A DNA stretch of 64,000 nucleotides from Castellaniella defragrans. GTDB lineage: Bacteria > Pseudomonadota > Gammaproteobacteria > Burkholderiales > Burkholderiaceae_B. The notes under the pieces are model-generated. The model worked only from the letters and a program-made list of their open reading frames with translations, was not told the origin of the DNA and did not search any database. Position 1 is the first letter of the stretch. Every line of letters starts with the position of its first letter. Where the stretch lies: contig NZ_JACHIB010000007.1 in NCBI RefSeq assembly GCF_014203015.1, positions 63,634 through 127,633 on the forward strand. The letters are read 5' to 3'. Both the position numbers and the translations under genes were made by a program. Below are positions 1 through 64,000 of this stretch, piece after piece.

Positions 1-1532
1 AAGCCATCCAGGTCCAGGTACAGCACGGCCGCCAGGCCGTTGTGGCGGTTGGCCGCCTCCAGGGCGCGGGCGCAGCGGTCCTGGAACATGACGCGGTTGG
101 GCAGCCCGGTCAGCGCGTCGTGCAGGGCGTCGTGCGACAGGCGGGTCTCCAGGTTCTTGCGGGCCGTGATGTCCTGCACGACGGCGACGAGGAAGTCGGG
201 CAGGCCGGCCGCGTCGCGCACGACGCTGAGGGCCTCGCAGACCCAGAGCAGGCTGCCGTCGCGGCGCCGGTAGGGTTTCTCGACTTCGGGCGGGGGCCCC
301 AGGAAATGCGCCGTCAGGCGGCCGTTCAGGAAGGCGCGGGCGCCGTCCCGGTCGCCCGGATCGACCAGGTCGAACAGGGTGCGCTTGAGCAGTTCGTCCG
401 CCTCGTAGCCCAGCATGCGGCAGAACTTTTCGTTGACCTCCAGGAGGCGGCCGTCGGGCGCGACACGGGCGATGCCCATGGCCGCCTGGTGGAAGGTGGC
501 GCGGAACAGCGCCTCGTTGGCCTCCAGGACCTCGGTGGCCGTGCGCTGGCGCAGCGACAGGAAGAGGAACAGGACGGCGAGTCCGGCCAGGGCGGCCGTC
601 GCGCCGCCGGCGAGGAGCAGGTAGGTCTCGCGGCGCTGCCGGGCGGGGGCCAGGACCTCGGCATAGTCCGTGCCGACGGTGATCATCAGCGGGTAGCTGC
701 TCATCGTGCGGTAGCTGATGATGCGGGTGACGCCGTCGATGGAATGGCCGTCGTCCACGAACGAGCCCTCGGGCTGGGTGGCCTGGCGCAGGTTCCAGGG
801 GTGTTTGCCGGAATCCAGGCCGTAGGTGGGGCGCGTGCCGACCAGGCGGCTGCGCAGGGCGCCGTCCAGGCCGGCGATCTCCAGCATGTCGGAGGGGCCC
901 GGGCGGATCCCGCCGTAGAGGGTGGCGAAGTTGGCGGGGTCCACCGACATCACCACCACGCCGCCGAAGCCGCCGTCCGCTCTGGAGATGCGCAGGGACA
1001 TGGGGATGCGCCACTGGCCGGAGATCCGGCCCAGGACGGGGCGGTCCAGGTAGAGCGTGTCTTTGCGGTTGTCGCGCTGCTGCGTGAAGAAGTCGCGGTC
1101 GGCGTAGTTGACGCGGCTGGCGCCCTGGGTGCTGGTGACGACGGCGCCGGTTGCGTCGACGATGCTGAGGATGGTGAAGGCCTGGTCCCGGATGATGCGC
1201 TGCTCGGCCCAGCGCGCCAGATCCAGCCCGGCGCCGTCGCGCAGGTACGCCTGGCGGGCGAACGCGGCGATCTGCTCAGCTTCCTTCAGGGTACGGGCCA
1301 CCTGCTGCTCCAGGGCGATGGCCAGGTTGGCGTTGGAGCGCATGGCGGCGGTCACGGCCTGGGCGCGCTCGAAGGTGGTGCGCTGCAGGGTGGTGAGCCA
1401 GATTGCGCCGATGGCCGCGGCGCAGACCAGCAGGACCACCAGCTGCAGAAGGGACAGGCCAGGCAGCCGGAATCCGGTCCTGCCGGAAGCCTGAGAGGTA
1501 CGGCTGCCGCCCGGCCTGACGGACAGTGTCAT
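1..1532 (-). CDS. Membrane sensor diguanylate cyclase (Cache-PAS-GGDEF), 3' end cut off
   Basis: The reading frame starts at ATG 1532 and runs off the left edge, so only about 510 N-terminal residues are visible. In order I see a first membrane helix (about residues 24-46), a periplasmic region of about 270 residues consistent with a double Cache sensor domain, a second membrane helix (about 318-340), a PAS domain (about 350-460, with the segment GRLLEVNEKFCRMLGY) and the start of a GGDEF domain (DALTGLPNR followed by YLDLDG). GGDEF proteins make cyclic di-GMP. A downstream EAL domain cannot be excluded because the C-terminus lies outside the window. It is divergent from ilvA with 159 bp between the starts. 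The sensed ligand is unknown. Confidence 0.85.
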   Translation of the reverse strand, partial: MTLSVRPGGSRTSQASGRTGFRLPGLSLLQLVVLLVCAAAIGAIWLTTLQRTTFERAQAVTAAMRSNANLAIALEQQVARTLKEAEQIAAFARQAYLRDGAGLDLARWAEQRIIRDQAFTILSIVDATGAVVTSTQGASRVNYADRDFFTQQRDNRKDTLYLDRPVLGRISGQWRIPMSLRISRADGGFGGVVVMSVDPANFATLYGGIRPGPSDMLEIAGLDGALRSRLVGTRPTYGLDSGKHPWNLRQATQPEGSFVDDGHSIDGVTRIISYRTMSSYPLMITVGTDYAEVLAPARQRRETYLLLAGGATAALAGLAVLFLFLSLRQRTATEVLEANEALFRATFHQAAMGIARVAPDGRLLEVNEKFCRMLGYEADELLKRTLFDLVDPGDRDGARAFLNGRLTAHFLGPPPEVEKPYRRRDGSLLWVCEALSVVRDAAGLPDFLVAVVQDITARKNLETRLSHDALHDALTGLPNRVMFQDRCARALEAANRHNGLAAVLYLDLDG

Positions 1533-1691
1533 CGAAGGGCTCTCCCGTCTGTGTCCGGCGCGATCCGCGCCCGAATTCCGCCTGTCATGGGTGACAGAAC
1601 TTTACGGCGCCCCACCCGGTTTGTCGAGCGCGGGCGGGGTACGGACATGATATTCTTTTCGATTCCGTATCCAATTGCTGCCGTTCGCGCC

Positions 1692-3200
1692 ATGTCCGTC
1701 GATTATCTGAAACGCATCCTGACGTCCAAAGTCTATGACGTCGCCCACGAAACCGCACTGGACCTGGCGCCCCGGATTTCCAAGCGGATCGGCAACACCG
1801 TGCTGCTCAAGCGCGAGGACACCCAGCCCGTGTTCAGCTTCAAGCTGCGCGGCGCCTACAACAAGATGGCGCACCTGAGCGAGGACGAGCTGCGGCGCGG
1901 CGTCATCGCCGCGTCGGCCGGCAACCACGCCCAGGGGGTGGCCCTGGCCGCCAGCCGCCTGAAGTGCCGGGCGGTGATCGTCATGCCGGTGACCACGCCC
2001 CAGGTCAAGATCGACGCCGTGCGCGCCCTGGGCGGCGAGGTCGTGCTGTTCGGCGACAGTTTCACCGATGCCGCCGAGCATGCCGCCGAACTGCAGGCGC
2101 GCGACGGGCTGACCTTCGTGCACCCCTTCGACGACCCCGACGTGATCGCGGGCCAGGGCACCGTGGGCATGGAGATCCTGCGCCAGCACCCCGGCCCCAT
2201 CGACGCGATCTTCGTGGCCATCGGCGGCGGCGGCCTGATTTCCGGCGTGGCGGCCTACGTCAAGCAGCTGCGTCCGGAAATCAAGATCATCGGCGTGCAG
2301 ATGGTGGATTCCGACGCCATGGTGCGCAGCATCCAGGCCGGGCGCCGGGTGCGGCTCGCCGACGTGGGGCTGTTCTCCGACGGCACGGCGGTCAAGCAGG
2401 TGGGCCAGGAGACCTTCCGCCTGGCCCGCGAATACGTCGATGATTACGTCACCGTCGATACCGACGCCGTCTGTGCCGGGATCAAGGACGTGTTCCAGGA
2501 CACGCGCAGCGTGCTGGAGCCCGCCGGCGCGCTGGCGCTGGCCGGGGCCAAGCGCTACGCCGCGCAGCACAAATGGAAGGGCAAGACCCTGGTGGCCATC
2601 ACCTGCGGCGCCAACATGAATTTCGACCGCCTGCGCTTCGTGGCCGAGCGCGCCGACGTCGGCGAGGCGCGCGAGGCCCTGTTCGCCATCACCCTGCCGG
2701 AAAAGCGCGGCAGCTTCCTGCGCCTGTGCGAGGCCGTGGGCGACCGCGCCGTGACGGAATTCAACTACCGGATTTCCGACGCCGAGCAGGCGCACGTCTA
2801 CGTCGGCCTGCAGATCCGCTCCGAAGCCGAAATCGAGAAACTGGCGGCGCATTTCCGCAAGCGGGACTTTCCCACCCTGGACCTGACCAGCAACGAGATG
2901 GCCAAGACCCACCTGCGCTACATGGTGGGGGGACGCTCGGCCCTGGCCGAAAACGAAGTGCTGTACCGCTTCGAGTTCCCCGAGCGGCCCGGCGCCCTGA
3001 TGAAGTTCCTGGGGGCCATGAATCCGGACTGGAACATCAGCCTGTTCCATTACCGCAACCAGGGCGACGACTACGGCCGCATCCTGGTCGGCATCCAGGT
3101 GCCGCCCGCCGACAAGAAGGCCTTCAAGGAATTCCTGTCCTCGCTGGGCTATCCGTACTGGAACGAAACCGACAATCCGGCCTACCGCCTGTTCCTGTAG
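1692..3200 (+). CDS. ilvA: Threonine ammonia-lyase, biosynthetic
   Basis: This PLP enzyme deaminates L-threonine to 2-oxobutanoate, the first step of isoleucine synthesis. The 502-residue length matches full-length biosynthetic IlvA. The N-terminal fold-type II catalytic domain (about 1-320) carries the PLP-lysine motif in FSFKLRGAYNKM and the glycine-rich phosphate loop AIGGGGLISGV. Two C-terminal ACT-like regulatory domains (about 325-500) fit feedback control by isoleucine. The frame stays open for more than 1.6 kb upstream, but that part is antisense to the GGDEF gene. I chose ATG 1692 because it gives the family-typical N-terminus MSVDYLKRIL. Confidence 0.96.
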   Translation: MSVDYLKRILTSKVYDVAHETALDLAPRISKRIGNTVLLKREDTQPVFSFKLRGAYNKMAHLSEDELRRGVIAASAGNHAQGVALAASRLKCRAVIVMPVTTPQVKIDAVRALGGEVVLFGDSFTDAAEHAAELQARDGLTFVHPFDDPDVIAGQGTVGMEILRQHPGPIDAIFVAIGGGGLISGVAAYVKQLRPEIKIIGVQMVDSDAMVRSIQAGRRVRLADVGLFSDGTAVKQVGQETFRLAREYVDDYVTVDTDAVCAGIKDVFQDTRSVLEPAGALALAGAKRYAAQHKWKGKTLVAITCGANMNFDRLRFVAERADVGEAREALFAITLPEKRGSFLRLCEAVGDRAVTEFNYRISDAEQAHVYVGLQIRSEAEIEKLAAHFRKRDFPTLDLTSNEMAKTHLRYMVGGRSALAENEVLYRFEFPERPGALMKFLGAMNPDWNISLFHYRNQGDDYGRILVGIQVPPADKKAFKEFLSSLGYPYWNETDNPAYRLFL

Positions 3201-3204
3201 CCTG

Positions 3205-3223
3205 CGGCTGCGCCCCGCAGCCG
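3205..3223. terminator. Hairpin between convergent ilvA and phoR
   Basis: Perfect 8-bp arms CGGCTGCG and CGCAGCCG flank a 3-nt loop five bases after the ilvA stop. There is no T-run, so a bidirectional terminator is an inference from position and stem strength. Confidence 0.5.
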
Positions 3224-3281
3224 GCAACCCGAAGCCCGCCACCCGCAGCCGGCCGCGGCGCGCGGCCCGCCGCGGCCGCGG

Positions 3282-4624
3282 TCAGGCCGCCCGTGTCGCC
3301 GGGCCCGCCGCATCCCGCGCTGGCGCGGCGGGGCCCGCGGGCGGGCAGACGCGCGCCGCCGGAAAGAGGATGCTGAAGACGCTGCCTTCGCCCGGCGTGC
3401 TGCGGATGTCCAGCGTGGCATCGTGGCGCATGACGACGTGCTTGGCGATGGCCAGGCCCAGGCCGGTGCCGCCGGTGGCGCGCGAGCGGCCCCGGTCGGC
3501 CCGGAAGAAGCGCTCCGTCAGGCGCGGGATGTCGGCGGAATCGATGCCGATGCCGGTGTCCCGCACGCGGCAGGCGGCGCCGCCGCCGGGCGCCGGCTCC
3601 CACAGGACCGTGATGGACCCGCCCGGCGGGGTGTAGCGCACGGCGTTGGTCAGCAGGTTGCCGATCGCCGAGGCCAGCTCGGTGTCCTGGCCGCGGATGC
3701 GCAGGGTCTCGTCCAGCCGCGCGTCGAAGGTGTGGCGCCCGCCGGACAGGGCCTGGGCCTGGGCCAGGGCGGTGCGCACCAGGGCCGCGACGGGCACGGG
3801 GCCGCCTTCCTGGTTGGGAGTCGATTCCAGCGAGGACAGGGTGAGCAGGTCGGACACCAGGGCCTGCATGTTGCGGGTCTGCTGCGCCATCAGGTCCAGG
3901 TAGTGGCGGCGCTGTTCGCCGGTCAGGGCATCGCCGGGCAGGTCCTGCAGGGTCTCGACGAAGCCCGACAGCACGGTGAGCGGCGTGCGCAGTTCGTGCG
4001 AGACGTTGGCGACGAAGTCCTTGCGGGTGTTCTCCAGCCGCTCGATCTGGGTGATGTCGCGCGTGACCATCAGGAACTGGCCGACGCCGTAGGGCGCCAG
4101 GTGCAGCGACAGGGTGCGGGCCGCGCCGCCGTGCCCCAGGTGCAGGATCAGCGGGCGGTCCCAGGTCTCCTGGCCGGCGTAGCGGGCGAATTCGGGCGCG
4201 CGCACGATGTTGAGGATGCTGTGCCCGCGGTCCCGTTCCAGGTCCAGCCCCAGGTGGCTGGCCGCGGTCTGGTTGCACCATTGCAGGGCCTTGTGGGGAT
4301 CCAGCGTCAGGGCGCCGTCGGGCAGGGCCTCGGCGGCCAGCAGGGCGCGGTGGAAGCTGCGCGTGCGGTCCTGCAGGTCCAGGCGGTTCTGCTTCAGCTT
4401 GCGGTAGATGGGCGCCAGGATCTCGTCCCACGGGCCGACCGAGGGCGGCGGCGGCTCGTCGATGGCGCGCACCCAGCGGGCGATGCGCGACAGCTGCAGG
4501 CCGCTGACGAGGATCATCAGCAGCAGGCCCAGGGCGAAGAAGGCCCAGCCGGTGGCGGCGCCCAGCCAGGCGCCCAGCAGCCAGCCGCCCAGCGCCCAGA
4601 GCGCGATGGAAACGAGAGTCTTGC

Positions 4625-4628
<4 letters not shown>
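3282..4628 (-). CDS. phoR: Phosphate regulon sensor histidine kinase PhoR
   Basis: Inner-membrane kinase that phosphorylates PhoB when phosphate is scarce. The 448-residue protein has two N-terminal membrane segments (about 5-45), a PAS-like region (about 95-195), a HisKA domain with the phospho-acceptor in NVSHELRTPL (His211) and a HATPase domain with N box (GNLLTNAVRYT), G1 (RDTGIGI) and G2 (GGTGLGLAI) motifs. The start overlaps the phoB stop by 4 bp (ATGA), so the two are translationally coupled. No large periplasmic domain is present, as is usual for PhoR. Confidence 0.95.
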
Positions 4629-5320
<692 letters not shown>

Positions 5321-5423
5321 GGGGAAGTCTCGCATGGCGGCGGGACCGGAATGCGGGCCCCGCCGTTCCGGGCGCGGGCGGCGCATTCCGGCACGGGTGT
5401 CATCATACGGTCGCATTATTTCA

Positions 5424-5441
5424 CTGATGTGACGCTGTCAT
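5424..5441 (+). promoter_or_regulatory. Candidate Pho box in the phoB/ubiE divergent region
   Basis: CTGATGT-GACG-CTGTCAT has the 7-4-7 architecture and 11-bp period of PhoB sites. The second heptamer is a perfect match to the CTGTCAT consensus and the first matches 4 of 7. It sits about 100 bp upstream of phoB, where autoregulation is expected. Confidence 0.4.
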
Positions 5442-5497
5442 ATAGGGCGCAGCCTGCGCAGCGTGGGGGCCTTTTACGGTGGTACGATACGCGGATC

Positions 5498-6262
5498 ATG
5501 AGCACACCCGCACCAGACGCCGGCCAGGGGCCGCAGACGCATTTCGGTTTCGAGACCGTCCAGGAATCGGAGAAGGCCCGCCGCGTGGCCGAGGTCTTCC
5601 ATTCGGTGGCCTCGCGCTACGACGTGATGAACGACCTGATGTCGGCCGGGCTGCACCGCATCTGGAAGGCCTTCACCATCGGCCGCGCCCAGGTGCGCCC
5701 GGGCATGCGGGTGCTGGACATCGCCGGGGGCACCGGCGACCTGGCGCGCGCCTTCGCGCGCCGCGCTGGCCCCGAAGGCGAGGTCTGGCTGACCGACATC
5801 AACGACTCCATGCTGCGCGTGGGCCGCGACCGCCTGCTGGATCGCGGCGTGGTCGCGCCGGTGGCGGTCTGCGACGCCGAATGCCTGCCGTTCCCGGACC
5901 GGTATTTCGACCGCGTGTCGGTGGCGTTCGGCCTGCGCAACATGACGCACAAGGACCGCGCCCTGGCGGAAATGCGCCGCGTGCTGAAGCCGGGCGGCAA
6001 GCTGCTGGTGCTGGAATTTTCCCGCGTGGCGCCGGCGCTGGCGCCCGCGTACGACTGGTATTCCTTCAACATTCTGCCGAAAATGGGCCAGCTGGTGGCC
6101 GGCGACGAGGCCAGCTACCGCTACCTGGCCGAATCCATCCGCATGCATCCGGACCAGGAGACCCTGGCCGGCATGATGCGCGAGGCCGGCCTGGGCCGGG
6201 TGCAGTACTTCAACATGACGGCCGGCGTGGTCGCCCTGCACGAAGGCATCCGGCTCGACTGA
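5498..6262 (+). CDS. ubiE: Ubiquinone/menaquinone biosynthesis C-methyltransferase UbiE
   Basis: SAM-dependent C-methylation of the quinone ring. The 254 residues contain the UbiE/COQ5 signatures [18 protein letters not shown] and [14 protein letters not shown] and a class I SAM-binding loop [12 protein letters not shown]. Start ATG 5498 gives the expected N-terminus; the frame is open further upstream but antisense to phoB. It heads a stretch that also contains ubiJ and ubiB, so this is a ubiquinone block interrupted by one Tim44-like gene. Confidence 0.95.
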
Positions 6263-6273
6263 GCGCGCGTCCC

Positions 6274-6298
6274 GGGCGCGGGCTGCCCGCGCCCTTCC
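6274..6298 (+). terminator. Hairpin after ubiE
   Basis: Nine-base arms GGGCGCGGG and CCCGCGCCC with a 3-nt loop, followed by TTCCTT, 11 bp after the ubiE stop. Likely an intrinsic terminator with a weak U-tract. Confidence 0.6.
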
Positions 6299-6360
6299 TT
6301 CCGCACCCGTGCGCATTTTTCGCCGGGCCGCCCGCGGGCGGCCTGTGCAGGCCCGCGTGC

Positions 6361-6428
6361 GCCCGGCCTGCGTGTGCCCGGCCTGCGTTCGCCCGGCCTG
6401 CGTTCGCCCAGCCTGCGTTCGCCCAGCC
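6361..6428. repeat. 15-bp tandem repeat, about 4.5 copies
   Basis: Unit GCCCGGCCTGCGTTC with a few substitutions, in the 314-bp gap between ubiE and the Tim44-like gene. The rest of that gap holds the terminator hairpin and, nearer the next gene, a more AT-rich promoter-like stretch. Confidence 0.85.
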
Positions 6429-6440
6429 GCCTCCGTTCTG

Positions 6441-6467
6441 TTGCAAGCGGATGTTTCTCGGGATATT
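6441..6467 (+). promoter_or_regulatory. Possible sigma-70 promoter of the Tim44-like gene
   Basis: TTGCAA at 6441 and GATATT at 6462 with 15-bp spacing, in the only AT-richer part of the intergenic region, about 110 bp upstream of the start codon. Confidence 0.3.
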
Positions 6468-6576
6468 TCCCCGCTGCGGTCCGGCCTGATCTGTGTTAAC
6501 TTTCATGTTCATTCAGCTTTCTGTCAGGTTGCCGGAATCCGCAGGATTCTCCGGCCCTGCCATCCCAGGAGACTCC

Positions 6577-7560
6577 ATGAACCTTCGTCTACCCCGCTGG
6601 GCCGCCGCCACCCTGTTGCTGATGGCGGCCTTGTCCCTGCTGGCCGTGACCCAGGATGCGCATGCCCGCCGCATGGGCGGCGGCATGAGCTTCGGCCGCC
6701 AGTCCACCAACGTCGTCAAGCAGCGCCAGGCCGTGACGCCGCCGGCCGCCCAGACCACGCAGCGCGCCGCCGCGCCGGCCGCCGGGGCCGCTGCGGGCAC
6801 GGCGGCCGCGGGCGCCGCCGCCAAGTCGGGCATGTCCCGCTGGCTGGGCCCCATCGCCGGCATCGCCGCCGGCCTGGGCATCGCCGCCCTGCTGTCCAGC
6901 CTGGGGCTGTCCGGCGCCTTCCTGGAATTCCTCTCCAGCGCCCTGCTGATCGGCCTGGTGGTCTTCGCGGTGATGTTCCTGGTGCGCCGCCTGCGCGGGG
7001 CCCAGCGTCCGCTGGCCGGTGCCGCCGCCGGCGCCGCGCAGGGGCCCAACAGCTACCGCCAGTCGGCGTCCTCCGGCCAGGGCTTCGGCATGCCCGGCCG
7101 CCCGGCGTCCGAGCCGGCCGCGGGGGCATCCGCCGCGCCGGTGATCGAGGCCGCGCCGTCCGTTCAGCAGCAGGATCCGTCCTGGTTCATCCCGGCCGGG
7201 TTCGACGTGCCGGCCTTCCTGGACCAGGCCAAGCAGCAGTTCACGCGCGTCCAGTCCCTCTGGGATGCGGGCAACCGCGACAGCCTGCGCGAATTCCTCA
7301 CCGACGACCTGCTGGCGGAGATCACCCCGCGCCTGCCCGGTCCCGAGGAAGGCAACCGCACCGAGGTCGTGCTGCTGAACGCCGAGCTGCTGGGCATCGA
7401 GACGGTGGCCGGCGGCCACCTGGCCAGCGTGCGCTATTCCGGCATGCTGCGCGAATCGGCCGGGGCCGAGGCCTTCCACTTCGAGGAAGTCTGGAACCTG
7501 TACAAGGCCGATGGCGCCGGCTGGCTGCTCGCCGGCATCCAGCAGACCAACGCGCGCTGA
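6577..7560 (+). CDS. Tim44-like domain membrane protein
   Basis: 327 residues. An N-terminal signal or anchor (about 8-30) is followed by a short Arg/Gly region, two hydrophobic helices (about 83-135) and a C-terminal Tim44-like domain (about 205-325) of the SnoaL/NTF2-like fold. Bacterial Tim44-like proteins are membrane-associated and their role is not settled. ATG 6577 is preceded by AGGAG at 7-8 nt spacing, which decides the start. It lies between ubiE and ubiJ and is followed by a strong terminator, so it is probably its own transcription unit. Confidence 0.8.
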   Translation: MNLRLPRWAAATLLLMAALSLLAVTQDAHARRMGGGMSFGRQSTNVVKQRQAVTPPAAQTTQRAAAPAAGAAAGTAAAGAAAKSGMSRWLGPIAGIAAGLGIAALLSSLGLSGAFLEFLSSALLIGLVVFAVMFLVRRLRGAQRPLAGAAAGAAQGPNSYRQSASSGQGFGMPGRPASEPAAGASAAPVIEAAPSVQQQDPSWFIPAGFDVPAFLDQAKQQFTRVQSLWDAGNRDSLREFLTDDLLAEITPRLPGPEEGNRTEVVLLNAELLGIETVAGGHLASVRYSGMLRESAGAEAFHFEEVWNLYKADGAGWLLAGIQQTNAR

Positions 7561-7584
7561 TTCCACGCGCCGGATCGGCCTTCG

Positions 7585-7623
7585 CGGCCGCCCGACCCCG
7601 GATGCGGGGCGGGCGGCCGTTTG
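7585..7623 (+). terminator. Strong hairpin after the Tim44-like gene
   Basis: Arms CGGCCGCCC (7585-7593) and GGGCGGCCG (7611-7619), with a further inner CCCCG/CGGGG pairing, then TTT. Located 24 bp after the stop codon. Confidence 0.75.
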
Positions 7624-7764
7624 CGTTCCGGCTCGCGTGAAAGGCCGTGGGCGAGGCCCGGACGACGGCCCGGAACGCGCGCTCCGGCCCGCGTGCGCGG
7701 CGCTCAAAACCGGTAAACTGGGGCCTGCGCCCGCTCCTGCCCGGCGCGCCCGGCCCCGTCGTTC

Positions 7765-8391
7765 ATGATCATGCCTCTTCCCTTTCCCTTCCCGTCCCCC
7801 TCCGATGTCCTGCTCCGGGGGCTGAACGCGCTGCTGCGCCGCGAACCCTGGGCGCGCGAGCGGCTGGCGGTCCACGCCGGCAAGTCGCTGCGCCTGACGG
7901 CGGGCGAGCCCTGGACGCTGCAGTGCGCGATCGCCTCCGACGGCGCCCTGCAGCACTGCCCACGGGCCGTGGTGCCCGACGTGGTGCTGTCCATCCCGCC
8001 CGAGCGCCGCCGCGACCTGCCCGGCGCCTGGCGCGGCGAGGGTCTGGCGGGGATCACGGGCCTGGCCCGCATCCAGGGGGACGCCGGCCTGGCCCACCTG
8101 GTGTCCGATCTGGCGCGCGGCCTGCGCTGGGACGTGGAGGACGATCTGGCGCGCGTCGTGGGCGACGTGGCGGCGGTGCGCCTCACCCGGGGCGCGCGCG
8201 CGCTGGCCGGCGGCCTGCGCCAGGCCGCAAGCCGGGCGCAGGACAACGTGGCGGAATACCTGGGCGAGGAATCCGGCCTGGGCGTTCCGGCGGCGGACTT
8301 CCGCGCCTGGGCGGCGGAGCGCCAGGCGCTCGAATCCCGGCTCGAACGGCTCGATGTCCGCCTGCGCCGGCTGGAGGGCGGGGCATGCTGA
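7765..8391 (+). CDS. ubiJ: Ubiquinone biosynthesis accessory factor UbiJ (SCP2-like)
   Basis: 208 residues, close to the size of known UbiJ. The first 110 residues fit an SCP2 lipid-binding domain and the C-terminus is charged and helical, which suits an accessory factor that holds hydrophobic ubiquinone intermediates. Assignment rests largely on position: it lies between ubiE and ubiB and overlaps ubiB by 7 bp. Two start codons (7765 and 7771, Met-Ile-Met) are possible and no clear Shine-Dalgarno separates them. Confidence 0.85.
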
Positions 8392-9950
8392 CCTTCCTGC
8401 GCCTGGCCTACATCCTGTGGATCGGCCTGCGCTACCGGCTCGACGAGCTGGTCCTGTCGGGCATCCAGCATCCCTGGGCGCACACGCTGCTGAAGATCGT
8501 CTGCCTGGGCCGCCGGCCGCGCCGCCCGCGCGGCGAGCGCTTGCGCCTGGCCCTGGAAACCCTGGGACCGATCTACGTCAAGTTCGGCCAGGTCCTGTCC
8601 ACGCGCCGCGACCTGGTGCCCCAGGACATCGCCGACGAGCTGGCCCGGCTCCAGGACCGCGTGCCACCGTTCCCGTCCGACCAGGCGGCCGCCATCATCC
8701 GCGAATCCCTGGGCGACGCGCCGCAGAACCTGTTCGCCCGGTTCGAGCGCGATCCCGTGGCCTCGGCCTCGATCGCCCAGGTGCACTTCGCCGTGCTGCA
8801 CGACGGCCGCGAGGTCGCGGTCAAGGTGCTGCGTCCCGGGATGCGCGAGGCCATCGAGCGCGACCTGACGCTGCTGCGCGCGCTGGCCGGGCTGGTCGAA
8901 CGGCTGGCGCCCGACGGGCGGCGGCTCAAGCCGCGCGAAGTCGTGGCCGAATTCGACAAATACCTGCACGACGAGCTGGACCTGATCCGCGAGGCCGCGA
9001 ACTGCAGCCAGCTGCGGCGCAATTTCGGCCCCGACACCGGCCGCGCCCATCTGCTGCGGGTGCCCGAGGTCGTCTGGGAATACTGCGCCAGCCAGGTCTT
9101 CACCATGGAACGCATGCGCGGCGTGCCGGTCAGCCAGGTCGAACGCCTGCGCGCGCTGGGCGTGGACATCCCGCTGCTGGCCCGCCAGGGGGTCGAGATC
9201 TTCTTCATGCAGGTGTTCACGGACGGCTTCTTCCACGCCGACATGCACCCGGGCAACATCTACGTGTCCGACGATCCGGACACCCTGGGGCGCTACATCG
9301 CCCTGGATTTCGGCATCGTCGGCTCCCTGTCGGAATTCGACAAGAACTACCTGGCGCAGAATTTCCTCGCCTTCTTCCGGCGCGACTACCGCCGGGTGGC
9401 CCAGCTGCACATCGAGTCCGGCTGGGTGCCGCCCTCCACCCGCGAAGAAGAGCTGGAGGGCGCCGTGCGCGCCGTCTGCGAGCCCTATTTCGACCGGCCA
9501 TTGGCGGAAATCTCCCTGGGGCAGGTGCTGCTGCGCCTGTTCCAGACCTCGCGCCGCTTCAACGTCGAGATCCAGCCCCAGCTGGTGCTGCTGCAGAAGA
9601 CGCTGCTCAACGTGGAAGGCATGGGGCGCGAGCTGGATCCGAACCTGGACCTCTGGCAGACCGCCAAGCCCTTCCTGGAAAAATGGATGCACCAGCGCGT
9701 CGGCCTGCGCGGCCTGCGCCAGCGCCTGGACCAGGAAGCCAGCCAGTGGGCGCAGATCCTGCCGCAGATCCCCCGCCTGGTCTATGCCCGCCTGAACCAT
9801 CCCGATGCGGGGCCGGCGATGCGGGCCGAACTCGAACGGCTGCGCCAGGCCCAGGACCGCTCCAACCGCCTGCTGGCGGTGCTGTGCGGCATCCTGGCGG
9901 CCGGGCTGGGCGTGGCGATCTGGGCGCTGACGCGCGGCGGCGGCTTCTGA
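8385..9950 (+). CDS. ubiB: Ubiquinone biosynthesis regulatory protein kinase-like UbiB
   Basis: 521 residues of the ADCK/ABC1 atypical kinase family. It carries the family hallmark [16 protein letters not shown] (KxGQ), the Ala-rich loop SASIAQVH, the invariant lysine in VAVKVLRPG, the catalytic-loop segment FHADMHPGN and the metal-binding DFG-like LDFGIVG. A C-terminal hydrophobic helix (about 492-512) anchors it to the membrane. The start overlaps the ubiJ end and the stop overlaps the rfaE2 start (TGATG), so the three genes are coupled. Confidence 0.95.
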
Positions 9951-10438
9951 TGGCGGCGCCTCCCGCCTTCGAGTCCAAGATCCTCGATCGCGCGGCCTGC
10001 GTGCGGGCGGTGCGCGAGGGACGCCTGTCGCGCCCGCTGATCTTCACCAACGGCGTGTTCGACATCCTGCACCGCGGGCACGTCACCTACCTGGACCGGG
10101 CCGCCCGCCTGGGCGCCTCGCTGATCGTGGGGGTGAACACGGACGAGTCCGTGCGCCGCCTGGGCAAGGGCGAGGACCGCCCCCTGAACGGCCAGGACGA
10201 CCGCGCCGCGCTGCTGGCCGCGCTGGCCTGCGTGGACGGGGTGGTGCTGTTTCCCGAGGACACGCCGCTGGAACTGATCCAGGCCCTGCGGCCCGACGTG
10301 ATCGTCAAGGGCGGCGACTACGACATGGACGCGCTGCCCGAGACCGCCGTGGTGCGCGGCTGGGGCGGGCGGGCCGTGGCCATCCCGTTCGAGCACCAGC
10401 GCTCGACCACGGCGCTGCTGCGCAAGATCCGGACCTGA
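9950..10438 (+). CDS. rfaE2: D-glycero-beta-D-manno-heptose 1-phosphate adenylyltransferase
   Basis: 162 residues of the cytidylyltransferase fold, giving ADP-heptose for LPS inner core. Motif TNGVFDILHRGHVTYLD contains the nucleotide-binding HxGH, and VIVKGGDYDMDALPE is typical of the RfaE domain II. The kinase domain found in fused HldE is absent, as in many betaproteobacteria with separate HldA/HldC. It overlaps ubiB by one base, so it is co-transcribed with ubiJ-ubiB. Confidence 0.93.
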   Translation: MAAPPAFESKILDRAACVRAVREGRLSRPLIFTNGVFDILHRGHVTYLDRAARLGASLIVGVNTDESVRRLGKGEDRPLNGQDDRAALLAALACVDGVVLFPEDTPLELIQALRPDVIVKGGDYDMDALPETAVVRGWGGRAVAIPFEHQRSTTALLRKIRT

Positions 10439-10444
10439 AACGCA

Positions 10445-10466
10445 CGAGCCCCGCATGCGGGGCTCG
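10445..10466. terminator. Perfect palindrome between convergent rfaE2 and pcm
   Basis: A 22-bp perfect palindrome centred on GCATGC with flanking CGAGCCCC and GGGGCTCG arms, six bases after rfaE2 and 24 bases before the pcm stop. No T-run; probably a bidirectional terminator. Confidence 0.65.
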
Positions 10467-10489
10467 CTGGAAACGGAACGCGGCGCGCG

Positions 10490-11170
10490 TCAGAATTTGA
10501 AGCGCGACCGCGCCGTGCCGCGCAGGGGCTTCACGTAGGTGTCGAAGATCGAGTCGGTCTCGAAGTTGGCGGCGCTGGTGCGCGTGATGCGGCACACCGT
10601 CATGATCGGGCTGTGGCCGACGATGGCCACCATGCGGCCGCCCACGGCCAGCTGGTATTTCAGCGCGTCGGGCACCGAGGGGACCGAGCCGGTGATCAGG
10701 ATGGCGTCGTATTCGGCCGTGCCCCAGCCGGCATGCGCGTCGCCCGTTTCCACGGTGACGTTGGCGACCTGGCTGCGTGCGAGGTTCGCCTGCGCGAAGG
10801 CCGACAGGCGGCTTTCGAGCTCGATGCTGGTGACCTGCTGGCACAGCCGCGACAGCAGGGCGGCCTGGTAGCCCGAGCCCGTGCCGATTTCCAGCACGCA
10901 GTCCGTGGGCTGGAGCCGCAGTTCCTCGGCCAGCCTGGCCTCGACCTTGGGGGACAGCATGGTCTCGCGGGTGTCGACGCCGTCGATCACCAGCGGCAGT
11001 TCCGTGTCCGTGAAGGCCAGGGCGCGCATCTGCGGCGGGACGAAGCGTTCGCGGGGCATGTCGAAGACGGCCTGCAGCACCCGTTCGTCCTGGACGTTCC
11101 AGGGGCGGATCTGCTGTTCGACCATGTTGAAGCGGGCACGATCGGCGTCGGCGATGTCGTTGACGTTCAT
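10490..11170 (-). CDS. Protein-L-isoaspartate O-methyltransferase family protein
   Basis: 226 residues of the PCMT fold with SAM-binding motif VLEIGTGSGYQAALLS. The N-terminus NMVEQQIRPWNV is typical of the proteobacterial PCMT-like group, which diverges from classical Pcm near the isoaspartate site, so true repair activity is uncertain. It is transcribed alone: rfaE2 faces it and thiD lies 87 bp upstream on the same strand. A consensus -10 element sits in that gap. Confidence 0.85.
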   Translation of the reverse strand: MNVNDIADADRARFNMVEQQIRPWNVQDERVLQAVFDMPRERFVPPQMRALAFTDTELPLVIDGVDTRETMLSPKVEARLAEELRLQPTDCVLEIGTGSGYQAALLSRLCQQVTSIELESRLSAFAQANLARSQVANVTVETGDAHAGWGTAEYDAILITGSVPSVPDALKYQLAVGGRMVAIVGHSPIMTVCRITRTSAANFETDSIFDTYVKPLRGTARSRFKF

Positions 11171-11183
11171 GTCGCGGGAGTAC

Positions 11184-11213
11184 CTGAGGTTGATTCGACT
11201 GAGGTTGATTCGA
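11184..11213. repeat. Perfect 15-bp tandem duplication in the pcm leader
   Basis: CTGAGGTTGATTCGA occurs twice with no spacer, 13 bp upstream of the pcm start and just downstream of its presumed -10, so it would be transcribed into the 5' leader. Confidence 0.9.
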
Positions 11214-11218
11214 GTCCG

Positions 11219-11224
11219 ATTATA
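11219..11224 (-). promoter_or_regulatory. -10 element for pcm
   Basis: Perfect TATAAT on the minus strand, 49 bp upstream of the ATG. I see no good -35 at 16-18 bp. Confidence 0.5.
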
Positions 11225-11257
11225 GGCCAGCGACCCGGCCGATGGCTTTGAGGCGGG

Positions 11258-12082
11258 TCAGTCTTGCGGCTTGGGCCACAGGGCGTGGAAGTGATGCACC
11301 GGCCCGTGGCCCGAGCCGACCTGGAGCTGGCCGGAGGCGGCGATGGCGCGTTCCAGCCAGGCCTTGGCATGCCGCGCGGCCTCGGGCACGCCCGGGGCGC
11401 GCGGCAGCAGGGCGGCCATCGCCGCCGACAGCGTGCAGCCGGTGCCGTGGGTGTTGGGCGTGTCGATGCGCCGGCCCGGCAGCTCGATCAGCCGGTCGCC
11501 GTCGTGCAGCAGGTCGATGGTGTCGTCGCCCGGCAGGTGTCCGCCTTTCAGGAAGACCCAGCGCTCGCCGTCGTCGGCCAGCAGCCGGCGCAGGCGCTCG
11601 GCGACGCGGCGCATGTCCTTGAGGTTGTCGGCGGGGCTCTGGCCCAGCAGCACGCCGGCTTCGGGCAGGTTGGGGGTGATGACGGTGGCCAGCGGGATCA
11701 GGCCTTCGCGCAGGGCGTCCACGGCCTGGCGTTCCAGCAGGTGGTCGCCGCTCTTGGCGACCATCACCGGGTCCAGCACCAGGTGCGCCGGCTTCCAGTG
11801 CGCCAGCCGGTCGGCCACGACGCGGGTGACGCCGGCCTGGCCCAGCATGCCGATCTTCACGGCGTCCACGCGCACGTCGGCGAACAGCGTGTCGATCTGG
11901 GTTGCGACGAATTCCGGCGGCACGGGGAAAATGCCGGTGACCGCCTGCGTGTTCTGCGCGGTCAGCGCGGCGATCACGGCCATGCCGTAGGCGCCCAGGG
12001 CGCTCATGGTCTTGACGTCGGCGAGGACGCCGGCCCCGCCCGAGGGGTCCACGCCGGCAATCGACAGGGTATTGGGGATCAT
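11258..12082 (-). CDS. thiD: Bifunctional hydroxymethylpyrimidine kinase/phosphomethylpyrimidine kinase
   Basis: Two successive phosphorylations make HMP-PP for thiamine. The 274 residues show the ribokinase-family pattern: N-terminal SIAGVDPSGGAGVLADVKT, the family segment VLDPVMVAKSGDHLL and the anion-hole motif NTHGTGCTLSAA. Start ATG 12082 has GGAG about 9 nt upstream; a longer in-frame extension would run into thiG antisense-free sequence but lacks similarity. It lies 71 bp downstream of thiG on the same strand and is probably co-transcribed with it. Confidence 0.95.
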   Translation of the reverse strand: MIPNTLSIAGVDPSGGAGVLADVKTMSALGAYGMAVIAALTAQNTQAVTGIFPVPPEFVATQIDTLFADVRVDAVKIGMLGQAGVTRVVADRLAHWKPAHLVLDPVMVAKSGDHLLERQAVDALREGLIPLATVITPNLPEAGVLLGQSPADNLKDMRRVAERLRRLLADDGERWVFLKGGHLPGDDTIDLLHDGDRLIELPGRRIDTPNTHGTGCTLSAAMAALLPRAPGVPEAARHAKAWLERAIAASGQLQVGSGHGPVHHFHALWPKPQD

Positions 12083-12153
12083 CGCAGGCTCCGTGCGGAT
12101 GGGGCCGGGGCCGGGGCTGGCGCTGGCGCGCCCCGGCGTGCGCGGCCGAGGGC

Positions 12154-12957
12154 TCAGGCGGCCCGGGTCGAGGGCAGCAGGCCTTCGGTGGGCGAACTGG
12201 GATCGGCGTCGTAGTACTTGCGCTTGATGCGGCCTGCCAGGTAGGCCTCGCGTCCGGCCTCCACGCCCAGGCGCATGGCGCGCGCCATGCGGATCGGGTC
12301 GCGCGCGCCGGCGATGGCGGTGTTCATCAGGATCGCGTCGCAGCCCAGTTCCATGGCGATGGCGGCATCCGAGGCCGTGCCCACGCCGGCGTCCACCAGC
12401 ACCGGGACGCGGGCCTGGTCGATGATCAGGCGCAGGTTCCAGGGGTTGACGATGCCCATGCCCGAGCCGATCAGCGAGGCCAGCGGCATCACCGCCGCCA
12501 CGCCGATGTCTTCCAGCATGCGGCACTGGATCGGGTCGTCGCTGCAATACACCATGACCTGGAAGCCGTCGGCCACCAGCGTGCGCGCGGCGGCCAGGGT
12601 TTCCGGCATGTTGGGGAACAGGTTGCCGGAGTCGCCCAGGACTTCGAGCTTGACCAGGTTGTGGCCGTCCAGCAGCTCGCGCGCCAGGCGCAGCGTGCGC
12701 ACGGCGTCCTCGGCGGTGTAGCAGCCAGCCGTGTTCGGCAGGATGGTGTAGCGGTCCGGCGACAGGAAATCCAGCAGGTTGGGCTCGCCCGGGTTCTGGC
12801 CGATGTTGGTGCGGCGGATGGCGACGGTGACGATCTCGGCGCCGCTGGCCTCGATGGCCTCGCGGGTCTGGCTGAAGTCGCGGTATTTGCCGGTGCCGAC
12901 CAGCAGGCGGGAATGGAAGACGCGGTCGGCGATGGTGAGGGTGTCTGGGGAGGTCAT
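12154..12957 (-). CDS. thiG: Thiazole synthase
   Basis: Forms thiazole phosphate from DXP, a glycine imine and ThiS-thiocarboxylate. The 267 residues include the N-terminal [13 protein letters not shown], the substrate-lysine segment VKLEVLGD and the phosphate-binding [18 protein letters not shown], ending in a typical C-terminal [15 protein letters not shown]. No thiS precedes it, although thiS-thiG adjacency is common, so the sulfur carrier must be encoded elsewhere. I looked for a TPP riboswitch in the 282 bp upstream and did not find one. Confidence 0.95.
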
Positions 12958-13094
12958 GGGTGTGTTCGTGGCATGGCGCGTGGGGCTCGTCTTGGCCCGG
13001 CTCGTTCGTAAGGATAATCCATTTGGATTCTGGATTGGTCTTGCACGCCAGGGGGGCGTTGTGCGAAGACTGTGCGCCGTTTGGGAAAGGAGAT

Positions 13095-13145
13095 ATGACA
13101 AAAGGCTATTTTGTAAATTTGTGTGAACGGCTGCGCACCGTTTAA
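13095..13145 (+). CDS. Possible 16-residue peptide or leader ORF
   Basis: ATG 13095 follows AAAGGAGAT at good spacing and encodes 16 codons ending TAA, rich in A/T unlike the surroundings. It lies in the 282-bp gap between thiG (minus) and the lipoprotein operon (plus), which otherwise shows no gene. It could be a leader of the downstream operon or chance. No homology can be judged at this length. Confidence 0.2.
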
Positions 13146-13239
13146 GATGGCACGGGCTTGGCTGATTGAGCGATGTCGCGCGGGACCGCGCCGGCTATCG
13201 GCCGATGGAGCCGACGGGTTTCAACATGGGAGAAGCCAG

Positions 13240-14088
13240 ATGAAGGGGAACAAGAAGGCGCTGGCCGCCGTGCTGGTTGCGTCCGTTTTCGCCGCCGGCT
13301 GCGCAACGGATGGCAGCGGCGGCTGGGGGACCAAACAGTCGATCGGCACGGCCGTCGGCGCCGTGGCGGGGGTGTTGCTGGGCAGCCAGATCGGTGGCGG
13401 GTCGGGCCGGACAGTGGCGATGATCGTCGGCGCCTTCGCTGGCGGCGCGCTGGGCAATTGGATCGGCTCCAGCCTGGACGCCCAGGACCAGGAGGCACTG
13501 GCGGCAAGCACCCAGCGCGCGCTCGCCAGCGGCCAGACGGAAACCTGGACGTCCGATCATAGCGGCGCATCCGCCGTGATCCGGCCTGTGTCGTCCGAAA
13601 CCAAAACGCAGCAGGCAACCGTCAAGCGTTCCGAAAAGATCGTCCAGGTGCAGAACCTGGCGGCGCTCAACGAGACCTGGCAGGCAGCCTCGTCGGTCAA
13701 TCTGCGTGCGGCGCCGACGGCCTCGGCCACCAAGGTGGGCGGTCTGGCCAGCGGTCAGACGTTCACGGCGCTGGGCCGCACCAGCGACAACTGGATCGCC
13801 GTGGGCCGCAAGGGGGTGACGGTGGGCTATGTGTATGGTCCGTTGGTCAAGCCGGTTGTTGTCGCCAAGGCGGATCAGGCGGTGGACCTGGACGGGATCT
13901 CGGTGGCCCAGGCCAGGACGCAGGGCTTTGACTTGGACACCATCGAGCCTGCCCGGCCGGTGGTCGAGCAGGTGGCCGTGCAGACGACGTGCCGCACCAT
14001 GCAGTATGACGTCACGACGGCCAAGGGCAGCGAGTCCAAGACGGTCAATGCCTGCCAGGCTCCCGACGGCGCGTGGCAGATCGGGTGA
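13240..14088 (+). CDS. Outer-membrane lipoprotein with glycine zipper and SH3 domain
   Basis: 282 residues. A lipoprotein signal ends in FAAG-C21. A glycine-zipper segment follows (about 33-75, GTAVGAVAGVLLGSQIGGGSG), as in 17-kDa surface antigens. A bacterial SH3 domain lies at about 148-206 (VNLRAAPTASATKVGGL, then WIAVG), and a C-terminal Cys-containing motif (CRTMQYDV to ACQAPDGAW) matches the end of the surface-antigen family. ATG 13240 has GGGAG upstream. The stop is 5 bp before the next gene, so these are co-transcribed. SH3 domains of this type often bind peptidoglycan; the role here is unknown. Confidence 0.85.
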   Translation: MKGNKKALAAVLVASVFAAGCATDGSGGWGTKQSIGTAVGAVAGVLLGSQIGGGSGRTVAMIVGAFAGGALGNWIGSSLDAQDQEALAASTQRALASGQTETWTSDHSGASAVIRPVSSETKTQQATVKRSEKIVQVQNLAALNETWQAASSVNLRAAPTASATKVGGLASGQTFTALGRTSDNWIAVGRKGVTVGYVYGPLVKPVVVAKADQAVDLDGISVAQARTQGFDLDTIEPARPVVEQVAVQTTCRTMQYDVTTAKGSESKTVNACQAPDGAWQIG

Positions 14089-14093
14089 GGCTC

Positions 14094-16154
14094 ATGAATC
14101 AGCGTGTCCTTGCCGTCGCCCTGGCGGGTGCTTTCGCATGGGGTCCGGCATGGGCCGATTCCTTCCGCCTGGCTTTCTCCAAGGCGGAAAACGTCGAGAT
14201 CTTCGTCGAGCATGCGGCGGGTGCGCCCTGGTGCTCCGCCACCCCGGATCTGCGGGTCGTCTATCATGGTGCGCCGGATCCGGCTGCGCTGGAGCGCCTG
14301 CTTCCCAAGCTGGGCGCCTTGCTCGGACAGCAATGCCCGCAGGCCGAGACCGTGACCTGGCGCAGCCAGGATGGAGCGGGCAAGGCGGTGGCTGAGGGCA
14401 GCGGCAGCAAGGCAGAACATTGGAGGCCGGTTATGGCCGCGGTCTCGTCGCCTGTTCTCGTGGGGTCCGCTCCTGTAGCGTCCGCGGCACCTGCGCCTGA
14501 AGTTGCGCCGACGCCCGCCGTCGCTCCAGTTCCCGCCGTGGCGCAGCTTCCGGCGGCGCCCGCATCGGCCGCGGCGCCGGCCGCCGGGCAGGCCGATGCT
14601 CCATCCGCCTCGCCGGCCGTTGCGGCGAAGGGCGCGGTGGAGCAGACTGCCGCTGCACAGCCACAGCCACAGCCACAGCCACAGCCACAGCCACAGCCAC
14701 AGCCACAGCCACAGCCACAGCCACAGCCACAGCCACAGCCACAAGCGAAATCCCAGGCCCCGCAGGCGGAGACTGAAAATGCGGCTGCGGTAGCCGTTCG
14801 GGCGCAGGCCGCGCGATACGCCAGCCTGGGACCGGCTGGTTTTACCGTGGGTGATTGGCAACCGGAAAGCGAAGCGGATGTTCTGGCGAAGTCTTCATTC
14901 ATCCGAGAGTTGTCGGATCAGAACGGCTGCAAAGTCCGGATCGGCTATCGTCTGGATGACGAGGATGCCAAATATGTCTCTCTGCTGAGTTCGGGCCTGA
15001 GCTGCGATGCGGCGGGCCGTGCCCAAGGTGTGGGCGGCCTGACGCTGCGGCGGTCCGATGGCGCGGTAATCTCGCAGGAGCGCAAGGTTTATTTCCTTGA
15101 TGGCTATGCCTTCAACACGCCGGTCCAGTCAGCCCGGCTGGCAGGGACCAATGGCCAGGATGTGGTCTGGTTCAGCCTGGGCCATGACGCGAAGGACCAG
15201 TCGTACTTTCTCCTGCGAGCCGCAGTGTTTGCATGGGGATCGGGTTTGCTGCCTCTGCGAGTGCGGCCGGACCTGGACGTATTGACTGCTCAGGAGTCCA
15301 GCTTTCGTCAGGCGGCGGATATTTCCCGGCAGGTCGATGCGGCGCTACATGCCTTGCAGAACGTCGCCTTGCCGGATGCGACAGAAGTGAGCGTCCGGTT
15401 TGCCGATAGTCTGGAAGGGGTCGTCAACCAGGATCGAGAGCGCATGATGTATGCCATTAATGCGGACCGGGCCTGGAATTACCGGCAGCGCCAGGCGGTT
15501 GGCGAGTGGAGGTTCCGGCTGGATCAGGGCGTCAACTACGTCTTCGCGCGTGAAAAGCGGCGGGCTGACGAGGAGCGCGAGCGCAAGCGTCAGGCGGAGT
15601 TCCAGGAGCAGCAGCGCCAACAGCAATTGGCCTGGGAAAAGCGTCGGGAACTGGAAAGCCAGGCTCGCGAGGCCGAGCACCAGTTGCGGCAATACGAGAA
15701 TCTGGTGGCGGAAGCCCGGCGAGGCCCGGACGGCGCATTGAAGCGCCATTTCGTCAGATCTGACCGCTATATTCCATTGCAGGGTGGCGTCTATGCGCGT
15801 TTGTATGGCGGCGGCTCCATTCCTTTCCGGCGGATCGTCCATGTCAGCGGCCGTGACGGCGACGAGGCCAAGGTCGACTTCCCCTACGATCTACGGATCG
15901 CGGGTCTCAAGGAGGTGAAAGAAGCCTGGTATGTCGTCGCCGGTGAGGCACGCGTGGATGAAACGCGTCAGGATGCGGATGGCCTTGCGCTGACGGTGGT
16001 GACACCGGATCCGGCAGGCGGCCTGCGGGTGTGCGAAGAAAAAGGGTGCGCGGACTTGGCCGAGCCCCTGACGGTGATGCGCTTGCTGTCGGGGCGGTCA
16101 GATTGGACGCCGGAGTCTGCTCGGGCGTTGATCGATCAGGCACGAGCCAGGTAA
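14094..16154 (+). CDS. Unrecognised secreted protein with a (PQ)14 linker and coiled coil
   Basis: 686 residues, function not recognised. A signal peptide (about 1-22, cleavage after AWA) leads into a small Cys-containing domain (about 23-100), an Ala/Pro-rich stretch, a tract of 14 Pro-Gln dipeptides (residues about 189-217), a globular region (about 240-470), a strongly charged coiled coil (about 485-545, rich in Arg, Glu and Gln) and a C-terminal domain with a CEEKGC pair. ATG 14094 has GAGG 5 nt upstream; an earlier in-frame codon at 14073 would overlap the lipoprotein gene. Pro-Gln tracts can be rigid periplasm-spanning linkers, as in TonB-like proteins, but no TonB domain is visible. 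Confidence 0.8.
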   Translation: MNQRVLAVALAGAFAWGPAWADSFRLAFSKAENVEIFVEHAAGAPWCSATPDLRVVYHGAPDPAALERLLPKLGALLGQQCPQAETVTWRSQDGAGKAVAEGSGSKAEHWRPVMAAVSSPVLVGSAPVASAAPAPEVAPTPAVAPVPAVAQLPAAPASAAAPAAGQADAPSASPAVAAKGAVEQTAAAQPQPQPQPQPQPQPQPQPQPQPQPQPQPQAKSQAPQAETENAAAVAVRAQAARYASLGPAGFTVGDWQPESEADVLAKSSFIRELSDQNGCKVRIGYRLDDEDAKYVSLLSSGLSCDAAGRAQGVGGLTLRRSDGAVISQERKVYFLDGYAFNTPVQSARLAGTNGQDVVWFSLGHDAKDQSYFLLRAAVFAWGSGLLPLRVRPDLDVLTAQESSFRQAADISRQVDAALHALQNVALPDATEVSVRFADSLEGVVNQDRERMMYAINADRAWNYRQRQAVGEWRFRLDQGVNYVFAREKRRADEERERKRQAEFQEQQRQQQLAWEKRRELESQAREAEHQLRQYENLVAEARRGPDGALKRHFVRSDRYIPLQGGVYARLYGGGSIPFRRIVHVSGRDGDEAKVDFPYDLRIAGLKEVKEAWYVVAGEARVDETRQDADGLALTVVTPDPAGGLRVCEEKGCADLAEPLTVMRLLSGRSDWTPESARALIDQARAR
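14661..14738 (+). repeat. CCACAG hexanucleotide repeat, 13 perfect copies
   Basis: Thirteen uninterrupted CCACAG units flanked by degenerate copies (GCACAG before, CCACAA after) encode the Pro-Gln tract of the 14094-16154 gene. Copy-number change would shorten or lengthen the linker without shifting the frame. Confidence 0.97.
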
Positions 16155-16173
16155 GGTGGAGAGGACGAACACG

Positions 16174-17193
16174 ATGGACAAGCAGAAAAAGATCCTGGTG
16201 ATCGGCGGCTTGGCGGCTCTGGTGCTGATCGGCGGCTGGCTGGCCGTTTCCCACGTGGCGACCAGCCGTGCCGAGGACAAGTTGTACGCCTTCCTGGACC
16301 GGTACCAACTGCGCGATGCCGTTCATTGGCAAAGCCTGTCGGCGTCACCGTTCGGGACAGCCACCTTGAAGGGAATCACGATTCGCCTCGGAGAAGGCCA
16401 GAACGCGGAGAAGGGGGCGATCGAACGCATCCACCTGTCCGATCTGGAGGACTCCGAGGATCGCAAGAGTGCCAGGGTCGAGGTGACGGGCATTGCCGGA
16501 GGCGATGGCCGCAGCCTCTTGAACCGGACGAGCCTGATCCAGGCCGCTGGCCGCGCCGATTTGCCGCCTTTTTCTCTGACGATGGATTGGCGCCTGGATC
16601 GCAAGGACGACACGGGTGCACTGCATTTCTCCCTGGAACAGCCCAAGGCGTTCGATGGGAAGTTCGATCTGGAACTGAGCCGTGTACGCGACCTGCTTCG
16701 GCTTGCTGATCGCCTGGCCCATGGGGGTGGAGACGATTTTCAGGAACTGGCTGGCGGTTTCGGATTCCTGGGCCCTTTGGGAGCGCTGGCGGTGGTCAGT
16801 CAGAAGATCCAGCAGATGGAGGTTCGTGCCGTGCGAGCCAGCATCCGGGATGAGGGCTATGGCGAGCGGTCCCGTGCGCTTGCCAAGCGGCATGACTTCG
16901 ATGCGGCGCCGGGTGAAGGCTCGGCGGATGTGCAGCGCGAGCGGTGGTTCAAGGAAAAGATCGATGCGGGCCGGGCACAGTGCAAAAAGGACCCCGAGGC
17001 CGCGTTCGGCGGAGCGCCTCTGAGCCGCGACGACTGCCTGGCCTTGCTGGATTTCGTAACGGGGGAGTCTGCCAAGCTGACCGTGAAAATGGAACCCGCG
17101 CGTCCGGTTTCCCTGGAACAGCTATTGGAGGGAGGGTCCAGCCGCGATCCTTATCGTTCTATCCGTCTACTCGAAATGCGGCTGGATAATTAA
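16174..17193 (+). CDS. Unrecognised inner-membrane-anchored protein
   Basis: 339 residues, function not recognised. One N-terminal membrane helix (about 6-28) is followed by a soluble, presumably periplasmic region. The early part (SASPFGTATLKGITIRLGEG) resembles the start of DUF945/AsmA-like membrane-anchored proteins, but I would not assign it. ATG 16174 follows GGAGAGGA; a GTG at 16156 lies within that ribosome-binding sequence and is less likely. It is 19 bp after the previous gene and ends on TTAA shared with the convergent btuF stop. With its two upstream neighbours it makes an outer-membrane lipoprotein, periplasmic protein and inner-membrane protein set. Confidence 0.78.
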   Translation: MDKQKKILVIGGLAALVLIGGWLAVSHVATSRAEDKLYAFLDRYQLRDAVHWQSLSASPFGTATLKGITIRLGEGQNAEKGAIERIHLSDLEDSEDRKSARVEVTGIAGGDGRSLLNRTSLIQAAGRADLPPFSLTMDWRLDRKDDTGALHFSLEQPKAFDGKFDLELSRVRDLLRLADRLAHGGGDDFQELAGGFGFLGPLGALAVVSQKIQQMEVRAVRASIRDEGYGERSRALAKRHDFDAAPGEGSADVQRERWFKEKIDAGRAQCKKDPEAAFGGAPLSRDDCLALLDFVTGESAKLTVKMEPARPVSLEQLLEGGSSRDPYRSIRLLEMRLDN

Positions 17194-18233
17194 TGCGCAT
17201 AGGCATCCCGCAAATCCGCACAGATCGCCTCGGCCGCGTCCACCAGGCGCGGTCCCGGCCGGTGCAACTGGTCGGGATCGACGGCATAGATGCGGTCCGC
17301 GAGGGCGGCGGGCAGGCCGTGCTGGGCCCACCAGGCGCGCCGGGCCGCCAGGGTTTCGCGGCCGTAGGGCGAGACGATCAGCACCTGCGGGTTCAGGTGC
17401 AGCACCGACTCCACGCTGACCTGCGGCGCGGCGATCGCGTGCGTGGCGTAGGGGTTGACGCCGCCGCAGCGCGCCAGCAGGTCGTTGGTCAGGGGGTCGC
17501 GGCCCAGGGTGTATAGCGGGTCGGCGCTGATCTCGATGAAGACGGTCTGCGGCGGGGGCGGCGCTGGCCGCAGGGCGCGGATGCGGCGCTCCAGGCCGCG
17601 CGCGGCGGCGTCGGCGGTGGCGCGGGTGCCCAGACGGTCGCCCAGGTCGCGGATCAGGGCCGGGATGTCGTCCAGCGATTTCGGATTGGCGTAGACCAGG
17701 GGCACGCCCAGAGGCGCCAGGCGCCGTTCCAGAGACCGCGTGCCGTCGGACGGCAGCCAGCCGACCACCAGGGTTGGGCGCAAGGTCAGGATGGTTTCCT
17801 CGCTGAACTGGATGCCGTCGCCGATGCGCGGGATGGCGCGCGCCTCGGGCGGGTAGTCGCTGCGCAGGACGGTGCCGACGATATCGGCACCGGCGCCGGC
17901 GGCGTAGACCAGCTCGGTGGCGTTGGGCGCCAGGGTGACGATGCGGGGCGGCGTGCCGTGCCGGACCGGACCGGTCGCAAGGGGCGCCGCGGCGGCAACG
18001 GGCACGGCAGCGGCCCCTGCGTAGGCGGCCCCGGCATCGGCAACTCCGGCATCGGCAGCCCCGGCATCGGCGATCCCGGCATCGACGGTCCCGGCATCCG
18101 CGGCCCCGGCCCGCGCAAGGTCCGGGCCGGCAACGGCCGCCCAGGCGGCGCACAGGCCCAGGCAGGCGGCGGCCGCCAGGCGCGGCAGGCGCCGCCGCGC
18201 TCCGGCCAAGCCGCCCGCCGTCCGCCGCCGCAT
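17190..18233 (-). CDS. btuF: Cobalamin ABC transporter substrate-binding protein
   Basis: 347 residues. A signal peptide is followed by an unusual Ala-Asp-Ala-Gly-rich low-complexity linker (about 45-80) and then the class III periplasmic binding domain (PRIVTLAPNATELVYAAGAG, VVGWLPSDGT, VYANPKSLDDIPALIRDLG, PLTNDLLARCGG). It starts 2 bp after the btuB stop, so both are in one transcript under the B12 riboswitch. The permease and ATPase (BtuC, BtuD) are not in the window. Assignment as B12-binding rather than another metal chelate rests on btuB and the riboswitch. Confidence 0.88.
   Translation of the reverse strand: MRRRTAGGLAGARRRLPRLAAAACLGLCAAWAAVAGPDLARAGAADAGTVDAGIADAGAADAGVADAGAAYAGAAAVPVAAAAPLATGPVRHGTPPRIVTLAPNATELVYAAGAGADIVGTVLRSDYPPEARAIPRIGDGIQFSEETILTLRPTLVVGWLPSDGTRSLERRLAPLGVPLVYANPKSLDDIPALIRDLGDRLGTRATADAAARGLERRIRALRPAPPPPQTVFIEISADPLYTLGRDPLTNDLLARCGGVNPYATHAIAAPQVSVESVLHLNPQVLIVSPYGRETLAARRAWWAQHGLPAALADRIYAVDPDQLHRPGPRLVDAAEAICADLRDAYAH
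18031..18105. repeat. 15-bp degenerate tandem repeat inside btuF
   Basis: Five units starting CCGGCATCGGC at 18031, 18046, 18061, 18076 and 18091, encoding the Asp-Ala-Gly-rich linker of BtuF on the minus strand. Confidence 0.85.
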
Positions 18234-18235
18234 GG

Positions 18236-20176
18236 CTACATCCGCCAGGACAGGTTCACGAACACGTTGGAGCCCGGCGTGTTGTAGCCGTCCACCCGCA
18301 CGTAGTCCTTGTCCAGCACGTTGTTCCAGCGCACCTGCACGCCCAGCGACTTGCTGAAGTCGTAGGCGGCGGTCAGGTTGACCAGGGCATAGCCGCCCAG
18401 GCGGGTGCGGTTGGCGATGTCGGCGTAGCGGTTGCCGGTGTACTGGTATTCCGCGCCCAGCCGCAGGGCCTGGATGCGGTGCTCGACGCCCAGGTGGAAG
18501 ACCTGGCGGGCGCGGTAGGGCAGCGCCGAGCCTTCGGCGGGCGTGAAGCCCTGGGCGGGCCGCGGGTCGTCGTTGCGCGGATCGAGGAAGTCGGCGCTGG
18601 CGCGCAGGGTGGTATCGCCGAAGTCGTGCTCCCCGGCCAGAGTCAGGCCGCGCAGGGTGGCCTGGGCGACGTTTTGCGGGGTCGTCCACCAGGTCACGGG
18701 GTCGGAGACGTTGACGATCAGGTCGCGCACCTTGTTCTGGTAGGCGGTCAGCCGCAGCAGGGTGCCGCCGCCCTGGTACTGGACGTGCGCCTCGATGTTG
18801 TGGGATTTTTCCGGCTTCAGGTCGGGATTCCCCTTGTAGAAGGCCGCGGGGTAGTCCTGGTACAGGTCGGCGAAGGTCGGGACGCGAAAGCCGGTGCTGC
18901 CGGCGATGCCGACCTGCCACGCCTCGCTCAGGTCCAGGTCCAGGCCCAGGCTGCCCGTGGTCTGGTTGCCGTGATCCGTGTAGTTGTCGTTGCGCACGCT
19001 GGCCTGCGTGTGCAGCCGGTCGAAGCCGCCCTTGTAGATCAGCGCCGCGCTGTTGACGTTGCGGTCCGTCCGGTCGTAGGAGAAGTCGCTGTTGACGCGT
19101 TCTTCCAGGCGTTCGGCCAGGATCGAGACGCGCTGGCCGGGCAGGACCTGCAGGTTGTTCTGCCACGACAGGGTGCGCTTCAGGCTCGAATGCACGAACG
19201 AGCCGTCGGTGGGACGGCGGTAGTCCAGGGAATCCCGCGTCCAGCCGAATCGCAGCACGCTTTCCCACCGGTCGGTGATCCGGTCCGTGCTGGTGAGGCG
19301 GTAGGCCTGCTGGCGCACGAGGTTGCGCACGTTGTCCTCGGTGGCGTAGGGGTAGTCGTCCTGCGTGCCGTCGGAATCGGCATGCAGGGTGCTGTCGTAG
19401 GCGGCCAGGCCGATGTGGTGGCCCGCGGCCCACTGGTAGCCCAGGGTGCCGGCCCAGCCGCGGCTGGCATAGCCGTCCTCGTCGGCGTAGTGTCCCCAGC
19501 TGTCGGTGGAACTGTTGTTGGCGAAATGCCGGCGCATGACGTCGAAGCCCTTGCTGCCCGCGGCGCTGGCGGAAAGGCTGTAGTCCCAGCCCGCGCTGGC
19601 GCCCGACAGTCCCAGGCTGGACTTGACCGTCTCGTAGGTGCCGTATCCCAGGTTGGCCCAGGCCGACAGCGGACGGTCCTGCGCGCCCTTTTTCGTGATG
19701 ATGTTGACCACGCCGCCGATGGCGTCCGAGCCGTACAGGCTGCTGGCGGCGCCGCGCAGGATCTCGACGCGTTCGACCAGGGCCGGGTCGATGGATTCCA
19801 GCCGGGTTCCGCCCGACAGCAGTTCCGTGGCCCGCATGCCGTCGATCAGCACGAGCGTCTGGCTGGGATTGGCGCCGCGCAGGTAGAGGCCGCTGACGGT
19901 CTGCGGCCCGCCGGTGGTCGTGAACTGCACGCCCGGGGCGCGGCCGATGATTTCGGCGAGGCCGTCGCCGCGTGCGCGGGCGAGCGTGTCCTGGCCGATG
20001 ACGGTGACGTCGCCCACCGCGTCGGCCAGCGGCTCGGGGCTGCGGCTGGCGGTGACGACGATGTCCCGCAGCGTCGGCACGGCGGCGTCGGTGGCGGTGG
20101 CGGTGGATTGGGCCGTGGCGGCCAGGGGAAGCAGACAGCAGGCGGCCGCGAGGCGGCGCGGGATGGAAGCAGACAT
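18236..20176 (-). CDS. btuB: TonB-dependent vitamin B12 receptor
   Basis: 646 residues. A signal peptide (about 1-22), a TonB-box-like LRDIVVTASRS, a plug domain (about 40-150, with RGANPSQTLVLIDGMR and LRGAASSLYGSDAIGGVVNIITKKG) and a 22-strand-type barrel to the C-terminus. Among TonB-dependent receptors, B12 specificity is supported by the cobalamin riboswitch directly upstream and btuF directly downstream. The start is preceded by an AGGG-containing leader. Confidence 0.92.
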   Translation of the reverse strand: MSASIPRRLAAACCLLPLAATAQSTATATDAAVPTLRDIVVTASRSPEPLADAVGDVTVIGQDTLARARGDGLAEIIGRAPGVQFTTTGGPQTVSGLYLRGANPSQTLVLIDGMRATELLSGGTRLESIDPALVERVEILRGAASSLYGSDAIGGVVNIITKKGAQDRPLSAWANLGYGTYETVKSSLGLSGASAGWDYSLSASAAGSKGFDVMRRHFANNSSTDSWGHYADEDGYASRGWAGTLGYQWAAGHHIGLAAYDSTLHADSDGTQDDYPYATEDNVRNLVRQQAYRLTSTDRITDRWESVLRFGWTRDSLDYRRPTDGSFVHSSLKRTLSWQNNLQVLPGQRVSILAERLEERVNSDFSYDRTDRNVNSAALIYKGGFDRLHTQASVRNDNYTDHGNQTTGSLGLDLDLSEAWQVGIAGSTGFRVPTFADLYQDYPAAFYKGNPDLKPEKSHNIEAHVQYQGGGTLLRLTAYQNKVRDLIVNVSDPVTWWTTPQNVAQATLRGLTLAGEHDFGDTTLRASADFLDPRNDDPRPAQGFTPAEGSALPYRARQVFHLGVEHRIQALRLGAEYQYTGNRYADIANRTRLGGYALVNLTAAYDFSKSLGVQVRWNNVLDKDYVRVDGYNTPGSNVFVNLSWRM

Positions 20177-20218
20177 GACGAGGCCCTGTTTGGCGCGCGT
20201 CCCCGCACGCCGGCATTG

Positions 20219-20278
20219 AAAAACGCCCGTGGGCCGCGTTCCGCCATGGAGGGCGGGATGCCGGGGCCGCGCCGGGCG
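20219..20278 (-). terminator. Possible expression platform of the B12 riboswitch
   Basis: On the minus strand CGCCCG pairs with a distal CGGGCG followed by TTTTT, enclosing an internal CCGCC/GGCGG hairpin. Fits an attenuator between the aptamer and btuB; pairing alternatives were judged by eye. Confidence 0.4.
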
Positions 20279-20282
20279 GGAT

Positions 20283-20418
20283 CAGGTATCGAAGCAGGCC
20301 GGTATCGGGCTGGCATGGAGGCATGCGCACCGTTGCGGGGGCAGCACAGCTGGGCTCGCGGGCGAGCCGTCTGTTTCCCGTTTGAATACGCCGCACGGGT
20401 GGCGCGGCGCATACCTGT
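20283..20418 (-). promoter_or_regulatory. Cobalamin riboswitch upstream of btuB
   Basis: Minus-strand conserved elements appear in the correct order: a GC-rich hairpin, GGGAAAC (about 20379-20373), the core GCTGCCCCCGCAACG (20345-20331) and the B12-box region ATGCCAGCCCGATACCGGCC (about 20316-20297). It lies about 110 nt upstream of the btuB start. The riboswitch lowers expression of B12 uptake genes when adenosylcobalamin is bound. Confidence 0.9.
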
Positions 20419-20428
20419 TTCGCCGCGA

Positions 20429-20456
20429 ACTATAGCATGCGGCTTCCGTAGGCAAG
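20429..20456 (-). promoter_or_regulatory. Probable promoter of btuB-btuF
   Basis: Minus strand -10 TATAGT (20434-20429) with TTGCCT or CTTGCC 15-16 bp upstream. The predicted start near 20422 falls just before the riboswitch. Confidence 0.5.
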
Positions 20457-20485
20457 GGCGATGACCTTGCCGGGAACGCGGTCCG

Positions 20486-20644
20486 TCAGGCGCTCGTCGC
20501 CGCCGGGCGGCGCGCGCCGGACAGGATGTCCAGGACGCGGGCGATCAGGCTCTTGCGGGGCCGGCCCGCGCGGGCGGCGAGTTCCTGCGCCAGCATGCGC
20601 TCGAAGGTTTCGTTCACGGGGTAGTTGGAAAAGGGAACCAACAT
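20486..20644 (-). CDS. Small unrecognised 52-residue protein
   Basis: ATG 20644 is preceded by AAGGAG at 6-nt spacing, the best Shine-Dalgarno in the area, which supports a real gene. The product is 52 residues, basic at the C-terminal half, with no signal peptide or membrane helix and no motif I recognise. Longer frames in this place (starting at 20701 or 20705) lack a ribosome-binding site. It ends just before the btuB promoter and diverges from the autotransporter across a palindromic region. Confidence 0.5.
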   Translation of the reverse strand: MLVPFSNYPVNETFERMLAQELAARAGRPRKSLIARVLDILSGARRPAATSA

Positions 20645-20713
20645 GCTGCGCTCCTTGCGTGTGTCTGCGTGCTTGCCTGTCTGCCTTTCGCAAGCCCGCA
20701 AGCAACTGGTGAA

Positions 20714-20736
20714 AACCCTTTATAGGGTTAACCCTA
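20714..20736. promoter_or_regulatory. Overlapping palindromes, candidate operator
   Basis: AACCCTTTATAGGGTT (20714-20729) and TAGGGTTAACCCTA (20723-20736) are inverted repeats that share one arm, giving alternating CCCT/AGGG blocks. It lies between the small gene (minus) and the autotransporter (plus) and overlaps a TATAAA-like -10 on the minus strand. Confidence 0.55.
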
Positions 20737-20814
20737 GTATAGCGAAAGAAGCGGGTCGGCGCCTGCTTTCTGGTTTATAACCTTGCGTTACACCATCATC
20801 ATTCTGTTGCGCTC

Positions 20815-23800
20815 ATGTTCCTCAAATCGCTCACCGGCCTGTTTTCCCTCACGTTGGCCGGTTTATCCTGCGCACAGGCGTACGAAGTCCACACGATCAC
20901 GACACCCGCCGGGCAGCCGGCGTTCGAGCTGCGGTACTTCGATCCGGCCGACGGGCCCTTCGTGTCCGACAACGAGGGCACCCAGGTATCGACATGGGCC
21001 TGGTCGCCGCATCTGATCCAGCAGATCAATCAGGGGGTGCGCTACTGGGCCAGCCTGATCCAGCCCCAGGGCGCCTTGGAGCCGGCCGTCATCCATATCG
21101 GCACCTATGATGCATGGGCCAATGCCTTCGGCCTGTCTATCCTGGGCGATGGCGGGCGGAACCCGAAAACCGTGCTGCAGATGCGGCTGCAGGGCCTGCC
21201 GAGCAGCCCCGCCAGCATGGAGGACGGCTCGCACGCGGCCTTCGGCCTGGGGCCGTCCGTTTACCCCACCGTCACGCATTTCAGCCAGATCCCCTTGACG
21301 GGCAAGGACGATATCGTTTCGACCGCCATTCACGAACTGGGTCATGGCTTCGGCATCATCAGCTCGATCCGGAACACCGCGGGCACGCTGACGCCGGCCT
21401 TCGGCGACGTGCTGGGCGGGTGGGCGTCCCTGATGGTGGACGACAACGGCAACCCCGCGCGGCCGGGGCAGGTCATCCTGTGCCGGGGATGCCCCAACCC
21501 CGCAGCGTCCGATGTCTTCGACGTGCGCCAGGACAAGGGCATGCTGGTGGGCCCCCATATCGATGAAGTGCTGGCCGGCGGCCTGCCCGGCGTGCCGGTG
21601 GCCATGCTGAAGCACAAGGTCGACGGGACCGTCAGTGTGGATGACAACTACATGAGCCACATCGAGCTGAAGAACAGCATGATGAGCCACCAGAGCTACC
21701 GCAACTACACCGGCTTCATGGAAGCGGAGCTGGCGGTGCTGCAGGACCTGGGCTACACCATAGACCGGCGTAATTTCTTCGGGCGCTCGATCTACGGCAG
21801 CGGCCTGGATGTCGTCAACACGCAGGGCTATTCCGCCCGCAACGCCGAGGGCACCGCGTATCTGCCGGGCAGCTACAGCACGGCGCTGCTGGGCCTGGGC
21901 CTGCACGTCTATGGCAGCGGCAACCGGATCCGCCAGGCGGCCGACCTGCTGACGGCGGGAGAGGGCGGCGCCGGCATCCGGGTCGATGGCGAAGGCAATG
22001 CGCTGACGATCGATCCGGGCGTGCGCGTGCATGCCGACGGTTCGTCGGGGCAGGGGATTATGTTCGCCTACGGCAGGAACCATACCCTGGTCCAGCGCGG
22101 CGACGTCGAAGCCCTGGGCGAGCGCGGTGTCGGCCTGCGCTTCGATTTCGGTACCAACGTTTTTACCGCGGCGTTCGAGGACCGGGGCTCGTATATCCAT
22201 GCCTCCGCCGAGGGCCCCTTGCCCCCGCTGCCGGAACTTGACGGCCCCCTGGTGACCCAGGCCGATATCTCCGGCCGGGTGGCGGGGCGAGAAGCCGCCA
22301 TTTACATGTCGGCCAATGCTTACGTGGCACGCCTGAATCTGATGCAGGGCGCGCGCATCGAAGGCGATATCGTGTCTTTGTACGATCAGCAGGACGATCT
22401 GGGCGCCCAACGCCTGACGACCGTGTCCTTCGGCCAGCGCGCCGATGTGGCGGGCCGGGCCACGGGGCAGGCGGATGCGGATTTTCGCTTTGCCTATACG
22501 GGCAATATCCTGGGCGGGAAGAACCTGACGCTGACGTTTGACGGCGGCGATACCCGCTTGAACGGCCGCAACGAGGTATATGGTGCGGAGATCCGGCCGG
22601 GCGCCCGGCTCGGCGGCAATGCCACCTACACAATGACCGGGGGCGGCGCCTTGACCAATCAGGGGACGCTCGCGCCCGGCAACTCGCTGGGCCGGATCGA
22701 CGTGATCGGCAATTATGCGCAGACGGCCAGCGGCACCTTGCAGGCCGAATTCGACGCCTCGGGCGCCTCGGACGTGCTGGCCGTCAGCGGGACGGCGACG
22801 CTGGCGGGCGGACTGGATCTGATGCCGATGGCCGGCTGGTACGCCGACGGCTGGTCCGCCACGGCGAGCCCCCTGCGGGCGGGCACCGTGGCCGGGGATT
22901 TCGACACGGTCGCGTTGTCGCCGGTTTCGCCCACCCTGCGGTTCGAGGCCGCCGGCCTGGGCGCCGGCCAGTATGACCTGAGCATGACGCGGCCGGCCGA
23001 CGCCTATGGCCGCTACGGCGCCAGCGCCAACGATCTGCGCGCAGGGCGGGCCCTGTCGCAGCTGGCTGCGTTGGGGACGCCGGCGGTGCAGCCGCTGTTC
23101 CGCGGCCTGGATTTCTCCGCTCCGGATGGTCACGAAGTCGCGCAGGCGCTGGTGCAGGTGTCGCCCGCCCCCTACAGCACGGGGCTGGCGGCGTCGCTGC
23201 GGCGTGATCGCGCGGCGGCGGATGCGGCCCTGCGCAGCCTGGCGCCGGACGGTGCTCCGGCCGGTTCGGGATGGGCCGGCCATGCCGCCCTGTTCGGCGG
23301 CACGGGCAGGCAGGATGCCCGGGGCACGCTGGTGGGCGGCCGCGAGACCCTGTATGGGGTGGTGGCGGGCAGCAGCCGGCGGCTGGAGGCGGCCCCCGAC
23401 GTCACGGTGGGCTTCAGCCTGGACCTGTCCGAGCAGAAGGTCAGCCTGCGGACTCCGTATCGGGGCGAGGCCAAGGCCACGGCCGTGGGGCTGGGCGCGC
23501 AGTGGCGCTACCGGCCCGATGCCGGGCGGGGCTGGACCGCGCAGAGCGCCGCGCGCCTGGGGGTGGAGCGCGGAACCATGGATCGCCAGGTGGCCTTTGC
23601 GGATTATTCCGCCCGCCACAAGGCGGACTGGACGGGCTACGGGGTGTCGGCCCAGGCCGAGGGCGGCTATCGGTTTGCCTTGACGGAATCGCTGTCGGCG
23701 GGGCCTTTCGTGTCGCTGGACTATGCGCGTCTGATGCGCCCCGGGGTGGATGAGTCCGGCGCCCAGGCGACGCGGCTGATGCTGGATCGCCTGCACGCCG

Positions 23801-24126
23801 ATGCCTTGCGCTCGCGCCTGGGGATCGATGCCCGTACGGCATGGGATCTGGGCGGCGAGCGGGCGGTCTCGGCCCGGCTGCAGATCAGCTGGGACCGGGA
23901 ATGGCTGGACCGGGACGTCAGCCAGACGGCGCGCTTCGACGCGCAGCCGGCCGTGTCGTTTGCCAGCGTCAACACCTGGGTGCCGCGCGACACGCTGGGA
24001 CTGCGCGCGGGTCTGGACTGGCGGCGCGGCGAGCGGGTCTCCGTGGGCCTGGAGCTGGGCGGCCAGACGGGAGGCAGTTACCGGGCCATCGACGGGCAGC
24101 TCAAGCTGCGCTGGGCGTTCCGCTAG
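20815..24126 (+). CDS. Autotransporter with metzincin-like N-terminal domain
   Basis: 1103 residues. A signal peptide (about 1-22) is followed by a putative protease domain (about 23-320) with HELGHGFG (His173, Glu174, His177, Gly180) and a later Met-turn-like NSMMSHQSYRNY. Next come a short beta-helix-type passenger (about 340-720) and a C-terminal autotransporter beta-barrel (about 820-1103, from GWAGHAALFGG to the end). In HExxHxxGxxH metzincins the third ligand should follow three residues after the glycine; here that position is Ser183. The barrel would export the passenger through the outer membrane. An AT-richer stretch with TATAAC precedes the start. Substrate unknown. Confidence 0.85.
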   Translation: MFLKSLTGLFSLTLAGLSCAQAYEVHTITTPAGQPAFELRYFDPADGPFVSDNEGTQVSTWAWSPHLIQQINQGVRYWASLIQPQGALEPAVIHIGTYDAWANAFGLSILGDGGRNPKTVLQMRLQGLPSSPASMEDGSHAAFGLGPSVYPTVTHFSQIPLTGKDDIVSTAIHELGHGFGIISSIRNTAGTLTPAFGDVLGGWASLMVDDNGNPARPGQVILCRGCPNPAASDVFDVRQDKGMLVGPHIDEVLAGGLPGVPVAMLKHKVDGTVSVDDNYMSHIELKNSMMSHQSYRNYTGFMEAELAVLQDLGYTIDRRNFFGRSIYGSGLDVVNTQGYSARNAEGTAYLPGSYSTALLGLGLHVYGSGNRIRQAADLLTAGEGGAGIRVDGEGNALTIDPGVRVHADGSSGQGIMFAYGRNHTLVQRGDVEALGERGVGLRFDFGTNVFTAAFEDRGSYIHASAEGPLPPLPELDGPLVTQADISGRVAGREAAIYMSANAYVARLNLMQGARIEGDIVSLYDQQDDLGAQRLTTVSFGQRADVAGRATGQADADFRFAYTGNILGGKNLTLTFDGGDTRLNGRNEVYGAEIRPGARLGGNATYTMTGGGALTNQGTLAPGNSLGRIDVIGNYAQTASGTLQAEFDASGASDVLAVSGTATLAGGLDLMPMAGWYADGWSATASPLRAGTVAGDFDTVALSPVSPTLRFEAAGLGAGQYDLSMTRPADAYGRYGASANDLRAGRALSQLAALGTPAVQPLFRGLDFSAPDGHEVAQALVQVSPAPYSTGLAASLRRDRAAADAALRSLAPDGAPAGSGWAGHAALFGGTGRQDARGTLVGGRETLYGVVAGSSRRLEAAPDVTVGFSLDLSEQKVSLRTPYRGEAKATAVGLGAQWRYRPDAGRGWTAQSAARLGVERGTMDRQVAFADYSARHKADWTGYGVSAQAEGGYRFALTESLSAGPFVSLDYARLMRPGVDESGAQATRLMLDRLHADALRSRLGIDARTAWDLGGERAVSARLQISWDREWLDRDVSQTARFDAQPAVSFASVNTWVPRDTLGLRAGLDWRRGERVSVGLELGGQTGGSYRAIDGQLKLRWAFR

Positions 24127-24206
24127 CGCACGTTGCCGCGCATCCGCGGCGGGGCCTGGTGTCGGCGATACAATGAAAGTTTGTCCATTGCCGCCCGGAT
24201 CCCGCC

Positions 24207-27980
<3,774 letters not shown>

Positions 27981-28115
27981 TGCGGACCGGGGCGTTTGCG
28001 GGCGAGTCCCCGCGCCGGGCGCATCTGGGGATCCGGACGGCCCGCGGCCTTGCCCGCCGTGCGGGCCGCGCCGCGCCGGCGGGCCGCCCGCCCGCCGCCG
28101 ATCCGGAGCAAGGCC

Positions 28116-28907
28116 GTGCCGCGCGATGACGCGGCCCGGCGCCGGGAACTGGGCGCCTTCCTGCGCAGCGCCCGGGCGCGCGTCGCCCCGGCCGACCACG
28201 GCCTGCCGCCTGGTGTCCGGCGCCGCACGCCGGGCCTGCGGCGCGAGGAGATCGCCCAGCTGTGCGGCATCAGCACCACCTGGTACACCTGGATCGAGCA
28301 GGGGCGCGAGGTGTCCGTGTCCGTGGACGTCTGGTGCCGCCTGGCCGAGGCCCTGCGGCTGGCGCGTGCCGAGCGGCACTACCTGTTCAGCCTGGCCGAA
28401 TGCGCCGACCCCGAGGCCGGCCGCCTGGATGCGATCGCCCTGCCCGAGGGCCTGCAGGATTGCGTCGACAGCATCCGCTGCCCGGCCTACGTGCTGGACC
28501 GGTGCTGGAACGTGCTGGCCTGCAACGCCGCCCTGCTGCGGCTGTTCGACGGCTGGCCGGCGCGCGGCCAGCCCAATCTGCTGCGCTACATCTTCCTCGA
28601 CCCGGCGGCGCGCACGCTGGTGGTGGACTGGGAGGAGCGCGCCAGCCGGGTGGTGGCCGAGTTCCGCGCCGACGTGGCGGCGCTGGCGGGCGAATCCGAC
28701 ATCGCGGCGCTGGTGGCCGAGCTGCAGGCCGGCAGCCCGCTGTTCGCCCGGGCCTGGACGCGCCAGGTGGTGGTGGACCGGGAAGGCGGCCTGCGCGAAT
28801 TCCAGCATCCGGCCGACGGCCGGATGCGCCTGCGGCAGTTCACCTTCCGGCTGGCGATCCGGCCCGACTGCAAGCTGGTGATGCTGCTTGATGAGCCCGG
28901 ACATTGA
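28116..28907 (+). CDS. XRE-family regulator with MmyB-like ligand domain
   Basis: 263 residues. The N-terminal helix-turn-helix (about 10-80) has the family-typical RRRTPGLRREEIAQLCGISTTWYTWIEQGR. The C-terminal MmyB-like ligand-binding region (about 100-260) contains NLLRYIFLDPAAR and ends in LRQFTFR and KLVMLL. Such regulators commonly repress neighbouring enzymes or transporters in response to a small or lipidic ligand. I chose GTG 28116 because GGAG lies upstream and the frame before it is low-complexity Arg/Ala. It converges with the MFS exporter gene. Confidence 0.88.
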   Translation: MPRDDAARRRELGAFLRSARARVAPADHGLPPGVRRRTPGLRREEIAQLCGISTTWYTWIEQGREVSVSVDVWCRLAEALRLARAERHYLFSLAECADPEAGRLDAIALPEGLQDCVDSIRCPAYVLDRCWNVLACNAALLRLFDGWPARGQPNLLRYIFLDPAARTLVVDWEERASRVVAEFRADVAALAGESDIAALVAELQAGSPLFARAWTRQVVVDREGGLREFQHPADGRMRLRQFTFRLAIRPDCKLVMLLDEPGH

Positions 28908-28947
28908 ATAGTGAACAGTCCCCGCGGGCCGCTCCGTGCCGGACGGA

Positions 28948-30378
28948 CTAGCTGCGTGCCCGCAGCTGGCTGCCCGCGCGCGCCGGCAGGCGCCGGAAGG
29001 ACAGGGCGGAGGCCGCCACGATCAGGGCGATGACCGCGAAGCCCCACATCACGTCGATGCGGTCGGCCTCGACGCCGCCGCGCAGCGTCATGCTGAGGTT
29101 CAGCGTCATCGCCGCGCAGGCCACCCCCAGGCTGATGCCCAGCTGCTGGGCCGTGGCGGCGAAGCTGCTGGCGCGGCTCATCTGCGCGGAATCCAGGTCG
29201 GCGTAGGTCAGGGCGTTGATGGCGGTGAACTGCAGCGAACGGAAGAAGCCCCCGACCAGCAGCACCGCCACCATGGCCCAGATCGGCGTGTCGGCCCGGA
29301 ACAGGGCGCAGGCGGCGATGAAGGCCGCCGCGATCAGGGCGTTGGCGACCAGCACGCGGCGGAAGCCGAAGCGGCGCACGATGGGCGTGGCCACCAGCTT
29401 CATGAGCATCGCGCCGGCGGCCGAGGTGAAGGTGATCATGCCGGCCGAGAAGGCCGACAGGCCGAAGCCCACCTGCAGCAGGATGGCCAGCAGGAAGGGC
29501 GAGGCGCCGACGGAGAAGCGGCACAGATTGCCGCCCAGCACCGACACGGCGAAGGTCTGGATGCGCAGCAGGCTCAGGTCGATGATGGGGTAGGTGACGT
29601 GGCGGGCGTGGCGGATGTACAGGATCCCGCAGACCAGGCCCAGGCCCAGCAGCCCCAGGGTCGGCCAGAGGCCCAGGCTGCCGTGGCCGGCGGCCTCCAG
29701 GCAGCTCATCAGGGCCGCCATGGCGGCGCTGCTGAGCAGGAAGCCCACCGTGTCCAGCCGCGGACGGCTGTCGGGCACGTCGGCGGCGATCCAGCGCCGC
29801 ACCATATAGATGCCCAGGATGCCCACCGGGATGTTGATCAGGAAGATCCAGTGCCAGGAGGCGTAGGTGACCAGAAAGCCGCCGACCGGCGGGCCGATGA
29901 CCGGCCCCAGCAGGGCGGGGATGGTCAGGAAGGCCATGGCCTTGAGCAGCTCGGCCTTGGGGATGCGGCGCAGCAGGATGATGCGCCCCACCGGCACCAT
30001 CATGGCGCCCGCGGCGCCCTGCACGAGCCGGGCGGCGACCAGCTGGGCCAGCGTGACGCTGGCCGCGCAGGCGACCGAGCTCAGGGTGAACAGCGCGATG
30101 GCCGCCAGGAACACGGCGCGCGCGCCGAACCGGTCCGCCGCCCAGCCGCTGATGGGCACGAACACCGCCGTGGCCAGCAGGTAGGAGGTGATGGTGACGT
30201 TCATGTGCACCACCGTGGTGCCGAAATTCAACGCCATGGCGGGCAGCGCGGTGGCGACCACGGTGGCGTCCAGCATCTGCATGAACAGCGCGCAGCCCAC
30301 GATGAAGGGAATCATCCGGATTTCCCGGGACGAGGCGGCGGACGGGGCGGAGGCGCGGCGGGGCGGGGATTCGGACAT
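28948..30378 (-). CDS. MFS drug/H+ antiporter, DHA2 (EmrB/QacA-type)
   Basis: 476 residues with about 13-14 membrane helices. It carries family motif A (GWAADRFGARAVF), motif C-like LGPVIGPPVGGFLV and the early ALFMQMLDATVVATALPAMA typical of EmrB-type exporters. ATG 30378 gives the expected short N-terminus; an upstream in-frame ATG (30429) is less likely. It is convergent with the MmyB-type regulator and divergent from the DUF3460 gene. No membrane-fusion partner is adjacent, so it may act alone. Substrate unknown. Confidence 0.88.
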   Translation of the reverse strand: MSESPPRRASAPSAASSREIRMIPFIVGCALFMQMLDATVVATALPAMALNFGTTVVHMNVTITSYLLATAVFVPISGWAADRFGARAVFLAAIALFTLSSVACAASVTLAQLVAARLVQGAAGAMMVPVGRIILLRRIPKAELLKAMAFLTIPALLGPVIGPPVGGFLVTYASWHWIFLINIPVGILGIYMVRRWIAADVPDSRPRLDTVGFLLSSAAMAALMSCLEAAGHGSLGLWPTLGLLGLGLVCGILYIRHARHVTYPIIDLSLLRIQTFAVSVLGGNLCRFSVGASPFLLAILLQVGFGLSAFSAGMITFTSAAGAMLMKLVATPIVRRFGFRRVLVANALIAAAFIAACALFRADTPIWAMVAVLLVGGFFRSLQFTAINALTYADLDSAQMSRASSFAATAQQLGISLGVACAAMTLNLSMTLRGGVEADRIDVMWGFAVIALIVAASALSFRRLPARAGSQLRARS

Positions 30379-30451
30379 GAAAGGGGCCCGACGGGGCCGA
30401 GTGCAGTAAACTTGGGGCCCATCGGTCATGGAGATCGGCTACGGCACTATT

Positions 30452-30643
30452 ATGGCAAACAACTACACCTCTGAACTGACCCAGTTCCTGAACCAATACA
30501 AATCGGATCATCCCGATACCGAAGCGCGCCAGTTCGCCGGCCGCGCCCGCCTGTGGGACAAGGAACTGGATCCGGAGCTGCAGGAAGGCTTCCGGGCCGC
30601 CCGCGTGCCCCAGGACCCCTACGTCTACTACCAGAAGGCCTGA
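30452..30643 (+). CDS. DUF3460 family small protein
   Basis: 63 residues; pattern TQFLNQYKSDHPDTEARQ then GRARLWDK and a C-terminal YVYYQK matches the small DUF3460 proteins found upstream of scpA in betaproteobacteria. Function unknown. An in-frame ATG at 30428 would add eight residues; ATG 30452 gives the family-length product but has no strong Shine-Dalgarno. It ends 9 bp before scpA and is likely co-transcribed. Confidence 0.8.
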   Translation: MANNYTSELTQFLNQYKSDHPDTEARQFAGRARLWDKELDPELQEGFRAARVPQDPYVYYQKA

Positions 30644-30652
30644 CCGGGCCCC

Positions 30653-32390
<1,738 letters not shown>

Positions 32391-32408
32391 CCCCCGGATT
32401 CCGGCCTT

Positions 32409-32441
32409 CTTGCCCCCTGGAACGCCCGGGGGAGCGGCAAG
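32409..32441 (+). terminator. Hairpin after panC
   Basis: CTTGCC/GGCAAG outer arms with an inner CCCC/GGGG pairing, 18 bp after the panC stop. No T-run. Confidence 0.4.
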
Positions 32442-32457
32442 CTGTCAGAATTGACAG
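32442..32457. promoter_or_regulatory. Inverted repeat upstream of the LuxR-type gene
   Basis: CTGTCA-GAAT-TGACAG, perfect 6-bp arms, 62 bp before the start codon. Possible operator. Confidence 0.35.
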
Positions 32458-32518
32458 GTGCGCCACCCCTGCCCGTCATGCAGAATCCCCCGCATACGAC
32501 AATGAAGGGGGAGACTCC

Positions 32519-32968
32519 ATGCGGGAAAGCGATTCGATACGAAAATGCCCCGACGGCCCGGAGGCGTCGTTCGGCCGCCTGACGATGCGCGAGCGCGAAG
32601 TCACGGACTACCTCACGCGGGGTAGGTCCAACAAGTACATCGCGGTCGAACTCGGGGTCACGCAGCGCACGATCGAAGCCCATCGCGCGCGGATATTCCA
32701 GAAACTGCGCGTGCGCAACGTGGTGGAACTGACCCGGTATTGCCTGTCCCGGCGCGCGGGCGCGCCGGATGCCGGCACGGGCGATCCCGGGTCGTCGGCC
32801 GGCGGGGGCGCCGCCGCGGTGCCGGGGATCAGCGCCCGGCGCAGGCTTCGGCCGGTTTCGCGGCCAGTTCCTGGATGGGGTCGATATCCGCCTGGCGGGT
32901 CAGCCGCGATTCCAGCAAGGGGGTCTGGCCGTCCAGGCGGATCAGGCGCAAGACGTTCGGCTGGATGA
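32519..32968 (+). CDS. LuxR/FixJ-type helix-turn-helix protein without receiver domain
   Basis: 149 residues as read. Residues about 20-78 are a clear GerE/LuxR DNA-binding domain (LTMREREVTDYLTRG, then GVTQRTIEAHRARIFQKL). No receiver or autoinducer domain precedes it. The remaining 70 residues are Gly/Pro/Arg-rich and lie antisense over the 3' end of the neighbouring lipoprotein gene, so the natural C-terminus may have been shorter. ATG 32519 has GGGGGAG upstream, a strong ribosome-binding site. Target genes unknown; the nearest is the convergent lipoprotein. Confidence 0.75.
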   Translation: MRESDSIRKCPDGPEASFGRLTMREREVTDYLTRGRSNKYIAVELGVTQRTIEAHRARIFQKLRVRNVVELTRYCLSRRAGAPDAGTGDPGSSAGGGAAAVPGISARRRLRPVSRPVPGWGRYPPGGSAAIPARGSGRPGGSGARRSAG

Positions 32969-33545
32969 ATTCCAGCGTGGCATGGGGCTGCTCGCCGGCT
33001 TGCAGCACGATGCGGACCGGTTCGGTGGACACCAGGTGCCAGCAGCCCATCGCGGCGGTGGCGGCCGTGCCATCCAGCGGTGCGCTGCGGGCGCGCCATT
33101 GGCCGTCGGGCGCCAGGGTGAGCGTCATGCGGCGCGCCGGGCAGGCCTGCTGTCCGGCGGGGCAGGCGACGGTGCCCAGGTAGGATCGGGTCTCGGCCAG
33201 TTCGCGGGGCATGTGGCCGGGGCCGGCCGGCCGGCCGGCGGCCTGCCCGGTGGCGGCCTGCACAGCGGCGGGGGCCGCATCGGTCCCGGCGGGCTGGGCG
33301 GCCGCGGCGCCGCTTTCCGGCGCCGGCTTTTTCTGGCTGTCGGCACCGAAGCCGAATTGCAGCTGCGCGGGGGCGACCGTGTCCGCGTCGCCCTGGGCGC
33401 GGTGGCGCGCGTCGGAAACCGTGCCGCCGCGCGAAACGTCATAGAAGCCGGGTTCGCGCTGCTGGGCGCAGGCGGCCAGCAGGGCCAGCAGCCCCAGGCT
33501 GAGCAGGCGGGGGATCGTGGGGGAAAGGGCGCGCGGCATGATCAT
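32829..33545 (-). CDS. Lipoprotein, possibly NlpE-like
   Basis: 238 residues (236 if the second Met is used). The lipobox LLAACA predicts lipidation at about Cys26. An Ala/Pro-rich linker leads to a C-terminal domain (about 120-225). The pattern YLGTVACPAGQQAC, then MTLTLAPDGQW, GCWHL and LRLIRLDGQ resembles the NlpE/META-type small beta-barrel, but I hold this as a suggestion. Its 5' end overlaps the start of the divergent peptidase gene, and its 3' end overlaps the LuxR-type ORF. Confidence 0.7.
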   Translation of the reverse strand: MIMPRALSPTIPRLLSLGLLALLAACAQQREPGFYDVSRGGTVSDARHRAQGDADTVAPAQLQFGFGADSQKKPAPESGAAAAQPAGTDAAPAAVQAATGQAAGRPAGPGHMPRELAETRSYLGTVACPAGQQACPARRMTLTLAPDGQWRARSAPLDGTAATAAMGCWHLVSTEPVRIVLQAGEQPHATLEFIQPNVLRLIRLDGQTPLLESRLTRQADIDPIQELAAKPAEACAGR

Positions 33546-34506
33546 GACGAACTGGATCGAGAAGCCGCCATTCTACGCATTTGCGGGAGGCTTGGCGATG
33601 GGATGCGGGGCGATGGCCGGATGGGCGGGGGGCCTGCTCCAGGGGCTGGCGCCCTGGGCCGACGCGGCATGGGACGCGGTGGGCGGGGAGGCTTGGCGAT
33701 GGGATGCCGCGGGTTGGGGCGCGGCCGGCCCAGGCGTGCCGGGCCTGGCCGCGGCGGTGGGCGCGTGCGTGGGCGTCCTGCTGGGGCGCTGGGCCCGGGC
33801 CTATGCGGATCGCCTGGATGCCGATGCGCCGGCCACGGCGGGCACGCTGTGGGCCGCGGCGGCGGATGCCCCCTCGCGCCCCTGGCGGCCGCTGCGCGAC
33901 GGCCCGATGGCGGCGCTGCTGGGCCTTGCGGCCGGGCTGCTGGCGGCCGGCGGCGGCCTGGCACTCGTGCCGCTGGCCCTGGTCCTGGCCGCGCTCGCCT
34001 GGATCGATGCGCGCAGCGGCCTCCTGCCCGATGCGCTCACCTTGCCGCTGATGGCGGCCGGCTGGCTGCTGGGTCCCCAGGGCTCCGGAACCGCGGCCGG
34101 CGCGTCCGCCCTGGTCTGGGCGGGCCTGGCCGGCATGGCGGGGCTGTACCGCCGCCTGCGCGGGCGCGACGGCTTCGGCGGCGGCGACGTCAAGTGCCTG
34201 GCGGCGCTGGCGGGTTGGTTCGGGCCGCAGGCCGCCCTCGGCATCCTCTGGCTGGCCTGCGTGCTCGGGCTGGCCGCCTGCCTGGCCCGGCGCGGCGGCT
34301 GGCGCCGGCCGTATCCCTTCGGGCCCTGCATCGCCGCGGCGGCGGGCGCATGGATGCTGGCGCCGTTCGGCGCGGTCCTCCTGGCGCCGCCCTGGGCCTC
34401 CCCGCCGGCGCCGTCCGGCGCCCCCCCGGCGGCCGCCTTCCTTGCGCCGCTCGGCGCACCCTTCGCGGCACTCGACGCATCCCTTGCGGTACATTCATGT
34501 CTTTGA
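33538..34506 (+). CDS. Degenerate type IV prepilin peptidase-like protein
   Basis: 322 residues, polytopic. Two aspartate motifs of the A24 family are present: LAWIDARSGLLPDALTLPL and the later GFGGGDVKCLAALAGWFG. Peptidase chemistry could therefore be intact. The zinc-binding CxxC pairs and the N-methylation domain of full PilD are absent, and the N-terminal part contains a 22-bp internal direct repeat. The C-terminus is Pro/Ala-rich. The position just before coaE matches pilD in relatives. The start (33538 or 33544) shares bases with the divergent lipoprotein start. Confidence 0.75.
   Translation: MIMTNWIEKPPFYAFAGGLAMGCGAMAGWAGGLLQGLAPWADAAWDAVGGEAWRWDAAGWGAAGPGVPGLAAAVGACVGVLLGRWARAYADRLDADAPATAGTLWAAAADAPSRPWRPLRDGPMAALLGLAAGLLAAGGGLALVPLALVLAALAWIDARSGLLPDALTLPLMAAGWLLGPQGSGTAAGASALVWAGLAGMAGLYRRLRGRDGFGGGDVKCLAALAGWFGPQAALGILWLACVLGLAACLARRGGWRRPYPFGPCIAAAAGAWMLAPFGAVLLAPPWASPPAPSGAPPAAAFLAPLGAPFAALDASLAVHSCL
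33585..33707. repeat. 22-bp direct repeat, copies 101 bp apart
   Basis: A 22-bp sequence beginning GGGAGGCTTGGCG occurs at 33585-33606 and 33686-33707 inside the peptidase-like gene. The offset is not a multiple of three, so the two copies are read in different frames. Confidence 0.9.
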
Positions 34507-34525
34507 TTCGACATGCGGGGATGCC

Positions 34526-35158
34526 ATGTTTTCCATCGGCCTGACCGGGGGCATCGGCTCGGGCAAGTCCATGGTGGCCGACTGGCTGGCCGAATGGGGC
34601 GCGGCGGTCATCGACACCGACCGGATCGCCCATGACCTGACGGCTCCGGGCGGCGCCGCGATCGGCCCCTTGCGGGAGGCGTTCGGCGCGGCGGCGATCG
34701 GCCCGGACGGCGCCCTGGACCGGGGCTGGATGCGCACGCACGCCTTCGCCGACCCGGCGGTGCGGCGGCGGCTCGAAGCCGTGCTCCATCCCCTGATCGA
34801 CCAGGCCGTGCGCGATCAGGCGCAGCGGGCCCGGGGGCCTTACCGGGTGTTCGTCGTGCCGCTGCTGGTCGAGTCCGGCCGCTGGCGCGACCGGGTGGAC
34901 CGCATCTGCGTGGTCGACTGCGATCCCGAGACCCAGGTGCGCCGGGTGCAGGCGCGCAGCGGGCTGACGCGCGACACCATTGAGCGTATCATGTCCGCTC
35001 AGGCATCCAGGACGGAGCGCCTTGCTGCGGCCGACGACGTCATCTCCAACGACGACTCGACCGATCTGGACGTGCTGCGCCAGCGCGCATTCCAGCTTCA
35101 CCAGGCCTGGTGCGACCGCGCCTCGCGGTCGGCGGATGGGCGCACCACTCATGGATAG
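34526..35158 (+). CDS. coaE: Dephospho-CoA kinase
   Basis: Last step of CoA synthesis. The 210 residues begin MFSIGLTGGIGSGKS (Walker A), continue with VIDTDRIAHDL (substrate-binding DxD region) and have the lid-type segment QVRRVQARSGLTRDTIERIMSAQ. ATG 34526 is chosen because the P-loop starts at residue 8 as in the family; the frame is open 84 bp further upstream. It lies 19 bp after the peptidase gene and 12 bp before zapD. Confidence 0.95.
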   Translation: MFSIGLTGGIGSGKSMVADWLAEWGAAVIDTDRIAHDLTAPGGAAIGPLREAFGAAAIGPDGALDRGWMRTHAFADPAVRRRLEAVLHPLIDQAVRDQAQRARGPYRVFVVPLLVESGRWRDRVDRICVVDCDPETQVRRVQARSGLTRDTIERIMSAQASRTERLAAADDVISNDDSTDLDVLRQRAFQLHQAWCDRASRSADGRTTHG

Positions 35159-35170
35159 GGTCTTTTGCGC

Positions 35171-35923
35171 GTGATTTTGTACGAGTATCCCTGCAATGAA
35201 CGTGTCCGCACCCTGCTGAGGGTCGAATACCTGTTCGACCGCCTGTTCTTCTTCGCCCGGGGCGAAGACGCCCACTGCCACCAGATCGCCATGACCACGC
35301 TGTTCGATCTGCTGGACATCTGCGAGCGCGCCGACGTCCGCACGGCGATCCTCCAGGACATGGACCGCCACCGGTCCGCCCTGTCCGCCCTGCGCGAGCA
35401 TCCGGGCGTGGACGGCGTCACGCTGGATCGGCTGCTGGCGGAAATGCAGTCGGTGTCCGCGGCGCTCGCCGGCCAGGGCCGCATCGGCCAGGGCCTGCGC
35501 GACAACGAGTGGCTCGCCAGCCTGCGCGGGCGGATCACGGTGCCGGGCGGCTCCTCGCCCGTGGACATGCCTTCCTACTATTCCTGGCAGCTCAAGCCGG
35601 CCGAGGCGCGCGTGGCCGACCTGCGCGGCTGGATCGAGCCGATGATGCCGCTGCACCGCGCGATGGCGCTGATCCTGCAATTGCTGCGCGACGCCGGCGA
35701 CGCCCGCGACCAGGTGGCCACCCAGGGCGCCTACCAGGAGATGCTGGGCGGCAAGTCCTTCCAGCTGCTGCGCGTCTGGGTCGATCCGGCCCTGGGCGTC
35801 TTCCCGGAAGTCAGTGCCAACAAATACGTCATCTGGGTGCGGTTTTCCACCCAGGACAATGAACTCAAGCCCCAGCCGGTCAGCCGCGACGTGGCCTTCC
35901 GCCTGGCGCGCTGCAATCTGTAG
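35171..35923 (+). CDS. zapD: Cell division protein ZapD
   Basis: FtsZ-bundling factor at the division ring. The 250 residues begin with the typical [27 protein letters not shown] and include [25 protein letters not shown] chose GTG 35171; a TTG at 35165 would add two residues. The yacG gene that often follows zapD is absent and the RND efflux operon begins 9 bp after the stop. Confidence 0.93.
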
Positions 35924-35932
35924 GACCCCATC

Positions 35933-37291
35933 ATGACCTCTATCACGACGCGGCCCCGTGGGACGCGCCGCAGGATCCTGGCGTGGGCGGCAGCCTGCGG
36001 GCTGGCGGCGTTCGCCCTGTGGTATTTCTGGCCGGGCGGCGCCGGCGGACCGGGCGGCCCCGGAGGCCCGGGCGGCCCGGGCGGGCGCGGCTTCCGCATG
36101 GGCGCGCAGGCCACGCCGGTGGCCGTCGCGCGGGCCGAGCCGGGCCGCATCGACCGCACCCTGCGGGCGCTGGGCACCGTCACGCCGCTGGCGACCGTCG
36201 TCATCCGCGCGCGCGTGGACGGCCCGCTGCAATCGGTGAATTTCGACGACGGCCAGGCCGTGCGGGCCGGCGAGGTGCTGGCGGTGATCGATCCCCAGCC
36301 CTTCCGCGTCCAGCTGGACCAGGCCCTGGGCCAGCAGATGCAGCATGCCGCCCAGCTCGAACAGGCGCGCCGCGACCTGGCCCGCTACGAGCAGCTGTAC
36401 AAGCAGGATTCGGTGGCGCGCCAGCAGCTGGATTCCGCCCGCGCCCAGGTGCGCGAGCTCCAGGGGCAGGCGAAATCGGACCAGGCGGCGGTGGACGACG
36501 CCCGCCTGCAGCTGGGCTACACGGAAATCCGCGCTCCCGTGGACGGCCGCCTGGGCCTGCGCAAGGTCGATGCGGGCAACATGATCCGCACCTCCGACGC
36601 CGACGGCCTGGTGGTGCTGACGCAGAGCCGGCCGATCGATGTGGTGTTCTCCATTCCCCAGACCCGCCTGCCGGCCCTGCTGGAGGCGCGCCGCGCCGAG
36701 CCGGCCCTGCAGACGCGCCTGTTCAGCGATGCCGCCGGGACGGCGCTGGCCACCGGGACCCTGGTGGCGGTGGACAACCAGATCGATGTGGCCACCGGCA
36801 CCGTCCAGCTCAAGGCCCGCTTCGACAACGCCGACGAGTCCCTCTTTCCCAACCAGTTCGTCCAGGTCCGCCTGCGCCTGGGGACGCAGGAAGGCGTGAC
36901 GCTGCCCCTGCGCGCGGTGCAGCGCGGCTCGCAGGGCGAGTACGTCTATCGGCTCGACGCCGAGCGCAAGGCTCGGGTCGTGCCGGTCACGACCGGAGTG
37001 GACGACGGCGAGCGGGTGGTGATCGAATCCGGCCTGCGGGCGGGCGACACGGTGGTGGTCGAGGGCACGGACCGGCTGCGCGACGGCAGCGAGGTGGAGA
37101 TCGTCGCGCCGGAGGCCGCGGGTGCCGCGGCCGGAGCCGGGGCCGGCGCCGCGGCCCAGGCGGAAGGCGGCCCCGTCAAGGCCGAAGGCGCCGCCCGTCC
37201 GGAAGGGGCGGGGTCCGCCGAGGGCGCCCGCCAGGCGCCGCCCGGAACGGCGGGCGGGCGCCGCGGCGCCGGCCGGAGCCCGGCCTCGTGA
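35933..37291 (+). CDS. mdtA: RND efflux periplasmic adaptor MdtA
   Basis: 452 residues. One N-terminal membrane helix (about 14-33) and a collagen-like Gly-Gly-Pro run (about 35-51) precede the adaptor: barrel-sandwich halves (about 60-120 and 195-230), an alpha-hairpin (about 120-190), then beta-barrel and membrane-proximal domains. The C-terminal 60 residues are Ala/Gly-rich. It links the inner-membrane pump to the outer channel. The stop overlaps the mdtB GTG start by 4 bp. AGGA lies upstream of the ATG. Confidence 0.92.
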
Positions 37292-40200
37292 ACCTGTCGC
37301 GCCTGTTCATCCTGCGGCCGGTCGCCACGACCCTGGCGATGGTCGCGCTGGCGCTGGCGGGCCTGCTGGCCTACCGCGAACTGCCGGTGTCGGCGCTGCC
37401 CCAGGTCGATTTCCCCACCATCCAGGTCACCACCCTGTACCCGGGCGCCGGCCCGGACGTCATGACCGCGCTGGTGACTTCGCCGCTGGAGCGCCAGTTC
37501 GGCCAGATGCCGGGCCTGTCGCAGATGCTGTCCACCAGTTCGGGAGGCTCGTCGCGCATCACGCTGCGCTTCGACCTGGGCCTGCCGCTGGACGTGGCCG
37601 AACAGGAGGTGCAGGCGGCCATCAACGCGGCCTCGAACCTGCTGCCCGCGGACATGCCCTCGCCGCCGATCTACAGCAAGATCAACCCGGCCGACGCCCC
37701 GGTGATGACCCTGGCGGTGACGTCCCCCACGCTGCCGCTGCCCCAGGTGCGCGACCTGATCGAGGTGCGCGTGGCGCAGAAGCTGTCCCAGATCAGCGGC
37801 GTCGGGCTGGTCAGCGTGGCCGGCGGCCAGCGGCCGGCCGTGCGCATCCAGGTCGATCCGCAGGCGCTGGCCGCGCACAAGCTGACGCTGGCCGACGTGC
37901 GCAAGGCCGTGACCCAGTCCAACGTCAACCAGCCCAAGGGCAATCTGGACGGGCCGCAGCGCTCGATCACGATCAGCGTCAACGACCAGCTCAAGGACCC
38001 GGCCGAATACGAGCGCCTGATCCTGGCCTACGAGAACGGCGCGCCGCTGCGCCTGGGCGACGTGGCGCAGGTGCGCCGCGCGGCGGAAAACCTCGACCAG
38101 GCCGCCTGGTTCGGCCGCACGCCCGCCATCCTGCTGAACATCCAGCGCCAGCCGGGCGCCAACGTGATCGAGGTGGTGGACCGCGTCCAGGCCCTGCTGC
38201 CCGGCCTGCGCGCCACCCTGCCCACCGGCGTGGACCTGCAGGTGGCCTCCGACCGCACGCACACGATCCGCGATTCGGTGGCCCACGTGCAGATCGAGAT
38301 GCTGCTGGCCATCGCCCTGGTGGTGGCGGTGACCTTCGTGTTCCTGCGCACCTGGCGGGCCACCCTGATCCCGGGCGTGGTCGTGCCGCTGTCCCTGGTC
38401 GGGACCTTCGCCCTGATGGCGCTGCTGGGCTTCAGCATCAACAACCTGACCCTGATGGCCCTGACCATCGCCACCGGCTTCGTGGTGGACGACGCCATCG
38501 TCATGATCGAGAACATCGCCCGCCACATCGAGGAAGGCGAGACCGCGATGGCGGCCGCGCTGCGCGGGGCCAGGCAGATCGGCTTCACCCTGGTGTCGCT
38601 GACCCTGTCGCTGATCGCGGTGCTGATCCCGCTGCTGTTCATGGCCGACGTGGTCGGGCGGCTGTTCCGCGAGTTCGCCGTCACCCTGGCCGTGGCCATC
38701 CTGCTGTCGCTGCTGATCTCCCTGACGCTCACGCCCATGATGTGCGCGCGCATGCTGCGGCCCGAATCGGAGGAAAAGCACGGGCGCTTCCTGCAAGGGG
38801 CCGGGGCGCTGATGGATCGGCTGATCGCCGCCTACGACCGCGGGCTGACCTGGGTCCTGGCGCACCAGCGCGCCACGCTGTGGGCCGCGGCGGCGACGCT
38901 GCTCGTCACCGCGGGGCTGTACGCCGCCATCCCCAAGGGTTTCTTCCCGCAGCAGGACACGGGGGCGCTGCAGGCCATCACCCAGGGGCCGCAGTCGGCC
39001 TCGTTCCAGGTCATGAGCCGCCTGCAGCAGCAGGCCGTCGAGCGGCTGCTGGACGACCCGGCGGTGGCCTCGGTGGCGTCCTTCATCGGCATCGACGGTG
39101 ACAACGCCACGCTGAACACCGGGCGACTGCAGATCACGCTCAAGCCGCTGGCCGAGCGCGGCGAGCGGGCGGCCGCCGTGATCGAACGCCTGCAGGCGGC
39201 CCTGCAGCCGGTGGTGGGCCTGGAGGCCTGGCTGCAGCCGGTGCAGGAGCTGTCCGTCGAGGACCAGGTCAGCCGCGCCCAGTTCCAGATGACGCTGTCC
39301 AGCCCCGACGAGGCCGCGCTGGCGGACTGGACCCCCCGGCTGGTGGACGCCTTGCGCGCGCTGCCGGAACTGCGCGACGTGGCCGGCGACTTGCAGGACC
39401 GGGGCCTGGCGCTGGCCGTGTCGGTGGACCGCGACGCGGCGGCGCGGCTGGGCGTCACCCAGGCCTCGATCGACGACGCGCTCTACGACGCCTTCGGCCA
39501 GCGGCTGATCTCCACGATCTACACGCAGTCGGCGCAATACCGGGTGGTGCTGGAGGCCGACGCCGACCTGCTCGACGGCGGCCCCGCAGCGCTGGAGCAC
39601 CTGCACGTGCCGACGGCCTCGGGCGGGGTCACGCCGCTGTCCAGCGTGGCGCGCTTCGAGCCCGGGCTGGCGCGCCTGGCCGTGCAGCGCCTGGATCAGT
39701 TCCCGGCGGCCACCGTGTCGTTCAGCCTGGAGCCGGGCACCGCCCTGTCCGACGCCGTGGACGCCATCGAGTCGGCGCGCGTCGCGCTGGGCGTGCCCGA
39801 TTCCGTCGATGTCCGCTTCCAGGGCGCGGCCCAGGCCTTCCAGGCCTCGCTCTCCAGCACGCTGTGGCTGCTGCTGGCGGCGGTGGTGACCATGTACATC
39901 GTGCTCGGGGTGCTGTACGAGAGCCTGATCCATCCGGTCACCATCCTGTCCACGCTGCCCTCGGCGGCCATCGGCGCGCTGCTGGCGCTGTGGCTGGGCG
40001 GGGCGGAACTGGACATGATCGGCGTGATCGGCATCATCCTGCTGATCGGGATCGTCAAGAAGAACGCCATCCTGATGATCGATTTCGCGCTCGATGCGCA
40101 GCGCGAGCGCGGCCTGGGGCCGCAGGCGGCGATCCACGAGGCCGCCCTGCTGCGCTTCCGGCCCATCCTGATGACGACCCTGGCGGCCTTCTTCAGCGCC

Positions 40201-40365
40201 ATCCCGCTGATGCTGGCCTCCGGGTCGGGGGCGGAACTGCGCCAGCCGCTGGGCCTGGCGATGGTGGGCGGGCTGCTGTGCAGCCAAGTGCTGACGCTGT
40301 TCACCACGCCCGTGATCTACCTGCTGTTCGAGCGCCTGGGCCACCGGCGGGCGGCGGGCGGCTGA
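37288..40365 (+). CDS. mdtB: RND efflux permease MdtB
   Basis: 1025 residues, 12-helix HAE1-type pump. It starts [28 protein letters not shown] and [15 protein letters not shown], has the proton-relay helix signature [17 protein letters not shown] (two Asp), RND repeats and a periplasmic funnel. GTG 37288 overlaps the mdtA stop (GTGA). MdtB and MdtC act as a heterotrimeric pump in Escherichia coli, exporting novobiocin, bile salts and similar compounds; substrates here are not known. Confidence 0.94.
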
Positions 40366-40366
40366 C

Positions 40367-43300
40367 ATGCGGTTCTTCGCCCTGTTCCTGCGCCGGCCGG
40401 TGGGCACGTCCCTGCTGTGCCTGGCGCTGGTCCTGGCCGGGGCGCTGGCGCTGCGCTTCCTGCCGGTGGCGCCGCTGCCGCAGGTGGATTTCCCCATGAT
40501 CTCGGTCTCGGCCTCGCTGCCGGGGGCCAGCCCCGAGACCATGGCCTCCAGCGTGGCCATGCCGCTGGAGCAGTCGCTGGGCGCGATCGCCGGGGTGGAA
40601 AGCATGAGCTCGCGCAGCAGCGAGGGCCAGACCGAGATCTCCCTGATGTTCGAGCTGGACCGCGACATCAACAGCGCCGCGCGCGACGTCCAGGCCGCCA
40701 TCAACGCCGCGCGGCCCATGCTGCCCTCGGGCATGCGCAACAATCCCGTCTACCGCAAGGTGAATTCCTCGTCCTCGCCCATCATGACGCTGGCGCTGAC
40801 TTCGGACACCGCCACGCGCGGCGAGCTCTACGACCTGGCGTCCACCGTGCTGGCGCAGAAACTGGCGCAGGTCAAGGGCGTGGGGCAGGTGACGCTGGGA
40901 GGCAGCTCGCTGCCGGCGGTGCGCGTGCTGGTGAATCCGCGCGCGCTGGAATCCATGGAGATCCCGCTGGACCGCGTGCGCGAGGTGCTGCAGGACGTGA
41001 ATTCGCTGCGCCCCGGCGGGCTGGCGCGGCGCGGCGACACCCAATGGCAGATCCACTCCAGCGGGCAGCTGCGCAAGGCCGCCGACTACGCCCCCCTGGT
41101 GGTGGAATGGCGCGACGGCCGCCCGGTGCGGCTGAGCGACGTGGCGCGCGTCGAGGACTCGGTCGAGGACACCAACCAGGTGGGCTATTTCAACGACCGC
41201 CCCGCCGTGCTGCTCATCATCCGCCGCCAGGCCGACGCCAACATCATCGAGACCGTGGACGCCATCCGCACGCTGCTGCCCGAGTTCCAGTCGCTGCTGC
41301 CCGAGCGGGTGCGCCTGACCGTGGCGCAGGACCGCACGCCCAGCATCCGGGCCTCGCTGTTCGAGGCCGAGCTGACCCTGGTGCTGTCGGTCGTGCTGGT
41401 GGTGGCCGTGGTGCTGGCCTTCCTCGGCAACTGGCGCGCCGCCCTGATCCCGGCGATCGCCGTGCCGGCCTCGCTGATCAGCACCTTCAGCCTGATGTGG
41501 TGGTTCGGCTTCACCCTGAACACGATTTCCCTGATGGCCCTGATCGTGGCCACCGGCTTCGTCGTGGACGACGCCATCGTGGTGCTGGAGAACATCATGC
41601 GCCACGTCGAGCGCGGCATGCGCCCGGCGCGCGCCGCCCTGCGCGGCGTGACCGAGGTCGGCTTCACCGTGCTGGCCATGAGCCTGTCGCTGATCGCCGT
41701 GTTCATCCCCCTGTGGCTGGTGGGCGGCCTGGTGGGGCGGCTGTTCAAGGAATTCGCGGTCACGCTGTCGGTGGCCATCGGCGTGTCGCTGCTGGTGTCG
41801 GTGACGCTGACGCCGGTCATGGCGGCGCGCCTGCTGCGCGCGCCGGCCGCGCACGAACCGCCGTCCGGGGGCCTGCTGCGGCGCTGGCTGCGGCGCTGGG
41901 GCCAGGCGGGCGATGCCGCCTACCGGCGCTCCCTGCGCTGGTCGCTGGACCACGGGCGCATCGTGCTGCTGCTGCTCCTGGCCACGGTGGGCCTGAACGT
42001 GTACCTGTACGCCAGCATCCCCAAGGGCTTCTTCCCGCAGCAGGACACGGGCCAGCTGATGGGCTTCTTCCGGGTGGACACCGGGACCTCCTTCGCCGAG
42101 ACCCAGGTCCGGCTGGACGCGTTCCGCCGCGTGCTGCTGGCCGACCCGGCGGTGGACACCGTCACCGCCTTCGCCGGCGGGCGCGGCGGCAGCAATTCCA
42201 GCTTCATCCAGGTGCAGCTCAAGCCCCTGGGCGAGCGCACGGCCAGCGCCACCGACGTCGTCAACCGCCTGCGGCCCCGCTTCGAGCACACGCCGGGGGC
42301 GCGCATGTTCCTGGTGCCGCAGCAGGACATCTTCGTGGGCCATTCCTCGCGCTCGGGCTCCTATTCCTACGTGCTGATGGGCAGCGACCTGGGCCTGCTG
42401 GCCCAGTGGCTGCCGCGCGTGCGCAACGTCCTGGCCGGACTGCCCGAGCTGGTGGACGTGGACGACGACGTCGAGGACAAGGGCCGGCGGGTGGAGCTGG
42501 TCGTCGACCGGGACGCCGCGCGGCGCCTGGGCGTACAGATGGCGGACCTGGCGGGCGTGCTGAACAATGCCTTCAGCCAGCGGCAGGCGGCCGTGCTGTA
42601 CGGCGCGCTGAACCAGTACCACGTCGTCATGGCGGTGCAGCCGCAGTACGCCCAGGACCTGCATTCGCTGCAGGCCCTGCAGGTGCTCAACGCCGCCGGC
42701 GAGCGCGTCCCCCTGACCGCTTTCACCCGCATCACCGAGGGCACCGCGCCGCGCGCGGTCAACCACGAGGGCCTGCTGGCGGCCGATTCGGTGTCCTTCG
42801 GCCTGGCGCCGGGCGTGTCCCTGGACCAGGCGCTGACGGCCATCGACCAGGCCGTGGCGCGCATCGGCCTGCCGACGCAGGAACTGCAGGCGGGGCTGGA
42901 CCAGAGCGCCGGCATGATGCGCGACGCGGTGGCGCAGCAGCCCTGGATGCTGGCGGCCGCGCTGGTGGCCATGTACCTGGTGCTGGGCATGCTCTACGAG
43001 AGCACCATCCATCCGATCACCATCCTGTCCACGCTGCCCTCGGCCGGCGTGGGCGCCCTGCTGGCCCTGCGGCTGGTGGGCATGGAATTCACCCTGATCG
43101 CGCTGATCGGCGTGTTCCTGCTGATCGGCATCGTCAAGAAGAACGCCATCATGATGGTGGACTTCGCCCTGCAGGCGCAGCGGCGCGAGGGCCTGGACCC
43201 GCGCGAGGCCATCTACCGCGCCTGCCTGGCGCGCCTGCGCCCGATCCTGATGACCACCCTGTCGGCCATGCTGGGCGCGCTGCCGCTGCTGCTGGCCACG

Positions 43301-43477
43301 GGCGCCGGGGTGGAGATGCGCCGCCCCCTGGGGCTGACGATCTTCGGCGGCCTGTTGGTCAGCCAGGTGCTGACGCTCTACACTACGCCCGTCGTCTACC
43401 TCAGCCTGGATCGCCTGCGTGGATCCCGCCGCCGCATCCCCCCATCGCCGCAACAGGAGCCTGCCCCCCATGGCTGA
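40367..43477 (+). CDS. mdtC: RND efflux permease MdtC
   Basis: 1036 residues, second HAE1 pump of the operon, starting one base after the mdtB stop. It begins [46 protein letters not shown] and has [17 protein letters not shown]. It is parallel to, but clearly different from, mdtB, as expected for a two-permease system. The 3' end overlaps the outer-membrane channel gene by 8 bp. Confidence 0.94.
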   Translation: [1036 protein letters not shown]

Positions 43478-45047
43478 TCGCGCGTTCCCGCCTTCCGCCG
43501 CGGATTCCGCCGCGCGGCCCGCGAGTCCGCGCCGCCCGCCGCGCCGCGCCGCGCGGGCGCTGCTGATCGCCGCGGCGGCCCTGGTCCTGTCGGCCTGCGC
43601 CGTCGGCCCCGACTACCGGCGCCCCGCCCAGGATCTCGGCGCGGCCTATGCCCACGCGCCCGAGGGCCGCTGGATCCGGGCCGACGCGGCGCCGCGCGAG
43701 CTGCCCGCCGACTGGTGGACCCTGTTCGGCGACGCGGTGCTGGACGATCTGATGGACCGCATGCCACGGGGGAACCTGGACCTGGCCAAGGCCGAGGCCG
43801 AGTTCCGCGAGGCCCGCGCCGCGCTGGATTCGGCGCGCGCCGGCCTGTTCCCGACGCTGGACGCGTCGGGCGCCATGAGCCGGGCGGGGCAGGGCGCGGC
43901 CGGGTCGGGCAGTGCCGGCAACACCTACAACCTGTCGGCCACCGCCAGCTGGGAAGTCGATCTGTGGGGCCGCGTGCGGCGCGGGGTCGAGGCCGCCCGC
44001 GCCGGCGAGCAGGCCAGCGCCGCGGACCTGGATGCCATGCGCCTGAGCCTGCGGTTCGCCCTGGCGCAGGCCTATTTCGGCGTGCGCGCCAGCCAGCTGC
44101 AGGACGCCCTGCTGGCCCGCACGCTGGACGAATACGCCCGCGCGCTGGAGATGACGCGCAACCGCCTGGCGGCGGGCGTGGTGTCGCCGGCCGACGTGGC
44201 GGCGGCCTCCGCGCAGCTGGACCAGGCCCGCGCCCAGCGCATCCGCCTGGGCTGGCAGCGCGAGCAGCAGATCCACGCCATCGCGGTGCTGCTGGGCCAG
44301 GCGCCGGCGAGCTTCCGCCTGGCCGGGGGCGCCGTGCTGCCGACGGTGCCCGAGGTGCCGGTGGGCGTGCCTTCAGCCCTGCTGCTGCGGCGCCCCGACG
44401 TGGCCGGCGCCGAGCGGCGCGTGGCGCAGGCCAATGCGCGCATCGGCGTGGCGCAGGCCGCCTGGTTTCCCGACCTGACCCTGAGCGCCCAGGGCGGCTA
44501 CCGGGCGGCGGAGTTCGCTTCGTGGATCACGGCGCCCGCCCGTTTCTGGACCCTGGGACCCAGCCTGGCGCTGAGCCTGTTCGACGGCGGCGCGCGCGCC
44601 GCCGCCGTGGAGTCCGCCCGGGCGGCCTACGACATCCAGGCGGCCACCTATCGCAAGACCGTGCTGGATGCCCTGCGCGAGGTCGAGGACCTCCTGGTGC
44701 AGTCGCAGGCGCTGGCCGAGGAGCAGGCCGCGCGGGACCGCGCGCTGGCCGCGGCGCGCGAGACCCTGCGCCAGGTCACCAACCAGTACCAGGCCGGCCT
44801 GGTGGACTACCTGAGCGTGGTCCAGGCGCAGGCCAGCGCGCTGAGCGCCGAGCAGACCGCGCTGGACGTGCGCTCCGAGCGCCTGACGGCCTCGGCGCAG
44901 CTGATCGCCGCCCTGGGCGGGGGGTATTCGGTGGATGCGGCGGGCCCGGCCGCTTCGATCGATCCGGCGCCTTCGGCCACGCCGGCGGGCCCGGCGGATT
45001 CGGCGGTTTCGCGCGGTCCGGCGGGCCCGGCCGCCGCGGTCAACTGA
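43470..45047 (+). CDS. Outer-membrane efflux channel, NodT-type lipoprotein
   Basis: 525 residues. A long Arg/Pro-rich lead precedes a lipoprotein signal ending LSACAVGPDYRRP, the NodT/OprM hallmark. Two outer-membrane efflux repeats follow (about 100-300 and 310-490), including ADWWTLFGD and the PDLTLSAQGGY segment. ATG 43470 has AGGAG 12 nt upstream; an in-frame ATG at 43419 lies inside mdtC and is unlikely. It completes the tripartite pump. The last 8 bp overlap the convergent Nudix gene. Confidence 0.93.
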   Translation: MADRAFPPSAADSAARPASPRRPPRRAARALLIAAAALVLSACAVGPDYRRPAQDLGAAYAHAPEGRWIRADAAPRELPADWWTLFGDAVLDDLMDRMPRGNLDLAKAEAEFREARAALDSARAGLFPTLDASGAMSRAGQGAAGSGSAGNTYNLSATASWEVDLWGRVRRGVEAARAGEQASAADLDAMRLSLRFALAQAYFGVRASQLQDALLARTLDEYARALEMTRNRLAAGVVSPADVAAASAQLDQARAQRIRLGWQREQQIHAIAVLLGQAPASFRLAGGAVLPTVPEVPVGVPSALLLRRPDVAGAERRVAQANARIGVAQAAWFPDLTLSAQGGYRAAEFASWITAPARFWTLGPSLALSLFDGGARAAAVESARAAYDIQAATYRKTVLDALREVEDLLVQSQALAEEQAARDRALAAARETLRQVTNQYQAGLVDYLSVVQAQASALSAEQTALDVRSERLTASAQLIAALGGGYSVDAAGPAASIDPAPSATPAGPADSAVSRGPAGPAAAVN

Positions 45048-46035
45048 CCAGCCGGCCGCGGATCGCCGCGATCCCGTGCGCGCCGTGCAGGCGCGCCGTC
45101 TCCAGCGTGTCCAGCGACTGGCCGCCGATGGCGAAGACCGGCCGGCCGGCGGCGTCCGCCAGGGCGCGGAAGCGGTCCCAGCCCAGCGCCGGCAGGTCCG
45201 GGTGGCTGTCCGTGTCCAGCGCGTGTCCCAGCACCACGAAATCGGCCTGCAGCTGGCGCGCGCATTCGATGTCCTCCGCCGTGTGGGCGGACACCCCCAG
45301 CCAGCCCGGCGGGCGCGTGTCGTCCTGCAGGATGCGGGCCGCGTCGGCCGCCCGCAGCTGCACGCCGTCGGCCTCGGACCACCAGGCGGCCGGATGGACG
45401 CTGTTGACCAGGCAGCGGGCGCCGTGCTGGCGGCACAGGGCCAGGGCGGCCAGGAAGGCCTCGCGCAGCGAGTCCGGGTCGGCCTGCCAGTCCGGTTCGC
45501 GGAACTGCACCAGCCGCAGCCCGCGCAGCAGTTCCTGGCGCAGGTCGGCCAGCCAGCCGGAAAGCCGGTCGGGATGGCCGATCCGGCTGATGCGGTAGCG
45601 CGTGGGCAGGCGCAGCCAGCGCAGCGGCGGCGCGGCGGCCGGCAGCAGCGAGCCGCCGCCCGGGCCGATGGGGTGTTCGGATTCGTCCAGGCGGATCTCC
45701 CAGGGGTCCACCCAGTCCAGCGCCTGGTTCTCGCGGCCGTGGGGCTCGCCCTCCCAGGCGGTCACCTGGCAGAAGGCCAGCTCGACGATGGTCTTGGGGT
45801 ATTCGTGCACGTGCACGACCCAGGGATAGACGCGCGTGGCGCGGATGCCCAGCTCCTCGTCCAGCTCGCGCACCAGCGCCTGCTCGACGGTTTCGCCGGC
45901 CTCGATCTTGCCGCCGGGGAATTCCCACCAGCCGGGCCAGGCCTTGCCTTCCGGGCGCTGGCCCAGCAGCAGCCGGCCCCGGGCATCGATGATCAGGCCG
46001 GCGGCCACGCGGATGTAGGGTTTGGAGTCAGTCAT
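45040..46035 (-). CDS. Nudix hydrolase fused to a ThiE-like domain
   Basis: 331 residues. The N-terminal MutT domain (about 1-135) has a complete Nudix box, G-x5-E-x7-REL-x-EELGI, within GKIEAGETVEQALVRELDEE. The C-terminal half (about 150-331) resembles thiamine-phosphate synthase (LVNSVHPAAWWSEADGVQL, VVLGHALDTDSHP, PVFAIGGQSLDTLETARLHGAHGIAAIRG). Such fusions occur in proteobacteria next to secretion or GTP-sanitising genes; likely MutT-type 8-oxo-dGTP clean-up, while the second domain's role is unknown. The ATPase gene lies 41 bp upstream on the same strand. Confidence 0.88.
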   Translation of the reverse strand: MTDSKPYIRVAAGLIIDARGRLLLGQRPEGKAWPGWWEFPGGKIEAGETVEQALVRELDEELGIRATRVYPWVVHVHEYPKTIVELAFCQVTAWEGEPHGRENQALDWVDPWEIRLDESEHPIGPGGGSLLPAAAPPLRWLRLPTRYRISRIGHPDRLSGWLADLRQELLRGLRLVQFREPDWQADPDSLREAFLAALALCRQHGARCLVNSVHPAAWWSEADGVQLRAADAARILQDDTRPPGWLGVSAHTAEDIECARQLQADFVVLGHALDTDSHPDLPALGWDRFRALADAAGRPVFAIGGQSLDTLETARLHGAHGIAAIRGRLVS

Positions 46036-46076
46036 GGCGGATCGGGAACGATGCGGAGCGGGGGGGAAACGGGGCC

Positions 46077-46955
46077 TCAGACATGGCGGGCCGCCCAGTC
46101 GCGCGCGAACTGGCGCGCCACCCGCCCGGACCGCGAGCCGCGTTCCAGCGCCCATTGCAGGGCCTCGGTGCGCGCTTCGCGGACCTGGGCCTCGCCGCAG
46201 CCGTGGACCCGCAGCCAGTGGCCGACGATGTCCAGGTAGTCGTCCTGGGCGAAGGGATAGAACGACAGCCACAGGCCGAAGCGTTCCGACAGGGAGATCT
46301 TTTCCTCGACGGTTTCCCCGGGGTGGATCTCGCCGTCGGGCTGGTGCTGGGCTTCCAGGTTCTCGTGCATGTATTCCGGCATCAGGTGGCGCCGGTTCGA
46401 GGTGGCGTAGATCAGCAGATTGTCGCCCGGCGAGGCGACCGAGCCGTCCAGCGCCGATTTCAGCGCCTTGTAGCCGGCTTCGCCTTCCTCGAAGGACAGG
46501 TCGTCGCAGAACACGATGTAGCGTTCCGGGCGGCCGTGGATGAGCTCGATGATCTCGCCCAGGTCTCCCAGGTCGGACTTGTCGATCTCGATCAGGCGCA
46601 GGCCCCGGTCCGAGTGCGCGTCGAGCAGCGCCCGCACCAGCGAACTCTTGCCCGTGCCGCGCGCGCCGGTCATCAGGACGTTGTTGGCCGGCCTGCCGTC
46701 CAGGAAGGCCAGCGTGTTGCGTTCGAGGACGGCCTTCTGCCGGTCGACGTGGCGCAGGTCGTCCAGGTGGATGGGAGCGATGCGGCGCACGGCTTCGAGC
46801 CAGCCGCGCGCGCCCCGGCGCTGCCAGCGGTAGGCGCGGGCCGTCCAGTCGATGGCGGGCGGCGCGGGCGGCAGCCAGGCTTCCAGCTGGGCCAGCACGC
46901 CCATCGCCCGGTCCATCAGCGCCTGCAATCGATCGTCTGCCACGGAATCTGCCAC
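46077..46955 (-). CDS. DUF815 family AAA ATPase
   Basis: 292 residues with Walker A GARGTGKSSLVRALL, Walker B-like YIVFCDDLSFEE and sensor YATSNRRHLMPEYM. The DUF815 family is widespread beside mutT-type genes and its target is not established. GTG 46955 is preceded by GAGGAG, a strong ribosome-binding site; the longer in-frame start at 47030 lies in the divergent promoter and is rejected. Probably co-transcribed with the downstream Nudix gene. Confidence 0.88.
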   Translation of the reverse strand: MADSVADDRLQALMDRAMGVLAQLEAWLPPAPPAIDWTARAYRWQRRGARGWLEAVRRIAPIHLDDLRHVDRQKAVLERNTLAFLDGRPANNVLMTGARGTGKSSLVRALLDAHSDRGLRLIEIDKSDLGDLGEIIELIHGRPERYIVFCDDLSFEEGEAGYKALKSALDGSVASPGDNLLIYATSNRRHLMPEYMHENLEAQHQPDGEIHPGETVEEKISLSERFGLWLSFYPFAQDDYLDIVGHWLRVHGCGEAQVREARTEALQWALERGSRSGRVARQFARDWAARHV

Positions 46956-46983
46956 GGAATTCTCCTCGATGTGATGCGGAAAG

Positions 46984-46989
46984 TATAAT
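46984..46989 (+). promoter_or_regulatory. -10 element for ispB
   Basis: TATAAT 52 bp upstream of ispB; on the opposite strand the overlapping TATACT could serve the ATPase gene. No clear -35 in either direction. Confidence 0.45.
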
Positions 46990-47041
46990 CTGGCTCTTTG
47001 CGGCCGCTTCCGGCGGGCGCCCCTCAGCATCCGGGTCCGTC

Positions 47042-48007
47042 TTGAACTTCTCAGAACTGTTCGCTCCCATCGTGTCCGACATGCGGGCGGTCGACGCCGT
47101 CATCCGCGCCCGCCTGGATTCCGAAGTCGTCCTGATCCGCACCATCGGCGATTACATCGTCGGCGCCGGCGGCAAGCGCATGCGCCCGGCCATGGTGCTG
47201 CTGGTGGCGGGGGCGCTGGGCTACCGGGGCGACAACCACCACCGCCTCGCCGCCGTGGTGGAATTCATCCACACCGCCACCCTGCTGCACGACGACGTGG
47301 TGGACGAGTCCGACATGCGCCGCGGCCGCCAGACGGCCAACGCCGTGTTCGGCAACGCCGCCAGCGTGCTGGTGGGCGACTACCTGTATTCGCGCTCCTT
47401 CGAGATGATGGTCGAATCCGACTCCATGGCCGCCATGGCGGTGCTGTCGGCGGCCACCACCATCATCGCCGAGGGCGAGGTCCTGCAACTGCTGAACGTG
47501 CACGATCCGGACGTGTCCCTGGACCGCTACCTGCAGGTCGTGCGCTACAAGACCGCCAAGCTGTTCGAGGCCGCCGCCCAGGTGGGGGCCATCATTTCGC
47601 GCGCCACGCCGGAGCAGGAAGCCGCGGCCGCCGCCTACGGCCGGCACATCGGCACGGCCTTCCAGCTGATCGACGACGTGCTGGACTACAGCGGCGACGT
47701 CCAGGCCCTGGGCAAGAACGTGGGCGACGACCTGCGCGAAGGCAAGCCCACCCTGCCGCTGATCCGGGTCCTGGAAACCGGCACGCCCGAGCAGCGCGCC
47801 CTGATCCGCGGCGCCATCGAGACCGGCGACGCCGACTTCGAGGCCGTGGCGCGCGCCATCCACGCCACCGACGCGCTCGACTACACCCGCCAGGCGGCCC
47901 GCGCCGAGGCCGATCTGGCCCGCGAGGCGCTGTCGGCCTTCCCGGATTCCGTTTATCGGGAAACTCTGCTAAAATTCTGTGCTTTCGCGGTCGAGCGTGA
48001 TCGCTGA
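47042..48007 (+). CDS. ispB: Octaprenyl diphosphate synthase
   Basis: Makes the ubiquinone side chain. The 321 residues contain both aspartate-rich motifs, LLHDDVVDESD and LIDDVLDYSG, and GGKRMRPAMVLL. The start appears to be TTG 47042, because it gives the family-typical N-terminus and the first downstream ATG would remove the first helix. It belongs functionally with ubiE, ubiJ and ubiB at 5-10 kb. Confidence 0.95.
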   Translation: MNFSELFAPIVSDMRAVDAVIRARLDSEVVLIRTIGDYIVGAGGKRMRPAMVLLVAGALGYRGDNHHRLAAVVEFIHTATLLHDDVVDESDMRRGRQTANAVFGNAASVLVGDYLYSRSFEMMVESDSMAAMAVLSAATTIIAEGEVLQLLNVHDPDVSLDRYLQVVRYKTAKLFEAAAQVGAIISRATPEQEAAAAAYGRHIGTAFQLIDDVLDYSGDVQALGKNVGDDLREGKPTLPLIRVLETGTPEQRALIRGAIETGDADFEAVARAIHATDALDYTRQAARAEADLAREALSAFPDSVYRETLLKFCAFAVERDR

Positions 48008-48106
48008 AAAATTTCCCGCTGGCGGGGCTTGCCGGTTGATCTTCATCCGGCCGGGGCCTGAAATATGGTCTTCCATGAACTTCATGGGCCCGCCTGGCAG
48101 CACCGT

Positions 48107-48183
48107 CGGGGTGTAGCTCAGCCTGGTAGAGTACTACGTTCGGGACGTAGGAGTCGCATGTTCGAATCATGTCACCCCGACCA
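48107..48183 (+). tRNA. tRNA-Pro (anticodon CGG)
   Basis: 77 nt with an encoded CCA. Acceptor stem CGGGGTG pairs with CACCCCG, the anticodon stem CTACG/CGTAG encloses loop TTCGGGA (anticodon CGG, reads CCG), and TTCGAAT lies in the T loop. It sits about 100 bp after ispB. Confidence 0.97.
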
Positions 48184-48195
48184 CCATTTCCTCAG

Positions 48196-48228
48196 AAACG
48201 CACGGCCGAAAGCCGTGCGTTTTTGTTT
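48196..48228 (+). terminator. Rho-independent terminator after tRNA-Pro
   Basis: AAACGCACGGC and GCCGTGCGTTT arms around CGAAA, followed by TTGTTT; starts 13 bp after the tRNA. Confidence 0.9.
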
Positions 48229-48387
48229 ATGCGGCGGGCGGGATGCGTCTGCCGCGTGGCCTTCCGGCAGGTCCGTCCGGCGGGCCCGTCCAACAGGTCC
48301 ATCCACCCGGTTCGGCCGGATTCCCCATCGAGTATTCAGGGTTTCCCCCAAGGCCGAACGCATTGAAACGTTTTACCTTTTCCCAAG

Positions 48388-48397
48388 TTGTATACTA
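48388..48397 (+). promoter_or_regulatory. Promoter/operator of the ABC importer operon
   Basis: TTGTATACTA includes a -10-like TATACT and matches TTGCATACTA in the gntR promoter region except at one base. The remainder of the 275-bp gap after the tRNA terminator shows no gene. Confidence 0.45.
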
Positions 48398-48503
48398 GAA
48401 TTCAATCCAAGAAGAGACGCCGGCGATGGGCGGATTTCGGCCTGGACCGATCCGTTGCCATCCTTTCATCAAATGGCGGGGTACTGCCCCGGGAGACAAA
48501 GAA

Positions 48504-49358
48504 ATGACTCGAGTTTCGGTGCACAAGATCTGGAGTACGGCCCGGCGGTATTCGCTGGCGGCCTGCGTCGGCCTGGCGATGAGCCCCATGGCCGTTCATG
48601 CGGCGGACGTGCCCGTGCCCGCGGACAGCCCCAGGATTCAGGCGATCCAGAAGGCAGGCGTGCTGCGGGTGGGCGTGCTGTCGAATCCGCCCTGGCTGGT
48701 GGAAAACACCCGCGGCGGCGATGAAGTCTGGTCGGGCCCCGCCTGGCTCCTGTCCAAGGAATACGCCAGGCTCCTGGGCGTGAAGCTGCAGCCCGTGCTG
48801 GTGTCGCACGAGACCAAGGTGCCCGTGCTGGCGTCGAACCAGGTGGACATGACGATCTCCCCGCTGTCGGTGACGCCGGCCCGGCAAAAGGTCGTGGATT
48901 TCGTCACCTACTCCAAGACCAGCCTGTGCGTCTTCGGCCGGGCCGACAATCCCAAGGTGGCCAATGCGAAATCCGTGGACGATTTCGACAAGCCCGAAGT
49001 CACCGTGGCCTATCTGACGGGCGGCGGCGAGGAAGCCTGGGTCAAGACCCGCTTTCCGCATGCGAACCTGCGGGGCGTGACCAGCGGGGTCGCCGCGCCG
49101 GTCGAGGAAATCATGGCGCGGCGTGCCGACGTGACGCCCATCAACCGCATTCCCTGGATCGCATTGAACAAGAAGGTGAAAGGACTGAAGGCGCTGCCGG
49201 AAGGAAACAACTGCCAGGACAGCACGGAGATGGCGTCCGACATCGGCCTGGCGATCGACAAGAACCAGCCCGAATTCCTGGCCTGGCTGACTGCGGTCAA
49301 GGATCGCATGCAGGCCCAGCTGGCCGCCGAGGAAGCCGCTTCCATCGAAAAGATGTAA
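48504..49358 (+). CDS. ABC transporter substrate-binding protein, family 3
   Basis: 284 residues. Signal peptide (about 1-35, cleavage near VHAAD) and an SBP_bac_3 domain: AGVLRVGVLSNPPWLVEN, then VDMTISPLSVTPARQKVVDF. This family normally binds amino acids or related small acids. ATG 48504 is preceded by GGGAG; the open frame begins earlier at 48426. It heads a four-gene importer operon. Given the linked sugar-acid enzymes, the ligand may be a non-amino-acid carboxylate, but the sequence does not show it. Confidence 0.92.
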   Translation: MTRVSVHKIWSTARRYSLAACVGLAMSPMAVHAADVPVPADSPRIQAIQKAGVLRVGVLSNPPWLVENTRGGDEVWSGPAWLLSKEYARLLGVKLQPVLVSHETKVPVLASNQVDMTISPLSVTPARQKVVDFVTYSKTSLCVFGRADNPKVANAKSVDDFDKPEVTVAYLTGGGEEAWVKTRFPHANLRGVTSGVAAPVEEIMARRADVTPINRIPWIALNKKVKGLKALPEGNNCQDSTEMASDIGLAIDKNQPEFLAWLTAVKDRMQAQLAAEEAASIEKM

Positions 49359-49370
49359 GACGGCGGCGGC

Positions 49371-50036
49371 ATGGAGTTCGATTTCAGCCCGGTATTCGAC
49401 AGCGCCGGCTTTTTGCTCCGGGGCGTCGGCGTCACGGTCCTGCTGTCGCTGCTGTCCGTGCTGGGCGGCGCGATACTGGGCCTGGCGGTTGGCCTGGGGC
49501 GCTGCTACGGCCCCAGGTGGCTCGCCATCCTGCTGACGTTCTACATCGATACGATGCGGGCGATTCCCGTGCTGGTGCTGCTGGTGTGGGTGTATTTCGC
49601 CTTCCCCATTCTCAGCGGCGCGAGCCTGCCGCCGTTCTGGGCCGCCTTGGCCGCGCTGTCGTTCCACCTGGCGGCCTACGTGGCGGAAATCCTGCGGGCG
49701 GGGATCCAGTCCGTCCGGCCGGGGCAGACCCTCGCCGGCCTGGCGCTGGGCATGTCCACAGCCCAGCTGGTGCGCAAGATCGTCCTGCCCCAGGCCTTCG
49801 TGCGCCTGTTGCCCGATTTCGGCTCGATCATTTCCCGCACGATCAAGGACACCGCCATCGCCACGGTGATCGCCGTACCGGAACTCATGCGCAGCGCGGA
49901 TACGATCGCCACCCAGAGCTACCGGCCCATCGAAGTGTTCACGGGGGCCCTGGTCATCTATTTCATTCTCATCTTCCCCGTTACGCGCGTAGTGGACATG
50001 TTCTACCGGCGCGTGGCGCATCTGGGCCGATCATGA
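49371..50036 (+). CDS. ABC transporter permease (HisM-type), first
   Basis: 221 residues, about five membrane helices with the permease signature EILRAGIQSVRPGQTLAGLALGMS. Twelve bp after the binding-protein gene and overlapping the next permease by 4 bp (ATGA). It forms the membrane channel with the second permease. Confidence 0.92.
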   Translation: MEFDFSPVFDSAGFLLRGVGVTVLLSLLSVLGGAILGLAVGLGRCYGPRWLAILLTFYIDTMRAIPVLVLLVWVYFAFPILSGASLPPFWAALAALSFHLAAYVAEILRAGIQSVRPGQTLAGLALGMSTAQLVRKIVLPQAFVRLLPDFGSIISRTIKDTAIATVIAVPELMRSADTIATQSYRPIEVFTGALVIYFILIFPVTRVVDMFYRRVAHLGRS

Positions 50037-50692
50037 ATCTGGACTGGTCTGTCGTCACGAGCCACTGGCAGTTGCTGGCGCATGGGGTGCTGCTGACGGT
50101 CATGCTGACCTTCTTCACCATGCTGATCGCCGTGCCGGGCGGAATCCTGCTGGCTTCGATGCGCCTGTCGAGGTTCCGCGTGCTGTCCGCGGGCAGCGCC
50201 TGCTTCGTCGAATTTTTCCGCAATGTGCCCATCATCCTGGTGGTGTACTGGGCGTTCTACGTCATGCCGGTGCTGTCGGGGCTGTCCCTGTCCCCCTTCA
50301 TGACCGGCCTGGTGGCGCTGGCCCTGAACAATTCGGCCTACAACTCGGAAACGTTTCGCGGCGGGATCAATTCGATTCGCAAGGGCCAGCGCGAAGCCGG
50401 CCTCGCGTTGGGGATGAGCGGGGCGCAGACCTTCTTCAAGGTGGTGCTGCCCCAGGCGTGGCGGCGGGTGCTGCCCGTGCTGGCCAGCGGCTGGGTCTCG
50501 CTCTTCAAGGACACGTCGCTGGTGTCGGTGATCGCGGTGGGCGAGCTGGCCTATACGGCCCTGCAGATCCGCTCCCAGACCTTCCGCGTGATGGAGATGC
50601 TGACCGCCATGGCGGCCATCTACTGGCTGCTGGGCTATCCGCAGGCCAAGCTGGTCGATTGGATCAACAGGAAATACGGAGTCAAGGAATGA
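50033..50692 (+). CDS. ABC transporter permease (HisM-type), second
   Basis: 219 residues; EFFRNVPIILVVYWAFYV and ETFRGGINSIRKGQREAGLALGMSGAQTFFKVVLPQA are the typical HisM-family motifs. ATG overlaps the upstream stop, and its own stop overlaps the ATPase start (ATGA), so the operon is tightly coupled. Confidence 0.92.
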   Translation: MNLDWSVVTSHWQLLAHGVLLTVMLTFFTMLIAVPGGILLASMRLSRFRVLSAGSACFVEFFRNVPIILVVYWAFYVMPVLSGLSLSPFMTGLVALALNNSAYNSETFRGGINSIRKGQREAGLALGMSGAQTFFKVVLPQAWRRVLPVLASGWVSLFKDTSLVSVIAVGELAYTALQIRSQTFRVMEMLTAMAAIYWLLGYPQAKLVDWINRKYGVKE

Positions 50693-51474
50693 GCCTGGTC
50701 GATGGCGGCACGCCCGAACGCAAGGGAGCGGACAAGCCCCCCATGCTGGTGTACGAAAATGTGCGGAAATTCTATGGTTCGTTCGAGGCGTTGAAAGGCG
50801 TGTCGCTGCAGGTGAACCGCGGCGAGGTCATGTGCCTGATCGGTCCGTCCGGCTCGGGCAAGTCCACCCTGCTGCGCTGCACCAACGGGCTCGAACTCAT
50901 CGACGACGGCCGCATCGTTTTCGAGGGCGCGGCACTGTCCAAGGACCCGAAATCCCTGCGCGCCGTCCGGCAGCGCATGGGCATGGTGTTCCAGAGCTTC
51001 GAGCTGTTCCCGCACAAGACGGCCATCCAGAACATCACGATGGGGCCGATGACGGTCCTGGGCATGTCCGAAGAAGCGGCCACCCGGCGGGCGATGGCGC
51101 TGCTGGAAAAGGTGGGGCTGGCCAGCAAGGCCGACAGCTATCCCAGCAACCTGTCGGGCGGCCAGCAGCAGCGGGTCGCCATTGCGCGCGCCCTGGCCAT
51201 GGAGCCCGACGTGATGCTGTTCGACGAGCCGACTTCCGCCCTGGATCCGGAGACCGTCGGCGAGGTCCTCAACGTCATGAAGAAACTGGCCCACGAGGGG
51301 ATGACCATGATCGTGGTGACCCATGAGATGACGTTCGCGCGCCGGGTGGCCAACTGGGTCGTGGTGTTCGAGGCCGGCGCCGTCCTGGAGCAGGGGCCTC
51401 CGGAGCAGATTTTCGGCGCTCCGCATCAGCCGCGGACGCGCGATTTCCTCAGCCATCTGGGCTGGAGCGGCTGA
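50689..51474 (+). CDS. ABC transporter ATP-binding protein (GlnQ/HisP-type)
   Basis: 261 residues with Walker [11 protein letters not shown]-loop [11 protein letters not shown], signature [15 protein letters not shown], Walker [13 protein letters not shown] and switch His in VVTHEM. It powers the importer. It ends at a hairpin that separates it from the convergent gntR gene. Confidence 0.94.
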
Positions 51475-51475
51475 T

Positions 51476-51495
51476 CCTGGCGGGGGACCGCCAGG
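51476..51495. terminator. Hairpin between convergent ABC ATPase and gntR
   Basis: CCTGGCGG-GGGA-CCGCCAGG, perfect 8-bp arms, immediately after the ATPase stop. Confidence 0.6.
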
Positions 51496-51516
51496 GGCCG
51501 CGCCGTGCGTGTCCGC

Positions 51517-52254
51517 CTAGGCGTCGAATTCAAAATATTCGGGAAATTGGGTGGCGGTTTGGCTCAGGTGTTGAAAGATCTTGCGCAGGTGTTCCTTGAC
51601 GGCGGTCTCGGCGATCGCCGATTCGCCGCTTTTGATGGCCAGGGCGATTGCGCGGTGCTGTTCGATGATCTCGGCCATGCTGTCCACGTGCTTGAGCGTG
51701 AACTGGCGGGCGCGGTCCATGTGCAGCTTTGCGTCCGCGATGTCCATCCACAGCTCGGGCAGCCCCGCATGATCGACGATGCTGCGGTGGAAGGCTTCAT
51801 CGGAGGCATAGAAAGAAGCGATGTCCCCGTTCCGGATGCAGGTTTCCTGAAAGGCGATCTGCCTTTCCAGCTCTTCGTGCAAGGCCAGCTGATGTCCCGA
51901 TTCGAGCGCCTTCTTGATCAGGTTGATTTCCAGGGATTCCCGGATGAACTGGGATTTCTTCAGGTTGCTGATCCGGATGGGGGCGACGATGGTCTTGCGC
52001 TGCGGGTAGATGTCCACGAGCTGCTTGGTGGCCAGCAGCACCAGCGCCTCGCGCACGGGCGTGCGGCTGACGTTCAGGCGGTCGGCCAGCATGTTCTCGG
52101 ACAGGGCTTCTCCCGGCTTGAGCTCCAGGGTGAGGATCTCGTGCAGCAGGCGTTGATATACCGCCTGCATGACGGTGCGCGTCGAAGCCGGCTCGGCTCG
52201 TTTCGGCGCGCGCAACCAGCTCGATGGGGCGCTGGGGGCCCTGGTGTCCGACAT
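51517..52254 (-). CDS. GntR-family regulator, FCD subfamily
   Basis: 245 residues. The winged helix (about 28-95) reads VYQRLLHEILTLELKPGEALSENMLADRLNVSRTPVREALVLL; the FCD effector domain (about 105-235) has the metal/ligand histidines in DEAFHRSIVDHAGLPELW and IIEQHRAI. ATG 52254 follows GGGAGGA, a strong ribosome-binding site. Divergent from the dehydratase gene; probably represses both it and the importer, judged from the shared site described in the findings. Confidence 0.93.
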   Translation of the reverse strand: MSDTRAPSAPSSWLRAPKRAEPASTRTVMQAVYQRLLHEILTLELKPGEALSENMLADRLNVSRTPVREALVLLATKQLVDIYPQRKTIVAPIRISNLKKSQFIRESLEINLIKKALESGHQLALHEELERQIAFQETCIRNGDIASFYASDEAFHRSIVDHAGLPELWMDIADAKLHMDRARQFTLKHVDSMAEIIEQHRAIALAIKSGESAIAETAVKEHLRKIFQHLSQTATQFPEYFEFDA

Positions 52255-52289
52255 GCTGCTTCCTCCCGTACGCGTCATTGATCGACCCT

Positions 52290-52311
52290 GATTGCATACT
52301 ACCATGCAGTC
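52290..52311. promoter_or_regulatory. Candidate GntR operator
   Basis: GATTGCAT-N6-ATGCAGTC, 8-bp arms with one mismatch, between divergent gntR and the dehydratase gene. It contains TTGCATACTA. Confidence 0.6.
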
Positions 52312-52362
52312 GAATCTCACTTACAGAATTAAAGCGTGAATCCCACAGAGGTAAGGCAAGCC

Positions 52363-53610
52363 ATGCGACATCCCAAGATCATCGATTTGAAAGCCACGAC
52401 GGTCACCGTGCCGCTGGAGGCGCCGTTGCGCCATGCGAACGGGGCTCATTGGGGCCGATTCGTGCGCACCCTCGTCGAGGTGGAGACCGACGCCGGCATC
52501 GTCGGCCTGGGCGAACTGGGCGGCGGGGGCGAGAGTGCGGAGCAGGCCATCCGGGGACTCAAGCCGTATCTGGTCGGCACGGATCCGTTCGAGCTGGAAA
52601 ACCTGCGCTTCAATATCTGCAACCCCACTGGCAGCTTGTACAACAATCGTACGCAGATCCATGCCGCGATCGAATTCGCCTGCATCGACATCATCGGCAA
52701 GTTCCTGGGCATTCCCGCGTACGACTATCTGGGCGGGAAGGTGCGCGATTCCGTCGATTTTGCCAGCTATCTGTTCTTCCGTCATCCGGACAGGGCGAGC
52801 GGCCAGGGCGAAGTGCGGACGATCGACCAACTGGTGCGCAATGCGCTCGACCTGAAGGCCAGGCACGGTTTTACTTCCCACAAGCTCAAGGGCGGGGTGT
52901 TCCCGCCGGAATACGAGCTGGAGGCCTTCAAGGCCGTCGCCGCCGCGGTGGGGGACGATCGCGTCCGCTTCGATCCCAATGGCGCGCTCAGCGTCGAGCA
53001 GGCCGTTCGCTTCGCCCGGCAGATCGAGGGGCTGAACAACGATTATTTCGAGGATCCTTCCTGGGGCCTGAACGGCATGCGCCGCGTGCGCGAAAAGACC
53101 TCGCTGCCGCTGGCGACCAATACGGTGGTGATCAACTTCGAGCAGCTGGCCAGCAATGTCCTGAACCCCGCGGTGGACGTGATCCTGCTGGACACGACCT
53201 TCTGGGGCGGCATCCGTCCCTGCATCAAGGCGGCGGGCCTGTGCGAGGCTTTCCAGCTGGGCATCGCGGTGCATTCCTCCGGCGAGCTCGGCGTGCAGCT
53301 GGCCACGATGCTGCACCTGGGCGCGGTGCTGCCCAATCTGGTGTTCTCGGCGGACGCGCATTATCACCACCTGCGCGACGACGTCATCGTGGGGGGCAAG
53401 ATGCAATATCGGGGCGGGCGCATCGAGGTGCCGACGGGGCCGGGCCTGGGCGTGGAGCTCGACCGGGACAAGCTGCGCGAATATGCGGAACTGTACAAGG
53501 AGCTGGGCGGCTACCCCTATGATCGGGACCCGCAGCGGCCGGGCTGGTTTCCCCTGATTCCGAATACGCGCTGGGCCGATCCCGAGCAGGGCGGCGTGGT
53601 CGATTACTGA
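52363..53610 (+). CDS. Glucarate dehydratase-like enolase-superfamily enzyme
   Basis: 415 residues. The catalytic set of the GlucD group is recognisable: KLKGG (Lys174, Lys176), metal ligands Asp204 (FDPNGA), Glu230 and Asn253 (ATNTV), then Asp277 and His304 (HSSGELG) as the probable dyad, spaced as in GlucD. It likely dehydrates an acid sugar, but the substrate loop cannot be read. ATG 52363 has AAGG nearby; GTG 52336 would add nine residues. First gene of a three-gene unit facing gntR. Confidence 0.85.
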
Positions 53611-53627
53611 GGCCGGGAGAGCCGGGC

Positions 53628-55133
53628 ATGATACGAATGGACAGGCTTTCCCAGCGGATGCTGACGGCACTGAAGCCGGGGGTGGCGATTCCTTCCTATG
53701 ACCGTGCGCGCATGGAAACGCGCATCGTCCATCTGGGAGCGGGCGCCTTTCATCGCAGCCACCAGGCGGTCTATACGGATAGTCTCATGGAGGGCGGAGA
53801 CGTCCGCTGGGGCATCCTGGCGGCGAGCCTGCGCAGCCCGGCGATCAGCCAGGCGCTGGCGCCGCAGGACGGTTTGTATACCTTGCTGATCAACGACGAC
53901 GGAGAGCGGCAGGCGCGGGTGATCGGCAGCCTGTCGCGGGTGGTGTGCCTGGCGCAGGAGCGCGAGCTGCTGCAGGCCCGGCTGGCCGCGCCTTCGACCG
54001 AGATCGTCAGCCTGACCATCACCGAAAAGGGGTATTGCTACGAGCCCGCGTCGGGGGCGCTGGACGAGCGCCATCCCGACATCCTCGCGGATCTGGCGGC
54101 GCCGCAGCGGCCGGGCACGGCAATCGGCCTGCTGGTGGCGGCGATCCATGAGCGCAAGCGCCTGGGGATCAAGCCCTTCACCATCCTCAGCTGCGACAAT
54201 CTGCCGGCGAACGGCGCGACGGTGCGGCGCGTGCTGGAGCGCTATGCCGAACTGGCGCAGCCGCGGTTCGGCGATGGAGACCTCCGGCGCCATTTCCTGG
54301 AGCATTACGCCTGTCCGGGCACGATGGTGGACCGCATCACGCCGGCCGTCACGGAGCTGGACAGGCAGGAAGTGGCGCGCCGGCTGGGCGTGTTCGACGC
54401 CGCGCCGGTCGTGACCGAGCCCTTTTCCCAGTGGGTGATCGAGGATGCCTTTTCGTCGGATCGCCCCGCCTGGGAGGATGTCGGCGCCACGCTGACCGAT
54501 GACGTGGCCGCCTTCGAGGAAATGAAGCTGCGCCTGTTGAACGGCAGCCATTCGGCCCTGGCCTATCTGGGCGGGCTGGCGGGGTACGAGACCGTGGCCA
54601 GGGCGATGTGCGACGCGCACCTGGCCGGGTTCATCGAGCGGCTGATGGACGATGCCGCCCTGACGCTGACCATGCCCGCGGGCGTGGACCTGGAGGCATA
54701 CCGCCGGTCGCTCCTGGCGCGTTTCCGCAATGGCGCCCTGAATCACCTGACCGCACAGATCGCCATGGACGGATCCCAGAAATTGCCGCAGCGGATCCTG
54801 GCGCCCGTGCGCCATCGCCTGGCCCGGGGGCTGGACGTCGAGCGCCACGCACTGGTCGTGGCGGCGTGGATCCGTTATCTGCAGGGGCGCAGCGAACACG
54901 GCGCCACCCTGGCGATCAACGATCCGATGGGCGATGCGCTGACGGGGGCGGTGGCGGCGGCGGGACCTTCCGTGGAAGGGCGGGTCGAAGCCGTCCTCGG
55001 CTTCGGCCAGGTGTTCGGCCAGGACCTGCCGCGCGATGCCGCTTTCGTCCGCAGCGTGGAGCGGGCGCTGCACGTCGTGTCGTCCAAAGGCGTGGGCGCC
55101 GCGTTGTCCATGCCGGCTTATCGAGGAATCTGA
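53628..55133 (+). CDS. Mannitol dehydrogenase-family oxidoreductase (UxuB-like)
   Basis: 501 residues. The Rossmann start IVHLGAGAFHRSHQAVYTD, the catalytic lysine region ITEKGYCYE, SCDNLPANG and the C-terminal KLRLLNGSHSALAYLGG are typical of fructuronate reductase and related polyol dehydrogenases. With UxuA next door, reduction of fructuronate to mannonate is the simplest reading. Seventeen bp after the dehydratase gene. Confidence 0.88.
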   Translation: MIRMDRLSQRMLTALKPGVAIPSYDRARMETRIVHLGAGAFHRSHQAVYTDSLMEGGDVRWGILAASLRSPAISQALAPQDGLYTLLINDDGERQARVIGSLSRVVCLAQERELLQARLAAPSTEIVSLTITEKGYCYEPASGALDERHPDILADLAAPQRPGTAIGLLVAAIHERKRLGIKPFTILSCDNLPANGATVRRVLERYAELAQPRFGDGDLRRHFLEHYACPGTMVDRITPAVTELDRQEVARRLGVFDAAPVVTEPFSQWVIEDAFSSDRPAWEDVGATLTDDVAAFEEMKLRLLNGSHSALAYLGGLAGYETVARAMCDAHLAGFIERLMDDAALTLTMPAGVDLEAYRRSLLARFRNGALNHLTAQIAMDGSQKLPQRILAPVRHRLARGLDVERHALVVAAWIRYLQGRSEHGATLAINDPMGDALTGAVAAAGPSVEGRVEAVLGFGQVFGQDLPRDAAFVRSVERALHVVSSKGVGAALSMPAYRGI

Positions 55134-55135
55134 TC

Positions 55136-56335
55136 ATGGAACAAACGTGGCGCTGGTTCGGCCCCAAGGACCCCATCCCCCTGAATCACGTCCGCCAGGC
55201 CGGCGCGACGGGAATCGTCACGGCGCTTCATCACGTGCCGGCCGGGCAGGCCTGGCCCGTCGAGGAAATCGCCAGGCGCCAGCAGGCCATCGAGGCGGCC
55301 GGCATGTGCTGGTCGGTCGTCGAGAGCATTCCGGTGCCCGAGTCGATCAAGCTGCGCACCGGAAGCGTCGAGTCCGACATCCAGGCCTGGAAGACCTCGC
55401 TGGCGCGCTGCGGGCAGGCGGGGATCCGCACGGTTTGCTACAACTTCATGCCCGTCGTCGACTGGACGCGCACCGACCTGATGTGGCCCCTGCCTTCCAC
55501 GGGCTACGCCCTGCGCTTCGATATCCATGACTTTGCCGTGTACGACATCTTCATCCTGCAGCGGGAGAATGCGCGCGATGATTTCGACGGGCGGATCGTG
55601 CAGGAAGCCGAAAGGCGGTTTGCGCGCCTGGATGAGGCCGGCATCGAGCGCCTGGAAAAGACCATCATCGCGGGCTTGCCGGGGGCGGATTTTTCCTACG
55701 ACCGGGCGGCGCTCAGGCGCCTGATCGCCCAGTACGATCAGGTCGGCCCCGACGACCTGGCCCGCAATCTGGCCTTGTTTCTCGAGGAAGTCGCTCCGGT
55801 TGCGCAGGCGCATGGCGTCCAGCTGGGGATCCACCCGGACGACCCGCCGATGCCGCTCTTCGGGCTGCCGCGCATCGTCTCCACCAAGGACGACCTGCGG
55901 CGGCTGCTGGACGCCGTGCCGATCGCCGCCAACGGCCTGACCCTGTGCGTGGGATCGCTGGGCGTGCGCGCGGGCAATGACCTGGTCGACATGGTGCGCA
56001 CTTTCGCCGACCGGATCCATTTCGCGCATCTGCGCGACGTGACCTACGAGCCCAATGGATCCTTTTTCGAGGCCGAGCACCTGGATGGCTCCTCGGACAT
56101 GATCGGGGTGGTCTCGGCGCTGCTGGCGGAAGAGCGCCGCCGCCGGGAGCAGGGCCATGCACAGCCCGAAATCCCCTTCCGTCCCGATCACGGCCATCTG
56201 CTGGGCGACGACATCGGCAAGCGGACCAACCCCGGCTACTCGTATATCGGTCGGCTCAAGGGGCTGGCGGAATTGCGCGGCGTGATCCGGACGCTCGAAT
56301 ACGCGCAGGCGCGGGGCGCTGAAAAAGTCCGTTGA
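55136..56335 (+). CDS. uxuA: Mannonate dehydratase
   Basis: 399 residues, TIM-barrel. N-terminal MEQTWRWFGPKDPI and metal-site motifs GIHPDDPP, TLCVGSLGVRAGNDLVDM and HFAHLRDV, ending in RPDHGHLLGDD and GRLKGLAELRGV. Converts mannonate to 2-keto-3-deoxygluconate. It starts 2 bp after the previous stop. No uronate isomerase, KDG kinase or aldolase lies in the window. Confidence 0.93.
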   Translation: MEQTWRWFGPKDPIPLNHVRQAGATGIVTALHHVPAGQAWPVEEIARRQQAIEAAGMCWSVVESIPVPESIKLRTGSVESDIQAWKTSLARCGQAGIRTVCYNFMPVVDWTRTDLMWPLPSTGYALRFDIHDFAVYDIFILQRENARDDFDGRIVQEAERRFARLDEAGIERLEKTIIAGLPGADFSYDRAALRRLIAQYDQVGPDDLARNLALFLEEVAPVAQAHGVQLGIHPDDPPMPLFGLPRIVSTKDDLRRLLDAVPIAANGLTLCVGSLGVRAGNDLVDMVRTFADRIHFAHLRDVTYEPNGSFFEAEHLDGSSDMIGVVSALLAEERRRREQGHAQPEIPFRPDHGHLLGDDIGKRTNPGYSYIGRLKGLAELRGVIRTLEYAQARGAEKVR

Positions 56336-56336
56336 T

Positions 56337-57218
56337 TCAGATCTCCCGCCGCAGCAGATCGCAGAAATAATCGGCGGCCAGCGTCAGCGGCAGTTCGCTA
56401 CGGCGGATGAGCGAGATGTCGGGCGCGACCAGCAGTTCTTCCAGCCTGAGCTGCTCCAGGCACCCGCGCAGGGGAGAAAACGCGGTCCATTGCACGGGCA
56501 GGAGTGCCAGCAGGTCGGTGCTGGCCAGCGCCACCATCATGGACAGCGCCGTGCATGCCTCCAGGGCGACCCGGGGCGCGGGCAGGCCCCGCTCCAGGAA
56601 GATATGGGTCAGGTCCTGCTCGTTGTTGAAATCGGCCGCCGGCAGCGCCCATTCGGCCTGGGCGAGGTCGGCGAGCGTCCTGGCCCCGAGCAGCGGATGG
56701 TCGCGGCGCGCCATGACCGCCCTGGTGTTGCCCGAGAGGCGTTCGTGGATGAAGCCGGGCGGCACCTGCCTGGGCGTCACGCCGACGTAGAAATCGATCT
56801 CGCCCTTCCAGAGGCCTTCCTGCAGGTCCGGAAACAGGCCCTCGATCAGGCGGATGCGGACGGCGGGGTAGCGTCTCCTGAATGCCGGCAATGCCCGGGG
56901 CAGCATGCCCATGTGCGGCATGATCGAGAGCCCCGCGGTCACCGTGCCGGTGGCGTTTCCCTGCGCCTGCTGCAGTTCTTCCTGCGCCCGCCGCAATTCG
57001 TTTGTCACCAGCCTGGCCCGTTCGTAGAAGCGCTGCCCCAGCGGCGTCAGGACCATCCCCGTGGGCTGCCGGTCGAACAGCGGCGTCCCTAATTCCTTTT
57101 CCAGGCTTTTGATGCTGCGGGTCAGCAGCGGCTGGGCGACGCCCAGCCTGCGCGCGGCGGCGCGCAGGCTGCCGCTTTCGACGATGCAGGTCAGGTCGCG
57201 GAGCTGGTTGAGTTTCAT
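56337..57218 (-). CDS. LysR-type transcriptional regulator
   Basis: 293 residues: N-terminal helix-turn-helix (about 1-60, SLRAAARRLGVAQPLLTRSIKSLEKELG) and periplasmic-binding-like effector domain (about 90-290). ATG 57218 gives the standard LysR N-terminus MKLNQLRD. It is convergent with uxuA and divergent from the SDR-ligase cluster, so that cluster is the likely target. Effector unknown, probably the substrate or an acyl-CoA intermediate. Confidence 0.92.
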   Translation of the reverse strand: MKLNQLRDLTCIVESGSLRAAARRLGVAQPLLTRSIKSLEKELGTPLFDRQPTGMVLTPLGQRFYERARLVTNELRRAQEELQQAQGNATGTVTAGLSIMPHMGMLPRALPAFRRRYPAVRIRLIEGLFPDLQEGLWKGEIDFYVGVTPRQVPPGFIHERLSGNTRAVMARRDHPLLGARTLADLAQAEWALPAADFNNEQDLTHIFLERGLPAPRVALEACTALSMMVALASTDLLALLPVQWTAFSPLRGCLEQLRLEELLVAPDISLIRRSELPLTLAADYFCDLLRREI

Positions 57219-57308
57219 GTCGGCGCGGAAAAGGAAGCGGGAATCAGAAGCGGAAATTGGATGCGGGAAGCGGGGCGGCGCGGCGCCTGCGTCCAAGGCA
57301 TTGCATCA

Positions 57309-57358
57309 ATCTACCCAGCCCTTCGATAACAATCATTAAGGGTTTTCTCTGGGTAGAT
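57309..57358. promoter_or_regulatory. Two-tier inverted repeat in the lysR/SDR promoter region
   Basis: ATCTACCCAG (57309-57318) pairs perfectly with CTGGGTAGAT (57349-57358), and an inner CCCTT (57319-57323) with AAGGG (57338-57342). The centre is AT-rich. It lies about 90 bp upstream of lysR and 140 bp upstream of the SDR gene; the rest of the 281-bp gap shows no gene. Confidence 0.7.
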
Positions 57359-57499
57359 ATCAAAATCGAATCAGCGGCCCGGTTTTGCGATCTTCTGGCA
57401 AGGCGGCGGCGTCATTACAGTGGTTTCGACTGCTCCGCCCGATCTCCGACGTTCGTACAGGCGTGAAAGCAGGTCTTTTCCAACAATCGAGAGGAAGAC

Positions 57500-58261
57500 A
57501 TGAACCAACGACTCAAGGCGCTCGTCACGGGCGGGGCGACGGGCATCGGCCGCAGCGCGGTCCTCGCATTGGCCGGGGCCGGCTACGACGTGGCGATCGT
57601 CTATGGATCGAGCGCCGCGGCCGCCGCCACGGTGGCGGACGAGGCGCAGGCGCTGGGGGCGCGGACGCTGGTGCTGCAATGCGACGTCAGCGACGATGCC
57701 GCCGTGCGCCGCGTCATGGGCACGGTGGACGAGGCTTTCGGGCATCTCGATGCCCTGGTCAACAATGCCGGGACCACCGCCACCTGGAAGGTCAAGGACC
57801 TGGAGAGCCTGGACATGGCAGAGTGGGACCGCACCTTCGCCGTCAATGTGCGCGGCACCTTCCAGGTCACCCGCGCCGCGGTGCCGCTGCTGCGGAAAGG
57901 CACGCGGCCGGCGATCGTCAACACGGCCAGCATCGTGGGCCTGCGCCCGGGGCCGCAGCCCCTGCCGTATGCGGCCAGCAAGGCCGCCGTGGTCAATCTG
58001 ACCAGGACCCTGGCCTGGAACCTGGGGCCCGACATTCGCGTGAACGCGGTGGCGCCCGGCTGGATGGAAGGCGAGTGGATGGAGCGGATGCTGGGCGACA
58101 AGTACGAGGATCTGATGGGCAAGCGTGCCCGGCTGACGCCGTTGCGCCGCTGCGTGACGGCCGACGACGTCGCCGAGGTGATGCTCAACCTGCTGACCGC
58201 CAACCGTTTCGTCACCGGCGAGGTGGTGGTGATCGACGGCGGCTTCTCGGCTTCGACCTGA
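57500..58261 (+). CDS. Short-chain dehydrogenase/reductase
   Basis: 253 residues with NAD(P)-binding TGGATGIGRS, structural NNAG, catalytic Ser in NTASIVG and Tyr-x3-Lys in PYAASKAAVV, and C-terminal TGEVVVIDGG. Substrate unknown; a hydroxyacyl-CoA, diol or alcohol intermediate fits the cluster. GAGAGGA precedes the ATG. First gene of the cluster divergent from lysR. Confidence 0.92.
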   Translation: MNQRLKALVTGGATGIGRSAVLALAGAGYDVAIVYGSSAAAAATVADEAQALGARTLVLQCDVSDDAAVRRVMGTVDEAFGHLDALVNNAGTTATWKVKDLESLDMAEWDRTFAVNVRGTFQVTRAAVPLLRKGTRPAIVNTASIVGLRPGPQPLPYAASKAAVVNLTRTLAWNLGPDIRVNAVAPGWMEGEWMERMLGDKYEDLMGKRARLTPLRRCVTADDVAEVMLNLLTANRFVTGEVVVIDGGFSAST

Positions 58262-58278
58262 CTGTGGGGGTATGCATC

Positions 58279-59952
58279 ATGCTTGAAGGATTCGTCCCAT
58301 TCCCCGAGGATTTCGCCAGGCGCTACCGCGAGCGCGGCTATTGGCGCGATCGGTCGCTGGCGCAGGAATTCTCGGCCGTGTTCGCGCGTCATGCGCCGCG
58401 CATCGCCCTGATCGATGGCGAGCGCCGCTACACGTATGCGCAGCTCGATGCCCTGAGCGACAACCTGGCGCTCAATCTGCTGGCGCTGGGCCTGCGGCCG
58501 CTGGACCGGGTCGTGCCCACGCTGCCCAACGTGGCGGAGTTCGTGATCCTGTACTTCGCGCTGCAGAAGCTGGGCTGCATCCCCATCGCGGCCCTGGTCA
58601 CCCATCGCCATGCCGAGATCAGCCAGTTCGTGCGTCTGGCGCAGGCGCGCTGCTGCGTCTATCCCGCATCCGTGCGCGAGCAGGGGGGAGAGTTCCGCTT
58701 CGCTCCCGTCATCGAGCGGATCCAGGCCGAGCAGTCCTGCCTGCAGCTGCGCCTGGTGCTGGGCGAGGCCGGTCCCGGCGAGCATTCGCTGCGGGCATTG
58801 ATCGAACGGCCCGCCGCGCAGCCGGCCGCCCGGCTGCGCGAGATCCGCATCGATCCGGCCGATCCCTGCATCTTCCAGCTCTCGGGCGGCACCACGGGCA
58901 TCCCCAAACTGATCCCGCGCACCAACAACGACTATGCCTACAACTCCAGGGTGGCCGCGGAGGTGGCCGGCGTGACCGGCGATTCGGTGCTGCTGCTGGT
59001 CCTGCCGATCGCCCACAATCTGCCGCTGGCCTGCCCGGGCATCCAGGGCTTCCTGTTCCAGGGGGCCACTGTCGTGCTGCACGCCAATACGCGGCCGGCG
59101 GAGATGTTCGCCCTGATCGAGCGGCACGGCGTCACGCACCTGAAGGTGGTGCCGGCCTTGCTGATCCGCCTGATCAACGATCCGGCCGCCGCCGGTGCCC
59201 GGCTGGATTCCGTGCGCCAGATCCAGAGCGGCGGCCAGCGCATGCAGCCGGAGGTGCGCCTGCGCACGCGCCAGCTCTTTCGCAACGCCTTCGTGCAGGA
59301 AAACTTCGGCATGAGCGAGGGCCTGCTGATGTTCGTGCGCCCGGACGACGACGAGGAGGTGCAGCTGCAGACCTGCGGCCGCCCGGTCTGCCCCGACGAC
59401 GAGGTGCTGCTGATCGACGACGAGGGGCGCGAGGTGCCCGATGGCGAGGTGGGCGAGCTTGCCTGCCGCGGTCCCTACACCCTGCGGGGATACTTCGGCG
59501 TGCCCGAGTACAACGCGCGCCAGTTCACCCCCGACGGCTTCTACCGCTCGGGGGACCTGATGCGCAGGCATCCCTCGGGCAACTACATCGTCGAGGGCCG
59601 CAAGAAGGACCTGATCAACCGAGGCGGCGAGAAGATCAGCGCGGAAGAGGTCGAGAACCTGATCCTCATGCACCCGGCCGTGCAGAACGTCGCCTGCGTT
59701 CCCATGCCGGACGCCGCCATGGGGGAAAAGATGTGCGCCTATGTGGTGCTCAAGCAGGGCGCGGCGCTGGATCTGCCGGCGCTGACGGCTTTCCTGAAGG
59801 CGCACGAGATCGCCCGGTTCAAGCTGCCCGAACGCCTGGAGGTGCTGCCGGACTTTCCGGTGTCCACCTTCGGCAAGGTGTCCAAGAAGACGCTGGGCGA
59901 ATGGATCGCCGCCCGGCTGGCCGACGAGGCCCGCGCCGCCGCGGCGGGCTGA
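58279..59952 (+). CDS. EntE/DhbE-like aryl-acid AMP ligase
   Basis: 557 residues, ANL superfamily. It begins FVPFPEDFARRYRERGYWRD as in EntE, has the P-loop SGGTTGIPK (202-210), LIPRTNNDY, the aryl-pocket AHN motif (His246, Asn247), GRKKDLINRGGEKI and the C-terminal catalytic lysine in FGKVSKKTL. EntE-type enzymes adenylate salicylate or 2,3-dihydroxybenzoate. No carrier protein or NRPS is nearby, so thioesterification to CoA in catabolism is more likely than siderophore synthesis. Seventeen bp after the SDR. Confidence 0.9.
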   Translation: MLEGFVPFPEDFARRYRERGYWRDRSLAQEFSAVFARHAPRIALIDGERRYTYAQLDALSDNLALNLLALGLRPLDRVVPTLPNVAEFVILYFALQKLGCIPIAALVTHRHAEISQFVRLAQARCCVYPASVREQGGEFRFAPVIERIQAEQSCLQLRLVLGEAGPGEHSLRALIERPAAQPAARLREIRIDPADPCIFQLSGGTTGIPKLIPRTNNDYAYNSRVAAEVAGVTGDSVLLLVLPIAHNLPLACPGIQGFLFQGATVVLHANTRPAEMFALIERHGVTHLKVVPALLIRLINDPAAAGARLDSVRQIQSGGQRMQPEVRLRTRQLFRNAFVQENFGMSEGLLMFVRPDDDEEVQLQTCGRPVCPDDEVLLIDDEGREVPDGEVGELACRGPYTLRGYFGVPEYNARQFTPDGFYRSGDLMRRHPSGNYIVEGRKKDLINRGGEKISAEEVENLILMHPAVQNVACVPMPDAAMGEKMCAYVVLKQGAALDLPALTAFLKAHEIARFKLPERLEVLPDFPVSTFGKVSKKTLGEWIAARLADEARAAAAG

Positions 59953-59999
59953 GCCGCTCCGCGATTCCTCATTCCCCCCTTTCAGAAAGAGACTTGCAC

Positions 60000-60842
60000 A
60001 TGCGCATCATCGACCTGCATTGCTACCCCGGCACACCCGCCTGGATCGACGCCCAGGGCCCCTATCCCGAAGCGCTGGCCACCTACTGGAAACGCGACTG
60101 GGTGGGCAAACCTGAAGAGGGCGTGATCCAGGAGTTCGCGGCGGCCGGCGTCGAGGCCTGCCTGGTGGCCCTGGATCTGGAGACCACCGTGGCCAGTCCG
60201 CCCTGCACCAACGAGTACGTGCACGACATCTGGAAACGCCATCCCGGGCGCATCCTGCAGTGCTGGGGCGCGGTGGAGCCGGCCAAGGGCGAGATCGCCA
60301 TCCGCCAGGCGAGGAAGGCCGTGACCGAACTGGGCTTCATCGGCTTCCACTTCCACCCCATCATGCAGCACTTCGCGGTGAACGACCGGCGCTACTACCC
60401 CTTGTTCGAGGAAATCGATGCGCTGGGAGCGGCGGTGATGATCGACGTCGGCACCACCGGCATGGGCGCCGGCATGCCCGGCGGCCATGGCGCCCGCATC
60501 CGCCATGCCCACCCGGGCGCCATCGACGATCTGGCGGCGGATTTCCCGAACCTGCGGATCATCATGGCCCACCCCGGCTGGCCCTGGGTGGACGAGGCCA
60601 CCGCCGTGGCGCTGCACAAGGGCAATGTGTACTGGGAGATGTCGGGCTGGGCGCCCAAGCATTTCCCGGGCAACCTCAAGGTGGACATACGCGGCCGGCT
60701 GCAGGACAAGATCATGTTCGGCAGCGATTATCCCAGCCTGCCCTACGAGCGCATCCTGCGCGAATGGGACGAACTGGGCTACGGCGACGCCGTGATGGAG
60801 AAGGTGATGCACGGCAATGCCGAACGGGTGCTGGGACTATGA
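60000..60842 (+). CDS. Amidohydrolase-2 (ACMSD-type) family protein
   Basis: 280 residues, TIM-barrel metal hydrolase/decarboxylase family. Metal-site candidates are His7 in DLHCY, His in FHFHP, His in MAHPGWPW and Asp in MFGSDYPS. The usual first motif HxH reads His-Cys-Tyr, so one ligand is missing. AAAGAGA precedes the ATG. It is followed by the thiolase with a 4-bp overlap (ATGA), indicating a linked step. Confidence 0.85.
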
Positions 60843-62047
60843 GCCGCGCCGCCTATCTCTGCGATGGCGTGCGCACCCCCATCGGCCGCTACGGCGGCGC
60901 GCTCGCGGGCGTGCGCACCGACGATCTCGGCGCCGTCCCGCTGCAGGCCCTGATGGCGCGTCATCCGCGCCTGGACTGGGAGCGGCTGGAGGAGGTCTAC
61001 TTCGGCTGCGTCAACCAGGCGGGCGAGGACAATCGCAATGTGGCCCGCATGAGCGCGCTGCTGGCCGGCCTGCCCGTCACGGTGGCCGCGGCCACCGTGA
61101 ACCGGCTGTGCGGCTCGGGCCTGGAAGCCATTGCCGGCGCGGCGCGCGGCATCGGCATGGGCCAGCTCGATCTGGCGATTGCCGGGGGCGTGGAAAGCAT
61201 GAGCCGCGCCCCGCTGGTCATACCCAAGGCCGTTGCCGCCTTCAGCCGCCAGGCCGAGATCCACGATTCCACCATCGGCTGGCGTTTCGTCAACCCGCGC
61301 ATGAGGGAACTGTACGGCATCGACGCCATGGGCGAGACGGCCGAGAACGTCGCCGAAGAGCAGGGCGTTTCGCGGGCGGACCAGGACGCGTTCGCGCTGC
61401 GCAGCCAGCAGCGCGCCGCCAGGGCCGTGGCGGCGGGTCTTTTCGAGGGCGAGATCATCCCGGTCCGGTGTCCCGCCGGGCGGAGCGAGACCATCCTCTT
61501 CGGCCAGGACGAGCATCCGCGGCCCGACACCACGCCCGACACCCTGGCCCGGCTCAAGCCGGCCTTCCGCCGCGATGGCACGGTCACGGCCGGCAACTCC
61601 TCCGGCGTCAACGACGGCGCTGCCGCGCTGCTGGTGGCCAGCGAGATTGGAGCCGCGCAGGCCGGCCTCGAACCGCTGGCCCGCGTGACCGGCATCGCCA
61701 CGGCCGGCGTGGCCCCGCGCGTGATGGGCCTGGGCCCCGTGCCGGCGGTGCGCAAGCTGCTGCGGCAGACGGGCCTGCGCATCGCCGATTTCGACGTGAT
61801 CGAGCTCAACGAGGCCTTCGCCGCGCAGGGCCTGGCCGTCCTGCGCCAGCTGGGCCTGCCCGACGACGCCGAGCATGTGAACCCCAATGGCGGTGCCATC
61901 GCCTTCGGCCATCCCCTGGGCATGTCGGGCGTGCGCCTGGCGCTGACGGCGCTGCGCCAGCTGCAGAGGACCGGCGGGCGGCGGGCGCTGTGCACCATGT
62001 GCATCGGCGTGGGGCAGGGCATCGCGCTGGCCTTCGAGCGTGTCTGA
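60839..62047 (+). CDS. Thiolase (acyl-CoA acetyltransferase, beta-oxidation type)
   Basis: 402 residues. Nucleophilic Cys in [22 protein letters not shown], His in [14 protein letters not shown] and second Cys in [10 protein letters not shown] make a complete active site. Resembles 3-oxoadipyl-CoA/acetyl-CoA acyltransferases, so it would cleave a 3-oxoacyl-CoA. Translation is coupled to the amidohydrolase. Confidence 0.93.
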
Positions 62048-62063
62048 ACAGGAGAGCCCCGGC

Positions 62064-62087
62064 ATGACGCAAGAAATGCTGCTTTAG
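62064..62087 (+). other. Seven-codon minigene, possible gene remnant
   Basis: AGGAG precedes ATG 62064, which opens MTQEMLL and stops at TAG. It sits 16 bp after the thiolase stop, where a next operon gene would begin. A hairpin (62102-62126) and the MFS gene follow in the rest of the 136-bp gap. Confidence 0.3.
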
Positions 62088-62183
62088 GAACGCGCCTTCT
62101 TCCCGGCGTGGCCGTGCCGCGCCGGGCCTGCCGCATCCGATCGCATCCGATAACGACATCATCCCAATCACGAGGAGACAACC

Positions 62184-63440
62184 ATGCATTCATATCGAGA
62201 CGGCGCGCACGCGCCCTGGCAGATCGCCATTGGCGCCTGCCTGGCCCTGATCGTGGGCAACGGTCCCGTCATGCAGTTCACCTTCGGGGTCCTGATCATT
62301 CCCCTGAGCGAGGCGCTGGGGACCGATCGCGGCAGCATCTCCACCGCGCTGCTGGTCGGGCTGGTGACGACCGGCGTGGCGACGCCGTGGATCGGGCGCC
62401 TGATGGACCGCCATGGCGTGCGGCGAGTGGGCTCCTTCTGCATCCTGGCATTCGCGCTGCTGATGGCGGCCTGCGGATGGCTCGCCCACTCGGTGGCCAC
62501 CCTGATCCTGCTCTATTTCCTGGCGGGGGTGTTCGCCGCCGGGCAGACGCCGCTGGCCTACAGCAAGGCGATTACCGCCGCGTTCGACCGGCAGCGCGGC
62601 CTGGCGCTGGGCGTGGCGGCGGCCGGGGTCGGCCTCGGGACGATGCTCATGCCCATGGTGGCCCAGTGGCTGCTCAATCAGTTTGGCTGGCGGGGCGCCT
62701 ATGTGGGATTGGGGGCGATCACCGCCCTGATCGCCCTGCCGGCGTTCCGGCTGATGGTCGTGCCGCGGGCGGGAAGCGGCGCGGCCTGCGTGTCGGCGGT
62801 GTCGGCGCAGGCGGATGCGGCCGAAGCGGCGGCCCTGCCCGGCTGGTCCGCCCGGCAGGCGCGTTCGAGCGGCATCTTCTGGACGATGGCGGGCGCCTTC
62901 TTCCTGGTGGCCCTGGCGGTGTCCGGCACCATCGCCCATATCGTGCCCCTGCTGGTGGACCGCGGCGTGTCGCCGCAGGCCGCCGCGACGGCGATCAGCA
63001 CGGCGGGCCTGTCCCTGCTCGTCGGCCGGATATTCGCCGGATGGATGCTGGACCGCTGCCCGGCGCCCCATGTGGCGATCCTGTTCTTTTGCCTGCCCCT
63101 GGCCGGCCAGGCGCTCCTGCTGCTGGACCATGGCGCGTCTGCCGGCCTGATGGCGGCCGTCTTGATCGGGCTGGGGCTGGGGGCCGAAATCGACCTGATC
63201 GCCTTCATGCAGTCGCGCTACTTCGGCCGGCGGGCATTCGGTGAGATCTACGGCTATTTCTTCGCGATCTTCATGTTCGCTTCCGGGTTCGGCCCCTTTC
63301 TCATGGGACAGGCCTTCCGCGTCAGCGGCAGCTACGAGCCCTTTTTGCTGGTCTCGATGGCGGGGCTCGCGGTCGCGTGCCTGCTGATGGTGATGCTGAG
63401 CCGGCGGCCGGAGCGGGTGGCGTCCGTGGACATGGCCTGA
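62184..63440 (+). CDS. MFS transporter, organic-anion type
   Basis: 418 residues, 12 membrane helices, two halves split by a loop (about 195-230). Motif GRLMDRHGVRR and the FGVLIIPLSEALGTDRGSIS start resemble the monocarboxylate/OFA-like group that imports organic acids. GAGGAGA precedes the ATG. Likely uptake of the acid handled by the upstream ligase cluster. Confidence 0.9.
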   Translation: MHSYRDGAHAPWQIAIGACLALIVGNGPVMQFTFGVLIIPLSEALGTDRGSISTALLVGLVTTGVATPWIGRLMDRHGVRRVGSFCILAFALLMAACGWLAHSVATLILLYFLAGVFAAGQTPLAYSKAITAAFDRQRGLALGVAAAGVGLGTMLMPMVAQWLLNQFGWRGAYVGLGAITALIALPAFRLMVVPRAGSGAACVSAVSAQADAAEAAALPGWSARQARSSGIFWTMAGAFFLVALAVSGTIAHIVPLLVDRGVSPQAAATAISTAGLSLLVGRIFAGWMLDRCPAPHVAILFFCLPLAGQALLLLDHGASAGLMAAVLIGLGLGAEIDLIAFMQSRYFGRRAFGEIYGYFFAIFMFASGFGPFLMGQAFRVSGSYEPFLLVSMAGLAVACLLMVMLSRRPERVASVDMA

Positions 63441-63461
63441 ACCACCGGCCCCGCGCGCGCT

Positions 63462-63497
63462 GCCCCGGATCCGCGCGGATCCGGCGGCGTCCGGGGC
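63462..63497. terminator. Palindromic terminator region
   Basis: CCGGATCCGCGCGGATCCGG (63465-63484) is a perfect palindrome, nested in an alternative GCCCCGGA/TCCGGGGC pairing, between convergent MFS and dehydrogenase genes. Confidence 0.65.
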
Positions 63498-63506
63498 GGC
63501 GCCCGT

Positions 63507-64000
63507 TCACTTCGCCGTGAGCCGCAGCAAGCCCGCGCCGGAGCCGTCCTCGATCAGCCAGACCGCGCCGTCGGCGGCTACCGCCACGTCGCGGATGCGC
63601 CGGTCCAGCGACCAGCGGTCCGCCTGGCGGGGGATGCCGTCCTTGCCGAACGCCACCCGTACCAGGCCTTCGGCGCGCAGGCCGCCGATCAGGGCCGAGC
63701 CCTGCCAGGCGGGGAATGCCGTCCCCCGGTAGAACGCCAGGCCGGCCGGGGCGATCACCGGGGTCCAGTAGAGGCTGGGCGCGTCGAATTCGGGGCGGGT
63801 GGCGTGCCGGGGGATGGGCCAGCCGCTGTACTGGTCGCCGTTCGAGACTTCCGGCCAGCCGTAGTTGCCGCCGGGCCGGATGCGGTTCAGCTCGTCGCCG
63901 CCGCGCGGCCCCATTTCGTGTTCCCAGAGCGTGCCGTCGGGCGCGAAGGCCAGGCCGTAGGCGTTGCGGTGGCCCGTGCTCCAGGTCAGTGCGCGGATGC
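63507..64000 (-). CDS. PQQ-dependent aldose sugar dehydrogenase, C-terminal part
   Basis: Runs in from the right edge; 164 residues to the stop. Motifs STGHRNAYGLAFAPDGTLWEHEMGPRGGDELNRI and GGNYGWPEVS are hallmarks of the soluble glucose/sorbosone dehydrogenase (YliI-like) beta-propeller. Oxidises sugars in the periplasm with PQQ. The N-terminus lies outside the window. Confidence 0.9.
   Translation of the reverse strand, partial: IRALTWSTGHRNAYGLAFAPDGTLWEHEMGPRGGDELNRIRPGGNYGWPEVSNGDQYSGWPIPRHATRPEFDAPSLYWTPVIAPAGLAFYRGTAFPAWQGSALIGGLRAEGLVRVAFGKDGIPRQADRWSLDRRIRDVAVAADGAVWLIEDGSGAGLLRLTAK

Follow-up and report, generated by a model that had tools for sequence, protein, structure and literature searches.

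Genes A, B and C of the window (the whole stretch of DNA analysed, 64,000 nucleotides) may encode a stand-alone complex that spans the cell envelope, needs no type VI secretion system (T6SS) and is evolutionarily related to a T6SS input module. We put the probability of this reading at about 0.6, and we infer the localization, partners and role of the three proteins from the comparisons described below. The data support that A-B-C is one envelope operon, conserved as a unit and with a patchy distribution.

Layout and composition of the operon

The three genes are encoded on the + strand and are separated by intergenic gaps of 5 bp (A/B) and 19 bp (B/C), exactly the coordinates and gaps of the three-gene envelope operon proposed in the initial annotation. 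A promoter scan of the sequence found no site. The GC content of 13240-17193 is 0.650, compared with 0.702 and 0.717 in the flanking regions, so block and flanks are not equal. The GC3 values of B (0.70, z -3.5) and C (0.73, z -3.0) are both below those of all 36 window ORFs picked (mean 0.89) and A has an ordinary value (0.87, z -0.4), these z-scores being approximate since among the ORFs picked are extended forms of A and C and a few of doubtful status. The atypical codon composition ascribed to the whole operon therefore applies to B and C, and not to A.

Domain architecture of B and its relation to RtkS

Gene B (14094..16154, + strand) encodes a 686-residue protein that is predicted to be periplasmic and that, judged by profile matches and the fold of its model, is a member of the RtkS superfamily. 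RtkS (regulator of T6SS kinase in Serratia; PDB 9k0l, 9k1p, 9k1u) is an activator of PpkA and has been crystallised alone and with this kinase. Located in the periplasm and dependent on DsbA, it both binds PpkA, which heads the phosphorylation pathway of the T6SS, and stabilises it (PMC6082577). Its contact is with the periplasmic domain of the kinase (PMC6082577; complex 9k1u).

The signal peptide of B is followed by an N-terminal domain with invariant W46-C47 and C81 (residues 23-117; 14160..14444, + strand), which is found in T6SS RtkS proteins too, and by a disordered Ala/Pro and (Gln-Pro)n linker (residues 118-247; 14445..14834, + strand) with pLDDT mostly below 50. Then come a middle domain with the RtkS fold and invariant C279 and C304 (residues 250-475; 14841..15518, + strand), a long helix of 62 residues with pLDDT above 90 over most of its length (residues 482-543; 15537..15722, + strand), and a C-terminal beta domain with C647 and C652 (residues 566-685; 15789..16148, + strand). 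The architecture was read from a single-chain AlphaFold2 model of middling confidence (mean pLDDT 75.5), and the signal peptide, the linker and the predicted helix agree with the earlier description of the second product as a signal-peptide protein with a Pro-Gln spacer and a coiled coil. The C-terminal domain looks partly OB-like, an identity that was rejected since the match (Z about 6) is too weak.

The middle domain matched 9k0l in Foldseek (E 6.4e-8), and its comparison with RtkS (VIA) gave Z 12.6 and rmsd 3.9 over 173 aligned residues, with the next unrelated entry at Z 6.6. The B-family profile matched the RtkS sequence in the PDB with E 5.3e-5, and profile-profile alignment (hhalign) of the B family with RtkS of E. 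albertii and Pantoea gave a probability of 99.2 and E 3.6e-19 over 317 columns, starting from column 3. The RtkS profile match takes in the first ~450 residues of B, signal peptide and N-terminal domain included. Since B belongs to the RtkS superfamily, the earlier statement that no known system could be recognised is no longer right, even though neither B nor C has a family in Pfam or NCBIfam.

RtkS and B share a signal peptide, N-terminal and middle domains, a periplasmic location, predicted in the case of B, and conserved cysteines, whereas B adds the long proline-rich linker, the 62-residue helix and the C-terminal domain. Their contexts differ as well: RtkS sits in a T6SS cluster beside fha/pppA and has PpkA as its partner, whereas the block of B lies between thiG and a btuF-like gene in a host without a PpkA-type kinase above cut-off and without a T6SS sheath gene.

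Within the linker, window positions 14656-14744 consist of the Gln-Pro-coding 6-bp unit CAGCCA repeated perfectly in tandem; the aligned relatives carry no such array, and it is likely a length-variable spacer. A PADLOC match of B (E 0.0056) was rejected as it covers the low-complexity linker alone, and AcfD and others retrieved with B in the PDB sequence search were likewise discarded, their matches running via the low-complexity Pro-Gln linker.

A is a TagV-like lipoprotein by sequence

Gene A (13240..14088, + strand) encodes a 282-residue predicted outer-membrane lipoprotein. Its lipobox Cys21 is invariant, and the assignment to the outer membrane leans on the +2 rule, the +2 residue being Ala. 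A glycine-zipper region (residues 35-82; 13342..13485, + strand; Pfam PF13488, Gly-zipper_Omp, E 4.2e-8, and PF05433, E 1.3e-7) and an SH3_3 domain (residues 151-202; 13690..13845, + strand; Pfam PF08239, E 1.5e-10) confirm the proposal that the operon begins with an SH3/glycine-zipper lipoprotein. The linker after the SH3 domain holds two DLDxI motifs, DLDGI at residue 216 and DLDTI at residue 231 (13885..13944, + strand), and the C-terminal region has the conserved residues Cys251 and Cys272.

TagV is an SH3 lipoprotein and T6SS accessory (PMC7614798). Like A it accompanies an RtkS-family protein; A has the C-terminal Cys pair and, unlike TagV, a glycine zipper and DLDxI motifs, and it lies outside any T6SS and not beside tssJ. 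Because the alignment of the two is confined to the SH3 region (74 columns, probability 96), A is on sequence grounds TagV-like, not a TagV. Its score against the NCBIfam TagV model NF041850 was 16.1 bits with a cut-off of 300, where TagV of E. albertii and Pantoea themselves score about 140.

A DLDxI motif or a close variant occurs in 18 of 19 A proteins, and the frequency in other ORFs is 0.5 per 1000 residues. In the A-less B-C loci examined (Achromobacter and one other genome; loci L034 and L085 are apparently the same record) DLDxI is found in a divergently transcribed non-SH3 lipoprotein adjoining B. This distribution, one pattern picked after looking, suggests that DLDxI may be a docking motif.

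C resembles JlpA in its predicted fold

Gene C (16174..17193, + strand) encodes a 339-residue predicted inner-membrane protein with invariant C270 and C288, a JlpA-like periplasmic domain and almost no cytoplasmic part; its single N-terminal hydrophobic helix fits the one-helix membrane protein of the initial annotation. The single-chain model, of middling confidence (mean pLDDT 76.5), resembles JlpA of Campylobacter jejuni (3uau) over C residues 27-339 (Z 11.2, 256 residues aligned), with the next entry at Z 6.9. JlpA is a lipoprotein, whereas C has a transmembrane helix and no N-terminal cysteine; the identity is 9%, and C has two conserved cysteines. The C profile found no sequence relative in the PDB. 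In some relatives of C the N-terminal 35-40 residues weakly match the N-terminus of DUF945/YdgA (PF06097; E 2.1e-5 and 0.0012), the best of them with 24.2 bits and thus below the gathering score of 26.8, and C of the window has no match to this family. At three loci (L046, L050, L052) relatives of C without B adjoin T6SS genes (tssF/tagJ), and the neighbour at L046 seems to be a remnant in which tssC and tssF are broken and fused.

Conservation and distribution of A-B-C

Relatives of C were found in 35 of 200 surveyed genomes of the family. A search for relatives with the B sequence alone gave none, and an alignment-based scan found B relatives. The genes occur in the same order A-B-C in Paenalcaligenes suwonensis, Alcaligenaceae bacterium 429, Corticimicrobacter populi, two Advenella species, Pelistega indica and further genomes, as well as on a Pseudomonas cerasi plasmid and in P. 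panipatensis and P. graminis. The co-occurrence check proposed earlier thus showed the order to recur in several other genera, and it is kept at 25-40% B identity across Burkholderiales and Pseudomonas. Achromobacter has B-C without A, and the C family is in places found without B. Distances of B and C correlate at 0.96, a value reached by none of 2000 permutations, and dN/dS was 0.02-0.16 for A, B and C in two pairs. In a class-wide sample B-like genes were present in 3 of 369 genomes; the B family is rare and patchily distributed.

On Pseudomonas megaplasmids a fourth gene, D, lies ahead of A-B-C in the neighbourhood of ter genes. D encodes a membrane protein of about 420 residues (L054:7852-9111, L073:11998-13266). 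B was found on 126 plasmid records, nearly all of Pseudomonas, and D on 125, and in those read the trio genes are annotated just as 'hypothetical' or as SH3-domain proteins. The megaplasmid B is clearly homologous to the B family (hhalign E 2.8e-44). The match of the megaplasmid C to the C family is limited to the N-terminal 72 columns (probability 79), and by sequence it is a likely, if unproven, orthologue. The portions consulted of the literature on IncP-2 megaplasmids and ter genes contain no treatment of the A-B-C or D genes.

A gene resembling D, without a Pfam match, was also seen downstream of C at L036:2779-3900. Divergent non-SH3 lipoproteins with two or three DLDxI-type motifs each are encoded at L033:6708-7490, L035:6201-7067 and L084:9091-9873.

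A variable cargo spot between thiG and btuF

In the window the block forms a segment (12960..17206, no strand assigned) between thiG and a gene that we call btuF-like, the name being derived from reading of its sequence alone. B and C are absent from all nine other genomes of the genus, where B is matched solely in its Pro-Gln repeat and no match to A is full-length. The genes flanking A-B-C are conserved in these congeners, and the locus was read in seven of the nine. In three of them the homologous flanks (window positions 12960 and 17206) are just 113-192 bp apart; of the others, one has a junction of ~600 bp, one holds genes for a CHASE2 protein and an M48 peptidase, and two hold an LpoB/DUF6844 lipoprotein set. 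The thiG-btuF junction is therefore a variable cargo spot, with A-B-C as one among several contents. The composition had been ascribed to either transfer or weak codon selection; of the two we favour acquisition of the block as cargo, because nine of nine congeners are without A, B and C and three of the seven loci read are near-empty.

A-B-C in relation to T6SS

No gene for the sheath protein VipB was found in the host genome (99.99% complete), and no Pkinase (Ser/Thr kinase) match above the curated cut-off, one partial match of 42 positions lying below it. VipB is encoded in seven of the 16 B-bearing genomes examined and missing in the other nine, including the host, and in the T6SS-positive genomes A-B-C was never seen inside a T6SS cluster. 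Enterobacterial T6SS clusters on plasmids encode RtkS between pppA and tagJ; the protein encoded there in E. albertii is RtkS itself (E 1.9e-29 against 9k0l) and also has the N-terminal domain of B. These clusters hold both RtkS and TagV, and TagV adjoins tssJ. The TagQRST-PpkA input pathway of Pseudomonas aeruginosa (PMC10482370) is a likeness in working alone, comprising an outer-membrane lipoprotein, a periplasmic protein and an inner-membrane partner; it has the TagST ABC transporter and a kinase, neither of which adjoins A-B-C.

Proposed complex and alternative explanations

In the proposed complex, A would be the outer-membrane anchor, with its SH3 domain contacting peptidoglycan, and periplasmic B would cross the peptidoglycan layer by means of its long helix and its flexible, proline-rich linker. 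A single helix would hold C in the inner membrane, where it would be the partner of B and take the place of PpkA, the RtkS domain of B docking on it as RtkS does on the periplasmic domain of PpkA. B or C would likely dock at the DLDxI motifs of A, or at those of the alternative lipoprotein in Achromobacter. The initial annotation had suggested that the products together span outer membrane, periplasm and inner membrane; a component can be assigned to each compartment and the set is conserved as a unit, from which we infer the span itself.

Such a complex would most likely monitor or brace the envelope (peptidoglycan or the spacing of outer and inner membrane). C cannot itself signal inward like PpkA, because it has almost no cytoplasmic part. 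Bracing, or sensing through an additional partner, which might be D in the loci that have it, would be as likely as classical signalling, since C is without a cytoplasmic relay domain. The proposal is weakened by the occurrence of C without B and the missing A in Achromobacter, and JlpA-like and OB-like folds fix no function.

The main rival reading, which we regard as unlikely, is a bridge for lipid or lipoprotein handling, with the open beta groove of C taking lipid from the inner membrane and B plus A forming a path or tether to the outer membrane. The likeness of the C model to JlpA and its weaker matches to LptA, LptC and other groove folds would suit it, although everything ranked below JlpA scores no better than noise (Z below 7); the weak similarity of C relatives to the DUF945/YdgA N-terminus points the same way, but with scores under the curated cut-off. 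Moreover, B is without a lipid-carrier fold, and its nearest relative is a kinase regulator. Alternatively, the genes could be a ter-associated stress or anti-attack module that guards the wall against lysozyme, phage or toxin, as the cargo behaviour and the position of megaplasmid D-A-B-C beside ter, LprI-type lysozyme-inhibitor and VWA genes might indicate. This appears quite improbable, since neither the window block nor the other relatives read have ter or LprI neighbours, and PADLOC gave no meaningful match.

The homologies to RtkS and TagV, the sheath gene in some B-bearing genomes, and the C relatives near tssF in two genomes could also be explained if A-B-C were an accessory or regulatory set that serves T6SS where present and is a relic elsewhere. 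We consider this very improbable, however, given that most of the B-bearing genomes examined, host included, lack VipB, that A-B-C lies outside T6SS clusters, that purifying selection is strong in the Paenalcaligenes-type pair G054/G157, both without VipB, and that B has extra domains which RtkS lacks. That three unrelated envelope genes are adjacent by chance is hardly credible: members of the A and C families do occur apart in places, but the gene order kept across Burkholderiales and Pseudomonas at such low identity contradicts it.

To our knowledge, RtkS has so far been described solely as a switch of type VI secretion. The enterobacterial RtkS/TagV input module might, at somewhat less than even odds, be one branch of a wider, T6SS-independent wall-sensing or bracing system that spreads as cargo, with many Pseudomonas megaplasmids among its carriers, and whose parts are an SH3 lipoprotein, an RtkS-family bridge, a JlpA-like inner-membrane protein and sometimes D. 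This bears on which signal RtkS reads and on why T6SS clusters have an SH3 lipoprotein. A minimal form that stands alone in T6SS-free hosts and has an inner-membrane partner of its own would offer the sensing part split from the weapon and in testable form.

Other features of the window

A second stretch of lower GC content (0.62-0.65) lies at window positions 48001-53000. At 20815-24126 there is an ORF of 1103 residues in which a HELGH motif like that of metalloproteases and, after it, a C-terminus resembling that of autotransporters were recognised by eye.

Follow-up and report, generated by a model that had tools for sequence, protein, structure and literature searches.

A leishmanolysin-like metzincin domain as the predicted passenger of a Castellaniella defragrans autotransporter

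Results and Discussion

The gene at positions 20815 to 24126 on the forward strand of the 64,000-nucleotide stretch of Castellaniella defragrans DNA that was analysed, referred to here as the window, encodes an autotransporter of 1,103 residues. Very probably, this protein is a surface-anchored, active leishmanolysin-like metzincin mounted on a pertactin-like β-helix and an EstA/NalP-type barrel, with His173, His177 and His282 as zinc ligands, Glu174 as the general base, and Met290 as the methionine of the Met-turn. An earlier note had recognised a metzincin-like domain in which the third zinc ligand appeared to be replaced by Ser183, and had proposed either a zincin variant with a new kind of third ligand or an inactive binding domain. 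What looked like a broken zinc motif gives a coherent prediction once the third ligand is placed about 105 residues further along the chain, where an ordinary histidine, His282, is the most likely candidate.

Gene and domain architecture

The architecture of the protein was computed here, and so were residue conservation, the match in fold and the placing of the third histidine by alignment. The features of the gene are:

20815..24126, + strand: whole gene, autotransporter with a leishmanolysin-like metzincin passenger (ORF and translation, 1,103 residues)
20815..20877, + strand: putative signal peptide, residues 1-21 (hydrophobic stretch, CAQA then YE; cleavage site judged by eye)
20878..21765, + strand: predicted metzincin (leishmanolysin-like) catalytic domain, about residues 22-317 (domain model and match to 1lml)
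21331..21354, + strand: HExxHxxG with His173, Glu174, His177 and Gly180 (two putative zinc ligands and the putative general base)
21361..21363, + strand: Ser183, the position read earlier as the replaced ligand (variable among homologues)
21355..21657, + strand: insert that separates HExxHxxG from the third His, residues 181-281, with C223xxC226
21658..21660, + strand: His282, proposed third zinc ligand (conservation; in register with the third His of M8/NF038122-like proteins)
21682..21684, + strand: Met290, putative Met-turn (conservation; fixed spacing from His282)
21688..21690, + strand: His292 (Met+2), where astacins have their switch tyrosine (near-invariance)
21769..22998, + strand: β-helical stalk, about residues 319-728 (full-length model; pertactin match)
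23026..23235, + strand: helical linker or plug, about residues 738-807 (DSSP on the full-length model)
23272..24123, + strand: outer-membrane β-barrel, about residues 820-1103 (PF03797; EstA and NalP matches)

The comparison of the gene with the homologous locus L002 gives 62, 58 and 146 differences at codon positions 1, 2 and 3 over 341 codons, so the ORF behaves as coding DNA. HELGH at residues 173-177, Gly180, Ser183 and NSMMSHQ at 287-293 are all present as the earlier note had described, and its autotransporter assignment is confirmed by the barrel, which matches Pfam PF03797 at residues 825-1080 (E = 3.5e-43) and NCBIfam TIGR01414 (E = 1.3e-20). The C-terminus is certainly a type Va autotransporter barrel. 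The barrel is the only part of the protein matched in the Pfam scan, and the passenger has no name in either Pfam or NCBIfam. In the latter there is a trace of NF038122 at residues 163-190 (E = 0.0095, 16 bits), far below the curated cut-off of 80 bits.

The full-length model has a mean pLDDT of 91.5 and a pTM of 0.75. Its stalk superposes on pertactin (1dab) with Z = 16.5 over model residues 298-707, and its barrel on EstA (3kvn) with Z = 36.2 and on NalP (1uyn) with Z = 33.2. These three proteins have a β-helix or a barrel like those of the window protein, and their passengers are an adhesin, a lipase and a serine protease, respectively. The barrel of AaaA of Pseudomonas aeruginosa (PDB 9oqa) is of the same kind (Z = 31.1), the barrel being the part that matches. 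AaaA is a characterised M28 metallopeptidase autotransporter (PMC3426542), a two-zinc aminopeptidase, whereas the window passenger is of the metzincin type.

Fold of the passenger

The catalytic domain was modelled with AlphaFold2 on a 72-sequence alignment (pLDDT 91.1, pTM 0.90). When the candidates from a Foldseek search, 757 chains, were realigned to this model with VIA-align, leishmanolysin (1lml) was the best, with Z = 12.9 and an rmsd of 4.0 over 219 aligned residues, spanning residues 11-310 of the model and 106-387 of the chain. Matrixins and karilysin (M10), which have the metzincin core in common with the window passenger, gave Z = 8.3-9.1 over 123-143 residues. The model thus points to a metzincin fold, and the structure prediction bears out the zincin-related domain fused to an autotransporter barrel that had been read from the sequence. 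Foldseek on the same domain model found nothing at E ≤ 0.001; its best matches were matrixins (E = 0.011) and aminopeptidase N, and leishmanolysin, which ranked first only after realignment with VIA-align, was outside the best 50 matches listed. Matrixin or aminopeptidase N as the nearest fold was set aside, since both come from Foldseek alone at E ≥ 0.01 and leishmanolysin is first on realignment.

A sequence search of the PDB with the single protein gave no match, and profile searches of the PDB matched, for the most part, the HExxH helix in metzincins such as matrixins and myroilysin, with a best E of 0.0082. In a profile-profile comparison, the 72-row family alignment (A2) matches an alignment of seven M8/NF038122-like bacterial proteins (A3), three of which had been retrieved via A2 itself, with a probability of 98.5 and E = 3.7e-15 (99.1 in a global run), and the alignment is in register through HExxH, the third His, the N-x-LM Met-turn and LxDxGY. 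The comparison of A2 with four pure-M8 sequences (A5) gave a local probability of 92.0 for a match that ends after HExxH, and when the alignment was forced to be global, the placing of the third His was not convincing. A5, with four sequences, was rejected as too thin for the M8 comparison, and its result counts against over-reading M8 membership. Furthermore, Pfam PF01457 (M8) does not match the window protein and matches only 6 of the 72 family members (best E = 0.036), so we would not file the window protein under M8; PF00413 weakly matches 53 of the 72 (best E = 0.00025).

The likeness to leishmanolysin lies in the order of the motifs. A bacterial M8 protein (L130) aligns with 1lml by phmmer (E = 0.0049) across HExxH, the third-His motif, ELM and (Q/E)D(L/M)G, and the window protein has, in matching order, HELGHGFG, SHIELKN (SH282), SMM290 and LQDLGY (QDLG). 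In both leishmanolysin and the window protein, a long insert separates HExxHxxG from a third His, which is followed by a Met-turn and by a helix segment with QDLG. The insert of leishmanolysin adds 62 residues after the Gly of HExxHxxG and before the last His, and it leaves the geometry of the site intact (PMC5572447). By our own count on the alignment, the spacing from HExxH to the third His is 66 in 1lml and 105 in the window protein, that from the third His to the Met is 11 and 8, and that from the third His to the Gln of QDLG is 29 and 28. The two differ at Met+2, which is Pro in 1lml and His in the window protein, and the window passenger, unlike leishmanolysin, is on a β-barrel anchor. 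The secreted bacterial metalloproteases of the NF038122 (metallo_LGF) type, which the window protein matches weakly, are represented by L091, L093 and L094; these have HExxHxxGF, a third-His motif, a Met-turn and LxDxG in common with it, but their open frames are only 361-585 residues long.

Homologues

Residues 22-362 as query gave matches in 10 of 61 genomes, one of them the genome of the window itself. In a scan of species genomes, 80 of 108 loci were retained; the genera include Castellaniella, Pollutimonas, Advenella, Alcaligenes, Achromobacter, Pandoraea, Enterobacter, Citrobacter, Serratia, Xenorhabdus, Pseudomonas, Brucella, Desulfovibrio and Mailhella. With profiles, matches were obtained in 33 of 268 genomes from the family to which the window belongs, where rows were taken from those matches whose locus was retrieved, in 13 of 246 genomes from the family of an Enterobacter genome, and in 19 of 247 genomes from the order of a Desulfovibrio genome. 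A class-wide profile search matched 14 of 369 genomes, all but the window's own weakly (E = 1.5e-10 or worse). The homologues span Burkholderiales, Enterobacterales (including Enterobacter and Serratia), Rhizobiales and Desulfovibrionales, and there are plasmid copies (16 records) from Salmonella, Erwinia, Serratia, Raoultella, Pandoraea, Bradyrhizobium and Selenomonas. Where annotations are listed, they read 'autotransporter ...' or 'hypothetical protein'.

The zincin, β-helix and barrel are in one frame in 73 of the 80 scan ORFs. The seven exceptions are L020, L038, L062 and L089, with short or interrupted frames, L068 and L070, which run off the contig end, and L085, which has no match to the barrel model used. 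A2 consists of 71 loci and the window protein; nine of the 80 loci were left out, L038 because it stops in the match and L076, L079, L080, L081, L082, L083, L089 and L090 as partial matches. The conservation counts below refer to 111 non-redundant passengers, that is, 142 sequences minus 31 duplicates.

Conservation of the putative zinc site

The HExxHxxG motif is not a chance occurrence: 0.0015 copies are expected from the composition, and it appeared in 37 of 20,000 shuffles of the protein. The conservation of HELGH, on which the earlier reading had been made to depend, was found as expected for its catalytic residues, His173, Glu174 and His177 being present in 111 of 111 passengers. Position 180 is Gly in 109 and Asp in two, both from Desulfovibrionales.

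The compact metzincin motif, with His or Asp three residues after the Gly, is absent, and the residue found there, Ser183, is variable. The region proposed for the third ligand reads MSH282IELKNSMM290SH292. His282 is kept in 110 of 110 passengers that reach this position; the A2 loci were retrieved with DNA patterns that included SH(I/L)EL and MSHQ, which in part forces the agreement at 282 and 292 within A2. The fairer sample is given by 39 further rows, retrieved by profile or with a whole protein; His282 is present in 38 of the 38 of these that have letters there (L171 ends before the motif). Position 290 is Met in 109 of 110, the exception being Leu in L149, and it lies eight residues after His282 in all 110. 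By contrast with this fixed distance, the spacing between His177 and His282 is 105 in the window protein and varies from 49 to 147 across the family, so that the conserved, putative third ligand follows a long insert of variable length. Matrixins and karilysin have the compact HExxHxxGxxH, which the window protein does not. An aside in the earlier note, that the third ligand might lie in the MSHIELKNSMMSH stretch, has proved apt, as His282 is there.

These counts also bear on the alternatives. The passenger might be a pseudoprotease that has retained the metzincin fold to serve as an adhesin or binding domain carried by the β-helix, and autotransporter passengers are indeed often adhesins. Asp in place of the motif Gly in the two Desulfovibrionales copies and Leu in place of the Met-turn Met in one homologue could be taken as signs of such decay. 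However, His173, Glu174, His177 and His282 are never lost across several bacterial orders, and a mere binder would have no reason to keep an invariant general base. With its predicted catalytic positions invariant, the passenger is unlikely to be the inactive domain that had been proposed, and we favour an active protease.

It is very unlikely that His292 is the third zinc ligand, with His282 in another role. His292, too, hardly varies (104 of 110), but six Desulfovibrionales sequences have Tyr or Cys at this position and retain His282, on which grounds this assignment was rejected. Moreover, it is His282, and not His292, that aligns with the third His of the M8/NF038122-like proteins, whose Met+2 residue is Pro, Gly or Ser.

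Finally, a compact HExxHxxGxxS site completed by Ser183 or a neighbouring side chain can hardly be right: Ser is the commonest residue at position 183 (S47, N23, G15, T12, A12, D1, E1), but at 47 of 111 it is too variable for a ligand, the position being Asn, Gly, Thr or Ala in 62 passengers and Asp or Glu in two, where Gly and Ala side chains cannot bind zinc, and the leishmanolysin-type fold supplies a never-varying third His, His282, elsewhere.

His292 and the Met-turn

Position 292 is His in 104, Tyr in five and Cys in one of the 110 passengers, and His in 32, Tyr in five and Cys in one of the 38 profile and whole-protein rows. The six Tyr/Cys sequences, all from Desulfovibrionales, form one clade with a support of 1.0 in a tree built without the motif columns 281-293, and the three members of this clade that were checked are autotransporters too (PF03797). 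In astacins, a Tyr at Met+2 of the Met-turn is an extra zinc ligand that swings out and stabilises the reaction intermediate (PMC9848320). A switch residue is also described for pappalysins, snapalysins, serralysins and others (PMC12237041), and archaemetzincin has Phe at the equivalent place (PMC3427221). A His/Tyr exchange at Met+2 would be expected if His292 acts where the switch tyrosine acts. We raise the possibility, tentatively, that the family represents a metzincin lineage of its own, with His292 as a 'histidine switch', either a swing-out fourth protein ligand or an oxyanion stabiliser, in place of the astacin/pappalysin switch tyrosine. The Desulfovibrionales sister clade with Tyr at Met+2 offers a natural comparison, and the exchange would provide a direct test of how replaceable the metzincin tyrosine switch is.

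Proposed mechanism

From these results we infer zinc binding, proteolysis, surface display, the kind of substrate and the role of His292 as follows. The putative signal peptide would direct the protein to the periplasm, the C-terminal barrel would insert into the outer membrane, and the pertactin-like β-helix would carry the N-terminal protease domain to the cell surface. One zinc ion is predicted to be bound by His173, His177 and the distant His282, with Glu174 activating water and Met290 forming the hydrophobic Met-turn base under the zinc. The approximately 100 residues from Gly180 to His282 would be an insertion into the classical HExxHxxGxxH, as in leishmanolysin. His292, at the place of the switch tyrosine of other metzincins, may stabilise the reaction intermediate. 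The most likely substrates are proteins outside the cell, from the surroundings or from a host.

Significance and minor observations

If this reading is correct, metzincin proteases anchored at the cell surface would make up a widespread, unnamed family of autotransporters of about 1,100 residues. Most known protease autotransporters are serine enzymes, so the remark in the earlier note that they are usually of the serine type is fair, although AaaA was already a characterised metallopeptidase case (PMC3426542). A literature search that covered few subscription journals, and metzincin papers by title and the start of the abstract, found no autotransporter with a leishmanolysin, zincin or metzincin passenger. 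M10 and M28 are among the peptidase families that PMC5767081 lists for autotransporters, so members of the present family may already have been annotated in print as M10-type. The protease fold and the secretion device are each known; it is their combination that was not found in print, and the remaining novelty is His292, an unusual conserved residue of the putative active site.

In the genus of the window, the gene is flanked by btuF/btuB and metH. At eight homologues in other genera, the nearest neighbours are unrelated to these genes and to each other (the neighbour scan covered 16 of 32 listed neighbour ORFs). A functional partner from the neighbourhood was rejected, because the flanking genes are not common between genera, as was regulation by the adjacent cobalamin riboswitch, which is on the other strand, in front of btuB.

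The zincin domain starts a few residues after the presumed signal cleavage site, which leaves no room for a propeptide; latency, if there is any, would have to have another source. The insert contains C223xxC226, two of the three cysteines of the protein, and both are kept in 48 of the 72 rows of A2. They could possibly form a short disulfide or a small metal site.

Genomic context

The autotransporter gene is flanked by B12-related genes, and the btuB-like gene on the minus strand has a cobalamin riboswitch upstream of it:

17190–27980: B12-related genes flanking the autotransporter, with btuF-like and btuB-like genes on the (−) strand and a metH-like gene downstream
18236–20176, (−): btuB-like gene
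20433–20280, (−): cobalamin riboswitch, RF00174, 46.3 bits (gathering threshold, 31.5)

The btuF-like, btuB-like, and metH-like names were assigned by eye from the translations. The riboswitch was detected by a permissive scan of a short stretch and is absent from the whole-window scan at the gathering cut-off. In L011, a homologous locus, the gene order is the same as in the window (btuF-like, btuB-like, autotransporter, metH-like).

Variation among the homologues

Homologues of a divergent Desulfovibrionales clade (L165, L166, L167, L168, L169, and L172) have Ala in place of Glu-284 and either Tyr or Cys two residues after the Met-turn Met, and in L165 and L167 the motif Gly is replaced by Asp. 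Another homologue, L149, has Leu at the Met position of the Met-turn, with all of the His ligands retained.

The homologue's frame is broken in the L020 and L038 records, with open frames of 672 aa and 75 aa. Since these frames are interrupted, some gene copies may be decaying or may contain sequencing errors. Several genomes of one genus (G480, G483, G484, G487, and G488) carry 3–4 copies of the gene family each.

The C-terminus of the barrel was read from the translation:

24112–24126, (+): barrel end, RWAFR

It extends one residue beyond the usual terminal Phe. The homologue L012 ends in WAFQ, and Phe is the last residue in most of the others.
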